A DNA stretch of 58,744 nt from Helicobacteraceae bacterium (lineage in GTDB: Bacteria; Campylobacterota; Campylobacteria; Campylobacterales; Sulfurimonadaceae). Below, in pieces: positions 1 to 58,744 of the stretch (positions within the stretch are counted from its first letter, which is position 1; each line of letters opens with the position of its first letter). The position numbers and the translations under genes were made by a program. Where the stretch lies: assembly GCA_013138865.1 (NCBI GenBank), contig WTBY01000001.1, positions 1 to 58,744 on the forward strand, read 5' to 3'. The notes under the pieces are model-generated. The model saw only the letters and a list, made by a program, of their open reading frames with translations, searched no databases and was not told the DNA's origin.

Positions 1-72
1 AAATGAAATCTTATGTTTGGTAAGATTTATTCTAGCTTTATTTTTATCCCAATTAAATTCTATTGCTTCCAT
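1..72 (-). CDS. BrnT-family toxin, N-terminal fragment cut by window edge
   Basis: Reading the minus strand from an ATG at 72 gives 24 codons that stay open to the left edge: M-E-A-I-E-F-N-W-D-K-N-K-A-R, then I-N-L-T-K-H-K-I-S-F. The pattern F-x-W-D-x-N-K-A-x-x-N-x-x-K-H-x-[IV]-S-F is the hallmark N-terminus of BrnT toxins (DUF497), the ribonuclease half of BrnT/BrnA type II toxin-antitoxin systems. The partner brnA antitoxin normally lies directly downstream, which would be outside this window. No clear Shine-Dalgarno sequence precedes the ATG. The family call rests on the motif only; activity cannot be judged from a fragment. Confidence 0.72.
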   Translation of the reverse strand, partial: MEAIEFNWDKNKARINLTKHKISF

Positions 73-178
73 AATTATATTATAATGATTTTTTCATATT
101 AAGTCAAATAATATTGTGAGTATAACGCTAAGTTGAAAACAAGGTATTCAAACGTCTTGACTATTAAGTCTTAAATGT

Positions 179-194
179 TGGTACATTAGTTGCT
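179..194 (+). promoter_or_regulatory. sigma-54 promoter for the flgI operon
   Basis: The sequence TGGTACATTAGTTGCT matches the sigma-54 consensus TGGCAC-N5-TTGCW at all but one position, with exactly ten bases between the invariant GG (180-181) and GC (192-193). It ends 27 bases before the flgI ATG, leaving room for transcription to start near 205 and for the AAGGA ribosome binding site at 211-215. In Campylobacterota, RpoN with the FlgS/FlgR system drives many rod, hook and basal body genes, so the location fits. Confidence 0.75.
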
Positions 195-221
195 GATTAA
201 GCAAATAGCTTAAGGACATTA

Positions 222-1268
222 ATGCACAAAATATTTATTTTACTTTTTATAACTGTTGCATTATATGCAACCAAAATTAATGAAGTAGCCAGTATTGTCG
301 GAGTACGTGACAATCAACTTATTGGTTACTCTCTTGTTATCGGTTTGAAAAAAACTGGTGATGGAACTACTTCAAAATTTACACTTCAATCAGTTTCGAA
401 TATGTTAAAAGCCATGAATATAGATATGAGTCCTAACGATATTAAATCAAAAAATGTTGCAGCAGTTGTTGTAACGGCTAAATTACCAGCATTTGCTCGT
501 CAAGGTGATAAAATAGATATTACAGTGAGTTCTATCGGTGATGCTAAATCACTTGAGGGTGGAACACTTCTTATGACACCTTTAAAAGGGGTTGATGGCA
601 AGATCTACGCTCTTGGTCAGGGTCCACTAAGTATTGGTGGTAAAAATGAGCGTGGTGCTACAAGTGAATCACACCCAACTGCTGGTTTAGTTTATGGTGG
701 TGGTATGGTGGAGCGTGAAGTTGGATATGATCTTTATAATAAAAAAGTAGCAAGACTCTCTTTAAAACATACAAATTTCTCAAATGCAATCGCTATTCAA
801 AACACTATAAATAATATATATAATTCTCAAGTAGCCGTAGCACTTGACCCACGTACAATAGAGCTTAAAAAACCTACAAACAAATCTATGATCGAGTTTC
901 TTGCAGCTATACAAAATATAAGTGTAGAGTACCAACAGAGTAAAAAAATTATTATAAATGAGAGAACTGGAACAGTGGTTGCTGGAGTAGATATAGTAGT
1001 TAAACCTGTAATCATAACTCATGGAGCTATGACGGTTAAAATACTAGAACAAGACAGTCCAGATAATCCTAATGATGGGGTAGCAGTAGACCAAGATTTA
1101 TACTTAGGCTTAAATCAAGCCGAAGTCTATTTGAAAACTGGAACTACTACTGTTGCTAATGTAACAAGAGCTCTACAAAAGCTTGGTGCAACTTCAAAAG
1201 ATATTATTTCGATTCTTGAAGCTATGAAAAGTTCAGGGGCAATAGCCGCTGATTTGGAGGTAATTTAA
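222..1268 (+). CDS. flgI: Flagellar P-ring protein FlgI
   Basis: FlgI builds the P ring around the flagellar rod in the peptidoglycan layer. The 348-residue product has a short Sec signal peptide (about residues 1-16) followed by the typical mature start K-I-N-E-V-A-S-I-V-G-V-R-D-N-Q-L-I-G-Y, then G-L-x-x-T-G-D-G-T, and a conserved C-terminal region ending in LKSSGAI-like residues (MKSSGAIAADLEVI). Length agrees with the family. The ATG is preceded by AAGGA at a good distance and by a sigma-54 promoter. The stop overlaps the ATG of flgJ by one base (TAATG), so the two are translationally coupled. Confidence 0.97.
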   Translation: MHKIFILLFITVALYATKINEVASIVGVRDNQLIGYSLVIGLKKTGDGTTSKFTLQSVSNMLKAMNIDMSPNDIKSKNVAAVVVTAKLPAFARQGDKIDITVSSIGDAKSLEGGTLLMTPLKGVDGKIYALGQGPLSIGGKNERGATSESHPTAGLVYGGGMVEREVGYDLYNKKVARLSLKHTNFSNAIAIQNTINNIYNSQVAVALDPRTIELKKPTNKSMIEFLAAIQNISVEYQQSKKIIINERTGTVVAGVDIVVKPVIITHGAMTVKILEQDSPDNPNDGVAVDQDLYLGLNQAEVYLKTGTTTVANVTRALQKLGATSKDIISILEAMKSSGAIAADLEVI

Positions 1269-1558
1269 TGCAAATTAGTCCTATTAACACAAGTATGATG
1301 ACGCCAAATGCGCCAATTCCTACTATTGATAAATCATTAGATTTAGATGCTCTTAGAGATAGAACTGATCAGTTTGAGTCTATCATTATTAAGATGCTTC
1401 TTGATAACTCTATGAAAGATGAAAAAAATATTTTTAGTGATCAAAAAGATCCTGGAGATAGAATTTTCAAACAGATGTATAGAGAAGAACTTTCCAAAGT
1501 AGCTGCTGGTGGTTTTGGTTTTTCTGAAATGCTATTTAAGCATTTGAGTGAAAAGTAA
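1268..1558 (+). CDS. flgJ: Rod-binding protein FlgJ, short form without muramidase domain
   Basis: This 96-residue protein corresponds only to the N-terminal rod-binding domain of FlgJ, the rod cap and scaffold. The recognisable core is Q-F-E-S-I-I-I-K-M-L-L, followed further on by I-F-x-x-M-Y-R-E-E-L-S and a Gly/Phe-rich helix near residue 80. The C-terminal peptidoglycan hydrolase domain of enterobacterial FlgJ is absent, as is usual in Campylobacterota, where a separate enzyme opens the wall. It starts inside the flgI stop codon and is followed by a 90-base gap before flgM that may hold a further promoter. Confidence 0.9.
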   Translation: MQISPINTSMMTPNAPIPTIDKSLDLDALRDRTDQFESIIIKMLLDNSMKDEKNIFSDQKDPGDRIFKQMYREELSKVAAGGFGFSEMLFKHLSEK

Positions 1559-1566
1559 AACTATGT

Positions 1567-1593
1567 TAAATAAATTTACTCATATGACGATCT
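1567..1593 (+). promoter_or_regulatory. Possible sigma-28 (FliA) promoter before flgM
   Basis: TAAA at 1567-1570 is followed after exactly 15 bases by GACGATCT (1586-1593), resembling the FliA consensus TAAA-N15-GCCGATAA. The -35 half and spacing are right, but the -10 half matches only five of eight positions. It lies in the only sizeable gap of the operon, just upstream of flgM, a gene often expressed from FliA promoters. Treat it as a candidate. Confidence 0.33.
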
Positions 1594-1648
1594 ACAGGCT
1601 AGACATCATAGTAAATACTCTACTTGAAACAGTAGTTAAGGAAAAAAA

Positions 1649-1864
1649 ATGATTTCGCAATCAAACTCTTCGGCGCTTCGAAACGCCTACATGGGAGGCG
1701 ATTTGAAGGCGAAGCCAATGCCACATAGTGGTAATGAAACTACGAGTGTTGCCAAACAAGGCGATACAAGTAGAGTCGATTCTTTAAAAAGTTCTATTGC
1801 CTCCGGGGAATATAAAGTAAATCTTGACGCTTTGGCTGAAAAGATTGCTGAACAGCTTTTGTAG
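1649..1864 (+). CDS. flgM: Anti-sigma-28 factor FlgM
   Basis: FlgM holds sigma-28 (FliA) inactive until the hook is finished and then leaves the cell or is otherwise relieved. The 71-residue protein has a polar, probably disordered N-terminal half and the conserved C-terminal FliA-binding region R-V-D-S-L-K-S-S-I-A-S-G-E-Y-K-V, then L-D-A-L-A-E-K-I-A near the end. AAGGA lies seven bases before the ATG. It sits directly before flgN and flgK, the usual order. Its partner fliA is in this window at 52913. Confidence 0.9.
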   Translation: MISQSNSSALRNAYMGGDLKAKPMPHSGNETTSVAKQGDTSRVDSLKSSIASGEYKVNLDALAEKIAEQLL

Positions 1865-1882
1865 AAAAACCTTAAAGGAATT

Positions 1883-2317
1883 ATGATGTTGTCTTATCAC
1901 TTAAAAAGTGCGTTATACGATCTCGATATGTTAATCGAAATGACAGGTTCTGATATCGATGATATCAGAGCGGCGAAGCAAGAGCCACAATTTGCCCGCC
2001 TCTCTTTGAAAGAGGAGAAAATCAGAAGCTTTGAGTCTAAAAAAGCGATGATTGACCATGAGATCTCGAAGCTTATGACGTTGAATCCTGAAAAGGGTTT
2101 AGAAAATCTTTTGAGTGAAGAGCAACATCTACAACTTGAGTCGCTCAGAGCCAAATTAGAGGCTCTTAGTGAAATTAATAAAAAATATGCAAAAATGGTT
2201 TTAACTGTTAGTGCATTCTACAACTCTCTACTTGAGCGTCTTGTACCTACCGAAATGGATGGCTACAATGCAGTTGCATCAAAAAATTCTGCTTCATTCT
2301 TAGAAATACGAGCGTAA
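1883..2317 (+). CDS. flgN: FlgN-like export chaperone for hook-associated proteins
   Basis: The 144-residue, highly charged, almost entirely helical protein has the features of FlgN, the cytoplasmic chaperone of FlgK and FlgL. Leu/Glu/Lys-rich heptads run from about residue 35 to 110, and its place immediately before flgK is the classical position. A good AAAGGA site precedes two adjacent ATG codons (1883 and 1886), either of which could start translation. It ends one base before the flgK ATG. The family is weakly conserved in sequence, so the call leans on size, helicity and neighbours. Confidence 0.75.
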   Translation: MMLSYHLKSALYDLDMLIEMTGSDIDDIRAAKQEPQFARLSLKEEKIRSFESKKAMIDHEISKLMTLNPEKGLENLLSEEQHLQLESLRAKLEALSEINKKYAKMVLTVSAFYNSLLERLVPTEMDGYNAVASKNSASFLEIRA

Positions 2318-2318
2318 T

Positions 2319-4163
2319 ATGTCAACTATAAATGATAGTCTATTTATAGGCTATAGTGGACTTACCGCGTCACAAGTAGGTATTGCTACTACTGGACATA
2401 ATATTTCTAATGCTGAGGCAGAAGGCTATACCCGTCAACGTGTCATTACTCAAGCAGCTTACCCTACTGGGTCTACTACAATGAATGGAAATGGTACCCA
2501 AGTTAAAGAGATAGAGAGAGTTTTTGATCGTTTTGTTTACGATCGCTATTTAGGTAGTTCAGAAAATTATGAAAATGCTGAGTATAAATCTAATATGTTA
2601 AATACTGAAGCGACATATTTTCCAGATATAAATGATTCTGGTATTAAAAAAGATATGCATGACTTCTTTGATACTTGGCAGTCACTATCTAACGATCCCA
2701 ATAGTGCCGCAATAAAAGTGACACTATCTCAACAAACACAAACTTTAACTCAAAATATCACTAATACAAGAGAAAATGTTAAAATTCTTCAAGAAACTAT
2801 AAATGATGATCTGAAATTAGCTATAGACAATGTCAATGCTTACGCTGAAGAGATAGCTGCTATTAATTTACAGATCACTAAATATGACGCCGATCCAAAA
2901 CTAAACCCTAATGACCTTTACGATAGACGTGATAACTTACAGTTAAAGCTAACTAAACTTGTTGGTGCTATAGGAATAGTTGAGGGAACAGACCCAGCTA
3001 TAGGTACTAAGTATAACGTTCAGGTTTCAGGTTTTAATATAGTAGATGGTACTGCTTTTCATGAAATAAAACTTGTAGACAGTGGTAACGCTAGTGGTTT
3101 TTATGATCTAGCTTATGAGCGTCAAGATGGTCGTTTAATTCCTATGGATATAGAGATTAGAAAAGGTGAGGTTGGTGCTATGCTTGACCTTCGTGGTCGT
3201 ACACTTGATCCTGATACAGGAATACCAACATCAGGTATGTTACAAGAGACTATAAATGAACTTGACACTTTAGCTGCTGGAATTATAGAGGGAACAAATA
3301 ATATATATGCTCGTTCAGCAACTTCTAGTATGCAGAGTAATGAGTTAGATATTGATCCTAAAATTGCACTTATGGATACAAGTAAAAAAATTCTTGAAGG
3401 AACATTTGATGTTATAGTTTATGACTCATCAGGTACTGAAGTTTCTACAAGAACGATCACTATAGATCAAAATACACTATTAACTGGTATTGCTGACTCT
3501 AACTCAATAGAGGGTCAATTTTTAAAAGTTCAAGATGACAATGGTGATGGTGTTGGAACAAATGATATAGACGATATGCTTACTTTTACATACGATGAAA
3601 ATTCAAAAAAAATAAATATCAACTTCAAGTCTGGAACAGGTTTTGAGCAACAAGGCTACCTCTTTGCGATCGAGGACAAAACTTTAAATGGAACAAATGG
3701 TGGTACAAACTTTGCAGGAGCATTTGAGTTAAACCGTTTTTTTAAAGGTTCTGATGCTTCGGATATGGCGATTGAAGATGATCTAAAGAGTGATCCGACA
3801 CTTATTCATGCTAATGGTGCAAATAAAACTGGTAACAATGATGTTGCACTCGATATGATACAACTACAGTTTGAAGATGTAACTTTTAGAAACGGTGATA
3901 CAGATACACAAGAGACTATTTATGGTTACTATGACGCAACTGTAACAAAAGTCGGTTCACAATCTAGACAAGCAGAGATCTCAAGAGATACTATAGCTGC
4001 ACAGTTAGCAGCGATAACTCAAGAGTATAGTTCAGTTTCAAAAGTAAGTATAGATGAGGAGTTAACTAACCTTATTAAGTATCAAACATCTTTTGGTGCT
4101 GCTGCTAAGGTTATAACTACTATTGATCAAATGATGGATACTCTTCTAGGATTAAAGCGTTAA
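2319..4163 (+). CDS. flgK: Flagellar hook-associated protein 1 FlgK
   Basis: FlgK forms the first hook-filament junction. The 614-residue protein begins with the axial-protein signature: S-L-F-I-G-Y-S-G-L-T-A-S-Q-V-G-I and then T-T-G-H-N-I-S-N-A-E-A-E-G-Y-T-R. It ends with the matching coiled C-terminal helix (L-T-N-L-I-K-Y-Q-T-S-F-G-A-A-A-K-V-I, then M-M-D-T-L-L). The middle (about 330-540) is the variable surface part, rich in Asp and Asn. The length is typical for Campylobacterota. It is the last flagellar gene of this operon. Its TAA overlaps the ATG of an ABC permease gene by one base. Confidence 0.96.
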   Translation: MSTINDSLFIGYSGLTASQVGIATTGHNISNAEAEGYTRQRVITQAAYPTGSTTMNGNGTQVKEIERVFDRFVYDRYLGSSENYENAEYKSNMLNTEATYFPDINDSGIKKDMHDFFDTWQSLSNDPNSAAIKVTLSQQTQTLTQNITNTRENVKILQETINDDLKLAIDNVNAYAEEIAAINLQITKYDADPKLNPNDLYDRRDNLQLKLTKLVGAIGIVEGTDPAIGTKYNVQVSGFNIVDGTAFHEIKLVDSGNASGFYDLAYERQDGRLIPMDIEIRKGEVGAMLDLRGRTLDPDTGIPTSGMLQETINELDTLAAGIIEGTNNIYARSATSSMQSNELDIDPKIALMDTSKKILEGTFDVIVYDSSGTEVSTRTITIDQNTLLTGIADSNSIEGQFLKVQDDNGDGVGTNDIDDMLTFTYDENSKKININFKSGTGFEQQGYLFAIEDKTLNGTNGGTNFAGAFELNRFFKGSDASDMAIEDDLKSDPTLIHANGANKTGNNDVALDMIQLQFEDVTFRNGDTDTQETIYGYYDATVTKVGSQSRQAEISRDTIAAQLAAITQEYSSVSKVSIDEELTNLIKYQTSFGAAAKVITTIDQMMDTLLGLKR

Positions 4164-4966
4164 TGAGCCAACCCCGCTTTAGTATAGCGACTCTAATATT
4201 TGTAGTTTTAACTGTTTTCTTTGGTCAATACTTTTATACACAAAGCCCTTTCTTACTAAATGAAAATGCCATTTTATTATCTCCATCTTTGGAACATATT
4301 TTTGGAACAGATAGACTAGGTCGGGATCTTCTTGCACGTATTATAGAGGGTGGAAAAACTTCTTTAATTATAGGTGTAGCAAGTGCTTTTATTGCCTCGT
4401 TAAGTGGCCTTATATTAGGCTCTATTGCAGGTTATTTTAGAGGCAAAGTTGATAAAACCTTTGTTTTAGTAGTAGACCTGTTTTTAACTTTCCCTACTTT
4501 CTTTTTACTTTTAGCATTAGTGAGTTATGTAAATGCTTCACTTTGGGTTCTTATTTTCATAATATCGATCACAGGTTGGATGAGTACCGCAAGACTTGTT
4601 AGATCTGAGAGCTTCTCAATTACAACAAAACCTTTTATAAAAATTTTAAATATAGCAAATGTATCAAAGAGAAAAATTATTTTGAAGTACTACTTACCAC
4701 TTCTTGCACCTATATTTTTAGTTAGTTTTACTTTTGGAGTAGGTGGAGCGATACTTGCAGAGTCAGGACTAAGTTTTTTAGGACTCGGCATTGTAGCACC
4801 TCAAATGAGTTGGGGAACAATTTTAAGTAATGGTAAAGAGGTTATAGATATTGCTTGGTGGGTTAGTTTCTTTCCAGGTGCAGCTATTTTTTTAATAACT
4901 TTTAGCATTATGAATATAAGTAACTATCTTCAACAACAACTAAATAATAAAGAGGTTCTTACTTAG
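4163..4966 (+). CDS. ABC transporter permease, DppC/OppC type
   Basis: This 267-residue inner-membrane protein has about six membrane segments and the DppC/OppC features: an N-terminal segment followed by F-G-T-D-R-L-G-R-D-L-L-A-R-I near residue 48-60, and the EAA-like cytoplasmic loop around residues 150-180. Family members import peptides, nickel or related solutes with a DppB-type partner, two ATPases and a binding protein. None of these partners is encoded nearby. The gene is translationally coupled to flgK (TAATG) and overlaps the end of a convergent lipoprotein gene by four bases. Substrate is unknown. Confidence 0.85.
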   Translation: MSQPRFSIATLIFVVLTVFFGQYFYTQSPFLLNENAILLSPSLEHIFGTDRLGRDLLARIIEGGKTSLIIGVASAFIASLSGLILGSIAGYFRGKVDKTFVLVVDLFLTFPTFFLLLALVSYVNASLWVLIFIISITGWMSTARLVRSESFSITTKPFIKILNIANVSKRKIILKYYLPLLAPIFLVSFTFGVGGAILAESGLSFLGLGIVAPQMSWGTILSNGKEVIDIAWWVSFFPGAAIFLITFSIMNISNYLQQQLNNKEVLT

Positions 4967-5193
4967 TAGACATTACCTACTGGTTTTGTAGTAGAGCCTG
5001 GTGCAAAATACTCTTCAACATCTTTTTTTACATCTTTAAACTCTACCATATTCTTTTCACATTCGTTATGATAAAACCCTTGGTAGTCATAGTACTGCTT
5101 ACAGTCATTGTAGTAAGTTGAGCTGATACCTCTTTTGTTTACGCATCCGCTAAAAATTATAGTTATTAATATTAATATAGTTAAATGTTTCAT
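4963..5193 (-). CDS. Small putative lipoprotein
   Basis: The 76-residue product begins with a lipoprotein signal peptide: basic start, hydrophobic I/L stretch and lipobox I-F-S-G-C (Cys16). The mature part of about 60 residues is Tyr-rich and contains two further Cys residues (in D-C-K-Q-Y and N-E-C-E-K), which could form a disulfide in the periplasm. I do not recognise a family. It converges with the ABC permease gene, overlapping by four bases, and lies just downstream of nth on the same strand. Confidence 0.6.
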   Translation of the reverse strand: MKHLTILILITIIFSGCVNKRGISSTYYNDCKQYYDYQGFYHNECEKNMVEFKDVKKDVEEYFAPGSTTKPVGNVY

Positions 5194-5217
5194 GATAGGT
5201 AGTATACTCAGTTGATC

Positions 5218-5865
5218 TTATTTTGGTTTAAAACTCTTCTTTGTTTTACAAAACTCTTGTAAAAAGCACTCTTCATCACATTTAGGGCGTTGTGCAGTAC
5301 AAATATAGCGACCAAAAAGGACCATCGCTTGGTGAAGTTGATGAAGCTCCGTTGTAAATTTTTTCACAAGTGTCTCTTCTGTTTTAGTAGCACTCAAATC
5401 ATCACTCAAACCTAAACGGTGTGAAACACGAAAAACGTGAGTATCAACAGCCATAAGGTTTGCTTTTGTGTACTCTATTAAAATTACATGAGCAGTTTTC
5501 TGCCCAACTCCTGCTAATGTTATAAGCTCTTTCTCATCAAGTGGTATTTCACCATCATAAACTTCTATAACACGCATCGCCATTTTTAGTAAATTTTTTG
5601 CTTTATTGTTAAAAAATGAGCAACTATTTATTAACTTTTTCACATCTTCTATGTCAGCATTAGCAAGAGTTATAGGATCAGGATACTTCTCAAATAGAGC
5701 AGGTGTAATAATATTAACACGCTTGTCAGTACACTGTGCAGAAAGGGCTACTGCTATTAAAAGTTCATAAACATTTTTGTACTCTAGCTCAGTTACAGCT
5801 TCATCGTACCGACTAACAAACTGCTCTTTAATAATCGCTATCTCTTTTTTAGTTGCTTTTTTCAT
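5218..5865 (-). CDS. nth: Endonuclease III (DNA glycosylase/AP lyase)
   Basis: Nth removes oxidised pyrimidines in base excision repair. The 215-residue protein has the helix-hairpin-helix L-A-G-V-G-Q-K-T-A-H-V-I (about 117-128) with the catalytic Lys, the catalytic Asp in A-V-D-T-H-V-F-R-V, and a C-terminal four-cysteine iron-sulfur loop. The cysteine spacing reads C-x6-C-x3-C-x5-C rather than the usual x6-x2-x5, because of an extra Glu; the reading frame is clean. It is transcribed divergently from the ppiC-type gene across a short region with a symmetric promoter core. Confidence 0.95.
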   Translation of the reverse strand: MKKATKKEIAIIKEQFVSRYDEAVTELEYKNVYELLIAVALSAQCTDKRVNIITPALFEKYPDPITLANADIEDVKKLINSCSFFNNKAKNLLKMAMRVIEVYDGEIPLDEKELITLAGVGQKTAHVILIEYTKANLMAVDTHVFRVSHRLGLSDDLSATKTEETLVKKFTTELHQLHQAMVLFGRYICTAQRPKCDEECFLQEFCKTKKSFKPK

Positions 5866-5898
5866 TTTAGTTACTTTGTATTTACTTTTTGTTTATTT

Positions 5899-5918
5899 AT
5901 AATGGTATAATACCTAAA
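5899..5918 (+). promoter_or_regulatory. Near-symmetric sigma-70 promoter core between nth and ppiC-type gene
   Basis: ATAATGGTATAATACCTAAA contains an extended -10 element (TGG followed by TATAAT, 5906-5911) with a T-rich stretch upstream, the usual housekeeping promoter form in Campylobacterota. The core GGTAT-A-ATACC is a palindrome apart from its central base, so the minus strand carries TATTAT that could serve nth. The same 20 bases occur inverted at 15756-15775 in another divergent gap. Confidence 0.65.
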
Positions 5919-5947
5919 TTTTTAAACAGAATAGGATTTAATACATT

Positions 5948-6778
5948 ATGAAAAAACTACTTGGAAGTTTAGCACTAGTTACAGCATTGAGTGTAAGTGC
6001 ATTTGGACAAACGTTAGCAACAGTAAATGGAAATAAAATTACTTCAACAGAAGTAAATCAGCTTCTTATGGAAGGTACACAAGGTCGTTTTAACCAACTT
6101 CCGCAAGACAAACAACAAGAGCTTACAAAGCGTATAGTTGACGGTTTGATCGCACAAGAGCTAGTTTATGAAGATGCTAAAAAAAGTGGAGTTTTAAAGT
6201 CTAAAGATTTTAAAACAGACTTAGCAGAAGTTATGAAACGTGTTAAAAAGCAACTCGCAGCAAAATTATGGGAAAAGAAACAGTTTGATAAAATAAAAGT
6301 TTCTAAAAAAGATGTTTCTAAATACTACAAAGAGAATAAATCAGAGTTCGTTGAAAAAGAGCGTGTTCATGCTCGTCACATTTTAGTTAAAACTGATGTT
6401 GAAGCTAGAGAACTTGTTGGTGAGTTAAAACCATTAAAAGGTACAGCTTTAGAGTCTAAGTTTATTCAACTTGCTAAAGATAACTCAACAGGACCATCGG
6501 CACCAAAAGGTGGAGATTTAGGTTGGTTTCCAAAAGGACAAATGGTTCCTGAGTTTAATGACGCAGTATTTAAAATGAAAGTAGGAACTATATCTGCTCC
6601 TATTAAAACACAATTTGGTTACCATATTATCTATTTAGAAGGTAAAACAAATGCTAAAACACTTACTCTTAAAGAGGTAAGTAGCTTTATCGAGCAAAAC
6701 CTAAAAATGGAAAAATTTAAAGAAGTTATGATCTCTAAAATGAAAAAATTAAAAGATAGTGCAAAAATTAGCTACTAA
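5948..6778 (+). CDS. Periplasmic peptidyl-prolyl cis-trans isomerase, PpiC/SurA type (PEB4-like)
   Basis: This 276-residue exported foldase has a Sec signal peptide (cleavage near A-F-G-Q, residue 20), a SurA-type helical chaperone part (about 25-130) and a parvulin domain. The parvulin domain is marked by R-V-H-A-R-H-I-L-V-K (about 141-150), S-x-x-P-K-G-G-D-L-G-W-F and F-G-Y-H-I-I-Y near residue 225. The layout equals Campylobacter PEB4 and Helicobacter HP0175. Such proteins help outer-membrane proteins fold, and this window encodes a porin. Downstream genes follow with little gap and may be co-transcribed. Confidence 0.92.
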   Translation: MKKLLGSLALVTALSVSAFGQTLATVNGNKITSTEVNQLLMEGTQGRFNQLPQDKQQELTKRIVDGLIAQELVYEDAKKSGVLKSKDFKTDLAEVMKRVKKQLAAKLWEKKQFDKIKVSKKDVSKYYKENKSEFVEKERVHARHILVKTDVEARELVGELKPLKGTALESKFIQLAKDNSTGPSAPKGGDLGWFPKGQMVPEFNDAVFKMKVGTISAPIKTQFGYHIIYLEGKTNAKTLTLKEVSSFIEQNLKMEKFKEVMISKMKKLKDSAKISY

Positions 6779-6786
6779 CCTTTAAC

Positions 6787-7668
6787 TTGATTACTCTTCC
6801 CTCTGCGATCGAAACCTTTGAGTTTCGAGGCAGAACTTATCATATCAAACATGATGAACTTATAGACTTAGAACTCAGCGGTAATAAGTTTAGAAAACTT
6901 TACACTCTTATTCAAACCCCCTCAAGTAAATACAAGAAAATTATCTCTTATGGAGGAAGTCAATCAAACGCAATGTACTCAATCTCTGCTCTTTGCAAAA
7001 GAAAGGGTTGGAGTTTTGAGTATTATACTAAAACATTATCTAGTGAGGTTGAAAAAAGTACTCATAGTAATTTTGCACTCTCTATAAAAAACGGTATGTT
7101 AGTTAAAGAGGTTAAACATAACGAATATGATCAAACTATACAGAAGTTACTAGAAAAAAAGTTTGATGCTGAGACTTTTTTAGTTAAGCAAGGTGGTGCT
7201 CAAAAAGAGGCACAATATGGGATCAATAATTTAGCCTTAGAGATACGAAAACAGTTTAAAAATGAAAATATAAATATTATAACTCCATCAGGTACAGGGA
7301 CTACAGCATTTTATTTAGCAAAAGAGTTAAGTGAACATAAAATATACACAACCGCTTGTGTAGGTCAAAATGAGTACTTAAAAGATCAAATAGAGCTACT
7401 AGGTGAGTTACCAAAAAATTTAACTCTATTGCAAAGTAGTAAAAAATACCATTTTGCTTCGCTTTATAAAGAGTTTATAGAACTGTTTTTAGAGTTTAAA
7501 AAAGCAGGTATTGAGTTTGATCTTCTTTATGCCATGAAAATGTGGACAACACTTATAGAAAATATAGACTCAGTTAAGGGCGACATTTTATATGTCCATA
7601 GCGGTGGTCTAGTAGGTAATGAGAGTATGTTAGAGAGATATAAATATAAAGGTTTTTATAGTGAATAA
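6787..7668 (+). CDS. PLP-dependent ACC deaminase/D-cysteine desulfhydrase family protein
   Basis: The 293-residue protein resembles the fold-type II PLP family that includes 1-aminocyclopropane-1-carboxylate deaminase and D-cysteine desulfhydrase. L-S-G-N-K-F-R-K-L (about 30-38) carries the PLP lysine, Y-G-G-S-Q-S-N-A follows about 20 residues later, and the phosphate-binding P-S-G-T-G-T-T-A lies near residue 170. It is shorter than plant and Pseudomonas enzymes (about 330). The start is TTG, eight bases after the upstream stop, with no strong ribosome binding site. Substrate cannot be deduced; desulfuration of D-cysteine is a reasonable guess. Confidence 0.8.
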   Translation: MITLPSAIETFEFRGRTYHIKHDELIDLELSGNKFRKLYTLIQTPSSKYKKIISYGGSQSNAMYSISALCKRKGWSFEYYTKTLSSEVEKSTHSNFALSIKNGMLVKEVKHNEYDQTIQKLLEKKFDAETFLVKQGGAQKEAQYGINNLALEIRKQFKNENINIITPSGTGTTAFYLAKELSEHKIYTTACVGQNEYLKDQIELLGELPKNLTLLQSSKKYHFASLYKEFIELFLEFKKAGIEFDLLYAMKMWTTLIENIDSVKGDILYVHSGGLVGNESMLERYKYKGFYSE

Positions 7669-7879
7669 AGCAGACAAAAAAGTACTTAGAGTTTTAAAAC
7701 TACTATTTATAGCACCTCTTATAGTAGGCTTTTTAATAGGTATAGTTACGTTTAAAGATCCTGAAGGGTGGAAGCTAGTTGGTTTTTTAGGTCTTATTGG
7801 TTTATGGATGATTAGTGCAGTTGCTTCATTCTTAGCAATTAAAAATTTTATGTTTGGAAAGAAGTATAGTAAAAAATAA
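7661..7879 (+). CDS. Small two-helix membrane protein
   Basis: A 72-residue protein with two hydrophobic segments (about 12-30 and 38-60) and Lys-rich ends, so both termini are probably cytoplasmic. It starts with GTG inside the last codons of the PLP-enzyme gene (eight-base overlap), which supports real translation by coupling. No family is recognised. It is followed by a hairpin terminator shared with the convergent aldolase gene. Confidence 0.6.
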   Translation: MNKADKKVLRVLKLLFIAPLIVGFLIGIVTFKDPEGWKLVGFLGLIGLWMISAVASFLAIKNFMFGKKYSKK

Positions 7880-7960
7880 AATTAACTACATATAATATCA
7901 ATCATCTATATTTTTGCCACTGAAAAATGCTTGCCTTGACTTCTTATGAAAGAGGTATAT

Positions 7961-7993
7961 ATTTTCCACAATCAGTAAAAAAGTGTGGAAAAT
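7961..7993. terminator. Bidirectional hairpin terminator between convergent genes
   Basis: ATTTTCCACA (7961-7970) and TGTGGAAAAT (7984-7993) form a perfect ten-base-pair stem with a 13-base loop. It lies between the plus-strand small membrane protein gene and the minus-strand aldolase gene. The A/T ends of the arms supply a U-run in either direction. Confidence 0.75.
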
Positions 7994-8005
7994 AAGTTTT
8001 AATTT

Positions 8006-9085
8006 TTAGAATCTATCCATTGCGTTTAGATCTTTAAATGCAGCTACAACGCGATCAACAAGTGTAGTTTGACCATTACGTAACCATTTTCTTGGATCAT
8101 AATATTTTTTATTTGGTTTGTCATCCCCATCAGGATTTCCGATCTGTGCTTGAAGATAGTCTTTGTTTGTCTCATAGTAATCTTTAACACCAACCCATGT
8201 TGCCCATTGAGTGTCAGTGTCTATATTCATTTTAATAACACCATAACCGATAGCCTCTGTGATCTCTTCTTGGCTAGATCCACTTCCACCATGAAAAACA
8301 AAATCAACAGGTTTCTTAGAAGTGTTAAATTTCTCTTCAATATATTTTTGTGAGTTATCTAAAATAATAGGAGTTAGAGTAACATTCCCAGGTTTATAGA
8401 CACCGTGAACATTACCAAAAGAGGCAGCTATACTAAAACGTTTAGAGATAGCACCTAATTTTTCATAAGCGTAAGCAACATCTTCAGGTTGAGTATAAAG
8501 AAGTGAATTATCCATCTCAGTGTTATCAACACCATCTTCTTCTCCACCAGTACAGCCAAGTTCTATCTCAATCGTCATACCAAGTTTGTCCATGCGTTTT
8601 AAATAAGTTGCACATGTTCCCACGTTGTCTTCTAATGGCTCTTCACTAAGGTCTAACATATGTGAGCTAAATAGTGGTCTTTTTGTATGGTTAAAGTGTT
8701 TTTCGCCTGCATCTAAAAGAGCGTCTATCCAAGGTAGTAGTTTACGAGCTGCATGGTCTGTATGTAAAATAACAGGCACACCATACTCTTTTGAGATCAA
8801 ATGAACATATTTAGCACCAGCGATCGCTCCTGCTATTGCTGCTTTTTCATTTGTATTGTCTAGCCCTTTACCAGCAAAGTAAGAAGCCCCACCATTTGAA
8901 AACTGTATAATAATAGGAGTTTTAACTTTTGCCGCTGCTTCTAAAACACCATTTATTGAGTCACTATTTACAACGTTTATAGCTGGAAGTGCATAGTTGT
9001 TCTCTTTCGCATGAGCAAAAACTTTTTGAATATCATCACCAAACAACACACCAGGTTTAACAAGATCTAAAATACCTTTTGACAT
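8006..9085 (-). CDS. fbaA: Fructose-bisphosphate aldolase, class II
   Basis: This zinc-dependent aldolase interconverts fructose-1,6-bisphosphate with the two triose phosphates in glycolysis and gluconeogenesis, and in an autotroph mainly serves hexose synthesis. The 359-residue length equals that of the E. coli FbaA subtype. Visible motifs are H-T-D-H-A-A-R-K-L-L-P-W (metal His), the acidic loop E-I-E-L-G-C-T-G-G-E-E-D-G-V-D-N, and F-H-G-G-S-G-S near residue 265. It is divergent from the chemoreceptor gene, and two TATAAT-like elements lie upstream. Confidence 0.97.
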   Translation of the reverse strand: MSKGILDLVKPGVLFGDDIQKVFAHAKENNYALPAINVVNSDSINGVLEAAAKVKTPIIIQFSNGGASYFAGKGLDNTNEKAAIAGAIAGAKYVHLISKEYGVPVILHTDHAARKLLPWIDALLDAGEKHFNHTKRPLFSSHMLDLSEEPLEDNVGTCATYLKRMDKLGMTIEIELGCTGGEEDGVDNTEMDNSLLYTQPEDVAYAYEKLGAISKRFSIAASFGNVHGVYKPGNVTLTPIILDNSQKYIEEKFNTSKKPVDFVFHGGSGSSQEEITEAIGYGVIKMNIDTDTQWATWVGVKDYYETNKDYLQAQIGNPDGDDKPNKKYYDPRKWLRNGQTTLVDRVVAAFKDLNAMDRF

Positions 9086-9123
9086 ATAGCAACACCTTAT
9101 AAATTAAGTTTAATATAAAACGA

Positions 9124-9149
9124 ATTATACTATTTAAAACTAAATTATA
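9124..9149 (-). promoter_or_regulatory. Two candidate -10 elements for fbaA
   Basis: On the minus strand, TATAAT occurs at 9149-9144 and again at 9129-9124, 59 and 39 bases upstream of the fbaA ATG. Either could be the housekeeping -10 box; the surroundings are A/T-rich with no clear -35. Confidence 0.4.
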
Positions 9150-9160
9150 AAAGATTAGGC

Positions 9161-9166
9161 TATGAT
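9161..9166 (+). promoter_or_regulatory. Candidate -10 element for the chemoreceptor gene
   Basis: TATGAT at 9161-9166 lies 31 bases before the ATG at 9198 and allows a short leader containing the GGAG ribosome binding site at 9188-9191. No -35 or sigma-28 pattern was seen. Confidence 0.4.
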
Positions 9167-9197
9167 TTGACTTATTTTCGTAAATTTGGAGTATCTA

Positions 9198-10790
9198 ATG
9201 ATTTTTAAGTCAGTTAAAACTTACGTAATGGGAACTTTAGCAATTTTAATGTTTGTTGGTTTTGGTGGGGTATATATTTATGTTTCATCTACCTTTAATA
9301 CATTTTCAAACACAACAGCTAAAGAATCATTAGGTATGTTATCTCAATCAATATTCCAATCTCTTCAACAGAGTATGACTACTGGTGATCCAGTGGTTAT
9401 GAAAAAAACTGTCCATGATGCTGCTGAAATAAAAGGTGTTGACTCATTAACTGTATACCGTTCGAAGTTAGTAGAAGAGTATTATGGAAAAAATGATGCT
9501 CCAGCTGCAGATACTCATGTGAAAAATGTCTTTGCGTCTGCAAAACCAGTAAATGAAGAGATTGACACAGATGCAGTACATGCTATAAGACTTTTAAAAC
9601 CATTAGTTACTGAACAGTTTTGTGTATCTTGTCATGCTAATGCGAAAGTAGGAGATGTCTTAGGTGTCATGGATCTTGTAGCTTCACTAGAAGCAAACGA
9701 TGAGCGTATAGCAGAGTCTGAAACTACTTTAGCTATTATGATAATAGTTGCGGCACTTGCAATGCTTAGTATATTGAGTGTATTTTTCTCAAAAGAGGTA
9801 TTAACACCACTTAATGAACTTCATGCAAAAGTAGTTGACCTCGTTGATGGTGACAAAGATTTAACTCAACGACTTGTAACTGATGCAGCGATAGAGTTTT
9901 CTGATACATCTGAATCGGTAAATAATTTTATTCAGATGATTCAAGCGACTATTATTGTTGTTAAAGAGTTAGGTACAAAAAATTCAGAGATAGCTGTAGA
10001 CATATCAACTTCTGCAAAAGATATTTCACTAAGAATTAATAACGAGAGAAAAATCGTTATAGAAGCAACTAAAAAGGGTGAAGATATCAAGGTTATTCTT
10101 GATAAATCTATAGAAGTTGCTAAAGAGACAGAACAGACAGTTATGAATGCTAGTAACAACTTAGGTGAAGCTAGGGAGTTATTAGATACTCTTGTACAAA
10201 ATGTAGAAGATTTCATGGAAACAGAAGACGCATTAGCGCATCAACTTCTAGCTCTTCGTAGTGACGCTGATCAAGTTAAAGATGTACTTTCAGTTATAAA
10301 AGATATAGCAGAACAGACAAATCTTCTTGCACTAAATGCTGCGATCGAAGCTGCACGTGCAGGTGAGCATGGACGTGGCTTTGCAGTTGTTGCTGATGAG
10401 GTAAGAAAACTAGCAGAACGTACTCAAAAGTCACTTAGTGAGATCGAAATAAGTGTTGGTACAATTGTTCAATCTATAAATGATGTAAGTGACAAAATGG
10501 GAGAAAATGCTCAAAAAATTAAAGAGCTAACAGCTATTTCCGGTGATGTCGAGAGTAAAATTTTAGTAACTGGCGAGAGTATGGAACAGTCAATAGAAAT
10601 TGCTAAAACTTCTCTTGAAGACTCTTCAGAGATGGTTATACAAGCTGAACTAATATTAGAGCAAATTAGTAAAATAGATGATATTTCAACAGAAAACCAC
10701 TCTAGTATAGAGAAAATTGAGGAAAAATCAAACAATATGATGGACGTAGCAAGTTCACTTAAAAAACGTATCGACGAATTTAAGAGTTAA
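9198..10790 (+). CDS. Methyl-accepting chemotaxis protein with periplasmic heme-c sensor domain
   Basis: This 530-residue chemoreceptor has a first membrane segment (about 8-30), a periplasmic sensor domain (31-177), a second membrane segment (178-197), HAMP (about 198-250) and a full signalling hairpin with the tip [19 protein letters not shown]. The sensor contains C-V-S-C-H (142-146), a covalent heme-c site, followed by a G-D-V-L-G-V segment as in Tll0287-like/DUF3365 domains. I chose ATG 9198 because GGAG lies seven bases before it; an in-frame TTG at 9186 overlaps that site. It probably senses redox state or a gas such as O2 or NO. A hemerythrin gene follows 15 bases later. Confidence 0.92.
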
Positions 10791-10805
10791 GGAAAAATAA
10801 AAAAT

Positions 10806-11249
10806 ATGAGTACAATAAAAGATTATTTAACAACCGATCATAGAGAGTGCGATGAAATATTCGCAAAAATGGAAGAGATCGCAAATGACAAAGATATAGC
10901 AACAGCTAAAGAGTTATACCAAGAGTTTGCAGAGCGTATTGAACACCATTTTCAAATGGAAGAGCGTGTAATGTTCTTAGAGTTTGAAAACAAAACAGGT
11001 ATGACACAAGGACCAACTCAGATGATGAGAATGGAGCACCAACAGATGAGAAGTATTCTTTCTCAAATGGGTGACTCTATTGAGGCCTCAAATAACGATA
11101 AATTTTTTGGACTTAGTGAAACACTTATGATTATGATGCAACAGCATAATATGAAAGAAGAGCAGATGCTCTACACTATGGCACAACAACACCTCTCAGC
11201 AGATAACGATCGCGTATTAGACATGATGCAATCAATGGTAACAGAGTAA
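10806..11249 (+). CDS. Hemerythrin-like HHE-domain protein
   Basis: The 147-residue cytoplasmic protein is a four-helix bundle of the hemerythrin HHE cation-binding type. Di-iron ligands are visible as D-H-R-E-C-D near the N-terminus, H-H-F-Q-M-E-E (about 52-58), M-E-H-Q-Q-M (about 77-82) and H-N-M-K-E-E-Q (about 118-124). Such proteins bind O2 or NO or protect iron-sulfur clusters. The surface is rich in Met and Gln. It sits between a heme chemoreceptor and a polytopic, possibly heme-binding membrane protein, suggesting a shared oxygen/NO theme. Confidence 0.88.
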   Translation: MSTIKDYLTTDHRECDEIFAKMEEIANDKDIATAKELYQEFAERIEHHFQMEERVMFLEFENKTGMTQGPTQMMRMEHQQMRSILSQMGDSIEASNNDKFFGLSETLMIMMQQHNMKEEQMLYTMAQQHLSADNDRVLDMMQSMVTE

Positions 11250-11264
11250 TTAAATAGTTAATAT

Positions 11265-12563
11265 ATGAATTTTACTGGTTTATCATTAGAGCAGGCTCCA
11301 CCGATCTCTGCTCCATTACGTTTCTTACTTAGCGCACCAATATTTGGTATTTTAGGTGCTGTATTTATTTTTTTTATAGATCCAACAACTCTTTTTAGCC
11401 GTTTTAGTACTAACTCGATCATACTTACGCATATATTTACACTTGGTTTTTTTACAATGTTAATGTTAGGTGCACTTCAACAAATGCTACCTGTAATTGC
11501 AGGTGTAGCACTGCCACAAGCACTAAATGTTGCTAGATCTTCGCATTTGTTACTTTCACTTTCTATACTATTTTTTATATATGGCTTTTTCTTCAGTTGC
11601 TCAACTGCACTTTTAATAGCAACGATAGGACTTCTACTTGGATTTTTAATATCTTTAAGTGCGATTATAATCGCACTTTTTAGAGTTGAGTATGTAACAC
11701 CAACTATAGTAGCTATTCGTTTTTCAGTTACATTTGCAGTTATTTCAGTTCTTATGGGACTGCACCTTTTAAGCTCGTATATGGTTGGAAATATTAGTGA
11801 ATTACATACAGTTTTTGCAAATATTCATAGTGTATTAGCTATATTTGGTTTTACAGGATTACTTATAATTGGAGTATCTTTTCAAATTTTTCCTATGTTC
11901 TATGTAACGCCTGGGTTTAAACGTTTTTGTACAACTTATGTCGCGAAAATAATCTCTTTTGGGTTGGTTTTATGGGCTGTTTTAGTATTTTTACAGATGG
12001 ATATTGAGATAGTTGCAAAAGCTATTATAGCTCTCTTCTTTTTAGCATTTTCCACAGCGATATTTAAAAAGATGATAGTTCGCCGCAGAAAAGTGAGCGA
12101 TGTAAGTATCTTATATGTTCAGAGCGCAGCAATATTTTTAGCAACAGGTGTTATTAGTTGGTTATTAGATGAATTTATAGAACTTGATTATATGTTTATG
12201 ACAGCTATCTTAATAGGTGGGTTTTTACTCTCAATTATGATCGCAATGCTCTACAAAATAGTTCCATTTTTAGTGTGGTTTCACTTAAATGGGGCAGGGT
12301 ATATGAATATATTAACTATGAAAGAGATTATAAATGCTAAGGTAGCAAAAGTACAGTTTGCTCTTTTTGTAGGTGCTATAGTATTACTTATTTTCTCTAT
12401 GTATCTACCACTGCTTATAGAAATCGCCGCTATTATGTTAATTATATCTTTTGCACTTTTAGAGTATAACCTTATAAAAGCAGTTTTATATTACAGAGAA
12501 ATTAAGAAAAAACCATCTGATATGGAACTGATGATGGCAGGAGTAGAGACTAGTGAAAAATAA
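11265..12563 (+). CDS. Polytopic membrane protein, possibly heme-copper oxidase subunit I-like or NnrS-like
   Basis: A 432-residue integral membrane protein with about twelve hydrophobic segments. Conserved-looking histidines sit in L-T-H-I-F-T-L-G-F (near 42), N-I-H-S-V-L-A (near 190) and W-F-H-L-N-G-A-G-Y (near 342). The stretch T-L-G-F-F-T-M-L-M-L-G-A-L-Q-Q-M-L-P recalls a family of uncharacterised membrane proteins related to cytochrome oxidase subunit I, and NnrS heme-copper proteins have a similar layout. I cannot decide between them. It follows the hemerythrin gene by 15 bases and overlaps aroK by 11. Confidence 0.55.
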   Translation: MNFTGLSLEQAPPISAPLRFLLSAPIFGILGAVFIFFIDPTTLFSRFSTNSIILTHIFTLGFFTMLMLGALQQMLPVIAGVALPQALNVARSSHLLLSLSILFFIYGFFFSCSTALLIATIGLLLGFLISLSAIIIALFRVEYVTPTIVAIRFSVTFAVISVLMGLHLLSSYMVGNISELHTVFANIHSVLAIFGFTGLLIIGVSFQIFPMFYVTPGFKRFCTTYVAKIISFGLVLWAVLVFLQMDIEIVAKAIIALFFLAFSTAIFKKMIVRRRKVSDVSILYVQSAAIFLATGVISWLLDEFIELDYMFMTAILIGGFLLSIMIAMLYKIVPFLVWFHLNGAGYMNILTMKEIINAKVAKVQFALFVGAIVLLIFSMYLPLLIEIAAIMLIISFALLEYNLIKAVLYYREIKKKPSDMELMMAGVETSEK

Positions 12564-13080
12564 TATAGTTCTTATTGGTTTTATGGGTGTAGGAAAAGGT
12601 AGTGTAGCAAGGGCAGTGGTTGAGTGCTCTGAACATGTTGGGATAGATACTGATGATTTGATCGAGAGTATGTCTAACACTAAAATAAAAGAGATATTTG
12701 CAAAAAAGGGTGAACCTTATTTTAGAGATCTAGAGAAAAAAGTAGCAACTTGGTTAGAGAGTAGTGTAGATGATACTTTAGTCTCAACAGGCGGAGGTTT
12801 TTTTAAAGTACCTAATATAAAAAAAATAGGAATTATTATTCATCTTGACTCACCTTTTGATGATATTTATAAACGAATAAAAGAGCATCCAAATGCACAG
12901 AGAAAACTAAAAAAACGTCCACTTTTTCAAGATATTACAAAAGCGAAAGAACTTTATAAACAAAGAAGTGCTCAGTACAAAAAATGTGCAGATATAACAA
13001 TAGATGTGACAAATAAATCGGTAGAGAAAATAGCAAAAGAGTTACTTAAAAAAGTGAAAGAGTATAAAGGTAAAAAATAG
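12553..13080 (+). CDS. aroK: Shikimate kinase
   Basis: AroK phosphorylates shikimate at the 3-OH using ATP, the fifth step of chorismate synthesis. The 175-residue protein has the P-loop G-F-M-G-V-G-K-G-S (about 8-16), the shikimate-binding D-T-D-D-L-I-E, F-R-x-L-E in Y-F-R-D-L-E-K, the S-T-G-G-G-F-F loop (about 78-84) and the lid R-P-L-F. Ser replaces the more common Thr after the P-loop Gly. It starts with GTG, overlapping the preceding gene by 11 bases, and is followed directly by hisD. Confidence 0.93.
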   Translation: MKNNIVLIGFMGVGKGSVARAVVECSEHVGIDTDDLIESMSNTKIKEIFAKKGEPYFRDLEKKVATWLESSVDDTLVSTGGGFFKVPNIKKIGIIIHLDSPFDDIYKRIKEHPNAQRKLKKRPLFQDITKAKELYKQRSAQYKKCADITIDVTNKSVEKIAKELLKKVKEYKGKK

Positions 13081-14373
13081 ATGATGATAATTAATGAAAA
13101 AGATACAAATTTTAGAGAAAAGTTTGATGAACTTTTAGAGCGTGGAAAAATGGATATGGATAATGTCTCTAAAATAGTAACAAACATAATAAATGAGATC
13201 AAAGAGAAAAAAGATGATGCATTAGTTACGCATATATCTAAGTTTGATAATTGGACACCTAAGAGTGGATCTGAGCTTAAAATAGATACATCTTCAATGA
13301 AAAAAGCTTATGAGAACTTAGAGCCAAAGCTAAAAGCTTCACTTCATTTAGCTTACGATCGCATAAAAGCCTACCATGAGAAACAACTTCCAAAATCTTG
13401 GTTTGACACTGAAGCTAACGGAATTATTTTAGGTCAAAAAGTAACAGCAGTTGACAAAGCAGGACTTTATATTCCTGGTGGAAAAGCAGCGTACCCAAGC
13501 TCACTTTTGATGAATGTAATTCCCGCGCAAGTTGCAGGAGTTGAGCAGATAACAGTATGTACACCAACACCTGACAATGAACCAAATGAGTTACTTCTTG
13601 CAGCTTGTCACTTATGTGGTGTTGAGAATGTTTATAAAGTTGGTGGGGCTAGTGCGATCGCTGCTATGGCGTATGGAACTGAAACTATTGCTAAAGTAGA
13701 TGTAATTACAGGACCTGGAAATATTTTTGTAGCAACAGCTAAAAAGTTAGTTTTTGGTGAAGTAAATATAGATATGATTGCAGGACCAAGTGAGATCGGT
13801 ATTTTAGCTGATGAGAGTGCTAACGCAAATCACATGGCGATAGACATGCTATCTCAAGCTGAACATGATGAGATGGCGAGTTCTATTATGATCACAACTT
13901 CACAAACTTTAGCTACTGAAGTTGAAAAAGAGATCGAGTTATGGCTTCAAAAATTACCTCGTCAAGAGATCGCAAGAAAGTCAATTGACGAGCGTGGTGC
14001 TATTATAGTTTGTGAAAGTATGGAAAATGCTATTTCACTTATGAATGAGATCGCACCTGAGCATTTAGAAGTTGCAACACTTAGTCCATTTGAGCTTCTG
14101 CCTATGATCAAACATGCAGGAGCAATTTTCTTAGGACATAACACTCCTGAAGCGATCGGTGACTATGTTGCAGGACCTAATCACACTCTTCCAACTGGTG
14201 GAACTGCTAAGTTTTACTCTCCACTTGGAGTTGAAAACTTTATGAAAAAAAGCTCTATTATCTCTTTTAGCTCAAAAGCTATAAACGAAATAGGTGAAGA
14301 GTGTGCAATGATCGCAAATACAGAGGGTCTAACTGCACATGAACAGTCAGTTAGAGTTCGTTTAAGTAAATAA
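13081..14373 (+). CDS. hisD: Histidinol dehydrogenase
   Basis: HisD performs the last two oxidations of histidine synthesis (histidinol to histidine, NAD+ and Zn2+ dependent). The 430-residue product has Y-I-P-G-G-K-A-A-Y-P-S-S, V-D-V-I-T-G-P-G-N-I-F-V-A-T-A-K-K, I-A-G-P-S-E-I, the zinc-binding Q-A-E-H-D-E and P-E-H-L-E, and the C-terminal G-P-N-H-T-L-P-T. Length is standard. It begins immediately after the aroK stop, and the two amino-acid genes are probably translated from one message. It ends two bases before the convergent NhaC-type gene. Confidence 0.97.
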   Translation: MMIINEKDTNFREKFDELLERGKMDMDNVSKIVTNIINEIKEKKDDALVTHISKFDNWTPKSGSELKIDTSSMKKAYENLEPKLKASLHLAYDRIKAYHEKQLPKSWFDTEANGIILGQKVTAVDKAGLYIPGGKAAYPSSLLMNVIPAQVAGVEQITVCTPTPDNEPNELLLAACHLCGVENVYKVGGASAIAAMAYGTETIAKVDVITGPGNIFVATAKKLVFGEVNIDMIAGPSEIGILADESANANHMAIDMLSQAEHDEMASSIMITTSQTLATEVEKEIELWLQKLPRQEIARKSIDERGAIIVCESMENAISLMNEIAPEHLEVATLSPFELLPMIKHAGAIFLGHNTPEAIGDYVAGPNHTLPTGGTAKFYSPLGVENFMKKSSIISFSSKAINEIGEECAMIANTEGLTAHEQSVRVRLSK

Positions 14374-14375
14374 CC

Positions 14376-15737
14376 TTAAGAGCTAAATGCTATAAAAAGC
14401 CCAGTTGCAATTGCACCTGAAATTAGAGCGTATGGAAGTTGAGTTTTTACATGCTCAATAGGGTCACATTCAGCTGCCATAGATGATATGATCGTAGTAT
14501 CAGAAATAGGTGAACAGTGATCCCCAAAAACTCCTCCTGATATAACAGCACCTATACATAAAGCAACATCAGCGTCAAGTGCAACAGCAAGAGGAACCGC
14601 GATCGGTACCATAATGGAAAATGTTCCCCAACTTGTTCCTGTTGAGAATGCTATTATAGAGCTAACAAGAAAAATAAGTGCAGCCATATAGTGAACTAAA
14701 ACAGCTTCTTGAGCGAATGAAGCTAGGTAAATACCTGTCTTCATCTGTGAGGTTGCATCTGAGAGTAAAAAAGCAAATAGTAAAATAGTAGCTATATTAA
14801 ACATAGAAAAAGCACCACTAAAAGTGCTTGATCTAAACTCACTAAAATTCATTACCTCTTTTTTCATATATATAAATAGCATAAAAAGTATAGTAACTAT
14901 CTGTGCATAAAAGATAGAACTTGAACCACTACCACTTAAAATATCACCGCCACCAGTTAGAAAAAGTGATATAAAAACTGTTATGATCATAACCATTAGT
15001 GGTAACAACATATTTGACATGTCACCTTTTAAAAAGTCGTTAGCCACATAAGGGTTTGGTTTTGCATTTTTCATAGCTCCTATATTTATGTTAAACATAA
15101 TAGCTATAAAAGTTACAGCTAAAGCACTAAATGCATAAAAGTTATAAGCTATTGAATTTATCAGAATCTCTATCGAACTGCCACTAATAAGACCAATTGA
15201 TATTTGTGCAGATATAAGTCCTAAAAGAAGTGCTCCCCAACCATTAATGGCTATTATAGAGCAAATAGGTGCTGAAGTAGAGTCACAAACAAAAGCTAAT
15301 TTAGCACGAGAAATTTTATGTCGATCGTAAAGTTGTCGTCCGATTGCACCTGTTACTAGTGCGGTAATAGAGCTCTCTATAAAAATTATTATTCCTATAA
15401 AATATGTTAAAAGTATAGCACGTCTAGGAGAAGTTATAAGAGAGTGTTTAGTTGTTAGAAACTCTATAAAACCATTTACTCCACCACTTTTAGAAAGAAG
15501 CGACATGACTGATCCTACAAGTAAAACAAAGCCTAAAGTTTTTAAAATCCACGGCTTTGATAGAAGATGTAGAGCTCTTTCATAAAGCGAAAGGATAGAG
15601 TCTAAAAATAGAAAATGGTTTACAATAAGCTCTGCCATAGCTATACCCATAAAAAGAGATAAAAGAACACGTCTAGTTAAAATAGCCATGAAAATAGCAC
15701 TAAGAGAGGGTAGTAGAGAGAGTAGACCGTATTCCAA
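14376..15737 (-). CDS. Na+/H+ antiporter, NhaC family
   Basis: The 453-residue protein has about eleven to twelve membrane segments and the NhaC-type signature blocks: S-T-S-A-P-I-C-S-I-I-A-I-N-G-W-G near residue 150, F-S-T-G-T-S-W-G-T-F near 365, and G-A-V-I-S-G-G-V-F-G-D-H-C-S-P-I-S-D-T-T near 400. Relatives exchange Na+ for H+, some carry malate/lactate or amino acids, so the exact substrate is open. The start is TTG, supported by AGAGG eight bases upstream. The symmetric promoter core at 15756-15775 lies just ahead. Confidence 0.85.
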   Translation of the reverse strand: MEYGLLSLLPSLSAIFMAILTRRVLLSLFMGIAMAELIVNHFLFLDSILSLYERALHLLSKPWILKTLGFVLLVGSVMSLLSKSGGVNGFIEFLTTKHSLITSPRRAILLTYFIGIIIFIESSITALVTGAIGRQLYDRHKISRAKLAFVCDSTSAPICSIIAINGWGALLLGLISAQISIGLISGSSIEILINSIAYNFYAFSALAVTFIAIMFNINIGAMKNAKPNPYVANDFLKGDMSNMLLPLMVMIITVFISLFLTGGGDILSGSGSSSIFYAQIVTILFMLFIYMKKEVMNFSEFRSSTFSGAFSMFNIATILLFAFLLSDATSQMKTGIYLASFAQEAVLVHYMAALIFLVSSIIAFSTGTSWGTFSIMVPIAVPLAVALDADVALCIGAVISGGVFGDHCSPISDTTIISSMAAECDPIEHVKTQLPYALISGAIATGLFIAFSS

Positions 15738-15755
15738 TAAAATAACCTCTATTTT

Positions 15756-15775
15756 TTTAGGTATTATACCATTAT
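15756..15775 (-). promoter_or_regulatory. Near-symmetric promoter core between NhaC-type gene and L,D-transpeptidase gene
   Basis: On the minus strand this reads exactly the same 20 bases as 5899-5918, with an extended -10 (TGG then TATAAT) placed correctly for the antiporter gene, whose TTG start is 18 bases on. Read on the plus strand, TATTAT at 15762-15767 ends only six bases before the ATG at 15774. If used in that direction it would give a leaderless or nearly leaderless message. Confidence 0.6.
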
Positions 15776-16361
15776 GAAAACTATTTTACTAATACTTATG
15801 AGTACATTTTCTCTATTGTGTGCAACTCAAAAAATAGTTGTAACTACGAAAGAGTTAAACTCAACAACAGCTACTCTACAACGCTATGAAGATAGTGAAA
15901 AAGTTGGTGATGCTATTAAAGTTAATATAGGTCGTAGTGGAATGAGTTACGATAAAAAAGAGGGTGACGGTAATGCACCTGCTGGAGAGTTTAAACTTGG
16001 TAATGTTTATGGTTATAAACAAAGTGCAGAGACTAAAATGCCATACATTCAGATAAGTTCTGATCTTATCTGTGTAGATGATTCAACACATAAAGAGTAC
16101 AACAAAATTATAACTATACAAGATGCAAAAAAAATAAAAAGTTTTGAGTTTATGAAAAGAGATGATGAACTTTATGAACTTCTGATTGAAGTGAAATATA
16201 ACACTAAGAATACTCCTAAAAAAGGTTCTTGTATTTTTATACATCTTCAACGCGATCAAAACTTACCAACAGCTGGTTGTACTTCTATGAGTAAAGAGAA
16301 TATGAATACTCTTCTAAAGTGGCTTGATCCAAATAAAAAGCCTATATTTATTTTAAAATAG
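15774..16361 (+). CDS. Exported L,D-transpeptidase (YkuD-type) family protein
   Basis: The 195-residue protein has a signal peptide (cleavage after about residue 17, L-C-A-T-Q). An early block G-D-G-N-A-P-A-G-E-F-K-L-G is followed by the catalytic signature I-F-I-H-L-Q, then T-A-G-C-T-S-M-S, in which His (about 152) and Cys (about 164) are the expected active pair. L,D-transpeptidases make 3-3 peptidoglycan crosslinks or attach proteins; related Campylobacterota enzymes such as Pgp2/Csd6 trim peptide stems and affect cell shape. Here the role is periplasmic wall remodelling of unspecified type. Confidence 0.8.
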   Translation: MKTILLILMSTFSLLCATQKIVVTTKELNSTTATLQRYEDSEKVGDAIKVNIGRSGMSYDKKEGDGNAPAGEFKLGNVYGYKQSAETKMPYIQISSDLICVDDSTHKEYNKIITIQDAKKIKSFEFMKRDDELYELLIEVKYNTKNTPKKGSCIFIHLQRDQNLPTAGCTSMSKENMNTLLKWLDPNKKPIFILK

Positions 16362-16396
16362 TATCATAGAAATTAAAAATTAAAAAAAGGCTCATA

Positions 16397-17353
16397 ATGA
16401 GTTTAGAGAAACTAAAAGAGGCACTTAAGCGAGAAGTTGTAGAGACTAATGGCCAAGAAGTAGTGGATCTTTTAAAACTTGTATCAACCAATGCAAATGA
16501 CTCCAATCAGTATTTAGTCTTTCATGGATCAACATCTGACTTTTATGCAAAAAATGTTTCAAAAGTTGAAGAGTTATTAGTCTATAAAGAGATAAATATA
16601 GTAAGAAACTCTACTAATGAGTACATAATTGGAACAGCAGATATTCGTGGACGCATGACGACTATGGTTAATTTTGACAAGTGGATGGGTAATGAAGTTT
16701 TAGATGAAGAAGAGTATGAGTTAGTTCTTATAGCCTCTTATGGTGGGCACCGTTTTGGACTAGTTATAAAAAAAGTTGAATTTATTATAACACTTGATCC
16801 ATCATCTATGAGTGATAATAGTGCTGATAATGAGAAGTCTCTTTTTATGGTCAAAATAAAAGTGGCTGATGAAGATAAGTTATGTTCTATTTTTGATAGC
16901 GATCGACTTCTTTTAGATGTTTTTGAAGATGAGGGATTTAACACAGAAATAGCTATAAATTCTAGTAAAATTATAACTTCAAGTAAGAAAAAAATCATTT
17001 TTTGCGACGATAGTAAGTTTATTCGAGTTATGGTTGAGAAGTTATTAGTGAAACTAGAACTACCATTTGAGATCTACAATGATGGCAAAGATCTCCTTGA
17101 AGCACTTCCAAATATACCTACTGATGAGATAGGACTTTTTATAACAGATATCGAGATGCCACTTGTGGGCGGACGTGAAGTTATTGCTCAAATTCGCGCC
17201 TGTGAGAAGTATAATGATATAAATATAATAGTGCATACAAATATGGCAAATGATATTATGGCAAAAGAGTTACATGATGCAGGTGCTTGTGATATAATAA
17301 GCAAAGTAAATATGCTCGCACTTGGCGAAGCAATAGAGGAGTGGATACGATAA
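16397..17353 (+). CDS. cheV: Chemotaxis coupling protein CheV (CheW domain plus receiver)
   Basis: The 318-residue protein has a CheW-like domain (about 30-165) and a C-terminal receiver (about 195-318) with the acidic pocket C-D-D-S, phosphorylation Asp in F-I-T-D-I-E-M-P, and Lys in I-S-K-V-N. CheV links chemoreceptors to CheA and tunes signalling according to its phosphorylation. Campylobacterota usually carry one or more CheV proteins. The CheW part has the typical I-I-G-T-A-D-I-R-G segment. Its stop overlaps the next ATG by one base. Confidence 0.92.
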   Translation: MSLEKLKEALKREVVETNGQEVVDLLKLVSTNANDSNQYLVFHGSTSDFYAKNVSKVEELLVYKEINIVRNSTNEYIIGTADIRGRMTTMVNFDKWMGNEVLDEEEYELVLIASYGGHRFGLVIKKVEFIITLDPSSMSDNSADNEKSLFMVKIKVADEDKLCSIFDSDRLLLDVFEDEGFNTEIAINSSKIITSSKKKIIFCDDSKFIRVMVEKLLVKLELPFEIYNDGKDLLEALPNIPTDEIGLFITDIEMPLVGGREVIAQIRACEKYNDINIIVHTNMANDIMAKELHDAGACDIISKVNMLALGEAIEEWIR

Positions 17354-18144
17354 TGACGAAGTTTTTTATAGGATTTTTAATTTTAATAAATTTAGCGAAT
17401 GCGGCAGCAATAGAGAGTGAAATAATATCGCTCAAAGATGATATAGCAACTATAAAAGTTAGTAATATTCAAGTAGGTATTAGTGGAATAGTAGTTAGAA
17501 ATTTCACTGAAGATCATAGCTCTATCATAGCCTATACAACAGTTGTAAGTTATGACAAAGCAGCTCAAGAAGCAAAAATAAAACTAAAAAAATATAATGG
17601 TTTAGTACACAACGCTTTACCAAAAGGTCTATGGGATCCAAAAGTAGGAGACACAGTCTTACTAGCTTACTCTTATAAACGTGCGTTACTGATCGCACCA
17701 AATGAGAGTAGTTACTATAATGTAATTCAACGTATACCTAGTCTTAGTTGGAGTTCACCTGACCTTTTTGCAACATTTTTGTCTAACAGAAAAGCACTTA
17801 AACCAACAAAAAAATGGTTTAGAAACTACTGTACACATACAGCAGTTGGACTACTTTATGTAAATGTAGCAGATGAGCTTTTTACTATGGATTGTCAGAG
17901 TATGGTTCTGCTTCAAAATATGCCAATGGATACAAAAAAAGAGACACCAGAGCTATTTCCTTTTTTTACAAATGTAACAGATCCTGATAAAGGTTTTTTT
18001 GGTGGTATATTTAACTCAGTTGACACAGATGCAGAGTATGCTAAAAAAGATACTTATAGTCCGTACTACTTAGGAATGATTAACAAATTCAATAAAGAGA
18101 ACCCTATATACACAGCTTATAAAAAGAAAAATGCAAAGGACTAA
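17353..18144 (+). CDS. PgbA-like plasminogen-binding N-terminal domain protein
   Basis: A 263-residue exported protein with a signal peptide (M-T-K-F-F-I-G-F-L-I-L-I-N-L-A-N-A-A) and the domain first described in Helicobacter pylori PgbA/PgbB, widespread in Campylobacterota. In free-living species plasminogen binding is unlikely to be its role; a cell-envelope function is more plausible. ATG 17353 is preferred over an in-frame GTG at 17341, because AGAGGAG falls at a usable distance before the ATG but runs up to the GTG itself. It is coupled to cheV (TAATG) and followed by glcD one base after its stop. Confidence 0.75.
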   Translation: MTKFFIGFLILINLANAAAIESEIISLKDDIATIKVSNIQVGISGIVVRNFTEDHSSIIAYTTVVSYDKAAQEAKIKLKKYNGLVHNALPKGLWDPKVGDTVLLAYSYKRALLIAPNESSYYNVIQRIPSLSWSSPDLFATFLSNRKALKPTKKWFRNYCTHTAVGLLYVNVADELFTMDCQSMVLLQNMPMDTKKETPELFPFFTNVTDPDKGFFGGIFNSVDTDAEYAKKDTYSPYYLGMINKFNKENPIYTAYKKKNAKD

Positions 18145-18145
18145 T

Positions 18146-19531
18146 ATGCTTGATTCTAAACATATAAAACATTTTGAAAAGCTTGTAGGAACTGAAAATA
18201 TGTACAGTGACAAAGCTCACTTAATAGCTTACTCTTACGATGCAACTCGTGAAAAGTATGAGCCAGATGCTGTTCTTTTCCCGCGTACAGAAGAGGATAT
18301 AAGTGAAGTTTTAAAGTACTGTAATGAACACTCAATCGTGATCGTTCCACGCGGTGCAGGGAGTGGTTTTACGGGTGGAGCATTACCAAGTACGGGTGGT
18401 ATAGTTTTAGCCTTAGAAAAACATATGAACAAGATCTTAGAGATTGATATGGAAAATATGGTTGCGATCGTTCAACCCGGTGTTATAAATATGGATCTTC
18501 AAAAAGCTGTTGAAGCTGTTGGTCTATTTTATCCACCAGATCCAGCTTCTCAAGAGTACTCTACGATCGGTGGTAATGTAGCTGAAAATGCAGGTGGAAT
18601 GAGAGCCGCAAAATATGGAATAACTAAAGACTTTGTAATGGCTCTTCGCGCAGTTTTACCTAATGGCGAAGTTATTAGAAGTGGAAAAAGAACTATTAAA
18701 GATGTTGCAGGTTATAACATAACAGGTATTCTGATCGCAAGTGAGGGTACACTAGCTGTAACTAGTGAAATAACACTAAAGCTTATTCCAAAACCAAAAC
18801 TAGTAAAAACTGCTATGGGTGTTTTTAATAGTGTTAATAGTGCTATGGAAGCAGTTTATAAAACAATGGCAAGTGGTGTTGTTCCAGTTGCTATGGAGTT
18901 TTTAGACAACTTAACTATTAGAGCAGTTGAGCAGACATTTAACAAAGGTTTACCGATCGAAGCAGGGGCTATTTTAGTAACTGATGTTGATGGAAACTTA
19001 GAGAATGATCTTGACTTTCAACTTGCACAAATAGAAAAAGTATTTCGTGAAAATGGATGTAGTGAGTTTAAAATAGCTAAAGATGAGGCCGAATCAGCAG
19101 ACTTATGGTTTGCAAGACGTAACGCATCTCCTGCACTAAGTGTATATGGATCTAAAAAACTTAATGAAGATGTAACCGTCCCTCGTTCAGTTCTTCCAGA
19201 GCTGTTAGAAAAGTTTTACGCGATTGCAGAAAAATACGATATTAACATACCTTGTTTTGGACATACTGGTGACGGTAATGTTCATACAAATGTTATGGTT
19301 GATGGAAGTGACCCTGAACAAGTTAAAATTGCTTACAAGGCCATTGAAGAAGTTTTTCAAGCAACTATAGATCTTGGTGGAACTTTAAGTGGTGAGCATG
19401 GTATAGGTATTGCAAAAGCACCATACATGAAGATGGCTTTTAGTGAGGCTGAACTTACTCTTTTTCAAACTATTAAACAAGCTTTTGATCCAAACAACAT
19501 TTTAAACCCAAAAAAGATGGGACTTGAGTAG
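18146..19531 (+). CDS. glcD: FAD-linked glycolate/lactate oxidase subunit GlcD
   Basis: The 461-residue flavoprotein oxidises 2-hydroxy acids (glycolate or D-lactate). The FAD-binding PCMH domain spans about 38-218, with V-P-R-G-A-G-S-G-F-T-G-G-A and S-T-I-G-G-N-V-A-E-N-A-G-G. The C-terminal catalytic domain contains C-F-G-H-T-G-D-G-N-V-H and S-G-E-H-G-I-G-I-A-K. ATG 18146 is chosen because AAAGGA lies five bases before it; the in-frame ATG at 18131 lies inside the preceding gene. GlcE and GlcF subunits are not adjacent. It overlaps the next gene by eight bases. Confidence 0.93.
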   Translation: MLDSKHIKHFEKLVGTENMYSDKAHLIAYSYDATREKYEPDAVLFPRTEEDISEVLKYCNEHSIVIVPRGAGSGFTGGALPSTGGIVLALEKHMNKILEIDMENMVAIVQPGVINMDLQKAVEAVGLFYPPDPASQEYSTIGGNVAENAGGMRAAKYGITKDFVMALRAVLPNGEVIRSGKRTIKDVAGYNITGILIASEGTLAVTSEITLKLIPKPKLVKTAMGVFNSVNSAMEAVYKTMASGVVPVAMEFLDNLTIRAVEQTFNKGLPIEAGAILVTDVDGNLENDLDFQLAQIEKVFRENGCSEFKIAKDEAESADLWFARRNASPALSVYGSKKLNEDVTVPRSVLPELLEKFYAIAEKYDINIPCFGHTGDGNVHTNVMVDGSDPEQVKIAYKAIEEVFQATIDLGGTLSGEHGIGIAKAPYMKMAFSEAELTLFQTIKQAFDPNNILNPKKMGLE

Positions 19532-20360
19532 ATCAAGAGCCTCTCTTAATAGTTTCACACGTAGAGTAAGGTTCTACATAAAAAGTATGTATGATGATCA
19601 GATCTCATACTACGCTTCTAGCCTTAGCTTTTACACTATTTTTACGCTTGTACCAATTCTTTACCTAATACTCTCTATTGGTGCAAATATACCAGACTTT
19701 GCTCAGTATTTTGAACAGTTTAAAAACTTTATATTCTCAAATATTATGCCTGTTAATTCTGATGCTATTAGTAAATATCTTGACTCATTTATGCATAATT
19801 CTATAAAACTTGGGTTTTTCTCTTTGATCGCTATTATGATCGCATCGATGCTGTTTTTTAAAGATTTTGAGTTTATAGTAAATAAACTTTTTAAAACACC
19901 ATCACGTAACTTTTTTGGTTCAGTTGCAGTTTTTTGGATGCTATTAACTTTGACACCGATCGCACTAACGCTCTCTTTTTGGCTATCTTCAGCACTATTT
20001 ATGAGAGCAAATGAGCTAATACATATAGGTTTATGGGAGCAGATGATCTTACTATTTCCATACATCATAATATGGTTTCTGTTTTTTGCTACTTTTAAAA
20101 TAGTACCACATACAAAAGTAAATACTAAAGCAGCATTTATAACATCATTTATAATTTCAGGAGTTTGGTATATAGCGAAAAATGGTTTTGTATACTATAC
20201 ATTTTATGCAAAAACTTACGCAACTATGTATGGTTCTTTAGCGATATTTTTCTTCTTTTTTTTATGGATCTATGTCTCATGGCTTATAGTTGTATATGGT
20301 TTTAAGCTATGCTACTTACTGCACACTCACTATAAACTCAAAGATCAGCAAAGTAGTTAA
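19524..20360 (+). CDS. YihY/virulence factor BrkB family inner-membrane protein
   Basis: A 278-residue protein with about six membrane segments and the YihY signature Y-A-S-S-L-S-F-Y-T-I-F-T-L-V-P near residue 30 and Y-G-S-L-A-I-F-F-F-F-F-L-W-I-Y-V-S-W near 235. The family was once misnamed RNase BN; its function is not settled. Translation starts at TTG within the last codons of glcD, suggesting coupling. The stop codon lies inside the terminator hairpin. Confidence 0.88.
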   Translation: MSRSRASLNSFTRRVRFYIKSMYDDQISYYASSLSFYTIFTLVPILYLILSIGANIPDFAQYFEQFKNFIFSNIMPVNSDAISKYLDSFMHNSIKLGFFSLIAIMIASMLFFKDFEFIVNKLFKTPSRNFFGSVAVFWMLLTLTPIALTLSFWLSSALFMRANELIHIGLWEQMILLFPYIIIWFLFFATFKIVPHTKVNTKAAFITSFIISGVWYIAKNGFVYYTFYAKTYATMYGSLAIFFFFFLWIYVSWLIVVYGFKLCYLLHTHYKLKDQQSS

Positions 20361-20391
20361 GTAATTTTATATTTTATTACTTAAGCTACTT
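20351..20391. terminator. Bidirectional hairpin terminator
   Basis: AAGTAG-TTAAGTAAT (20351-20365) pairs with ATTACTTAA-G-CTACTT (20376-20391), giving fifteen base pairs with one bulged G and a ten-base T-rich loop. It covers the end of the YihY gene and separates it from the convergent DUF1624 gene. Confidence 0.78.
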
Positions 20392-20395
20392 GCTA

Positions 20396-21565
20396 CTAAA
20401 GATAACTAAGCCACCAATCTTTACGATTTTTCTTCAGCTCAGCAAACCATCTACTTGGGTAGTAGAGTATTAAAACTACTAAAAACCAAGCAATATATGT
20501 TGGTGCTAACTCTGAACCATAACTGTACCCTTCAGGACTATGTCCTCTAGGAGTACCATATAACCAACTAGCATCTCCATATACCATTAGAGCTAAAGCA
20601 ATGCCTCCTAAGTGAAGAAGTGGTAGATGAAGTACATAGAAAAAAAATGGGACTTGTCCAAAGTCTCTTAATGGATGAGACCATTTACCTAAGTTTCTAT
20701 CTAACATACTCATTAGTATCATCAATAAACCTAACAGTACAGCTAAATATACGAGTGATGGAGGATATTTTGTAAAATTTAAAAAACTCATTAAAGTTGT
20801 TGTAAAGTCTACTTGTTTACTCCATAATACTGGATCTCCATATAGATTTGTAAAACGTAATAGTAGACCAAAAGTTAATAGACCTAAGCCTGTATTAAAT
20901 AATACTTTTTTTCTCTCAACTCTTGCTAACTTTGTGACTGGTCCAAAAAGATAGCCAAGTGCCATTACACCAATCCAAGGTACAAATGGATAAATAACAT
21001 TAACTTGAAAACTACCAATGTTGAAATGTCCAGGTTCATGTGTAAGGTACCATAACCATGCGTAAGAACTAAAGCTTTGTGGATCTACGTAATCGAAAGC
21101 ATTGTGAGCAAAAATCATTGTAAGTGCAATCGTTGCAATTGCCCATTTTGGAAGGTATATTAGAGCTGCCATAAAGATCATACTTATACCAATAGCAAAT
21201 AAGACAGCTATCTTGGGTTTATATATGAACTCTGGAGTAAATGACCAAAAGAATCCAACAAGTGTTAACTCTAAAAATATTAACCATAAACCTCGTGTAA
21301 ATGCCAGTTTCGCAAGTTCTGCTTTAGTTCTTCTTCCAGATGCAAAATAAAGACCAATTCCAGCTAAGAACATAAAAGTTGGTGCCGCAAAATGTGTGAT
21401 CCATCTTGTTAAAAAAACTTCTATATTTGTTATAGCAATATCTGTTGGTGCAAAATAAACATATCCTAAAGCAAAAAAATCACGAGAGTGATCTAGAGCC
21501 ATAATAATTATAGTCAATCCTCGTAGAACATCTAACGCTTCATATCGTTGAACTGTTGGTTTCAT
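20396..21565 (-). CDS. DUF1624/HGSNAT-like heparan-alpha-glucosaminide N-acetyltransferase family membrane protein
   Basis: The 389-residue protein has about ten membrane segments and the family N-terminus R-Y-E-A-L-D-V-L-R-G-L-T-I-I-I-M-A-L-D-H-S-R-D-F-F. Other family blocks are F-A-A-P-T-F-M-F-L-A-G and a C-terminal H-L-P-L-L-H segment. Relatives transfer acetyl groups across membranes to sugars; the bacterial proteins are largely uncharacterised. It is monocistronic, with 165 bases of mostly featureless DNA between it and the next gene on the minus strand. Confidence 0.78.
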   Translation of the reverse strand: MKPTVQRYEALDVLRGLTIIIMALDHSRDFFALGYVYFAPTDIAITNIEVFLTRWITHFAAPTFMFLAGIGLYFASGRRTKAELAKLAFTRGLWLIFLELTLVGFFWSFTPEFIYKPKIAVLFAIGISMIFMAALIYLPKWAIATIALTMIFAHNAFDYVDPQSFSSYAWLWYLTHEPGHFNIGSFQVNVIYPFVPWIGVMALGYLFGPVTKLARVERKKVLFNTGLGLLTFGLLLRFTNLYGDPVLWSKQVDFTTTLMSFLNFTKYPPSLVYLAVLLGLLMILMSMLDRNLGKWSHPLRDFGQVPFFFYVLHLPLLHLGGIALALMVYGDASWLYGTPRGHSPEGYSYGSELAPTYIAWFLVVLILYYPSRWFAELKKNRKDWWLSYL

Positions 21566-21730
21566 AGCTAATCCAATAATTAATTTTTAGTAATGGTAAG
21601 TATAGCAGACTTAAAAATTTAATGGATTAAGTCAGTATTTAGAGAATAACCAAATGAGCTTTCTATTGCTCCGCAGTATAATTATCACCGCGAAGTGTAC
21701 AAAAAGAAGATATAGGTGAGTTAGAAAGTA

Positions 21731-21940
21731 TTATTTTAACAATTGTTCAATTACATAGTTTGACTTCTCTTCTTTAGTATCAGCCACACTGCTTAAGTAG
21801 TTTGGAAAAAAGAAGTATTTAATGATTGCAAACATTATAAATATTTTCATAGCGATTATTAGCCATAAGTTTTTAGAGTACTTTTTTAGGTTTCTAAAAC
21901 CATCTATGTAGAGTTTAAAAAATTCTAATGGTGAGATCAT
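21731..21940 (-). CDS. DUF4492-type small membrane protein
   Basis: A 69-residue protein with one membrane segment (about 27-48) and the family-like pattern F-F-K-L-Y-I-D-G-F-R-N, then W-L-I-I-A-M-K-I-F-I-M-F-A-I-I-K, then F-F-F-P-N-Y-L. Members occur in Campylobacterota and Bacteroidota, often near terminal oxidase genes, but no oxidase is here. I prefer the ATG at 21940, ten bases after the upstream stop. A TTG at 21988 would add 16 residues but overlap the preceding gene by 38 bases. Neither has a strong ribosome binding site. Confidence 0.65.
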   Translation of the reverse strand: MISPLEFFKLYIDGFRNLKKYSKNLWLIIAMKIFIMFAIIKYFFFPNYLSSVADTKEEKSNYVIEQLLK

Positions 21941-21950
21941 ACTGTATATA

Positions 21951-22193
21951 TTAAAAAGAGAATGATTTAATGAGTTTTTCTTTATCAACTGATTCTATAG
22001 CTTTATCACTATCAACACTATCTTTAACATCTTTTAGTGTTATATCTGAACCTTTTGAAGCGGCAGCCATTGCTTTTTTAGTATCTACAGAGGCTTTTGC
22101 TTTGTCAGTATCGATCGCACCTGCCATGCTAGAGAAGTCAAAGCTAAATAGTAGTGTATTAAGTAGTGTAAGTGAAAGTAAAACTCTTTTCAT
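21951..22193 (-). CDS. Small secreted protein with repeated V-D-x-K segments
   Basis: An 80-residue protein with a signal peptide (M-K-R-V-L-L-S-L-T-L-L-N-T-L-L-F-S) and a mature part made of short charged repeats: A-I-D-T-D-K-A, S-V-D-T-K-K-A, S-V-D-S-D-K-A and S-V-D-K-E-K-L. The periodic Asp/Lys pattern suggests an amphipathic helical rod. It is not a recognised domain. AAAGGAAATATATA precedes the ATG. It is followed by the DUF4492-type gene and could be co-transcribed with it. Confidence 0.6.
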   Translation of the reverse strand: MKRVLLSLTLLNTLLFSFDFSSMAGAIDTDKAKASVDTKKAMAAASKGSDITLKDVKDSVDSDKAIESVDKEKLIKSFSF

Positions 22194-22267
22194 TATATAT
22201 TTCCTTTTATTTGAGAATATTATAGCGAAAGAGTTTTATGTTTTATACTGACTTTAGTGAAGTATTT

Positions 22268-23071
22268 TCACCTCTTATGCTCAACTTTTTTTGCAGCATC
22301 TTTAAAGTCAAGATTTAAATTCGTTTTTCTAAAGCGCTCAGTATCTATTAAATGCATTCTAAAATCGTAAATAGGCATTATTTTAAGAACTCCTCTTTTC
22401 AATTTCATACCAAGCATATGACCACCTTTTGTATTTTTATCATTAAGGAAATGAAAGTGAAAGCCTGTAACATTAATGTTTTTCATATATTTTGGAAACC
22501 AAAAACCTACAATTGTTCCCTTCACATTATTAAACTTATATTTATTTTCAACTTTCGCAATTGTCTCTATTAGTGGCTTATGTCCTTCTGGTTGAGCACA
22601 TTCTGAACGTAGACGTACGCTTGAAAAATCTCCGCTAATTGAAACTGCATAAATTAGATTTTTAGAATTAAATTTAGTTTCTATATATTTATGGATTGAG
22701 TCCATTGTGTCATACTCACCAAGTGGGTAATTTTTACTAGTTTTAAAATTTGTAACAACAGCAAATGGAGTATTCATATTTTTGGCTGAATGCGCATTAC
22801 CATTTGCATCTATTCTATAAAAATTGTTATCTAGTGCAACCATCTCACCATTAACGGCGTTAACTGTACCTAAACCAAAATTTCCAAAGTTAGAGACTTC
22901 ATTAATTGAAATATTACCTTCATATACACCAGCTAAAAGTGAATTTAAAGTACCTACTTGGTATACCATTGCAGCAGAGTTATTGAGTGTTTCATCTTCT
23001 ACTTTTGTCTCACTTGATACTGCAAAAGTAGTTATTAAAAGTAAAGAACATAGTATTGAAATTGGTTTCAT
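22268..23071 (-). CDS. budA: Exported alpha-acetolactate decarboxylase
   Basis: The enzyme decarboxylates 2-acetolactate to acetoin. Residues 36-250 match the family: Y-Q-V-G-T-L-N-S-L-L-A-G-V-Y-E-G near the start, F-G-L-G-T-V-N-A-V-N-G-E, then G-T-I-V-G-F-W-F-P and the zinc ligands in G-F-H-F-H-F-L-N-D, then G-G-H-M-L-G. The catalytic Glu/Arg candidates (V-R-L-R-S-E) are present. Unlike most cytoplasmic BudA proteins it has an N-terminal Sec signal peptide (about residues 1-19, ending A-V-S-S-E), which points to the periplasm. It is followed upstream by an AEC carrier and an MHS transporter on the same strand. Confidence 0.88.
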   Translation of the reverse strand: MKPISILCSLLLITTFAVSSETKVEDETLNNSAAMVYQVGTLNSLLAGVYEGNISINEVSNFGNFGLGTVNAVNGEMVALDNNFYRIDANGNAHSAKNMNTPFAVVTNFKTSKNYPLGEYDTMDSIHKYIETKFNSKNLIYAVSISGDFSSVRLRSECAQPEGHKPLIETIAKVENKYKFNNVKGTIVGFWFPKYMKNINVTGFHFHFLNDKNTKGGHMLGMKLKRGVLKIMPIYDFRMHLIDTERFRKTNLNLDFKDAAKKVEHKR

Positions 23072-23090
23072 TTAAAGCCTTTTTAATAGA

Positions 23091-24047
23091 TTAAAAACTA
23101 TGAAACGAAAGTATTATTGGTATACTAATCGCACTCATAATAGTCGTTATAAATAGTAATTTAGAAGCAAGTTTAACATCACAACCATACTTTGATGCCA
23201 AAACAACACTTAACATTGCTGTAGGCATTGCAGTTTCAATAATAATTACCTGATATTGCCAAACTTCCATCTGCATCATTTGAAATGGTATAAAAACTAA
23301 TAGTGGGCTCACTATTAGTTTTAGTATTACAACAAATATAGCTAATAAGAGTACATCTTTTATGCCTATAAATTGAAGTGCTACACCAACAGTTAGCGTA
23401 ACAAAAAATGTATTTGCATGACCGACAAGCTTAACAGCATCAAAAAACTCTTTGAAAAAAGGTGTTTGTGTTGGAAGATCAAAAGTAGACCAGAGTATAC
23501 CAGCACCTAATGCCATAAATAGTGGAGATTTTAAAAATGTAAATAGTGACTCTGAAAACGTCACATTTTTAGAATCTTTATTACCAAAATAGATTGCTAC
23601 CATAGTACCAAAGGTAAAGATTCCAATACCTACACCTAGTTCTGATGTAAAGACCATTTCAGTCATTACTGCTATATTTTCAGGAAATAGCTGTTGAGCA
23701 AATGCATAACCTAACATTGCAGAGCTACTAAATGCAGAGACAAGCATAAAAGAGCCAAGTTGTCTGTTTTCTAATTTTAATGCTTTACCAATAAACCATG
23801 CAGCAGTTAGTACAAATACTTCTACTGACAATATTATTAAAACTAAAATAAGATATTCTGCATCAATTTTGGATGCATGTGCAAGTGAGTAAAATTCAAC
23901 TGCCGGAAGTGTAATAGTTACAACAATTTTTCCAAATAGTGCGCCATCTTCATCTTTTAGTACTCCTAAATTTCGAAGTGACACAACAAAAACTATCATA
24001 AACACTAATACAGAAATTGAAGAGACTGCGCTTAAAAATGCATCCAT
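23091..24047 (-). CDS. AEC family transporter (auxin efflux carrier type)
   Basis: A 318-residue inner-membrane protein with about ten membrane segments in two five-helix halves. The features are V-S-L-R-N-L-G-V-L near the N-terminus, the mid-protein G-I-F-T-F-G-T-M-V, and E-T-A-M-P-T-A-M-L-S-V-V-L-A-S-K-Y-G near residue 272, which is the most conserved AEC block. Bacterial members often export or take up malate, malonate or other carboxylates. Being 19 bases from budA and 12 bases from the MHS gene, it is likely in one operon with them. Confidence 0.85.
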   Translation of the reverse strand: MDAFLSAVSSISVLVFMIVFVVSLRNLGVLKDEDGALFGKIVVTITLPAVEFYSLAHASKIDAEYLILVLIILSVEVFVLTAAWFIGKALKLENRQLGSFMLVSAFSSSAMLGYAFAQQLFPENIAVMTEMVFTSELGVGIGIFTFGTMVAIYFGNKDSKNVTFSESLFTFLKSPLFMALGAGILWSTFDLPTQTPFFKEFFDAVKLVGHANTFFVTLTVGVALQFIGIKDVLLLAIFVVILKLIVSPLLVFIPFQMMQMEVWQYQVIIIETAMPTAMLSVVLASKYGCDVKLASKLLFITTIMSAISIPIILSFHSF

Positions 24048-24059
24048 ATTTATAAACCT

Positions 24060-25328
24060 TTATATATTTTCTAAGTTTTCTCGTTTGTTAGTTTCAGGAA
24101 TTGTAAATACGGTTATAAGGCTGATAGCTGACATAATAGTAATATACCATGCTATTGCTAGGTTGTCATGTGTAGAGTGAATTAACCATGTCGCAATTAT
24201 TGGTACTGTTCCACCGAATATTGCAAAACTAAGATTAAAAGCGATACTTACTGCACTAAATCTAATTTCTGTTTTAAATAGCTCAACCATAACAACACCT
24301 ATGACACCCATGAGTGAACCTATGAAAATAGCAAATATACTTTGTGCCATTAAAAGATCAACAAGTGAATCACCTAACATTAGTTTATAAAGAGGGTACG
24401 ATAAAAATGTTAACCCACCTATGGCAAATACAAGTATTGTTTTTCTACCTAGTCTGTTTGATAGTTGACTTGTAATAACCATAGCTACGATCGTAACAAG
24501 TAACGCTATAGAGTTTATCTCAAGTGAATAAGTTTTTGTTGTGTGTAGTATTTTTTGCATCCAGATAGGGTTGTATATGAAAACTGTGTAAAAACTAACA
24601 GCAAAAGACAGGTTAAGAAGAAAAACTTGTATAAAAGGTTTAATATTCTCTTTAATATTTTTTTTGAAAGTTCCTCTACTTTGAGCTTTATCATCGGCAC
24701 TATATGTCTCAGGTAGATGTTTTCTTATGTATATACCTACAATAGCTATTAATACACCAAATAAGAAAGGTATTCTCCATGCCCACTCTGCAACACTTTC
24801 ATTTCCAAAAAGTGAGTAGATAGTTACACCCATTAAGCTTCCAAGTAAAACACCAAGAATAGTACCTGCAAATGGTACAACAGCAGATAGTGCACGATTT
24901 TTATGAGAAGATAGTTCTGATAAATATATAATAGAGCCGGTATGCTCTCCACCAACTGAAAGACCTTGCAGCATTCTCATAAGAATAAGTAAAATAGGGG
25001 CAAAAATTCCAATAGTTTCATAAGTAGGCATTAAACCTATCATTACAGAAGGAATAGCCATTAAGAAAATAGAGTACGTTAAAACTCTTTTTCTTCCATA
25101 GTTATCACCAATGTAACCAAAGACTATTGCACCTATAGGTCTCATTAAAAAACCTAATGCAAAGGCAGCAAAAGCTGACATTACAGAAACATAGTGGTTA
25201 TCTGAAGGAAAAAATTGTGCAGCAATTACAAGGGCGAAGAAGCCATAAACTGTAAAGTCATACCACTCCATTACCTCGCCAAGGAGTCCGGCTAGGTAAG
25301 TTTTTTTGTTTATAGTTTTTTCTTTCAT
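24060..25328 (-). CDS. MFS transporter, metabolite:H+ symporter (MHS) subfamily
   Basis: A 422-residue, twelve-segment carrier of the ProP/KgtP/CitH-like group. The hallmark N-terminus G-L-L-G-E-V-M-E-W-Y-D-F-T-V-Y-G is present, then G-F-L-M-R-P-I-G-A-I-V-F-G and the loop G-D-N-Y-G-R-K-R-V-L, and R-M-L-Q-G-L-S-V-G-G-E-H-T-G-S near residue 120. Substrates in this group include citrate, 2-oxoglutarate, proline and betaine; the sequence alone does not choose between them. It is the first gene of the AEC-budA run. Confidence 0.9.
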   Translation of the reverse strand: MKEKTINKKTYLAGLLGEVMEWYDFTVYGFFALVIAAQFFPSDNHYVSVMSAFAAFALGFLMRPIGAIVFGYIGDNYGRKRVLTYSIFLMAIPSVMIGLMPTYETIGIFAPILLILMRMLQGLSVGGEHTGSIIYLSELSSHKNRALSAVVPFAGTILGVLLGSLMGVTIYSLFGNESVAEWAWRIPFLFGVLIAIVGIYIRKHLPETYSADDKAQSRGTFKKNIKENIKPFIQVFLLNLSFAVSFYTVFIYNPIWMQKILHTTKTYSLEINSIALLVTIVAMVITSQLSNRLGRKTILVFAIGGLTFLSYPLYKLMLGDSLVDLLMAQSIFAIFIGSLMGVIGVVMVELFKTEIRFSAVSIAFNLSFAIFGGTVPIIATWLIHSTHDNLAIAWYITIMSAISLITVFTIPETNKRENLENI

Positions 25329-25424
25329 TACTTATCCTTTTATTTTATAGTAAGTTTAATATAAAAAAGTAATAGAATGTAATGAATAATATATCAAATA
25401 AATCTGATAGTTATATTTTATTTA

Positions 25425-27380
25425 TTAACCCTTAATACACTTTTCGATCGCACTTACAACCGAAGGATCTTCTAGAGTTGATATATCTTGTGTAATCTCT
25501 TCACCCTTTGCAATAGAGCGTAAAATACGACGCATTATTTTTCCAGATCTTGTTTTTGGAAGGCCAGGAACAAATACCATATCATCACATATAGCAATAT
25601 TACCGATCTCTTGTTTTATGTTAGTATTGATCTCTTTAATAAGTTCAATCTCTTCAGCTAAGTTGTCTTCACCTTTCATAACAATATACGCGAATATACC
25701 TTCACCTTTAAGTTCGTGTGGACGACCAACAACTGCAACTTCAGCAACTTTTGCATGAGACTTGATTGCAGCTTCAACTTCTGCTGTTCCCATTCTGTGA
25801 CCACTTACATTTATAACATCATCAGTACGACCAGTAATTGTTATATATCCATCTTCATCGTAGTTCGCACCATCACCTGTAAAGTAAACAGCTTTTCCAT
25901 CTTTTTTCACATCACCAAAGTATGATTTAACATAACGATCAGGATCTCCCCATACACCACGTATCATAGCAGGCCACGGTTTAGTTATACACATATAACC
26001 ACTCTCACCTGCACCAACTTTTTCACCAGTCTTAGGATCTAAAATCTCTGCCATAATTCCAGGAAGAGGAAGTGTTGCACAACCAGCTTTGATCGGAGTT
26101 GCACCTGGAAGTGGAGATACTACATGTCCGCCTGTTTCTGTTTGCCAATAAGTATCAACAATTGAACATTTTGAGTTACCTACATCTTCATAGTACCATT
26201 TCCATGCAGGAGGATCGATAGGCTCTCCAACAGTTCCAAGAACTTTTAGACTTGAGAGATCATACTTAGCAGGCTCATTTTCGCCCATTTTGTGTAGAAC
26301 TCTAATTGCGGTTGGTGCTGTGTAAAATTGGTTGATTTTGTACTCTTCAACCATTCTCCAAGCACGACCTGCATCTGGGTAAGTTGGAACTCCCTCGAAC
26401 ATTACAGTTGTAGCACCCATCGCAAGTGGACCATAAACTATGTAAGTGTGACCTGTAATCCAGCCAACATCAGCAGTACACCAGTAAGTGTCGTTTTCTT
26501 TAACGTCAAATACCCACTCCATAGTCATTTGTGCCCATAGAATATACCCAGCACTATTATGTTGAACACCTTTTGGTTTACCAGTTGAACCTGATGTGTA
26601 TAGTAAGAAAAGTGGATCTTCACTATCCATCATTTCTGCTTCACATTTTGAAGACTCATCTACTATTAACTCATTATAAGAGTAGTCACGTCCTGCTACC
26701 CACTCTACATCTTCGCCATTTCTTTCAACTACTAGCACTTTTTCTACTGTTGTTTCAGCTTGTAGAGCTTGATCAACTGCTGGTTTTAACATATATGGTT
26801 TAGTCTTTCTAAATGCACCATCAGCTGTGATCACAACTTTAGCTTCAGCATCTTGAATACGATCGCGTAGTGCCTCAGCAGAAAAACCACCAAATACGAT
26901 TGAGTGGATAGCACCTATTCTTGCACAAGCAAGCATTGCATATGCAGCTTCAGGGATCATTGGCATGTAAATAATTACGCGATCGCCTTTTTTTACATTA
27001 AACTTATTTTTAAGTAGGTTAGCAAAACGATTAACATTGTAAGATAACTCTAAATATGTAATGATCTGTTTATCACCACGATCTCCTTCAAAGATTATTG
27101 CAGCTTTATTTTTACGCTTATCTAAATGACGATCTATACATTGAGTTGATACATTTAGTTTACCACCAATAAACCAAGAAGAGAATGGTGCTTTTGACTC
27201 GTCTAAAACTTTAGAGTATGGCTTCATCCACTCTATTTTAGAGCTTGCATAAGTATCCCAAAACCCTTCATAGTCTTCTGTTGCATGTTCAACTAAGTCT
27301 TTGTATTCACACATATTTTTAATTCTTGCATTAGCAGCAAACTCTCTATTCGGATTATATATTTTTTTTAATTCTGACAC
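25425..27380 (-). CDS. acs: Acetyl-CoA synthetase (AMP-forming)
   Basis: Acs converts acetate, ATP and CoA to acetyl-CoA, AMP and pyrophosphate. The 651-residue protein has all adenylating-enzyme motifs: [12 protein letters not shown] (about 262-273), [11 protein letters not shown] (about 408-418), [12 protein letters not shown], and the C-terminal [11 protein letters not shown] with the acetylatable catalytic Lys. Length equals E. coli Acs (652). It lies downstream of actP and the exonuclease/DUF294 genes, nine bases after the exonuclease stop, and completes an acetate-assimilation module. Confidence 0.97.
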
Positions 27381-27389
27381 TTTGGTCTC

Positions 27390-27998
27390 CTATTTTGTAA
27401 GTTGTTTAAGTTTTATATATATCATAGCTGTCATGATTGCATCATTAAGGGCATCATGCTTTGCTAGTTGCACTAAATTTAAATCATCGATTATTGTATC
27501 GAAGTGTAAATCAATATTTCCTTGAGGAATAAATTTAGTTTTATAATCATAATATATACCAGAAACCTCTAACTGCTCATTTGGCAGTTTTATCCCAAGC
27601 CATGGTTTAATAACACTATTCACCATGGCAACATCAAACTCTAAGTAATAGCCAACAAGTGGACGATTACCAATGAATTTTAAAAATTTATCTACACCTT
27701 GTTCAACACTTAAGTCACTCTCTACATCGCACTCTCTAATATGATGAATAGTGATACTAACCTCGTTGATCTTTTTTTTAGGATTAGTAAAAATCTCAAA
27801 AGATTGTGAAGTTAATATTTTGTTATCTTTTACAATAACTGCACCTATGCTTAGTATTTCATCTTTTTTTGTGTCAAGTCCTGTTGTTTCACAGTCAAAG
27901 ACAACTACTTCATCACCCTCATACTCATCAAATAAAAAAGAGTATGACTCATCTTTAAGTTTTTTTCTATTACGTTGTTTAAACCAGCTTTTAAACAT
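27390..27998 (-). CDS. DnaQ-like 3'-5' exonuclease (DEDDh)
   Basis: The 202-residue protein contains a DEDDh exonuclease fold: ExoI motif V-F-D-C-E-T-T-G-L-D (about 33-42), an ExoII-like region V-G-Y-Y-L-E-F-D-V-A-M (about 112-122) and ExoIII K-H-D-A-L-N-D-A (about 181-188). It is smaller than the replicative epsilon subunit and lacks a polymerase-binding tail. Its gene abuts the cNMP/CBS/DUF294 gene with no spacer and precedes acs by nine bases. This pairing recurs in acetate clusters of other proteobacteria. Its role in acetate physiology is not known to me. Confidence 0.88.
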   Translation of the reverse strand: MFKSWFKQRNRKKLKDESYSFLFDEYEGDEVVVFDCETTGLDTKKDEILSIGAVIVKDNKILTSQSFEIFTNPKKKINEVSITIHHIRECDVESDLSVEQGVDKFLKFIGNRPLVGYYLEFDVAMVNSVIKPWLGIKLPNEQLEVSGIYYDYKTKFIPQGNIDLHFDTIIDDLNLVQLAKHDALNDAIMTAMIYIKLKQLTK

Positions 27999-29825
27999 CT
28001 ATAACACTATATTCAAATGATAATGATATGTTAAAAACTTCTTGAACTTGTTAACAACTTTAAAACTATCTTTGAGAAGATCTCTTTGGTTCTTCTCAAG
28101 TTTTAAAGGATTTATATAGTTTAAGTTTTCTATATCATTTATGTCATGTGCGATCATTGCTTTGAGTCTTACACTAAGTAGTGTGTCGTAAGCTTCCATA
28201 AGTTCAGAGGCAAAAGCTTTATCAAAGAGACCTAAGTTATTAAGCTCTTTTATTCTCTCGATCGTGTTTGTTTGTAAGATTTTTCTCTCTAAAGAGAGAG
28301 TCCTTATACCGTGAACTATGGCAAATATACCACCTTTTTTTAGATCAAGTTCGTTCTCATGCATTGTTTTATCAACTATAAAATTTGAGAGTATTGAGAG
28401 TGGAGTTTCAAAATGAAGAGAAGCTTTTGCTAAGTGTGATAGTAGATCATCTCTTGAAGTAAATCTCTTAAAAAGGTACTCTCTTAACTCACTTAAAAGT
28501 CTCTCATCACCAGCGACAAACATAGAGTCTAAAAAGATAGATAGTGCCTGAAGTGACTCGTTATTAAATGTATCACACCACTCGTCTATTAAGTACTTAA
28601 AAGCTTCAAGATCTCTTCTCCAGTAGTAGTTAGTAACCATTACATTGCCCTTGCACTGAGGAAAACCAATCTCACTTAAATTTGAATTGAATATTTTCAT
28701 ATACTTTTCAAACTCACTCTCGTGCGTTTTATCTTTTAAAATTAGCGCATTATCTTGATCACTTCGTAGTAGTTGTTCACCTCTACCTTCACTTCCCATA
28801 ACTATAAGAGCACACTCTGTATGAAGCTCTTTAGGAACACAAAGTTCAAAAACCTTTTTATAAATTTTGATATTTAGTTCAGTTGAAAGTTTTGAGATGT
28901 ATCTTACTTTAACACCTTTAGTATGAAGAATATTTACTAAGGTTCTCATATCTTGTTCTAAGTTTTTTAGACACTCAATAGAAGTTGCACGATCAATTTT
29001 AATAGCAATAAGGTGAGTGTGATTTGCAAAAAAGCTAAGCAGATCAATCTGCTCCAACATACCTACAACTTCACTATTCTCAACAACTGCAACTCTTTTT
29101 ATAGAGTATTTAGTGAAAAGTATAAGTGCATTAAATAAAAAGTCACTTTTATCTATTGTAATTAGACCATAAGTAGCAATTTTACCTATCTCATCTTCAA
29201 GAGTGTAAGAACCAAGTAAAACTTGATCTCTTATACCTGTATTTGTAACAATACCTTTAGAAGTTGAACATTGAACTATAATAGAGTCAGAGTTTAGCTC
29301 TTTCATCTTTAATAGAGCACTCTTAATGCTTATGCTTTGATCAACAATACAAGGAGTATGTAAAAATATCTCTTCTATCTTTGCAACCATAAAAGATGTC
29401 AACTCGCTTTGGTTATCTCTCTCTTTAAGACGTTGATGTCTTGAGACAAAATTTTCTAAATAGAATGTTTTGAACTCATCATAATCTTGTAAAAGATCTA
29501 AAAACTTATCTTTACACATCTCATAACAGATTAACTCCTCTTTCACTACAAAGTGAGAAGCAGTTTTTGCTTCAATAAGTGAAGTAGGATCAAATGTATC
29601 ATTTGCACCATAAACATTTTGAAGTTCATCTTCTATATTTTCATGTACTACACCTTTAATGATAATATATAAAAAATCAGCTGGAACTGTTGGGGATATA
29701 AGGATTGTGTTCTTTGGATAATAGGCTATGTTCATCTTAGAGATTAGATCCTCTTTGACACTGCTTGATAGTTCATCAAAAGGATGAATTGAGTTTAAAA
29801 TTTGCATTTGATCTACTATAGACAT
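27999..29825 (-). CDS. cNMP-binding/CBS/DUF294 nucleotidyltransferase-like signalling protein
   Basis: A 608-residue cytoplasmic protein with four parts: a cyclic-nucleotide-binding-like domain (about 10-125), two CBS repeats (about 155-270), a DUF294 nucleotidyltransferase-like domain with A-L-I-V-M-G-S-E-G-R-G-E-Q and S-D-Q-D-N-A (about 345-365), and a helical DUF294 C-terminal domain (about 460-600). The G-S-x-G-R-x-E-Q...D-x-D pattern is like GlnD-type uridylyltransferases. It probably senses adenine nucleotides and acts on a protein or nucleotide partner. Co-location with actP, the exonuclease and acs suggests regulation of acetate metabolism. Confidence 0.9.
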   Translation of the reverse strand: MSIVDQMQILNSIHPFDELSSSVKEDLISKMNIAYYPKNTILISPTVPADFLYIIIKGVVHENIEDELQNVYGANDTFDPTSLIEAKTASHFVVKEELICYEMCKDKFLDLLQDYDEFKTFYLENFVSRHQRLKERDNQSELTSFMVAKIEEIFLHTPCIVDQSISIKSALLKMKELNSDSIIVQCSTSKGIVTNTGIRDQVLLGSYTLEDEIGKIATYGLITIDKSDFLFNALILFTKYSIKRVAVVENSEVVGMLEQIDLLSFFANHTHLIAIKIDRATSIECLKNLEQDMRTLVNILHTKGVKVRYISKLSTELNIKIYKKVFELCVPKELHTECALIVMGSEGRGEQLLRSDQDNALILKDKTHESEFEKYMKIFNSNLSEIGFPQCKGNVMVTNYYWRRDLEAFKYLIDEWCDTFNNESLQALSIFLDSMFVAGDERLLSELREYLFKRFTSRDDLLSHLAKASLHFETPLSILSNFIVDKTMHENELDLKKGGIFAIVHGIRTLSLERKILQTNTIERIKELNNLGLFDKAFASELMEAYDTLLSVRLKAMIAHDINDIENLNYINPLKLEKNQRDLLKDSFKVVNKFKKFLTYHYHLNIVL

Positions 29826-29877
29826 TTATAACCTCGCTACTAATGTAAAAAGGGATAAATCCCTTTTTAAGTATATG

Positions 29878-31542
29878 TTAATGCTCTGAAGCACCTTCAG
29901 CACCAATACCAGTTTCGCTTCTGATAAATTGAGCTTCAAAAGCCTTATGCTCTTGTTTTGCATTATCACTATTGTCGGTTACAGAGAAGAACCAAATAGC
30001 AGCAAATGAAACACTCACAGAGAATAGTGCAGGGTATTTATATGGGAATATTGCTTCTGCATTTCCTAAAATTTGTACCCATACAATCGGACCTAAGATA
30101 ACAAGTACTATTGCAGTTGCTAGTCCTAATGAACCACCAATTACAGCGCCACGAGTTGTAAGTCTTGACCAATACATTGAAAGGAAAAGAATAGGGAAGT
30201 TAGCAGAAGCTGCGATCGCAAATGCTAAACCAACAACAAATGCTATATTTTGGTTCTCAAAAGAGATACCTAAAAGAATAGCAACAACACCTAGTACAAC
30301 AGTAGCTATTCTAGAAACTTTCATTTCACTCATACTATCTGCTTTACCTTTTTTGAAAACTGAAGCGTACAGGTCATGAGAAACCGCACTAGCACCAGCA
30401 AGTGTAAGACCAGACACAACAGCTAAAATAGTTGCAAATGCAACTGCTGAGATGAAACCTAAGAAAAAGTCTCCACCAACTGCGTGTGATAGGTGAATAG
30501 CTGCCATGTTGTTACCACCAAGGATCGGACTTCCACCATCAATAGCTTGTTTTGCCATATCTAAATACGCAGGATTTTCAAATACCATAACGATCGCACC
30601 AAATCCGATGATGAAAGTTAAAATATAGAAATAACCGATAAAACCAGTTGCATAGAAAACTGACTTTCTAGCTTCTTTAGCATCAGCAACTGTGAAAAAT
30701 CTCATTAAAATATGAGGAAGACCAGCAGTACCAAACATTAAAGCAACTGCTAAAGAGATAGCTGAAATTGGGTCACTTACCAATCCACCTGGTGACATAA
30801 TTTCTATACCTTTAAGTTCTGTTGCATGTGAAAAAAGTGCACCAAAAGAGAAGTCATAGTGAGCCATAACGGCTATTGCCATAAATGTAGCACCTGAAAG
30901 TAGTAAAAACGCTTTAATAATCTGTACCCATGTAGTAGCAAGCATACCACCAAAAGTTACATAAAGGATCATTAAAACACCAACTAACATTACTGCTACT
31001 TCATACTGAAGACCAAAAAGAAGTTGAATAAGTTTACCTGAACCTACCATTTGAGCGATAAGGTAAAGAGTTACAGTCGCGATTGATCCAAAAGCAGCTA
31101 GTGTTCTGATCGGAGTTTGGCGTAGTCTGTATGAAGCAACATCTGCAAATGTATATTTACCTAAGTTTCTCAAAGGTTCTGCGATCATAAAAAGGATAAT
31201 TGGCCAACCAACTAAAAAACCGATAGAGTAGATTAAACCATCGTAACCTTTCATATAAACAAGTCCAGAAATACCTAAAAATGAAGCAGCAGACATAAAG
31301 TCACCTGCGATCGCCATACCATTTTGGAAACCTGTAATTCCTCCACCTGCTGTGTAGAAATCTTTTGCAGTTTTAGTTCTTTTTGCTGCCCAGTAAGTAA
31401 TACCTAGTGTTGCACCAACAAAGATAACAAACATTACAATAGCAGAGACATTTAAAGCTTGTTTTTCAACCGCACCGCTAATTACTTCTGAACCAACCAG
31501 AGTAATAGCTGAGAGTGCTAAAAAAAGAAAAATTCTATTCAT
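29878..31542 (-). CDS. actP: Acetate permease ActP (sodium:solute symporter family)
   Basis: The 554-residue transporter resembles E. coli ActP closely along its length: a cleavable-looking N-terminal segment, then [47 protein letters not shown], and [16 protein letters not shown] near the C-terminus. About thirteen to fourteen membrane segments are expected. It imports acetate, and some relatives carry pyruvate or other short acids. Its ATG overlaps the DUF485 stop codon by one base, the standard yjcH-actP coupling. Confidence 0.95.
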
Positions 31543-31856
31543 TAGTTATCCTTTAGGTTGTTTTTTATTTTGTTTGATAAATCATCAAACTCGCCATTAG
31601 CACGTTTTGTGTAGATACCTGTTAATATGAATGCAAATATTATTATTGCTATTCCTACTGGTATTCCAACAGTTGTAACACTATCTGCACTTAAGGGTGT
31701 ACCTAGCGTAGATGGGTTAAAAGCTATTGTTAAAATAAATGAAAAATATACTACAAGCATAGCAATAGAGAGTTTGATTGCAAACGCTCTTCTTTTAGTT
31801 GTTAGCTCTTGAAAGCTAGGGTCATTTTTGATCTTATTGATCGTCTCTTGAGTCAT
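31542..31856 (-). CDS. yjcH: DUF485 membrane protein (YjcH-like), ActP partner
   Basis: A 104-residue protein with two membrane segments (about 28-48 and 66-88) and the DUF485 start [12 protein letters not shown]. YjcH-type proteins are encoded with actP in many bacteria and are thought to assist the symporter. AAAAGGAGA lies upstream of the ATG. It follows the porin gene by 43 bases, across a hairpin that may cause partial termination. Confidence 0.88.
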
Positions 31857-31890
31857 AATAGTCTCCTTTTTTATATATTATTATATTAGC

Positions 31891-31914
31891 AACTATAACT
31901 TAAAAGTTATAGTT
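31891..31914 (-). terminator. Hairpin at the end of the porin gene
   Basis: AACTATAACT (31891-31900) and AGTTATAGTT (31905-31914) form a perfect stem with a TAAA loop, extendable by G-C pairs across one bulged A. The porin stop codon lies inside it. No strong U-run follows on the minus strand, so it may attenuate rather than stop transcription into the DUF485-actP genes. Confidence 0.55.
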
Positions 31915-33204
31915 TGCAATAAAACGGTACTCATTCCAGTCAACACTTTGAGAGTTGGCAGTATGTTTAAAATCTCTTGGAAAGTTTCCACGAAAACGAA
32001 GTTGTAAGTTCTTAACTGTTGTTGGATAATACTTAATGTCAAAACCAGGTTCAGTGGCTGTTGTAGTATCAGTATAGCCATTATTAGTGTCCATATCGAA
32101 AGACACGTAGTAAGCAGTTACGCTTAAGTTAGTTCCCAAGTTTTTAAAGTTATAACTTCCTGCAACTTTAGTAGCTTTAGTTCCAGCTAAGAACATATGG
32201 CGAGTAACCATACCTTGTGTAAACGCTGGCATACCACCCCAAGGAGTAATAGTTCCACCGTTAACTGCAGCTGATGTATTATCACTTTGATTAGAGTAAG
32301 CTACATAAGCGTTAAAGTTTGAGTATTTTGCACCAGCTTTGGCACCCCAAAACGTACTATCAACATCACCTAACTTTTTATCACCAATTTCACTTTCACC
32401 AATGTATTGCGCAGCAACATATGGAGTAATTGAACCAGTTTTAAAAGAAGCATCAGCTTGTAGGTATATAGCATTTAAAATGTCCCAAGCATAGTAGTCC
32501 CAAGCTTGAAGTTTTACATTTTCTATACCGCTATATGTTGCTGATACAACAGAAACACCAGAAGTATTTTCACCTATTGCCCACTCACCCATGTTAGTAA
32601 AGTCACCTTGATGTTTCGCAGTGTTACCAGCAACAGCTGTATAACCAGCAGTTGCACCAAGAGCTCCACCATTGTAAGCATTCGCAAATGAACCAGGAGC
32701 AAACGCAGTAACATGACCTGCGATCAGCGTTGTATCAGCAAGGTCATTATTGATAGCTAAGTATGCTTCAAAAAGATTGGGAACCATTCTAGCATCATCT
32801 GAACCTGCTAGTGGTGTGTCTAATTTTTGACGACCACCTTTTAAAATAGTATTACCTATTTCATATTTTAAGAAAGCTTCACCAAGAAGTGAATAACCAT
32901 CTCCATTACTGTTAAACAGTGTTTTATCAACTGTTGGAGAAGATGCAACTTTTTGAGTAGTATAAAAACCTACACCTGCACTTAAACCGTTTAGTGAGGC
33001 AGTTTCATAACGTAACTTACCACCAACTGCTAAGCCATTTCTATGAGTAGAACTAATTCCACCCTCGTAAGCTCTATCTATATAAAATGATCTTATCTGA
33101 CCATCAACTTTTCCATCTTTAAACATAGTTGCAACACTATCTGCTGAAAGTGTTGAACTTAGAGTAGCTATAGTTGTTACACTTAATAGAATTTTTTTAT
33201 TCAT
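31900..33204 (-). CDS. Outer-membrane porin, OprD/major-outer-membrane-protein type
   Basis: The 434-residue product has a signal peptide (M-N-K-K-I-L-L-S-V-T-T-I-A-T-L-S-S-T-L-S-A), alternating beta-strand pattern, and a C-terminal Phe in F-I-A-N-Y-N-F, the usual outer-membrane signal. The mature start (V-D-G-Q-I-R-S-F-Y-I-D-R) is like OprD-family porins of Campylobacterota. I place the start at ATG 33204, behind AAAAGGTG; an in-frame ATG at 33252 would add an implausible 16 residues before the signal peptide. Its position before yjcH-actP-acs suggests uptake of acetate or similar acids across the outer membrane. Confidence 0.88.
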   Translation of the reverse strand: MNKKILLSVTTIATLSSTLSADSVATMFKDGKVDGQIRSFYIDRAYEGGISSTHRNGLAVGGKLRYETASLNGLSAGVGFYTTQKVASSPTVDKTLFNSNGDGYSLLGEAFLKYEIGNTILKGGRQKLDTPLAGSDDARMVPNLFEAYLAINNDLADTTLIAGHVTAFAPGSFANAYNGGALGATAGYTAVAGNTAKHQGDFTNMGEWAIGENTSGVSVVSATYSGIENVKLQAWDYYAWDILNAIYLQADASFKTGSITPYVAAQYIGESEIGDKKLGDVDSTFWGAKAGAKYSNFNAYVAYSNQSDNTSAAVNGGTITPWGGMPAFTQGMVTRHMFLAGTKATKVAGSYNFKNLGTNLSVTAYYVSFDMDTNNGYTDTTTATEPGFDIKYYPTTVKNLQLRFRGNFPRDFKHTANSQSVDWNEYRFIANYNF

Positions 33205-33356
33205 ATATGCACCTTTTGATGTTTTCACATTAAAACAATAAGTTATAAACATAGCATGAAAATAGCAATTAGCTAAAAGTAGAAGAAGTCTCTCTATGTT
33301 TTATATTATTGTCCTAAAAGGTAACACATCAATCTATACTGTACTCTTTAAGATAC

Positions 33357-33375
33357 TGTAAAAGTGTGTTTTACA
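33357..33375 (-). terminator. Weak hairpin downstream of the AAA ATPase gene
   Basis: TGTAAAA (33357-33363) and TTTTACA (33369-33375) pair perfectly around a five-base loop, 13 bases beyond the stop of the minus-strand ATPase gene. There is no long U-run after it on the minus strand, so function is uncertain. The rest of 33205-33387 is A/T-rich porin upstream DNA with no gene. Confidence 0.35.
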
Positions 33376-33387
33376 AAAAATATTAAT

Positions 33388-34569
33388 TTAGTAAAGAAAT
33401 CCAAAAAGATAAAGTGGAATCTTGTTTTTATAACCCACCTCAATCTCATCGGCAACGACAAATGAATCATCTAAATCTTTTATTTGTTTAAAAGACTTAT
33501 TTTTACTACCTATCTCAAAAGTATATCTTTCATCTATCAAGAAATCACCTTTTGTTGCACTCAATAGATCATCAAACATACTACTAAAAAATATCTCTCT
33601 CGTTGTTCCAACTTCACTATTCTTACAATAAGCAAAGAGCAAGTTCGTATTATTTAGGTAGAGTTTATCTGGTTTTGAAAATATGCTGTCACCTTTTGAT
33701 TGTGATTTTACAACTCTAATAATCTTCGCTTTGTCTAAATAATCTAGTAACCTATACAAAGATTTATAATCATTAAGTCCCATTTTTTGCATCAACTCTT
33801 TTAAATTTATTTTAAATGGTTTTGAGATACATATAAGTTTTACTAATTTTTTTAGATTTATCAGATTTTTGTACTCTATTGGGAAAATAGCAGGGATATC
33901 TACCTCTATAACTGTATTTATAGTTTGTGATAGTTTTAGTAGATACTCATCTTCATTTTCAAAATAAAATGGATAATAGCCATACTTAATATATTCATCA
34001 AAATATTCAAAAGGTTTTATTCTTTGCGTGATATTTGATGCTATGCTAAGGTGGTTTTTTAATATAGTTTCTAAGGAGTATGACTCAAACTCAGCACCTG
34101 TCTTAAACTCTAAAAACTCCCGAAAAGATAGACCTTTTACATAGTGAACAACAGCTCTTCGGCTCAAGTCTGCTTTAGAATGATCTAACTGCAAGGCACT
34201 ACTTCCACTAAATATAATTTTTATATCTAAAATATCATAAATCTTTTTTAACTCTAGCTCAAAACCTTGGTATTTATGAATCTCATCTATGATGAGTAGC
34301 TCACCACCCATCTTTTCAAAATACTCAGCTATTTCAAAAAGTGAATCTATCTCTAAGTTATCAACACTAAGGTAAAGCTTTTTCTCATCAGATATATCTA
34401 CCTCTTGCAAATACTGAAGTAAAAAAGTGGTTTTACCAACACCCCTAGCACCCAAAAGACCTGTAAGCCTATTTTTAAAACTTATATCTTGGTGCATATA
34501 TCTTTTATATGGATATTTTTTTATTTTTTTTAAGTACCCTTGTTGATATTTAAGGATTAGCTCTAGCAT
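33388..34569 (-). CDS. AAA ATPase with DUF4143-like C-terminal domain
   Basis: A 393-residue ATPase of the AAA_14 group. Walker A is G-A-R-G-V-G-K-T-T (about 36-44), Walker B is L-L-I-I-D-E-I-H-K (about 91-99), and sensor I is I-I-F-S-G-S-S-A-L (about 115-123). A winged-helix part near 250-300 (L-M-Q-K-M-G-L-N-D-Y-K-S-L-Y-R-L-L-D-Y-L) and a C-terminal nuclease-like-fold region (L-I-D-E-R-Y-T-F-E-I-G, about 345-393) follow. These proteins are common, patchily distributed and of unknown role. The gene stands alone with sizeable gaps on both sides, consistent with recent insertion. Confidence 0.82.
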   Translation of the reverse strand: MLELILKYQQGYLKKIKKYPYKRYMHQDISFKNRLTGLLGARGVGKTTFLLQYLQEVDISDEKKLYLSVDNLEIDSLFEIAEYFEKMGGELLIIDEIHKYQGFELELKKIYDILDIKIIFSGSSALQLDHSKADLSRRAVVHYVKGLSFREFLEFKTGAEFESYSLETILKNHLSIASNITQRIKPFEYFDEYIKYGYYPFYFENEDEYLLKLSQTINTVIEVDIPAIFPIEYKNLINLKKLVKLICISKPFKINLKELMQKMGLNDYKSLYRLLDYLDKAKIIRVVKSQSKGDSIFSKPDKLYLNNTNLLFAYCKNSEVGTTREIFFSSMFDDLLSATKGDFLIDERYTFEIGSKNKSFKQIKDLDDSFVVADEIEVGYKNKIPLYLFGFLY

Positions 34570-34656
34570 AAAATTCCTTTTGATGATTATTATATACTAA
34601 AACCAATAAATATCAAATAAATTAGGTTTTCAAACATAGTTTTATTCAGAAGTTAG

Positions 34657-35307
34657 CTACTCGATCATATAACCAACTGATCTAATATTTAGTATAAAGT
34701 CCTCTTTTAGTGACTTTTTGAGTCTATTTATTTCTGCTCTTATCGTACTGTTATCGACATAGTTCTCACTCCATACGTATTCACGAAATAGATCAAAGTC
34801 AACAACTCTTGATCTGTTTTTAGCAAGAGTATCAATAATATCTTGCTGTTTTTTTGTAATAGTTTGAGCGTTATTACTAAAGTAGAGAGTTTTAGAGTTT
34901 GTATCATAACTATAACTATACGAGAGCTTTATATGGTTCTGTGGAACTTTGGTACTTTGTAAAACTTTTTCAATTCTAAGTGATAACTCTTTTAGATGAA
35001 AAGGTTTTTTTATATAGTCATAACAGCCAAGATCGTAAGCTTTTGTAATCTCCTCTATATCAACAAGAGCACTTATATATATGGCTGGGGTTTGAACCTT
35101 GTTTTCATGAAGTATTTTTAATAACTCAAGTCCATCAAGAGTGGGAACATTTATGTCTAGTATTAGTAGATCGTAAGAGTTTATTAGGAGCTCTTTTAAT
35201 GCCTCTTCTCCGTCGAGCATGGAAGTAACTATGTGACCTTGTATGTTTAAGTACTCTGTGATTGCACTGTTTAACATAACTTCATCTTCTAGTAAAAAGA
35301 CTTTCAT
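34657..35307 (-). CDS. OmpR-family response regulator
   Basis: The 216-residue protein has a receiver (about 1-115: acidic pair E-D, phosphorylated Asp51 in L-I-L-D-I-N-V-P, Lys in Y-I-K-K-P-F) and a winged-helix DNA-binding domain (about 130-216) ending S-T-I-R-A-E-I-N-R-L-K-K-S-L and N-I-R-S-V-G-Y-M-I. It overlaps the kinase gene by four bases and is most likely phosphorylated by it. It is the last gene of the signalling run and its only DNA-binding output. Confidence 0.93.
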   Translation of the reverse strand: MKVFLLEDEVMLNSAITEYLNIQGHIVTSMLDGEEALKELLINSYDLLILDINVPTLDGLELLKILHENKVQTPAIYISALVDIEEITKAYDLGCYDYIKKPFHLKELSLRIEKVLQSTKVPQNHIKLSYSYSYDTNSKTLYFSNNAQTITKKQQDIIDTLAKNRSRVVDFDLFREYVWSENYVDNSTIRAEINRLKKSLKEDFILNIRSVGYMIE

Positions 35308-36521
35308 AAGTTGTACTCCTTGTTTAAAAAACGGTAAGAGAAGAGTGTAGTCTGCTCGTTTGAGCTTATATCTATTAAAATACCCTCTTCATCACAGATA
35401 TTTTTAACAAGGTTAAGTCCTATTCCAAAGCCAGTAGCATCACTCTCTTCTCTATAGTACTCAACAAATACTTTTCGTGTATCTTCGATTTTTTGTGAGT
35501 GAGATGAAATATTGAAGTAAGTATATTCTTTATCTCTATTGATCTGTATAAATATATCGTTATTTTGTAGAGTGTATTTGATTGCATTGGTTATATTGTT
35601 GTCAACAATACGCTGAAGTTGTGTCTCATTAAACTCAATAACGCTCTCATCCTTTTGTGAGTTAAAGATTATTTTATGATTATTTTTGTTGGCAACTTCA
35701 CTAAAAAATTCTACTCTTGATTTTACAAAAGCTGTCAGATTGATCTCTTGTTTGAGGTAGCAGAGTTGATTTTTTTTGATTAAGTAACTAAGATCATCAT
35801 AAATATTTATTACATTTTTAAGAGCTACTTCTATATTAGAGATAAACCTATTGCTTTCATGTTTAACATTGTAAAGATCTACATTCGCCATAATTATAGA
35901 GAGTGGTGTATTCGTCTCATGTACTGCATACTTTATAAATGATTTTTGTGATTCTAGTAGGTTTGAAGAGAACACTTTCTCTTTTGTTAGTAGCCTATTT
36001 TTCTCTTCTAGATCGTGTGTTTTTTGCTCTACTTTTTGCTCTAGTGTGGCATTTAACTCTATAAGTGATGAGGTTTGATTTTCTATTTTACCTACCATGT
36101 TATTGACATTATGTGAAATATCTTTAAACTCTTTGAAAATAAGATCATCAAAGTTGATCTTATTTTTATTAGGGTCCGCAAAAAAAGTTAAAAGTTGCTT
36201 TATATCTTGATCGATCAATTTATTGGCAATTTTCAGAGCGATCAAGACAATACCAAAGAGTATAAAAGTTAGAGTACTAATACTAAGTATTATTTTAATA
36301 GCTCTGCTTTTTAAACTTTTTAGATTTTGATCATAGATTAGCTCATTTTTATCAAGTACTAAAGTAGTCTCTGAACCGTGTTCTTTGTGCTGAGTGTTTA
36401 CTCTGCTCTCAAATGTTTTATACTCTTCATAAATAAGTAAAAATGCAAATAGCAGAGTGAAAAAAAGGATAAATGCAAATGTTAAAAAACTAATTTTCTT
36501 TAGACTTATATTTTTTAACAT
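35304..36521 (-). CDS. Sensor histidine kinase
   Basis: A 405-residue membrane kinase. Two membrane segments (about 10-30 and 70-95) enclose only a short periplasmic loop of about 40 residues. A coiled coil (about 140-185) leads to the DHp helix with the phosphorylation site A-V-H-E-T-N-T-P-L-S-I-I. The ATPase domain has the N box N-N-I-T-N-A-I-K-Y and G-F-G-I-G-L-N-L-V-K. The D-x-G G1 box is not obvious, the usual D-N-G being replaced by S-H-S-Q-like sequence. It is co-translated with the OmpR-type regulator. Confidence 0.9.
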   Translation of the reverse strand: MLKNISLKKISFLTFAFILFFTLLFAFLLIYEEYKTFESRVNTQHKEHGSETTLVLDKNELIYDQNLKSLKSRAIKIILSISTLTFILFGIVLIALKIANKLIDQDIKQLLTFFADPNKNKINFDDLIFKEFKDISHNVNNMVGKIENQTSSLIELNATLEQKVEQKTHDLEEKNRLLTKEKVFSSNLLESQKSFIKYAVHETNTPLSIIMANVDLYNVKHESNRFISNIEVALKNVINIYDDLSYLIKKNQLCYLKQEINLTAFVKSRVEFFSEVANKNNHKIIFNSQKDESVIEFNETQLQRIVDNNITNAIKYTLQNNDIFIQINRDKEYTYFNISSHSQKIEDTRKVFVEYYREESDATGFGIGLNLVKNICDEEGILIDISSNEQTTLFSYRFLNKEYNL

Positions 36522-36532
36522 AGTTTATTATT

Positions 36533-38029
36533 TTACAGTTTCTCTATTTGAGAAATATCTTTTATAGGAGACTCTTTTAGATCAATATGAAAAGTTTTAT
36601 AATTTATTTTATAATCTTTTAGAAACTTATTTAACACTTCCTTGGTATATTTAAGTTCTATACCCTGTTTACTAAGTACAGCAAAATCATCACCAAATAT
36701 TCTAAAAATAAGAGTATCTTTTAGGTTTTCTAACAAGATATTTGCAAATGAGTTTAGAAGTTTATCTCCATCTTTCCAAGAGTACTCTTTGTTGTACTCA
36801 TATAAACCATGAATATAAAAAAGGTCTAAACTCTCATACTCTAAATGAACACTATTTCTCATAAGAGTAACATCCAAAAAGCTTTGGTTATACGCATCAC
36901 TTACTGTGTCGTTGTAAAAGTACGCAAACCTCTCTTCTTCGAGTTTTGTTTTTGGTAGTTGGTTAATAGTGTTGTCTATATGTATATTTTTTAGTACTTT
37001 TATAGCCGCTTTTACAACTTCAGGATGAAACTGTTTAGCACTTAAGACGCTCAACTCCTCAAGTGCTTCTTTTACACTTTTTCTACTCTTATAAATTCTA
37101 GTTGTACTCATCGCATCAAATGCGTCAGCTACGATCATAATACGAGCTAACGGAGTTATCTCATCAGCTTTTAAACCTCTTGGATAGCCTCTACCATCGT
37201 AGCGTTCATGGTGTGAATAGACAATATTAGATAATTGCTCAAACATAGGAATAGTGTTAAGAAGTTTATAACTAAGTGATACGTGCTCTTGTATAAGTTT
37301 GTACTCTATGTCATTCAGATTTTTAGGATTTAGAAGTACCGCATCGGGTGTACCAATTTTTCCAACATCGTGAAGAATACCAGCTTGGTACATTAGTGTA
37401 CACTCCTCTTTAGAATAACCCATCTCTTGAGCTATTAGTTTTGAATACTCTGCAACTCTTTGAGAGTGCCCAGCTGTGTAAGTATCACGCTTTTCGATCA
37501 TCTCTACCATTGAAAATATAGTCTGATCGTAATTATCACTTTGAAAGTTGAGTGTCTCATTTAGCTTTGCTGTTTTCTCTTCAATAATAGTTTCTAAAGA
37601 GAATTTATAGTTTGCGTTATCATTATATGTTTTAATTTTTTCACTTATTTTAAAAAGTTCATAGTTTAACTGTTCATAGTCAAATGGTTTTATTACATAA
37701 CCATCTACTTTAGCTTTGATCGCACTAAACATATAGTTAGACTCACTATGTGCTGTTGTTATTAATATGGATTGATCTTCATTTAGTTTTTTAATGTTCT
37801 CTATCATCTCTAAACCATTCATTTTAGGCATAGAAAGATCAGTCACAACAACATCAAATTTTCGTTGATTATATTTGCTTAACCCCTCTTCACCATCTGA
37901 AGCACAAACAACCTCTAAAAAAAACTTTTTTAAGTACTGCTCCATTGTACGTTGAATGTCTAGGTTGTCTTCTACGTATAGTACACTTAACTTTTCACAT
38001 AAGTTTTTTAGCTCTTTAAGAGATGTCAT
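36533..38029 (-). CDS. Response regulator with HD-GYP domain and degenerate GGDEF-like tail
   Basis: A 498-residue protein in three parts. A receiver (about 1-130) carries Asp64 in V-V-T-D-L-S-M-P. A complete HD-GYP c-di-GMP phosphodiesterase (about 175-345) has H-D-V-G-K-I-G and H-H-E-R-Y-D-G-R-G-Y-P. The C-terminal 135 residues look like a decayed diguanylate cyclase: D-A-Y-N-Q-S-F-L where D-x-L-T-x-L-x-N-R-x-x-F is expected, and R-I-F-G-D-D-F-A-V-L where R-x-G-G-D-E-F-A is expected. It is likely a phosphorylation-controlled phosphodiesterase with a non-catalytic tail. Its first 14 bases overlap the end of the kinase gene. Confidence 0.88.
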   Translation of the reverse strand: MTSLKELKNLCEKLSVLYVEDNLDIQRTMEQYLKKFFLEVVCASDGEEGLSKYNQRKFDVVVTDLSMPKMNGLEMIENIKKLNEDQSILITTAHSESNYMFSAIKAKVDGYVIKPFDYEQLNYELFKISEKIKTYNDNANYKFSLETIIEEKTAKLNETLNFQSDNYDQTIFSMVEMIEKRDTYTAGHSQRVAEYSKLIAQEMGYSKEECTLMYQAGILHDVGKIGTPDAVLLNPKNLNDIEYKLIQEHVSLSYKLLNTIPMFEQLSNIVYSHHERYDGRGYPRGLKADEITPLARIMIVADAFDAMSTTRIYKSRKSVKEALEELSVLSAKQFHPEVVKAAIKVLKNIHIDNTINQLPKTKLEEERFAYFYNDTVSDAYNQSFLDVTLMRNSVHLEYESLDLFYIHGLYEYNKEYSWKDGDKLLNSFANILLENLKDTLIFRIFGDDFAVLSKQGIELKYTKEVLNKFLKDYKINYKTFHIDLKESPIKDISQIEKL

Positions 38030-40148
38030 TGACAGTCTCCACTTTTAAAGGAATAGTTATCTCAAAGACAGCATTGGAAGCTATATTGTAAGCTTTAAGC
38101 TCTCCACCTAGGTGTTTTTGTGTTATTACTTGACTCATGTAAAGACCTAAGCCAGTGCCATTTTTTTCGCCTTTAGTAGTGAAGTAAGGTTCAAAAATTT
38201 TACTTAATACCTTTTTATCAATACCGCCAGCATTATCACTAATTTTAATTATTAGTTGATCTTCACTTTTATTTGCAAAAACTATGATCTCTTTTTGTGC
38301 TATATTTTTCTCAACAAGAACTTCTTTCGCATTTTTTAAGATGTTTATTAGCACTTGCATAAGATCACGAGAGTAAGTTTTCAACTCTATATTCTCTTCT
38401 ATGTTTAAAATCAGTGCAATATCGTTATTTTCTAAAGACTTACCAATTACACTTAATGTATCATCAAAAATAGTTTTAAGTTTAATCTCTTCAGGAAGTC
38501 TGTCTGGCTTAAAAAAGTTTCTAAAGTCATCTATAGTTTTAGAGAGCTCTTGTGTCTGTCTTATAATGTCTTCAGATACTTTTTGAAGTGTAGTCTCATC
38601 TACTGACTCTAGTTCTATATCTGCTAAAATATTGTTAGCATCCATAGCGATCACACTTATAGGTTGTCTCCATTGATGTGCGATCATAGAGATCATCTCT
38701 CCCATAGCAGCGTGACGTGACTGTGAGATCATCATCTCCTCTTTTTCAATTACTTGAAGTTCTAACTCTTTTATGTCTGTTATGTCAGTATGAAAACCGA
38801 CCATTCTAACAGCTTTTAAGTTCTCATCAAAAATAGTTTTTCCGCGATCGAGGATCCATACCCAGTGACCATCTTTATGTTTAAGCCTATGTATAGTGTT
38901 ATATTTATACTCTGGATCAGTATGTGCTAACTCTATATCTTTTAAGGCTTGTTCTAGATCATCTGGGTGAAGTATACTCTTCCAAGTACTAAAACTATTT
39001 TCAAGTTCATTGTCCTCAAAACCAAGCATAGACTTCCACCTAGGTGAAAAGTAGACTGTTTTTTTCTCTAAGTTCCAATCCCAAAGACCATCGTTTGTGC
39101 CTTCTACTGCGTACTTTAAGCTTTGTGAAAGTTCTTCAAGCTCTTTAAAATGTCTGTTATGTAAAAAAGTAACTCTGTCTTGATAGTTTTTTATTAAAGT
39201 GTAAATAAACCAAATAGTTAAAAGTAGAACTATTAAAATAGCTGGTATTATGTATAACTGAATAGGGTTTAATAGTATGGATTTTTGAGTTATATTTTGA
39301 AAAAATATAATTTTAACACTATCTTCATCTTTAAAATTTTTTATTGCTACTAAGTGAGTTAAGTAGGTTTGATCACCTACATTAAATTTAATATTTTCTT
39401 CTAATTTATTGATCTTATTAAATACTTTACAAATATCTTCTAGTTTTTTGTTTAAACTTGTTTGTAACATATAGCCATCTATTAGCACACCGCTTTTAAT
39501 TTTTGAGAGTGCTAGTTCCTTGCCTTTTATAAAGACAACACCACAAAAACCATTTATTTCATGAATAGCCTCTTTTATGAAATTTGGACTTAAACCAACT
39601 TCAAAAGCACCTATATATTTTCCACTCTTGTCAAAAATAGGATTTATTACTCTAAATACATTAGCATGGTTCCCTGTCTCATAACCACTAAGTGGTTTAT
39701 GATTTTTATGTATAGTTTGAAGCATCTCTCTTTTTTTTGCAATATTGTCTCCAAAAACTTGAGGCTTGTGTACTCTTAAAAATGATGTTCCATCAGCTAA
39801 ATGAATGTGCATTACTTTAAAGTTAGAGTTCTCTTGTTGCATAAGATCAAACTTTGGTTTTAAGAGCTTAAGTAGCCCTTGACGATCGTTATTTTGTAAA
39901 AGTTCTCTCAACTTAGTAGTGTTAAGAAGGCGTAAAGCTCGAAAGCTAAAGTCATCTACAAAGTGATTGATTGTGTGATCTATGGAGCGTTGTATTCTTT
40001 CGTTTGATTCATCTGTATATTTTTGTTGGTTGTACTCTGCTGTTAGTGTTAAAGATATATATATTAAAGTAACCATTAAAATAACGGAAATACTTATGTA
40101 GACCATGACACTTTTTAAAGGAGTGTCTAGTCTTATACCTTTACTCAT
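38016..40148 (-). CDS. Cache- and PAS-domain sensor histidine kinase
   Basis: The 710-residue kinase has a first membrane segment (about 13-33), a periplasmic Cache-type sensor (about 40-295) with H-L-A-D-G-T-S-F-L-R and G-A-F-E-V-G-L-S, and a second membrane segment (about 298-318). A PAS domain (about 345-460: W-D-W-N-L-E, W-V-W-I-L-D-R-G) follows. The DHp has A-H-Q-W-R-Q-P-I (the His site common in Campylobacterota). The ATPase domain has D-N-A-G-G-I, F-E-P-Y-F-T-T-K and G-T-G-L-G-L-Y. No receiver is fused, so it must act on neighbouring receivers. Confidence 0.92.
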   Translation of the reverse strand: MSKGIRLDTPLKSVMVYISISVILMVTLIYISLTLTAEYNQQKYTDESNERIQRSIDHTINHFVDDFSFRALRLLNTTKLRELLQNNDRQGLLKLLKPKFDLMQQENSNFKVMHIHLADGTSFLRVHKPQVFGDNIAKKREMLQTIHKNHKPLSGYETGNHANVFRVINPIFDKSGKYIGAFEVGLSPNFIKEAIHEINGFCGVVFIKGKELALSKIKSGVLIDGYMLQTSLNKKLEDICKVFNKINKLEENIKFNVGDQTYLTHLVAIKNFKDEDSVKIIFFQNITQKSILLNPIQLYIIPAILIVLLLTIWFIYTLIKNYQDRVTFLHNRHFKELEELSQSLKYAVEGTNDGLWDWNLEKKTVYFSPRWKSMLGFEDNELENSFSTWKSILHPDDLEQALKDIELAHTDPEYKYNTIHRLKHKDGHWVWILDRGKTIFDENLKAVRMVGFHTDITDIKELELQVIEKEEMMISQSRHAAMGEMISMIAHQWRQPISVIAMDANNILADIELESVDETTLQKVSEDIIRQTQELSKTIDDFRNFFKPDRLPEEIKLKTIFDDTLSVIGKSLENNDIALILNIEENIELKTYSRDLMQVLINILKNAKEVLVEKNIAQKEIIVFANKSEDQLIIKISDNAGGIDKKVLSKIFEPYFTTKGEKNGTGLGLYMSQVITQKHLGGELKAYNIASNAVFEITIPLKVETVNDIS

Positions 40149-41646
40149 TTTGCATCCCTTTAAACTCTCTTATAATTGACATCTGCCTTGAAGTTATATA
40201 CTCACCTAGTTTCTTCTTTTGATCAGACTCAATACTTAGTCTAAAAACGAGACTAAAGTCTCTTCTGTTTTCTATTTTTCTAAATAGTTCAGCATCTACA
40301 TGAATTATAGTAGGTTTATCTTTAATGTTTAGTACCATATTAATAGTAGTTAAACTACCGATCTCTAAACCAGCAGGAACAGCTTCTAGGTTTAGTTTAA
40401 TAGCTTCAAGTGAGACGTCCTCAATTGCTGTGTCACCATGAAACTTACTATTTTCATAAAAGAGTGAAACTGTATGTCTCTCTTCTGGTACAACTCTTAA
40501 CGCTTTTCTGTTTACTGGTGAGCTTATTGCAAAGTGAATATTTTTTAGCTCAACACTCTGGTCTTTATAGCTAAGGTTTGCAATACTATCACAAGCTATA
40601 ACATGAGGTAGGGCTTCTGAAGTAATAAAGCTTCTGCGGTCTAGTTGAATTGCTTTTTCTTGCATAAAGTCAGTTTTTACTACAATGCTTTGATCTTTTA
40701 TTTTAACTATTAAAGCGTCATGGGTAATTCTAATGCCTTTGTAAAAGTTATGTAGTTCTATTTTTGCACTATTTCTATAGATGACATCTAATAGGTTAAA
40801 CATAGCCTTAGAGTTTTGAATATTTTTATCGTTTTTTACTTGAGAAGCATCAAATAGTTTTAGTAAGTTTAACTCTGTAATGTCATCAAAAGAGAGTATC
40901 CCATACCCTTTTTTATTAGGTATTTGTTTGTACTTAAGTATAAAGTGTTTAAAGTTTCCATCTCTATCTTGTAGTTTGATGTTGTGTAATTTTTGTGAGT
41001 GTAGACTAACTTCTTCAAACCAGTTTAGGTGATCGTGTTTATATAAAAATGTATCGTGTTTTAAAAATAGATCTCCTAAATCACTGTACATATTTGTAAA
41101 CTCTTCTAAATTTTGAACATTAAAGTAGTCTAAAAAAACTCTATTTACAAAAGTTGGTTCCGCATTTTGCATCATAATAACTATGGAGCTTTGGTGGTTA
41201 AAAACACTCTGTAGGTTTGTATTGAAAAGCTCTGTATCTTCATCTTTTTTGATCTCTTGAATAGTCTCTAAAAGTACATCTGAAAGCTCATTAATATTTA
41301 CAGGCTTTTTTAAATATCTAAAAATACCTAGCTTTATAGACTCAAAAAGGTACTCTCTATCATCAAAAGCAGACATAACAAGCACTTTAGTATTAGGGCT
41401 TAGATCTTTTATATGTTTTGTGAGTTCCATGCCATCCATGTTAGGCATTTTAATATCTGTAATAACTATTTGGGGGTTAAATTTTTTAAATGATTTAAGT
41501 CCCTCTTTGCCATCAGAAGCACTGTAAACAGTGGTAAATATTTTTTTTAGTAGTGTTGTCGCATTTTCTCTAAGAGCTTTGTTATCTTCAACATAAAGTA
41601 TACTAAGACCTTTGGCATCTTGTTTTAACTTTTTAAGTTCAGACAT
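40141..41646 (-). CDS. Response regulator with PAS-like and PilZ-like output domains
   Basis: A 501-residue protein with a receiver (about 1-130, Asp64 in V-I-T-D-I-K-M-P-N-M-D-G), a PAS-like middle region (about 140-270), and a C-terminal third (about 290-490) that looks like a PilZN plus PilZ pair. R-K-A-L-R-V-V-P gives the R-x-x-x-R switch and E-D-V-S-L-E-A the D-x-S-x-x-G box with Ala for Gly. PilZ domains bind c-di-GMP; whether this variant does is uncertain. It overlaps the Cache kinase gene by eight bases, so the two are probably partners. Confidence 0.75.
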   Translation of the reverse strand: MSELKKLKQDAKGLSILYVEDNKALRENATTLLKKIFTTVYSASDGKEGLKSFKKFNPQIVITDIKMPNMDGMELTKHIKDLSPNTKVLVMSAFDDREYLFESIKLGIFRYLKKPVNINELSDVLLETIQEIKKDEDTELFNTNLQSVFNHQSSIVIMMQNAEPTFVNRVFLDYFNVQNLEEFTNMYSDLGDLFLKHDTFLYKHDHLNWFEEVSLHSQKLHNIKLQDRDGNFKHFILKYKQIPNKKGYGILSFDDITELNLLKLFDASQVKNDKNIQNSKAMFNLLDVIYRNSAKIELHNFYKGIRITHDALIVKIKDQSIVVKTDFMQEKAIQLDRRSFITSEALPHVIACDSIANLSYKDQSVELKNIHFAISSPVNRKALRVVPEERHTVSLFYENSKFHGDTAIEDVSLEAIKLNLEAVPAGLEIGSLTTINMVLNIKDKPTIIHVDAELFRKIENRRDFSLVFRLSIESDQKKKLGEYITSRQMSIIREFKGMQNE

Positions 41647-41657
41647 TAGTTATCCTT

Positions 41658-43055
41658 TTAATCTATATATTTATCTCTAATAACTAAAAATTTCTCTAAA
41701 TTGTTTAAAAATAGATCTATTAAATTTGGATCAAAATGAAAACCACGCTCTTCTTTTAGGAGATCTAAAATTTTCTCTAACTCCCAAGCTTTTTTATAAC
41801 AGCGATCGCTTCCTAGTGCATCAAACACATCACAAATAGCAGTAATACGTCCAATTATGCTGATCTGCTCTTCTTTTAAGCCTCTTGGATAACCTTTACC
41901 GTTCCATTTCTCATGGTGTTCGTGTGCTATGATTGCTGAGGTTTGCATGATCTCTTTGTTGGAACCTTTTAACATCTCATAACCTAAAGTAGAGTGGGCT
42001 TTCATGATCTCAAACTCTTCAAAAGTTAGTTTTCCTGGTTTATTTAATATTGAGTCAGCTATACCTACTTTTCCTATGTCGTGCATAGGTGAAGCTAATT
42101 TTAAAAGCTCTGCCTCATGCTCGCTTCTTCCTGCTAAAATAGCTAAAGTGTAAGAGTACTCAGCAACTCTTTTAACATGCATACCTGTCTCTTTAGAGCG
42201 TGTCTCACCAATGGCACCCATTGTAAAGATAACTTCTTTTTGTGTTTCTATTATATCTTTTGTTGCAATATCGAGCTTTTTTTGTAGATCTTCTTTATAC
42301 TGTTCAAGCTCTGTTATATCGTGTCTTACTCCAACATATTCGATGATCTCACCATCACTGTTAAGTATAGGTGTAATAAGAGTATTTACTATATATTCAG
42401 TTCCATCTTTTGCTCTGTTTTTTATTACACCTCTCCATTGCTTTTTAGCTTGAATGCTAGCCCACATATCTTTAAAAGTTGAAGCTGGCATATCTTCATG
42501 TCTTAGAATACTATGAGACTTTCCTATAAGTTCTGATTCACTATATTTGGAAATACGGCAAAACTCTTTATTTACAAAAGTTATTTTTCCACTTAAATCT
42601 GATTTTGAGAGTAAAGAGCTTTCGTCTAGTGCATGTTTATACTGTTGAAGAAGAGTGTTTGAGTGTGCTAGTTCTTGTTTTTTAGTTACTAAATATATAG
42701 CCTCTTCTAAAGCTTTTGTAAACTTATCTATATTTATAGGTTTCTCAACAAAAAAGTTAACCCCAAGCTCAATAGCTCGTAAAAGTTCGTCTTTTTTGTC
42801 TAGTGAGGTTACCATCATAAATATTTGATGTTCATTCACTTTTTTGATCTCTTGTATAAGCTCAAAACCACTCATCTTAGGCATAACTACATCTGTTATA
42901 ACTAGATCAAAATAGAACTTTTTATAAAGCTCTAAAGCTACTTCACCATTTTGAACAAATGTTATTTCTGTATGAGGGTGATTGCGTAAAACTCTTGTTA
43001 CTAATTGTTGAACAACTATTTGATCTTCTGCATATAAAATTTTAATTTTTTTCAT
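41658..43055 (-). CDS. Response regulator with PAS and HD-GYP domains
   Basis: A 465-residue protein: receiver (about 1-125, Asp55 in V-I-T-D-V-V-M-P), PAS/PAC (about 145-260: F-V-N-K-E-F-C-R-I-S, then T-P-I-L-N-S-D-G-E-I), short coiled coil, and an HD-GYP phosphodiesterase (about 275-455) with H-D-I-G-K-V-G and H-H-E-K-W-N-G-K-G-Y-P. The Asp-to-Asn change in the H-H-E-x-x-[DN]-G box is common and compatible with activity. It is the first of six consecutive signalling genes and starts one base after ywbE. Confidence 0.93.
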   Translation of the reverse strand: MKKIKILYAEDQIVVQQLVTRVLRNHPHTEITFVQNGEVALELYKKFYFDLVITDVVMPKMSGFELIQEIKKVNEHQIFMMVTSLDKKDELLRAIELGVNFFVEKPINIDKFTKALEEAIYLVTKKQELAHSNTLLQQYKHALDESSLLSKSDLSGKITFVNKEFCRISKYSESELIGKSHSILRHEDMPASTFKDMWASIQAKKQWRGVIKNRAKDGTEYIVNTLITPILNSDGEIIEYVGVRHDITELEQYKEDLQKKLDIATKDIIETQKEVIFTMGAIGETRSKETGMHVKRVAEYSYTLAILAGRSEHEAELLKLASPMHDIGKVGIADSILNKPGKLTFEEFEIMKAHSTLGYEMLKGSNKEIMQTSAIIAHEHHEKWNGKGYPRGLKEEQISIIGRITAICDVFDALGSDRCYKKAWELEKILDLLKEERGFHFDPNLIDLFLNNLEKFLVIRDKYID

Positions 43056-43056
43056 A

Positions 43057-43251
43057 TTAGTAAATCTCTTTTACTCGTCCTACTTCACCACTCATTAGTC
43101 TTACTTTTATACCATGTGGGTGAGTTGTGGAGTTTGTTAGTAGATCTCTTACTATCCCATCTGTTAAGCGACCTGTATCTTGATCTTGCTTTAACACGAT
43201 CGCAACTGACATACCACTTTTAATGTCGGCTCTTTTTTGTCCGTTTTTCAT
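43057..43251 (-). CDS. ywbE: YwbE family small protein
   Basis: The 64-residue protein matches the YwbE family: R-A-D-I-K-S-G-M-S-V-A-I-V-L-K-Q-D-Q, then G-R-L-T-D-G-I-V-R-D-L-L-T, and H-P-H-G-I-K-V-R-L near residue 45. It is probably a small beta-barrel protein, and its function is unknown. Its ATG overlaps the preceding stop by one base and its stop is one base before the next gene, so it is tightly embedded in the long minus-strand run. Confidence 0.88.
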   Translation of the reverse strand: MKNGQKRADIKSGMSVAIVLKQDQDTGRLTDGIVRDLLTNSTTHPHGIKVRLMSGEVGRVKEIY

Positions 43252-43751
43252 TAAGCTTCGTTTGGCTTGTAGTTTAAAACTTTTTTTACAGTCTCGATAG
43301 AACAGAAGAAAATAGCGTCAAAAAGAGGGTTTATTTTAGTCTGTTCTGGGCTTATCATGTCAAAAGCTTTAACACTAAAACCAGCTCCATCATCACGATT
43401 TTTGGGTTTTATTTTAAACTCTATTGGTGTTAGGGTACGTATGAGGTTCATTACAGTTTTATAGTTTTTGTCTGAGCTCTTTGGTAAAAAGTTACCACGT
43501 CCACTCTCATTAACACGCTCTTTTAAAAGAAGTGAAATTTTGTCTTGAAAAATAACCTTGTTCCACTTGATTGTGCCATTAGCGTAAGAGAAAGTAGTTG
43601 TTTTAGCAACAAGTGGGTGTGGCTTGTTTTTTCTGATCGCTTCTAGGAGGTTTAAAAAAAAGTTTTTTCCGCCTAATGAGTCTGCACACTCTATGAGTTG
43701 TGCATGGTAAGCACTTCTTGTCTCTTCGTCTAAGTTGTTAAAATCGCACAT
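43251..43751 (-). CDS. Conserved-looking hypothetical protein
   Basis: The 166-residue soluble protein has no signal peptide or membrane segment. Lys-rich and moderately charged, it has a helical N-terminal third (about 5-45) and a mixed middle with R-V-N-E-S-G-R-G-N-F-L-P-K. I do not recognise a family. It lies nine bases after sppA and is coupled to ywbE by a TAATG overlap, which supports expression. Confidence 0.6.
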   Translation of the reverse strand: MCDFNNLDEETRSAYHAQLIECADSLGGKNFFLNLLEAIRKNKPHPLVAKTTTFSYANGTIKWNKVIFQDKISLLLKERVNESGRGNFLPKSSDKNYKTVMNLIRTLTPIEFKIKPKNRDDGAGFSVKAFDMISPEQTKINPLFDAIFFCSIETVKKVLNYKPNEA

Positions 43752-43760
43752 ATAGTAGCC

Positions 43761-44609
43761 TTATTTTAGTGTAACAGCAGGAAAATAAGTATGAATTAAA
43801 CTTATACTTTGTGCTGTTAATTTATTTAGTATTTTATCGAACTTATCTTCAGAATTCCATATAGGCTCTTGAACACCACTTAACTTCTGAACTAAAAGCT
43901 TTGCATCGTACTCAACACCAATTGTGTCTATTAGACCAACATCTTTAGCTTGAGAAGCTATAAATATTTTTGCATTTGCAAATTTGGAAGCATCCTCTAT
44001 TTTAAGATTTCTTGCCTTTGCTACATCTACTATGAAAAGATCATAAGTACCATCTACTATTTTACTTAACTCTTCACGTTCATACAGAGTCCACTCACGA
44101 TCGGCTGTACCCATCTGCTTGTATTTACCAGCTTTTATAACTTGTGTTTTAACACCTATTTTGCTCATAAGTTCACCTGCGTTAAAACCTTGAATGATAA
44201 CACCAATACTTCCGATCATACTACCTGGGTTTGCAACTATTTTATCTGCCCAAATAGCACTATAGTAACCGCCACTAGCCAATAGTGAGCTACCATAAAC
44301 AACAACTTTTTTCTTCTTTTGCAGTCTTTTGATCGCATACGCTATCTCGATCGAGGGAGCAACCGCGCCACCTGGAGAGTTGATCGTAACTAAAACACCC
44401 TCTATATTATTATCTGTTCTTGCTTTTTCTAGCTTCTCTACGATCTCATCACTCTGCATGATCGCACCCGTAATGTTTATGTGTTGTAAGTTATGAGGAC
44501 GCAGATCCTCACTAGATGTGGGAGCAAACATCCAGTAGATGATCGCAATAAACAGAAGAGCCTTAAAATGCTCTTTGATAAAACTTAATATTGATACTAT
44601 AAAACTCAT
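43761..44609 (-). CDS. sppA: Signal peptide peptidase SppA, short form
   Basis: A 282-residue membrane-anchored serine peptidase that degrades leftover signal peptides. It has one N-terminal membrane segment (about 12-28) and one ClpP/crotonase-like domain. The nucleophile lies in Y-G-S-S-L-L-A-S-G-G-Y-Y (about 105-116), and the general-base Lys is expected in V-I-K-A-G-K-Y-K-Q-M-G (about 158-168). It is the single-domain form typical of Campylobacterota, not the double-length E. coli form. It overlaps the upstream deaminase-like gene by four bases. Confidence 0.94.
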   Translation of the reverse strand: MSFIVSILSFIKEHFKALLFIAIIYWMFAPTSSEDLRPHNLQHINITGAIMQSDEIVEKLEKARTDNNIEGVLVTINSPGGAVAPSIEIAYAIKRLQKKKKVVVYGSSLLASGGYYSAIWADKIVANPGSMIGSIGVIIQGFNAGELMSKIGVKTQVIKAGKYKQMGTADREWTLYEREELSKIVDGTYDLFIVDVAKARNLKIEDASKFANAKIFIASQAKDVGLIDTIGVEYDAKLLVQKLSGVQEPIWNSEDKFDKILNKLTAQSISLIHTYFPAVTLK

Positions 44610-45820
44610 ACTAACTCCCCATTAATTAAAATCATCTCTTTTTTATAGTTATGAAGTAGTATGTGAAGAGGAAGATCTTCACACTTAGTTTCAGTGTCTA
44701 TATTTAAAAAAAGCATGTCAGCGTCTTTACCTTCTGCGATCTCTCCACAGTTTAGCCCTAACTTTTGAGCTGGTAGTTTTGTAGTCGCATTTAAAAGTTT
44801 TAGTGCAAACTCATTTGCCTCTTGGCTAGAGTGCATAAAGAGTGCTATCTTCATCTCTTCAAAAAGGTCCAGTGTGTAGTTTGAACTAAGTCCATCAGTT
44901 GCTATGATCCACTCTATATTTTGCTCTTCTAAGCGAGTAAGGTCGATCGCACCACTTCCTAAAAGTCTATTTGAAATAGGGCAGTGCACTACGGTATGTT
45001 TACTCTTTGCGATTGTAGATAACTCTTCATCGTTTGCTTTTACAACATGAGTTAAAAGTGTAGGCGTACTTGAGAGTTGATCTAAAAACTCTGGTGCGCT
45101 TGTAACTGCCTCTTTAGAGTTTAAAAGTTTGTCAAAAAAGTCTTTGAACTCTCCATCGCTCTCATCTAGCCATAACCTCTCGGCGTCACTCTCCATAAAG
45201 TGTGCAGAGATAGGAAGCTTTTCATCTTTTGCGATCTCTAACGCTTTTTTTACTAAAATAGGGTGAACAGAATATGGTGAGTGAATTGCGATCGCAGCTT
45301 TAAAGCCATCTCGTTTAATACTTTTAGAGTTTTGAAGTCTTGAGACAAAGTCACCAAAAAGAGCGTCAGCCATAACAGCTTGACTCCCTATAAGTTCATT
45401 AAAAAAAACTACTTTTTGTTTAGAAGAGGCAACTGCTTCAAGTTCCATACCATGTGAGCTGATCGCACCAAAAGCGGTTATACCATTTTGAAGCATACTC
45501 TCACACTCTTCTTTGATCTTTTTAGTATCACACTCATTAACAAGATCTTCACGATTTGAGATCACACTATATAGCCAAGGCATAAAAGAACCGTACTTTA
45601 GTGTTGTCTTGTTAGCAGAAAACTCTAAATGAACATGAGCGTTCACAAGTCCAGGCATAACTAAAGTGTTCTCTTTACACTCTGTAAGCTCAGCATCAGG
45701 GTAGAGCTTTTGTAGGTTTGAGAGAGTGTCAATTTTTTCTATCTGTTTCTCATAAGCGATGGCTAAGTTCTCTTTAACGCCATCAGGAAATAAGATATAA
45801 CGAGGTTGAACTATTTTCAT
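44606..45820 (-). CDS. Aminofutalosine-deaminase-like amidohydrolase
   Basis: The 404-residue protein is an amidohydrolase-superfamily enzyme of the cytosine-deaminase/ATZ group. The metal motif P-G-L-V-N-A-H-V-H-L-E, then I-S-A-H-F-M-E-S near 215, H-C-P-I-S-N-R and A-T-D-G-L-S-S-N-Y complete the set of metal ligands. Campylobacterota members are usually annotated as 6-aminodeoxyfutalosine deaminases of the futalosine menaquinone pathway, which I infer here. ATG 45820 is chosen with GGAT upstream; an in-frame TTG at 45832 contains that site. It lies next to sppA as in Campylobacter. Confidence 0.78.
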   Translation of the reverse strand: MKIVQPRYILFPDGVKENLAIAYEKQIEKIDTLSNLQKLYPDAELTECKENTLVMPGLVNAHVHLEFSANKTTLKYGSFMPWLYSVISNREDLVNECDTKKIKEECESMLQNGITAFGAISSHGMELEAVASSKQKVVFFNELIGSQAVMADALFGDFVSRLQNSKSIKRDGFKAAIAIHSPYSVHPILVKKALEIAKDEKLPISAHFMESDAERLWLDESDGEFKDFFDKLLNSKEAVTSAPEFLDQLSSTPTLLTHVVKANDEELSTIAKSKHTVVHCPISNRLLGSGAIDLTRLEEQNIEWIIATDGLSSNYTLDLFEEMKIALFMHSSQEANEFALKLLNATTKLPAQKLGLNCGEIAEGKDADMLFLNIDTETKCEDLPLHILLHNYKKEMILINGELV

Positions 45821-45874
45821 GTGTTGATCCAAATGTTTTAATTAAAATGATTTTAGCTAAAACTTTTGAAATAT

Positions 45875-47599
45875 TTACTTTAAAATATTTACCCAATACA
45901 TGCCATCTCTAATATCTGAAGCTTGTTCTATATGTATAAAGTTGTCATTTGAAGAGTTTGCTGAAGTGTCACAAACATTTTGTTGTGCAACACTGTTAAT
46001 ATACCTACCTTCAACATTCGTTGAACCTATTAGGTTACAGTTATTTTGAGTTGTAGTTGTGGCAGTCCAACTTGAGTAATGTGTCTTTATAAGAGAGAGT
46101 ATAGAGTTTAAAGTAGTTGTATCAGATGTTGCGGTTCCGTTAGTTATAAACGCATTTGTATCACTACAAGAAGTTGTTGCTTTTCCATGAAATTGCACTA
46201 TTTTGTAACTACTGCTAATAGCTTTTAAGTGATCGCTTAGAGCTATGTTTGCTTCGAAGAAACAGCTGTTTTCATTATGTGCTACATCACTCTGTTTATA
46301 ACTACTTTGACATGTACTAGCTGTTGTAGAAGCATTTCTATGTGTTCCTGCTAAAAGTAGTGCTTTTGCATTAGTTCTTTTTAGTGTCACAATGCCTTGA
46401 AGTAGAGTGTTAGAGTCAAATTCAGGGTGAGGTATCTCTATAGCTAAAGTACTTGTAGAAGTTGTATTTACAACTACTGAACCCCAACCTTTGTCGATAA
46501 AAGAGTTTTGATCACTATCGTTTGTTTCATAAAGAATACAAAAACTCTGATCGCTCTCGGCGTCTTTAAAAGTGAAGAGTGAGTAGAACTCTTTTAAAGG
46601 ACTATCACTACTCATGCTACACTTGCCATTTAACATAGAAGTGACACTCTCTTTAAAAGCAATTAAGATCTCATTTGATGGTGCTTCATATATATTAGAG
46701 TCAGCTAAAGGCATAAACTTTTTAACACATAAACCCCATGTCTCTAGTGTCGCAGAGTTTAAACACTCTAGTGGTATCGAGCTATTTACCTCTTTTAAAG
46801 GGTAGTAGCTAAGTTGTGAATACTCACTTGTTAGATCTAGCATTGAGCTTTGTGGAGTTCCTGCCCATGAAGTTCCACTTGTTGTTGCTGGTTTCCATAT
46901 GTTCATCATAATTTTCATATTTTGTGAAGCTACTAGATCTGTTGTTTGAGTGTGTAAAAGTGTCTCGTCTACAAAGTACTTTATATAACTAGGTGTGTAC
47001 TCTATGGTGTACTTATGTGAAGAAGCTGTTGCGTTAAAGTCTAGTGTAACTAACTTTTCATGCATGCTATTTGGTTTGTCAAAATTGTTAAATTGAACTT
47101 GGTTGTCCGCTTTTATAAACTCTATGTCGATTTCATTCCAAGAGTTACTAAGATCTCCATTGTCCCAAAATAGAAAAAATGAGCTTACATAACCATTACT
47201 ATGTGCTGGCTTCATTGTGATCTCATACTTACCATAGCCATAAGTTGTAGTTGTTTGAGCATGAGCACCTGTTGTGTTGTACTCACCACTAATAGTATCT
47301 TTGAGCGCTAAACTCATAGTTGAGTTATTAAAAGTTGCATTCTCGCGAACAAAAATGCTATCACTACCACTAATAGCCCAGTCCCCAAAGTACAAAGAGC
47401 TGTTGTCATCAAAGCTAAGTGATAGGTCTGTATCTGTGTCAAAAGTAAAGCCAACTATAGAAGAAGAGATTGAAGTTTGGTCTGTTGTGCTTTCATTTGT
47501 GCTATTTAAAACAGTAGAGTAAGAGCTACTATTTTCCACACTACAAGCTGTAAATATAAGAGCTATGAGTGAGGTTAAAAAGTAGTTTACTCTTTTCAT
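45875..47599 (-). CDS. GH16-type glycoside hydrolase lipoprotein with unknown C-terminal domain
   Basis: A 574-residue lipoprotein (lipobox I-F-T-A-C, Cys19), then a Ser/Thr-rich linker (20-55). A family 16 beta-glucanase-like domain (about 50-267) has the catalytic signature N-E-I-D-I-E-F with nucleophile Glu156, Asp158 and acid/base Glu160. The rest (about 280-574) is unlike GH16 and carries evenly placed His motifs: I-P-H-P-E-F-D (His391), A-G-T-H-R-N (His420), S-D-V-A-H-N (His441) and F-H-G-K (His471), plus many Cys. These could bind metal. The gene lies between kefB-type and deaminase genes, three bases from the former, and is Ser/Thr-rich unlike its neighbours. Confidence 0.8.
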   Translation of the reverse strand: MKRVNYFLTSLIALIFTACSVENSSSYSTVLNSTNESTTDQTSISSSIVGFTFDTDTDLSLSFDDNSSLYFGDWAISGSDSIFVRENATFNNSTMSLALKDTISGEYNTTGAHAQTTTTYGYGKYEITMKPAHSNGYVSSFFLFWDNGDLSNSWNEIDIEFIKADNQVQFNNFDKPNSMHEKLVTLDFNATASSHKYTIEYTPSYIKYFVDETLLHTQTTDLVASQNMKIMMNIWKPATTSGTSWAGTPQSSMLDLTSEYSQLSYYPLKEVNSSIPLECLNSATLETWGLCVKKFMPLADSNIYEAPSNEILIAFKESVTSMLNGKCSMSSDSPLKEFYSLFTFKDAESDQSFCILYETNDSDQNSFIDKGWGSVVVNTTSTSTLAIEIPHPEFDSNTLLQGIVTLKRTNAKALLLAGTHRNASTTASTCQSSYKQSDVAHNENSCFFEANIALSDHLKAISSSYKIVQFHGKATTSCSDTNAFITNGTATSDTTTLNSILSLIKTHYSSWTATTTTQNNCNLIGSTNVEGRYINSVAQQNVCDTSANSSNDNFIHIEQASDIRDGMYWVNILK

Positions 47600-47602
47600 A
47601 TT

Positions 47603-49258
47603 TTAGCCCTTCACTAGCCTTGTAGCTTGTGCTGCCATTATGTCCGAGCTGAACTCATACATATCTATAAACGCTTCTGTGTTTATTCCCTCAACACTTT
47701 GAAGAACTCTTTTGTTTGTAACTTTTGCGATTACTCTTATATCTTTTCTAACTGATGCTACAGCGTGAGCTATAAGTTCAATCTGAATAGGAGAGTGAAC
47801 AGCTATTATAACTACACTTGCATCTTCAAGACCTGCTTGAAGTAAAATAGCACGTTGTGCAGGGTTACCAAAAATTGCTTTTTCACTATTATCAAGAGCT
47901 CTCTCAAACATGTCATAATCATCAATAATAACTCTGTGTTTAGTCTCACTCTCTTTTAACTTATTTAGTATTAGTTTACTAAAACTTCCATAACCACACA
48001 CTATAGCGTGACCTTTAATTTTTTCTAATGGCTCTGCTCTGTTTAGAATTTGCTCTTCTCTTTTTGAAAAAATAAGTGACATAATCGAGTCTAAGTTGTT
48101 TAAAATAAAAGGAGTTGCTAGCATTGAAGCTATTACAGATAATGTTAAAAGTTGAGAAAATTCTTTGTCTACGAGGTTGAAAGTTGCGGCTTGTGTAAAA
48201 ATAACAAAAGAAAATTCACCAACTTGAGATATAGTAAGTGCTGTTTGAACTGCAACTGTTTTTTTAGCGAATAGAGATATTATAAAAAAGATTATTAAAC
48301 CTTTTATAATCATAATAACAGTGCCAACGCCTAAAATAGTTAAAATATTATTTACTAGAAAAACAGCATCTATTTGCATACCAACAGTTACAAAGAAAAG
48401 TGCTAAAAGAAGATCACGAAAAGGGATGAGGTCTGCTTCAACTTGATGTTTATAGTGAGTCTCTGCAATCAACATTCCACCTATAAAAGCACCAAGAGAG
48501 TATGTGAAACCAAAAACATGAGCTAAGTAACTAGCACCTATTGTTATGATCATAATAGCAAGAATAAAGAGCTCGTGAGCACCAGTTTTACTAACCCAAC
48601 CAAGAATAGGATCAAGCAAGTACTTTCCTATAATAAACAGAATTATTAGTAGTGCAACACCTCCAACAAGTGTATTGAATAGCATGCTTGAAAGTTCGTT
48701 TGTTGAGTCGCTCATCATAGTGATCATAAGTAAAATTGGTATTACTGCTAAGTCTTGAAAAAGTAAAACACCAAGAGTTTTTTTACCATAAGCTTGAGAG
48801 ATCTCATCGCTCTCGTTTAAAATTTTAAGTACGATCGCGGTTGAGCTGAGTGCAAGGGCTGCACCTATAACTAAAGACTCATTATTACCAAGGTTGAAAA
48901 TATATTTTGAAATTAAGAAAAAAGTTAACATACTTAGTGAAACTTGAAGACCACCAAAAGTAAATACTTGTTTTCGCATGTCTATAAGTGTTTGAACTTT
49001 GATTTCAAGCCCGATCGTAAACATTAAAAAGACAATACCTAGCTCACCAACTTCGGCTAAAATATGTTCACCATGAGAGTCAAGACTAACAACAGATGCG
49101 ATCACCGCACCTGCAAAAATATAACCTATAATAGGTGGAACGTCAAAGCGTTTTAGAATTACGTTTGTAATAAGTGCAATTGTTGCGGTAATGATGACAA
49201 CGAGTAATATAGTGTCCAAATTTAAGCCTGAAAATGTAAAAGTATTATTGAATTTCAA
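47603..49258 (-). CDS. Monovalent cation:proton antiporter, CPA2/KefB type
   Basis: A 551-residue protein with about twelve to thirteen membrane segments (residues 15-385) and a cytoplasmic TrkA-N/RCK nucleotide-binding domain (about 415-540) beginning H-A-I-V-C-G-Y-G-S-F-S-K. Conserved membrane motifs include F-A-G-A-V-I-A, F-M-F-T-I-G-L-E-I and L-L-F-Q-D-L-A-V-I-P. It probably exchanges K+ or Na+ for H+ under control of a bound nucleotide. It is divergent from aroQ and is the first gene of the long minus-strand run. Confidence 0.92.
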   Translation of the reverse strand: MKFNNTFTFSGLNLDTILLVVIITATIALITNVILKRFDVPPIIGYIFAGAVIASVVSLDSHGEHILAEVGELGIVFLMFTIGLEIKVQTLIDMRKQVFTFGGLQVSLSMLTFFLISKYIFNLGNNESLVIGAALALSSTAIVLKILNESDEISQAYGKKTLGVLLFQDLAVIPILLMITMMSDSTNELSSMLFNTLVGGVALLIILFIIGKYLLDPILGWVSKTGAHELFILAIMIITIGASYLAHVFGFTYSLGAFIGGMLIAETHYKHQVEADLIPFRDLLLALFFVTVGMQIDAVFLVNNILTILGVGTVIMIIKGLIIFFIISLFAKKTVAVQTALTISQVGEFSFVIFTQAATFNLVDKEFSQLLTLSVIASMLATPFILNNLDSIMSLIFSKREEQILNRAEPLEKIKGHAIVCGYGSFSKLILNKLKESETKHRVIIDDYDMFERALDNSEKAIFGNPAQRAILLQAGLEDASVVIIAVHSPIQIELIAHAVASVRKDIRVIAKVTNKRVLQSVEGINTEAFIDMYEFSSDIMAAQATRLVKG

Positions 49259-49309
49259 TATAATCGACTAATATTTAAAAATTCTAAATAAAAATTATGC
49301 TTAAAATAG

Positions 49310-49315
49310 TACAAT
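49310..49315 (+). promoter_or_regulatory. Candidate -10 element for the aroQ-folK-flhF operon
   Basis: TACAAT at 49310-49315 is followed by a 32-base leader with AAGG close to the aroQ ATG. Upstream DNA is A/T-rich. No sigma-54 or sigma-28 pattern was seen, so housekeeping transcription is likely. Confidence 0.45.
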
Positions 49316-49347
49316 AAGGACTTAAATTTTTTTAACTAAGGTAAAGA

Positions 49348-49833
49348 ATGAAAATAGTTGTTATTCAAGGTCCAAATTTAAATATGCTAGGTATTCGTGA
49401 GCAACATGTTTACGGCCCTATGAAATTAGAGCAAATACATGCTCAAATGAAAGATGTTGCTGAACAGAACAACATTGAAATAGAGTTTTTTCAAAGTAAC
49501 TTAGAGGGCGAAATTGTTGATCGTGTTCAAGAGTGTTTTGGCGATGCTGATGGAATTATTATTAATCCTGCTGCATATACTCACACATCTATAGCTATTC
49601 GTGATGCGATTTCTGCTGTTAGTATTCCTACTGTTGAAGTACATATTAGTAACATTGCTCGTCGTGAAGAGTTCCGTCAAAAAAGTATGATCGCACCTGT
49701 TTGTGCTTCATCTATTGTAGGTTTTGGTCCATTTGGTTACCACCTCTCAATGATCGGAATGATGCAAATTTTAAATGAGGTTAAAGCTGCTCAAGAAGCA
49801 CAAGCGGCTGGGCAACAAGCACCACAAGCGTAA
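49348..49833 (+). CDS. aroQ: 3-dehydroquinate dehydratase, type II
   Basis: AroQ dehydrates 3-dehydroquinate in the shikimate pathway. The 161-residue protein has all type II motifs: [10 protein letters not shown], the flexible-loop Arg and catalytic Tyr in [13 protein letters not shown], and E-V-H-I-S-N-I-x-x-R-E-E-F-R. A low-complexity Ala/Gln tail (about 145-161) is additional. It is first in the operon leading to flhF, the same order as in Campylobacter. Confidence 0.97.
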
Positions 49834-49835
49834 GT

Positions 49836-50339
49836 ATGCAAAAAAGAGAAGTTCTCTGCAGTGAGTTAACACTTTACTATAGTGAGCTTTTCGGCTCTAC
49901 CTTTACTAAGCACAGAAAACTTCGTTATGAAGCTGTTGTTGGCATAGGTGGAAATATAGGTAACGTAAAAACTAGGTTTAAACATCTTCTTTTTAAAATG
50001 AAAAGAGATAGACAAATAGAGCTTTTACAAACATCGCCTATTCTAAAAAACCCACCATTTGGCTTTGTAGAGCAGGGGGATTTTTATAATGGTGTGATTA
50101 AAATTTCAACATCAATGCAACCATTAGCACTTTTAGACTACTTACTTCGTTTGGAAAGACAGTTTGGACGACGTCGAAGCTTTGCTAATGCACCTAGAAC
50201 ATTAGACTTGGATCTGATATTTTTTGAGAAAGTGAAAATGAAACATAAAAAGTTAATACTACCACATCCTGCGTGGAGCGATCGAGAGAGTGTTGTTATA
50301 CCTCTCTCATTTATAAACTATAAAAGAGGGCAAAAATGA
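49836..50339 (+). CDS. folK: 2-amino-4-hydroxy-6-hydroxymethyldihydropteridine pyrophosphokinase
   Basis: HPPK transfers pyrophosphate from ATP to hydroxymethyl-dihydropterin in folate synthesis. The 167-residue protein contains V-V-G-I-G-G-N-I-G-N, the substrate loop and the signature R-T-L-D-L-D-L-I-F-F with its two metal-binding Asp residues. About 28 extra residues precede the catalytic fold, an extension compared with E. coli. It is placed between aroQ and flhF, with a four-base overlap into flhF. Confidence 0.93.
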   Translation: MQKREVLCSELTLYYSELFGSTFTKHRKLRYEAVVGIGGNIGNVKTRFKHLLFKMKRDRQIELLQTSPILKNPPFGFVEQGDFYNGVIKISTSMQPLALLDYLLRLERQFGRRRSFANAPRTLDLDLIFFEKVKMKHKKLILPHPAWSDRESVVIPLSFINYKRGQK

Positions 50340-51670
50340 AAATATTGACTTATAGTGGTGAGTCAGCACAAGAAGCCTTAAAAAAAGCAATGGACGACTT
50401 AGGTGAATTAGGTGACGGTGCGGAACTTATAGAGACAAGAGAGTTGCAAAAACGCGCTCTTGGAAAAAAACCACTTTATGAAGTTGTGGTAGGAATAGAT
50501 GAACCAAGTGTAAAACCTATAGTTAGAAAAAAAGCACCTATAGTTCCTAGACGTACACCTTTAAATGAACAAAAGTCATTAGTAAATGAGAGTAGTGATG
50601 TTATGTTAGACCTCTCAGCTACCGCAGCACAAATATCCAAAGTTGCAAATATGGCGCAAGATGAACAAAGTTTTAGTTACTCAAAGCCACAACCTAAAGT
50701 AGCGATGTCCGCAATGGCAAAGGCAAAAAATGTAGCAACACCAAAGCCACCAGTTGAACTTAAAGCTATAGCAAAAGATATATCAGCACTAGATGACAAA
50801 TTACGCCTTATAGAAAATATGTTTTGGGATGAGAAGTCACCAAGCCTTGAAACAGCAATACCTCCTGAGTTTGCAGAGATCTATAAACTAGCATCTAATA
50901 GCGGTATGAATAAAGATCATCTTGACAAAATAATGCACCTAACATTAGAACACATGCCTTTTAAAATGCGTGAAAGTTCAGTTACTGTTAAAAGATACTT
51001 TCAAACTATTCTTAGAAAAATGGTACCAACTAGACTTGAGAGTACAAATGTAGGTAAAAAAGTGATCATGTTGGTAGGTCCAACTGGTGTTGGAAAGACA
51101 ACTTCGATCGCTAAGTTAGCAGCTCGTTACTCTTACTTAATGCAAAAAAAGTATAAAGTAGGTTTAGTTGTTCTTGATACTTACCGTATAGGTGCAGTTG
51201 AACAGTTAATGCAATATGCAAGAATGATGAAGTTAGGGATCGAAACTGTTGTTGATCCTCCAGAGTTTGCAGGAGCATTAGAGTCACTTAGTTACTGTGA
51301 CTATATTTTAATAGACACTATGGGAAGCTCTCCTTACGATCGTGAAAAAATAGGTAAAATTTATGAGTGTTTAGAGTTGAGTGAGGGTAAATTTAATATA
51401 GATACAACCCTTGTTCTTCCAAGCTCGGTTAAGTATGAAGATCTAAAAGCTACCTATGATAGCTTTTCTGAATTGAATATTGATACCATGATGTTTACAA
51501 AACTTGACGAAACACGTGGTTTTGGAAATATTTTCTCTTTAGCTTTTGAGACACAAAAACCTATTAGTTACTTCTCTATAGGACAAGAAGTTCCAGAAGA
51601 TTTAAAAGTTGCTTCAAGTGACTTCTTAATAGAGTGCCTTTTAAATGGTTTCTCTAAGGGTACTAAGTGA
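50336..51670 (+). CDS. flhF: Flagellar biosynthesis GTPase FlhF
   Basis: FlhF is the SRP-type GTPase that sets flagellum position and, in Campylobacterota, is needed for RpoN-dependent flagellar gene expression. The 444-residue protein has a basic, variable N-terminal B region (about 1-140), a helical N domain, and a G domain with G1 G-P-T-G-V-G-K-T-T (about 246-254), D-T-Y-R-I-G-A-V-E-Q, the D-T-M-G-S G3-like motif and T-K-L-D-E-T G4. It overlaps folK by four bases and flhG by one. Confidence 0.95.
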   Translation: MKILTYSGESAQEALKKAMDDLGELGDGAELIETRELQKRALGKKPLYEVVVGIDEPSVKPIVRKKAPIVPRRTPLNEQKSLVNESSDVMLDLSATAAQISKVANMAQDEQSFSYSKPQPKVAMSAMAKAKNVATPKPPVELKAIAKDISALDDKLRLIENMFWDEKSPSLETAIPPEFAEIYKLASNSGMNKDHLDKIMHLTLEHMPFKMRESSVTVKRYFQTILRKMVPTRLESTNVGKKVIMLVGPTGVGKTTSIAKLAARYSYLMQKKYKVGLVVLDTYRIGAVEQLMQYARMMKLGIETVVDPPEFAGALESLSYCDYILIDTMGSSPYDREKIGKIYECLELSEGKFNIDTTLVLPSSVKYEDLKATYDSFSELNIDTMMFTKLDETRGFGNIFSLAFETQKPISYFSIGQEVPEDLKVASSDFLIECLLNGFSKGTK

Positions 51671-52539
51671 TGCAACACCAAGCTAAAAAATTAGAAGAGC
51701 TAGTAAAGAGCAACCCTCGAACTGCTAAAAAGACTCGCTTTGTTGCGATCACTAGTGGTAAAGGTGGTGTTGGTAAAAGTACTATTAGTTCTAATTTAGC
51801 ATATATTCTCTCTGCAAATAATGTAAAAGTAGGAATTTTTGACGCTGATATAGGTTTAGCAAACTTGGACATTATGTTTAATGTAAAAGTAAAACACAAT
51901 ATTTTACATGTTCTTCGCGGAGAAGCAAAAGTAAAAGATATTTTAATTCCTATAAATGAAAACTTAGTTCTTATACCAGGTGAGAGTGGAGATGAGATAC
52001 TTAAATATTCAGACTCAGCACTATTTGATCACTTTATGAAAGAGGCAGATGTTCTTGATGATTTAGATATTATCATTATAGATACAGGAGCAGGAATAGG
52101 TGATCATATACAGCTATTTTTACAAGCAGTTGATGATGTGATCGTAGTTACTGTTCCAGATCCTGCAGCGATCGCTGATGCTTATGCAACTATTAAAATA
52201 ACATCAAAACTTCGTAATGATATAAACATAGTTATGAACCAAGTAACCTCTCAAAAAGAGGCTACAAATATATTTGAAAAAATAAATAAAGTTGCTATGA
52301 AAAATATAGGTAAGAACTTAAAGCTAAACCTTTTAGGAAAAATTAACTCAGATACTAAAGTAACTCAGTGTGTTAAAAAGAGAGTTCTTTTTTCAAAAGA
52401 GTTCCCTTCATCTACTCCAACAAGAGATTTAGAACAAATTGCAAAAACGTTAGCTTATAAATTGGAACGTAATGTGCTTGTAGAGTCTAACAGTAGTGGT
52501 CTAAGTGGACTTTTTAAAAGACTAATAGAACACTTTTAA
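51670..52539 (+). CDS. flhG: MinD/ParA-like ATPase FlhG (FleN)
   Basis: FlhG limits flagellar number and, in polar-flagellated Campylobacterota, links to division placement. The 289-residue ATPase has the deviant Walker A S-G-K-G-G-V-G-K-S-T (about 29-38), F-D-A-D-I-G-L-A-N-L-D-I-M, and I-I-D-T-G-A-G-I-G near residue 135. A GTG at 51667 immediately precedes the ATG I use. It lies directly after flhF, as is universal for this pair. Confidence 0.95.
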   Translation: MQHQAKKLEELVKSNPRTAKKTRFVAITSGKGGVGKSTISSNLAYILSANNVKVGIFDADIGLANLDIMFNVKVKHNILHVLRGEAKVKDILIPINENLVLIPGESGDEILKYSDSALFDHFMKEADVLDDLDIIIIDTGAGIGDHIQLFLQAVDDVIVVTVPDPAAIADAYATIKITSKLRNDINIVMNQVTSQKEATNIFEKINKVAMKNIGKNLKLNLLGKINSDTKVTQCVKKRVLFSKEFPSSTPTRDLEQIAKTLAYKLERNVLVESNSSGLSGLFKRLIEHF

Positions 52540-52553
52540 TATTTGGGGTTTTG

Positions 52554-52916
52554 ATGCGCGGAGAAAATTTTGTTTCATATTTAACGGTACAAGGGTTTTT
52601 TATAGGTGTGGTATTCGCACTATTGAAGTCAGAAGGGCCTGATTCACTATTTCTTTACACTTTTTTAATAACTGGATTTTTCTACATGTTCGCTCATGTA
52701 GCTGTAGCATTTTACTTTAGAACTGTTTTATTAAAACCTATTGATTTTCCAAAAGATGAGTATGAACATCATTTAGATGCTCTAATGGGAGAAATTGTAA
52801 AACGTGAAAACTACGTAGATGAAGTTCAAGGTGCGAATAAATTCGCAAAAGAGATCAAAAAAGAGCAAAACTCTCAAATGGAAAAAATATTAGTTGCAGA
52901 TAAGGCGAGTTCATGA
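52554..52916 (+). CDS. Small membrane protein of the flhG-fliA interval
   Basis: A 120-residue protein with two membrane segments (about 8-25 and 34-54) and a charged cytoplasmic C-terminal half. The gene between flhG and fliA at this point is conserved in Campylobacter (Cj0062c-like, by position), but its function is not known to me. ATG 52554 is used because GGGG lies just upstream; an in-frame TTG precedes it. It overlaps fliA by four bases. Confidence 0.75.
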   Translation: MRGENFVSYLTVQGFFIGVVFALLKSEGPDSLFLYTFLITGFFYMFAHVAVAFYFRTVLLKPIDFPKDEYEHHLDALMGEIVKRENYVDEVQGANKFAKEIKKEQNSQMEKILVADKASS

Positions 52917-53617
52917 GTTTAGATAACTATCAAGAAGAGTTAAAACATCATGAAGATCGTCTTGCTGTACAGTATTTACCTGCTGTTAAAGCTATGGCAT
53001 TTCGTCTTAAAGAGAGACTTCCAAGTTCAGTTGACTATTTAGATCTTTATGCGATCGGAGCTGAGGAGTTAGTAAAACTTGCTCGTAGATATGATGAGAC
53101 TCTTAATGACTCATTTTGGGGATATGGAAAGACTAGAGTTTACGGTTCAATGCTTGACTATTTACGATCACTTGATGTTTTAAGTAGGGCCAATAGAAAA
53201 CTTGTTAAACAGATTGATAAAGCCGTAGAAAATTATTTACAAGAGCATAATGAAGAACCAACAGATGCAGAATTAGCTGTTATTTTAGAAGAGACTCCAG
53301 AAAAAGTACGTGAAGCTAGAGTTGCTAGTGATATATATACAGTTATGCCTTTAGAAGATCAAGTTAATGAGGGTGATAGTGGAGCAACTTTAGAGCGAAT
53401 TGAAAAAGAGGACTTAGTAGAAGTTGTAAAAACTGTACTTGGACGCTTTAGTGAACGTGATCAAATGGTTATACAACTATATTATTTTGAAGAGTTAACA
53501 CTGAAAGAGATTAGTTCTATTTTAGATATTACAGAATCAAGAATTTCTCAAATACATAAATCAGTAATACGTAAAATAAAAGATACCTTAGTAGAGGACG
53601 ACGAGCAGTATGGCTGA
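52913..53617 (+). CDS. fliA: RNA polymerase sigma-28 factor FliA
   Basis: FliA directs late flagellar transcription and is inhibited by FlgM (1649-1864). The 234-residue sigma factor has region 2 (about 18-90: V-D-Y-L-D-L-Y-A-I-G-A-E-E-L, then Y-G-K-T-R-V-Y-G-S-M-L-D-Y-L-R-S), region 3 (about 100-150) and region 4 (about 180-230: L-T-L-K-E-I-S-S-I-L-D-I-T-E-S-R-I-S-Q-I-H). It overlaps both neighbours. Confidence 0.96.
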   Translation: MSLDNYQEELKHHEDRLAVQYLPAVKAMAFRLKERLPSSVDYLDLYAIGAEELVKLARRYDETLNDSFWGYGKTRVYGSMLDYLRSLDVLSRANRKLVKQIDKAVENYLQEHNEEPTDAELAVILEETPEKVREARVASDIYTVMPLEDQVNEGDSGATLERIEKEDLVEVVKTVLGRFSERDQMVIQLYYFEELTLKEISSILDITESRISQIHKSVIRKIKDTLVEDDEQYG

Positions 53618-54722
53618 TATTCTCTCACAAGAAGAGATTGATGCCCTTCTCGACGTAGTTGATGATGAAGGTGATGATGCCTTAATTGACGAAGATGAAG
53701 ATGAAGATGTAGGGGAGAGTGATCAGAGACAGATCACTCTTTATGACTTTAAACGACCAAACCGTGTCTCTAAAGAGCAGTTACGTGCTTTTAGAGGTAT
53801 TCACGACAAAATGGCTAGAAGTCTAGCCTCACAAATTTCTGCAAGCATGCGCTCAATTGTTGAAATTCAACTGCACTCAGTTGATCAGATGACTTATGGT
53901 GAGTTCTTAATGTCACTTCCAAACCCAACTTCTTTTAATGTTTTTTCTATGAAACCACTTGATGGTAGTGGTGTTTTTGAAATTAACCCTTCTATCGCTT
54001 TTCCAATGCTCGATCGTCTTCTTGGTGGTAAGGGTGAACCTTTTGAATCAAATAGAGAGTTTAGTGATATTGAGTTAAACCTTTTTGAGTCAATTCTTCG
54101 TATTATGATGGGAACACTTCGTGAAGCATGGGGACCTGTAACAGAGATTTACCCTTCAATAGAGTCAAAAGAGAGTTCACCAAATGTTGTTCAAATTGTT
54201 GCACAAAATGAGATTGTTGTAATGGTTGTAATGGAGATCATTATTGGGCATAGTTCTGGTATGATGAATATCTGTTATCCTGTTATTTCGCTTGAACCTG
54301 TTCTGCCAAAATTAGCATCGCGTGACTTGATGCTTAGTGAGACAAACTCTAAAAAAAGTAGAAACAAGGAACTTCAAGTTCTTCTTGGTGGTGCACAAGT
54401 TAATATAGAAGCATATCTAGGAAGAGCCGAGTTAACACTTAGAGAGATACTAGACCTTGGAGCAGGTGATGTTATTCCATTGGATGCACAGTCTGATAAG
54501 CCAGTGGGTGTGAGTATTGATGGTAAAGAGCGTTACCGTGGAGAAATAGGCCTATTTAGATTTAGAAAGTCTATTAAAATTACTGAGATTATGGACACTG
54601 AAAAAGATGCGGTTAAACGTGCACTTGAAGACTTTGAAATTAGAAGAAAAGCTAAAATTAGTAGTGTAAGAGAAGTTATGTCAGATAGAACACATGAAGA
54701 GGATATATACGAAGATGAGTAA
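53610..54722 (+). CDS. fliM: Flagellar motor switch protein FliM
   Basis: The 370-residue protein has the CheY-binding N-terminus L-S-Q-E-E-I-D-A-L-L, an acidic linker (about 15-38), the CheC-like middle domain with L-Y-D-F-K-R-P and Y-G-E-F-L-M-S-L-P-N-P-T, and a C-terminal SpoA/FliN-like domain (about 250-325). It forms the C-ring that sets rotation direction. It overlaps fliA by eight bases and fliY by eight. Confidence 0.96.
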   Translation: MADILSQEEIDALLDVVDDEGDDALIDEDEDEDVGESDQRQITLYDFKRPNRVSKEQLRAFRGIHDKMARSLASQISASMRSIVEIQLHSVDQMTYGEFLMSLPNPTSFNVFSMKPLDGSGVFEINPSIAFPMLDRLLGGKGEPFESNREFSDIELNLFESILRIMMGTLREAWGPVTEIYPSIESKESSPNVVQIVAQNEIVVMVVMEIIIGHSSGMMNICYPVISLEPVLPKLASRDLMLSETNSKKSRNKELQVLLGGAQVNIEAYLGRAELTLREILDLGAGDVIPLDAQSDKPVGVSIDGKERYRGEIGLFRFRKSIKITEIMDTEKDAVKRALEDFEIRRKAKISSVREVMSDRTHEEDIYEDE

Positions 54723-55602
54723 TTTTATAGATATTTTCGAAGCTGAAACAAAAGCTACCGTTGAAGGACTTACTGGAATAGAGCCAACTTTATCACTATC
54801 TAGTGAAGATGATGTTAGTGGCGGAGGTGAAATTCCTACTCCAGTATCGACAGTACGTGTAGAGGTTAGTGGTGCTGCAACTGGCAAAGCAATGATCGCT
54901 ATGCCACCTTTTCTTGCAACTGCTTTAGCGGATATGATGCTTGGAGGTGAGGGTGAAGGCAAAGAGGACATGGATGAAGATGACCTCGATGCTGCGAAAG
55001 AGATCGTATCTAATATTTTAGGTGCGATCTCTACATCTCTATCAGGACAATCAGAGATACCCGTTGCTACTTTAAAAGGTGATGATATCTCTTTTGTAGC
55101 TGAAGATGGTAGTGTAGATATATCTGATTTTTCTAAGATGTACACATATGACTTTGAATTAGGAGAAATTAACTCCAAATTAATGTTTTTAGTAGACAGT
55201 GATGTTGACTCTGCTATGAGTGCTAGTGCGCCAGCAGAGAGCGCTTCTGATGACCTTGGCGATTTTGGCGGAGGCGGTGACGCTGAATATGGTGGAGATG
55301 AAGAGAGTTATACTGGAAGTTCACTAGATAACCATGAACTTCAAAATATAAACCTTATAATGGATGTTAAACTTCCTATTCGTGTAAGAATTGGTAAGAA
55401 AGTTATGTTGTTAAAAGATGTATTAAGTATGGATATAGGAAGTGTAATAGAGTTAAATCAACATGCAAACGATCCTTTAGATATTTTAGTAGATGATCGT
55501 GTTATAGCACAAGGCGAAGTTGTGATCGTAGATGGAAACTTTGGTGTTCAAATTACTACAATTGGAACAAAACGAGAGCGTCTTAATCAACTTAAAGGCT
55601 AA
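54715..55602 (+). CDS. fliY: Flagellar motor switch protein FliY
   Basis: FliY is the CheC/FliN-type switch component used in Campylobacterota alongside FliM. The 295-residue protein has a CheC-like N-terminal region (about 1-160), an acidic Gly-rich linker (about 165-205) and a C-terminal FliN/SpoA domain (about 215-290: L-P-I-R-V-R-I-G-K-K, then G-S-V-I-E-L-N). ATG 54715 (M-S-N-F-I-D-I-F) is preferred over ATG 54694, which would overlap fliM by 29 bases. Confidence 0.93.
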   Translation: MSNFIDIFEAETKATVEGLTGIEPTLSLSSEDDVSGGGEIPTPVSTVRVEVSGAATGKAMIAMPPFLATALADMMLGGEGEGKEDMDEDDLDAAKEIVSNILGAISTSLSGQSEIPVATLKGDDISFVAEDGSVDISDFSKMYTYDFELGEINSKLMFLVDSDVDSAMSASAPAESASDDLGDFGGGGDAEYGGDEESYTGSSLDNHELQNINLIMDVKLPIRVRIGKKVMLLKDVLSMDIGSVIELNQHANDPLDILVDDRVIAQGEVVIVDGNFGVQITTIGTKRERLNQLKG

Positions 55603-55607
55603 ACACA

Positions 55608-56372
55608 TTGTTAAAAAATACTAAAGCACAAGCAAATTCAAAACGATATATAAAAGATATAGGTTCCAAAAATGGTTGGAGTGTATTTAAAATTATAAGT
55701 GATTTTGTTGGTGGTTTTGAAGAGTTAGATGAGCTTGGAGTCTCAGTTACTATTTTTGGAAGTGCTAGAACGTCCGAAGATGATAAATACTATAAAAAAG
55801 CTGAACTACTTTCACAGAAATTAGCAAATCGTGGTTTAAATGTGATTACTGGTGGTGGACCAGGTATTATGGAAGCTGCAAACAAAGGTGCTTTTAGTAG
55901 TGACAAAGTTGATTCAGTTGGTCTAAATATTGAGCTTTCAAGTGAACAAAACTTAAATGCTTACACAACTAAGAATAAACGTTTTGACTATTTCTTTTCA
56001 CGTAAGGTTATGCTAGTTAAGTACTCTATGGCTTATGTTATTTTTCCTGGTGGCTATGGAACTTTAGATGAACTTTTTGAGTCTTTAACACTAGCACAAA
56101 CTGGTAAAATACTTGGAACTAAAGTTTTTATAGTAGGTGTTGAGTTTTATGCTCCTCTACTAGAATTTATAAAAAAGTCACTTTTAAAAGAGTCTATGAT
56201 CACACAAGAGGACTTAGACATGATTGTCTTAACAGATGACTTGGACTTGGTAGTTAGTGGTGTTGAAGAGTCCATATATGCACAAAAAAAACTTTTAGAA
56301 GAACAAGGTCTCTGTTCCACGGAGTACTATCAACGAATAGAGCTATTTTGCGATAGTGGCTCTTGTGAGTAA
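55608..56372 (+). CDS. LOG family (TIGR00730-type) protein
   Basis: A 254-residue Rossmann-fold protein of the LOG/lysine-decarboxylase-like family. The motifs are V-T-I-F-G-S-A-R-T near 48, T-G-G-G-P-G-I-M-E-A-A-N-K-G-A near 87, and P-G-G-Y-G-T-L-D-E-L-F-E near 145. Such proteins release nucleobases from nucleotide monophosphates. In bacteria the physiological role is often unclear. It starts at TTG five bases after fliY and overlaps mnmA. Confidence 0.85.
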   Translation: MLKNTKAQANSKRYIKDIGSKNGWSVFKIISDFVGGFEELDELGVSVTIFGSARTSEDDKYYKKAELLSQKLANRGLNVITGGGPGIMEAANKGAFSSDKVDSVGLNIELSSEQNLNAYTTKNKRFDYFFSRKVMLVKYSMAYVIFPGGYGTLDELFESLTLAQTGKILGTKVFIVGVEFYAPLLEFIKKSLLKESMITQEDLDMIVLTDDLDLVVSGVEESIYAQKKLLEEQGLCSTEYYQRIELFCDSGSCE

Positions 56373-57384
56373 AAAAGTATTAGTCGGTATGAGCGGTGGA
56401 GTTGACTCTACTGTTACCTCACTACTTTTAAAAAATGAGGGTTATGAAGTAGTTGGACTATATATGAAACTTCATAATGCAGTAGGTTACCATGAAATAC
56501 ATATGGAACGTGCAAAAAAAGCAGCTAAGTTTGTTGGTATTGAGTTACATATATTAGATCTGCAAAAAGAGTTTAATGAAAATGTATTTAATCCTTTCGT
56601 AGAAGATTATAAAAATGGAATAACTCCAAATCCATGTGCTAGATGTAACAAAACAATGAAGTTTGGTGAGATGATCAAGTTTGCAGATAAAATAGGTGCA
56701 GACTTTTTAGCAACTGGACACTACCTTCAACATGATGGAAAGTACCTTATTCAAGCTAAAGATGATACAAAAGATCAAAGTTACTTTCTTTTTGATATAG
56801 ATAAAAATATTATTCCTCGACTTATTTTCCCTTTAGGAAATAGGTTAAAAAGTGATATAAAAAATTATGCTAACTCTATAAAAGGCTTAGAGAGTTTTGC
56901 AACTCAATCAGAGTCTAGTGAAATATGCTTTGTACCTGATAGTTATACAGATATTTTAAAAGAGTATGTTGATGTAGATAGAGTTGGAAATGTCTTAGAT
57001 GCAAAAGGCAATGTAGTTGGAGAACATAAAGGTTACATGCACTATACGATCGGAAAGCGTAGAGGCTTTAGCGTAAAAGGTGCGCATGAACCACACTTTG
57101 TTCTAGAAACAAGACCTGAAAGTAATGAGATCGTAGTTGGTAAAAGAGATGAACTAGAGTGTAGAAGTGTAGAGTTGAAAGATCTTAATATGTTTGATGA
57201 TAGAACTCTATTTAACACAACTGTAAAACTTCGTTATCGTACAAAAGCTGTAAAATGTAATGTAGAAATTAAAAATAATACTGCAATAGTTACCTTAGAA
57301 GAGAGTGTTTTTGGAGTAGCTAGTGGACAAGCTGCTGTATTTTATGATGATGCTAAACTTATAGGTGGTGGTTGGATTGTTTAG
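56356..57384 (+). CDS. mnmA: tRNA 2-thiouridylase MnmA
   Basis: MnmA thiolates U34 of Lys, Glu and Gln tRNAs using sulfur relayed from a desulfurase. The 342-residue protein has the PP-loop V-G-M-S-G-G-V-D-S-T (about 9-18), the first Cys in N-P-C-A-R-C-N-K, the catalytic persulfide Cys in S-E-I-C-F-V-P-D, and Y-T-I-G-K-R-R-G. The start is GTG at 56356 or GTG at 56365; the latter gives the more usual short N-terminus. Either overlaps the LOG gene. Confidence 0.96.
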   Translation: MALVSKKVLVGMSGGVDSTVTSLLLKNEGYEVVGLYMKLHNAVGYHEIHMERAKKAAKFVGIELHILDLQKEFNENVFNPFVEDYKNGITPNPCARCNKTMKFGEMIKFADKIGADFLATGHYLQHDGKYLIQAKDDTKDQSYFLFDIDKNIIPRLIFPLGNRLKSDIKNYANSIKGLESFATQSESSEICFVPDSYTDILKEYVDVDRVGNVLDAKGNVVGEHKGYMHYTIGKRRGFSVKGAHEPHFVLETRPESNEIVVGKRDELECRSVELKDLNMFDDRTLFNTTVKLRYRTKAVKCNVEIKNNTAIVTLEESVFGVASGQAAVFYDDAKLIGGGWIV

Positions 57385-57416
57385 CTTTTAAAATAATTAA
57401 AGCTAGTAGTTAGCTT
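57382..57416 (+). terminator. Two mutually exclusive hairpins after mnmA
   Basis: TAGCTTT (57382-57388) can pair with AAAGCTA (57399-57405), or AAGCTA (57400-57405) can pair with TAGCTT (57411-57416). The two stems share the middle arm and cannot form together. There is no clear U-run, so this may be a weak terminator or a switch ahead of the superoxide reductase gene. Confidence 0.4.
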
Positions 57417-57447
57417 AGTGGTTATGTTATATTAAAAGTTAAAGTAG

Positions 57448-57453
57448 TACAAT
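57448..57453 (+). promoter_or_regulatory. Candidate -10 element for the superoxide reductase gene
   Basis: TACAAT at 57448-57453 lies 33 bases before the ATG and leaves a short leader carrying AAAGGA. A Fur or PerR box was not recognised. Confidence 0.4.
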
Positions 57454-57486
57454 GCTTACAAATTTAACAAAAACAAAGGATTAAAA

Positions 57487-57873
57487 ATGCCAAAAATTAA
57501 CAAATACGTTGATATTGACACAGTAGAAAGAGAAGCAAAAAAAGATTTAATTGATCGTCATTCACCATTCATTACAGTTACAGGTGATGCTAAAAAAGGT
57601 GAAATGTTAGCAGTTAATGTAAAAATGGGAAAAGAGTTTACTCATCCAGATGATTTTGATCACTACATTGAGTCTATTACTCTTTTTAATGGTGAAACAA
57701 AACTAGCTATGAGTACATTTGTTCCAGGAACTCTTGGAAATGAAAAATCTCATGCAGAAGTAACTTTTAACATTCGTCCTATGGGTAAAAAATTAAACCT
57801 TGTTGCTCATGGTTATTGTACTAAACATGGAATTTGGGAGTCAACAGCTGTAGAAGTGGCAGTTGCTCAGTAA
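57487..57873 (+). CDS. Class II superoxide reductase (neelaredoxin)
   Basis: The enzyme reduces superoxide to peroxide at a Fe(His)4(Cys) site. The 128-residue protein has only the catalytic domain, with no N-terminal desulforedoxin iron site. Visible ligands are H25 in R-H-S-P-F, the lid Glu-Lys pattern in M-G-K-E-F-T-H-P, D-H-Y-I-E-S-I-T-L-F, and the Cys/His pair in C-T-K-H-G-I-W. It is cytoplasmic. AAAGGA precedes the ATG, and the gene appears monocistronic between hairpins. Confidence 0.9.
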   Translation: MPKINKYVDIDTVEREAKKDLIDRHSPFITVTGDAKKGEMLAVNVKMGKEFTHPDDFDHYIESITLFNGETKLAMSTFVPGTLGNEKSHAEVTFNIRPMGKKLNLVAHGYCTKHGIWESTAVEVAVAQ

Positions 57874-57887
57874 ATTCAAATAAAGGT

Positions 57888-57905
57888 AAGAGCTTTATAG
57901 CTCTT
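57888..57905 (+). terminator. Rho-independent terminator of the superoxide reductase gene
   Basis: AAGAGCT (57888-57894) and AGCTCTT (57899-57905) form a perfect stem with loop TTAT, followed shortly by a T-rich stretch (GCTTACTTTTC). It begins 15 bases after the stop codon. The remaining 150 bases to the next gene are A/T-rich and hold no gene. Confidence 0.75.
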
Positions 57906-58058
57906 GCTTACTTTTCTAAATCTTCAAAAATTAATACTCCTCAAACACTTATCAATAGTAAATCTTCTTATATCTAAATACATTAGATACTATTCAGAAC
58001 AATATAAGTAATTATTATGTAATATCTATATTATATATTTACACTTGGAGGTGTTCAA

Positions 58059-58556
58059 ATGATCAAAAAATTAATATTATCTATAACTACCGTATCATTA
58101 CTACTTAGTGCACAAGTTTTAGCTTGTCCAAAAAATAAAGGTATGTCTCAAACTTATAAAGGTAAAACTAGACATGCTTTAGCATCTAATGTAGTTAATG
58201 CTGTAAGTAAAACAGGACTATCAGCTGAACAGACTCTCAAAATTGCTGATGGTGTAGCTGATTATAAAATTACTATGAGACATATAAAACAGATGAGGAT
58301 CTTTCCAATAGATTCATTTATTAATGATAATTTTGATGAGAAAATCTTTATTAAAGAGATGAGCTTGAAATCTGAATCAAGAATTGCTGCACAAGCTGCA
58401 CTATTTAAATTTGTGTTTAGTGTTTTAAATGAAGAACAGAGAAAAACTTTTAAACGTGAGTATGCTGCACCACTTATAGAGAAGATGATTCATATGAACA
58501 TAGCTAAAACTCAAGGTACAATGCAAAATAAAATGAAAAGAGCGTGTAATAAATAA
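58059..58556 (+). CDS. Small exported helical protein, Spy/CpxP-like by appearance
   Basis: A 165-residue protein with a signal peptide (cleavage near V-L-A-C, residue 22; the Cys could also mark a lipobox but the -3 to -1 residues are V-L-A). The mature part is basic and helical, with G-L-S-A-E-Q-T-L-K-I near 54 and V-L-N-E-E-Q-R-K-T-F near 122. Those two L-x-x-E-Q-segments recall the L-T-x-x-Q repeats of periplasmic Spy/CpxP proteins, but similarity is weak. A strong GGAGG lies before the ATG. It is expressed alone. Confidence 0.65.
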   Translation: MIKKLILSITTVSLLLSAQVLACPKNKGMSQTYKGKTRHALASNVVNAVSKTGLSAEQTLKIADGVADYKITMRHIKQMRIFPIDSFINDNFDEKIFIKEMSLKSESRIAAQAALFKFVFSVLNEEQRKTFKREYAAPLIEKMIHMNIAKTQGTMQNKMKRACNK

Positions 58557-58558
58557 TA

Positions 58559-58583
58559 GACAAGCTAGATACTCTAGCTTGTC
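58559..58583 (+). terminator. Perfect hairpin downstream of the exported helical protein gene
   Basis: GACAAGCTAGA (58559-58569) and TCTAGCTTGTC (58573-58583) form eleven perfect base pairs with a three-base loop, two bases after the stop codon. No U-run follows, so it may stop transcription with help or protect the message end. Confidence 0.6.
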
Positions 58584-58674
58584 ACTACGTATAATAAATA
58601 AACGATAAAACCCCACTAAAACACAAATTAGAACATTCCTTCACTACCTAAGCTTTTATTAAGCAACACTCCCC

Positions 58675-58680
58675 TATAAT
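58675..58680 (+). promoter_or_regulatory. Consensus -10 box with C-rich discriminator at right edge
   Basis: A perfect TATAAT is followed by TCCCATCCAC, a C-rich discriminator like those of stringently controlled stable-RNA promoters. No good -35 is visible, as is usual in this phylum. It would start a transcript near 58687 that leaves the window. Confidence 0.5.
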
Positions 58681-58689
58681 TCCCATCCA

Positions 58690-58744
58690 CAAACAATGAG
58701 ACATCGTGTTGATGACTTGCTTCGGAAGAGGAAAATTGTTTGAG
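58690..58744 (+). other. Structured leader, possibly of an RNA operon, cut by window edge
   Basis: CAAACAAT (58690-58697) and ATTGTTTG (58735-58742) are perfect reverse complements enclosing a shorter stem CATC/GATG and a GC-richer segment (CTTGCTTCGGAAGAG). No start codon with a ribosome binding site or open frame was seen. Together with the promoter just upstream it looks like the 5' leader of a stable RNA, perhaps 16S rRNA, but no rRNA sequence proper is inside the window. Confidence 0.3.

Follow-up and report, generated by a model that had tools for sequence, protein, structure and literature searches.

A GH16 lipoprotein with a putative PghP-like polyglutamate hydrolase domain from an unnamed family

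Our analysis suggests that a lipoprotein gene of a Helicobacteraceae bacterium encodes an exported two-enzyme depolymerase, in which a GH16 half would cut beta-glucan and a zinc-dependent, PghP-like half would cut the gamma-linked polyglutamate (PGA) of other bacteria. We regard this as the probable account of the protein. Since several lines of evidence, each limited when taken alone, combine in its favor, a PghP-like hydrolase is the best reading of the C-terminal half, and PGA is the best-supported substrate.

The lipoprotein gene and its place in the genome

The gene lies in a window (the whole stretch of DNA analyzed, 58,744 nucleotides) and consists of an open reading frame that runs exactly from 45875 to 47599 on the minus strand, starts with ATG, and encodes 574 residues. 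Its main parts and neighbors are as follows.

45875..47599, minus strand: whole gene, 574-residue lipoprotein-like protein (GH16 plus PghP-like domain), from the open reading frame list and translation
47543..47599, minus strand: signal peptide and a lipobox-like sequence (F-T-A-C, followed by Ser) whose last residue, Cys19, is the putative site of lipid attachment
46796..47356, minus strand: GH16 domain, about residues 82-268, lichenase-like, with E156/D158/E160 (PF00722, E 4.3e-27; lichenase structures, E ~3e-29)
45878..46774, minus strand: C-terminal PghP-like domain, residues 276-574 (relatives; model with pLDDT 84.9; fold searches)
47603..49258, minus strand: kefB-type gene (Na/H exchanger plus TrkA_N), ending 3 bases ahead of the lipoprotein gene and not found at this junction in any of 20 relatives
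44606..45832, minus strand: amidohydrolase (deaminase-like) gene, PF01979, one flank of the insertion by synteny
49348..49833, plus strand: aroQ gene (named in the sequence-only reading), the other flank, with matches in 20 relatives

The N-terminal half belongs to GH16, as PF00722 matches residues 84-239 with a score of 95.1 bits (cut-off 22; E 4.3e-27). In a phmmer alignment (E ~3e-29), E156-I-D158-I-E160 coincides with the same motif in the Bacillus lichenase structures 1mac and 1byh, so that the catalytic E-x-D-x-E is present. The sequence-only reading had described a two-domain protein with complete GH16 residues, which this confirms, and its beta-glucanase-like assignment stands, refined to lichenase-like by the 1mac/1byh alignment. 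The motif is thus held in common with Bacillus lichenase BglS and the GH16 1,3-1,4-beta-glucanases, but the window protein differs from BglS in its lipoprotein-like start, its attached second domain, and its score of 130.1 bits against the cut-off of 300 for the BglS equivalog NF047856. With a score this far below the cut-off (130 of 300 bits), the protein is most safely called a beta-glucanase; judging from sequence, a glucan of mixed 1,3-1,4 linkage is the likeliest substrate. At E 0.001, PF00722 matches this protein alone in the window's genome, and GH16 is rare in the class (3/298 genomes, this one included). The two halves have a G+C content of 0.36 and 0.35, compared with 0.33 for the window, and the gene lies in the interior of a 58.7 kb contig, which makes contamination unlikely.

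The kefB-type gene and the lipoprotein gene entered the deaminase/aroQ junction, jointly or successively, in agreement with the earlier claim that they interrupt a conserved synteny. Specifically, among 20 relatives (taken from the 40 genomes of the same family in which a deaminase was matched), the spacing between deaminase and aroQ is tight in 16 (73-215 bp) and amounts to 2.5-4.1 kb in the other four, while the gap in the window is 3515 bp. A tblastn search (E 1e-8) of these stretches found the kefB-type or lipoprotein gene in 0/20 relatives. In view of the four wide gaps, the junction seems to be a repeated insertion spot; the relatives concerned (L143, L144, L147, and L150) have response-regulator-like matches between deaminase and aroQ. 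Between the stop of the lipoprotein gene and the start listed for the deaminase-like gene lie 42 bases. Promoter and terminator scans at the locus gave results near chance level. Farther along, a 166-residue protein adjoins sppA (window 43251-43751); Pfam, searched at E up to 1, gave no match for it.

The C-terminal domain family and polyglutamate synthesis genes

The C-terminal half had been described as belonging to no recognized family, which holds as far as named families are concerned: Pfam gave nothing for it at E up to 1, and its one NCBIfam match (E 0.15) is at chance level. The same is true of a 48-row alignment of its relatives. Pfam contains no family for the domain in these rows, and NCBIfam gave a few weak unrelated matches that we take as chance (best 4.3e-4, a lipoprotein model, in 3 rows), as we do the best match of the 48-row profile to PDB sequences (complex I subunits, E 0.073). 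PHROGs likewise gave no match for the window domain, and where two viral proteins did match, the matching part was outside their domain. Among the matches listed, no open-licence PMC paper describes the domain. The alignment was built by skipping 8 short fragments, reducing 74 domain segments to 47 with a 78% identity filter, leaving out L095, and adding L021 and the window domain.

Members of the unnamed family were found at 75 loci in the genome_contigs collection, in six plasmid records, on two viral contigs, and in two further genomes of the order. The 75 loci, mostly actinobacterial, were found with a four-row alignment and the viral contigs with a five-row alignment; scanning genome_contigs and viral_contigs with the window domain as a single protein returned no relatives, nor did scanning viral_contigs with the Chroococcidiopsis protein or one Actinophytocola member. 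The plasmid records, found with tblastn, each have at least 80% query coverage at 23-25% identity (E 2e-9 to 2e-4), and their hosts are Chroococcidiopsis, four Streptomyces (three of them S. clavuligerus), and Corynebacterium; the L022 domain reached only the Corynebacterium and Chroococcidiopsis records. The domains of the two viral contigs are 71% identical, and a scan with both returned those same two contigs only. A tblastn search of the phage collection with the window domain and with one viral domain gave nothing.

Identity between the window domain and the other members is low (19-28%), and the domain forms a long branch in the tree, which was computed without row L062. With weak support (91/71) and long branches joined, it is placed near two MAG proteins and members from outside the actinobacteria, and we therefore claim no transfer history. 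Its nearest relatives are two MAG contig proteins (L021:6990-9320 and L022:6939-9263; 26-28% identity), in which the domain follows a different N-terminal part (a lamin-tail domain in L021) and no pgsB is nearby. Both have Cys430 and Cys543 in common with the window domain, and the sequence suggests a possible Cys430-Cys543 disulfide. Elsewhere, the domain was found with lamin-tail and tail-fibre-like partners and as a small protein, and degenerate copies of it were found with CapC.

Most members of the family lie near genes for PGA synthesis. Of the 75 loci, 64 have pgsB within up to 8 kb of the domain (worst E 8e-50), 66 have a HAMP protein, and 44 have CapA. The 11 loci with no pgsB include L021 and L022, the two nearest relatives of the window domain, as well as three (L045, L060, and L084) in which the contig ends close to the match, in the direction in which pgsB is expected. 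On the Chroococcidiopsis plasmid, the domain gene stands directly 3' of pgsB and pgsC, and in the Streptomyces plasmid records it is divergent from CapA and the HAMP protein; in S. finlayi, pgsB follows next. PgsB exceeded the NCBIfam cut-off in the loci tested, two actinobacterial and that of Chroococcidiopsis. A phmmer search with the Chroococcidiopsis CapC found it in 0/75 loci, yet Pfam detects CapC in the one Streptomyces locus tested; the counts across the 75 loci therefore leave CapC aside.

PgdS is an NlpC/P60 PGA hydrolase (depolymerase) of Bacillus with a cysteine-peptidase fold, to which the fold of the C-terminal domain is unrelated. A protein of the NlpC/P60 type was observed, together with CapC, near pgsB in the sole Streptomyces locus examined for it (L027, 2123-3217 and 3289-4569). 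Given that this protein and the domain occur at one pgsB locus, L027 may encode two different PGA-cutting enzymes.

Besides the window's genome, the domain is carried by two of the 298 class genomes (397 genomes of the phylum), both of the same order. CapC exceeds its cut-off in 2/298 class genomes, which are exactly these two carriers (G003 and G210). The probability that both CapC genomes fall among the three domain carriers by chance is 7e-5, based on two cases only. A third class genome (G228) has a CapC match that is below the cut-off and contains internal stops. Both other carriers have PgsB-like matches (E 7e-61 and 1e-62, below the equivalog cut-off), and each encodes a small protein with the domain and a long double-CapC protein with degenerate domain copies. 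The copy in the small protein of G003 lacks an H420 equivalent, as judged by eye.

The PGA-type cluster of G003 (L018 / L103, G003:C35) contains a 1380-residue open reading frame that matches PgsB and, weakly, HEAT repeats, a 1485-residue protein and a 798-residue protein that have no Pfam match, the small domain protein, and the double-CapC protein, of 1052 residues. Pieces similar to this cluster are found in G210 (L019 / L020; G210:C159 and C169), on separate contigs.

In the window's genome, neither CapC nor PgsB was found, the latter in a family search that was positive in the two other carriers. Consequently, the protein may target PGA that other organisms produce; the substrate is also less certain for the window protein than for the family, given that no PGA synthesis genes were found in its genome and the pgsB linkage is that of its relatives. 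The same result bears on an alternative that concerns role only and overlaps the favored explanation, namely that the protein remodels the matrix (biofilm) of its own cell and not polymers of other organisms. On one and the same strand, the gene closely follows the kefB-type gene and closely precedes deaminase and sppA, so that expression together with housekeeping genes, possibly by co-transcription, can be envisaged. However, a cell in whose genome CapC and PgsB are not found is a poor match for this alternative, and we consider it unlikely.

The domain also occurs in viruses or virus-like elements. It lies inside tail-fibre-like proteins of two such elements (L009:2963-5206 and L010:7353-9299, also L011), one of which is the 48-kb Corynebacterium plasmid record, where the domain is within a long protein with tail-fibre matches; the other has an endolysin gene downstream. 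For comparison, the known PghP genes in six additional phage stretches are beside tail genes in 3/6, beside DNA-metabolism genes in 2/6, and inside a long protein of a different name in the remaining one.

Fold and residues compared with PghP

The sequence-only reading had seen in the C-terminal half a metal-dependent hydrolase and had asked for a structure prediction and a structural search. The AlphaFold models place the domain in a zinc-carboxypeptidase-type fold and do not predict a non-enzymatic repeat. The window domain was modeled from the 48-row input (pLDDT 84.9, pTM 0.88), and a homologue from Actinophytocola was modeled from a 40-row input (pLDDT 94.1). For the Actinophytocola model, the top solved structure is PghP 3a9l (Foldseek E 2.5e-6, prob 1.00). 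In VIA, PghP 3a9l scores Z 14.5 (rmsd 3.1, 170 aligned) for this model and ties with the phage PM1 PGA hydrolase 21dc (14.4) and 2odf (14.4), with PghL 5onj at 13.4.

The model of the window domain falls into the same fold class, with a different ranking. In VIA, its nearest solved folds are N-formylglutamate amidohydrolase and related proteins (2odf, Z 13.0; 2q7s, 12.4), PghP scores 10.0 and PghL 9.4, and amidohydrolases, desuccinylases, and a carboxypeptidase rank level with or above PghP. Foldseek gives peptidase B as the single match at E <= 0.001 and does not list PghP among the best 50; among viral models, the PghP of phage Bobb ranks second (prob 0.93, E 0.066). Despite the likeness to N-formylglutamate amidohydrolase, the domain rows have no Pfam match. 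Likewise, Amidase_3 and M14 carboxypeptidases share the fold (Z ~9-12 for the predicted models), and their Pfam models match 0/48 rows.

These rankings bear on a second alternative, that of a cell-envelope or predatory enzyme. Here GH16 would act on wall-associated glucan, and the C-terminal half, as a metal amidase or carboxypeptidase, would attack the stem peptides of peptidoglycan or other gamma-glutamyl amides. The fold class does include peptidoglycan amidases (4rn7 and 7rag, Z 12.0 and 11.9 with the Actinophytocola model), N-formylglutamate amidohydrolase, and the D,L-carboxypeptidase Csd4, and the failure to find CapC and PgsB in the window's genome is in keeping with such a role. Nevertheless, pgsB stands at most family loci, CapC occurs together with the domain in class genomes, the Pfam amidase and peptidase models match none of the 48 rows, and the residue pattern pairs with that of PghP. 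We therefore judge this alternative improbable. The conserved residues on which the PghP pairing rests are as follows.

46415..46429, minus strand: H391-P-x-x-D395, proposed metal ligands (aligned with PghP H40/E45); 48/48 rows, profile alignment
46337..46342, minus strand: H420-R421 (A-G-x-H-R), unpaired with any PghP residue of known role; H in 46/48 rows, R in 48/48
46277..46288, minus strand: D438-x-A-H441 ahead of a helix (H441 aligned with PghP H78); 48/48 rows
46184..46195, minus strand: Q469-x-H471-G472, proposed third metal ligand (aligned with PghP H103-G); 48/48 rows
45908..45934, minus strand: H556-x-E558...R564, proposed catalytic Glu and substrate Arg (aligned with PghP E165/R171, spacing 6 in both); 48/48 rows, roles after the mutant results in PMC6506827

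The four His motifs first noticed in the sequence (H-P-E, T-H-R, D-V-A-H-N, and F-H-G) are borne out in their histidines, with H391, H441, and H471 conserved in 48/48 rows and H420 in 46/48. The Glu of H-P-E is not conserved; D395 is, in all 48 rows, as are H556, E558, and R564, while position 398 is Thr in 44 rows and Ser in 4. H441 is replaced by Asn in the Chroococcidiopsis member, which is outside the 48 rows, and is thus not universal.

To compare the families directly, we aligned the 48 rows with seven PghP proteins using hhalign. The alignment is collinear over 163 columns with a weak score (E 0.013, probability 3.4%), and it pairs H391 with H40, D395 with E45, T398 with T48, H441 with H78, H471 with H103, E558 with E165, and R564 with R171; hhalign against a single PghP was uninformative. 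The H...H-G and E-x5-R patterns are present in 48/48 rows, and the first pair, H-x3-D where PghP has H-x4-E, aligns with one gap. According to PMC6506827, H40, E45, and H103 are the zinc ligands of PghP, mutation of H40, E45, H78, H103, or E165 harms the enzyme, and the Arg171Ser mutant of PghL loses cleavage.

At the same time, PF05908, the family of PghP and PghL, has no match in the window protein (E up to 1), the window's genome (E 0.001, with a positive B. subtilis control), or the 48 rows. The two families (PF05908 with 3a9l, 5onj, and 21dc on the one side) would share the zinc-carboxypeptidase-type fold of the models, the order of catalytic residues, the H-G motif, and a Glu followed six residues on by an Arg, and both are found in viruses, some with or beside tail genes. 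They differ in the PF05908 match, in H-x3-D for H-x4-E, in the additional A-G-x-H-R, in the location of most members of the new family at pgsB loci, and in the fusion of the window copy to GH16. By these tests, the domain is outside PF05908, yet it very probably works like it. The earlier view of an unrecognized family must therefore be qualified, since fold and residue pairing place it near PghP. By analogy with PghP and given the PGA loci of most relatives, the earlier hint at poly-amino-acid substrates also gains support.

A further alternative is that the C-terminal half has lost its cutting activity and serves as a binding module, anchoring the lipoprotein to a polyanionic matrix and leaving the cutting to GH16. 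In its favor, the CapC-fused copies in the two other genomes of the order lack most of the His residues, as judged by eye, and the window domain is a long branch. Since the window copy retains all proposed active-site residues, we consider a binding module quite improbable, the least likely of the readings weighed here.

Proposed mechanism and meaning

The explanation that we favor is the two-enzyme depolymerase. The protein would be exported, probably anchored by a lipid, and presumably exposed at the surface. Its N-terminal GH16 half would cut beta-glucan, most likely of mixed 1,3-1,4 linkage, while the C-terminal half would act as a zinc-dependent hydrolase of the carboxypeptidase-type fold, structurally close to PghP, and cut gamma-linked polyglutamate. 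In this half, H391, D395, and H471 would hold the metal, E558 would make or activate the attack on the gamma-amide, and R564 and H441 would hold glutamate carboxylates. The target may be a matrix or capsule polymer of other bacteria, cut for food, biofilm release, or access.

PMC4497714 lists 226 putative PGA producers outside Bacillales and reports pghP together with pgsB in 19 species only, which leaves the depolymerase of most predicted producers an open question. The same source notes that streptomycetes and mycobacteria often have one pghP-like gene, and the depolymerase gap is therefore not total. It also suggests that PGA hydrolases are retained by non-producers as a means of feeding on PGA that others secrete, and the window protein, with no PGA genes of its own found, fits that suggestion. 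In addition, mixed-linkage glucan of bacterial origin exists, as stated in PMC10374906 and PMC9495663, so that both halves of the protein could meet bacterial matrix polymers.

Taken as a whole family, a broader proposal can be made tentatively, with a likelihood that we place somewhat short of even: this would be a new PGA-depolymerase family, a PGA-cleaving enzyme dedicated to the synthesis loci of actinobacteria, a cyanobacterium, and some campylobacterota that was borrowed for viral tail fibres, and the window protein would be its first described beta-glucanase fusion, used by a PGA non-producer on the mixed glucan/polyglutamate matrix of its neighbors. An unnamed family at pgsB loci with a PghP-like predicted fold and residue pattern is a directly testable candidate for the missing PGA depolymerase, and the protein described here may cut two kinds of biofilm polymer.
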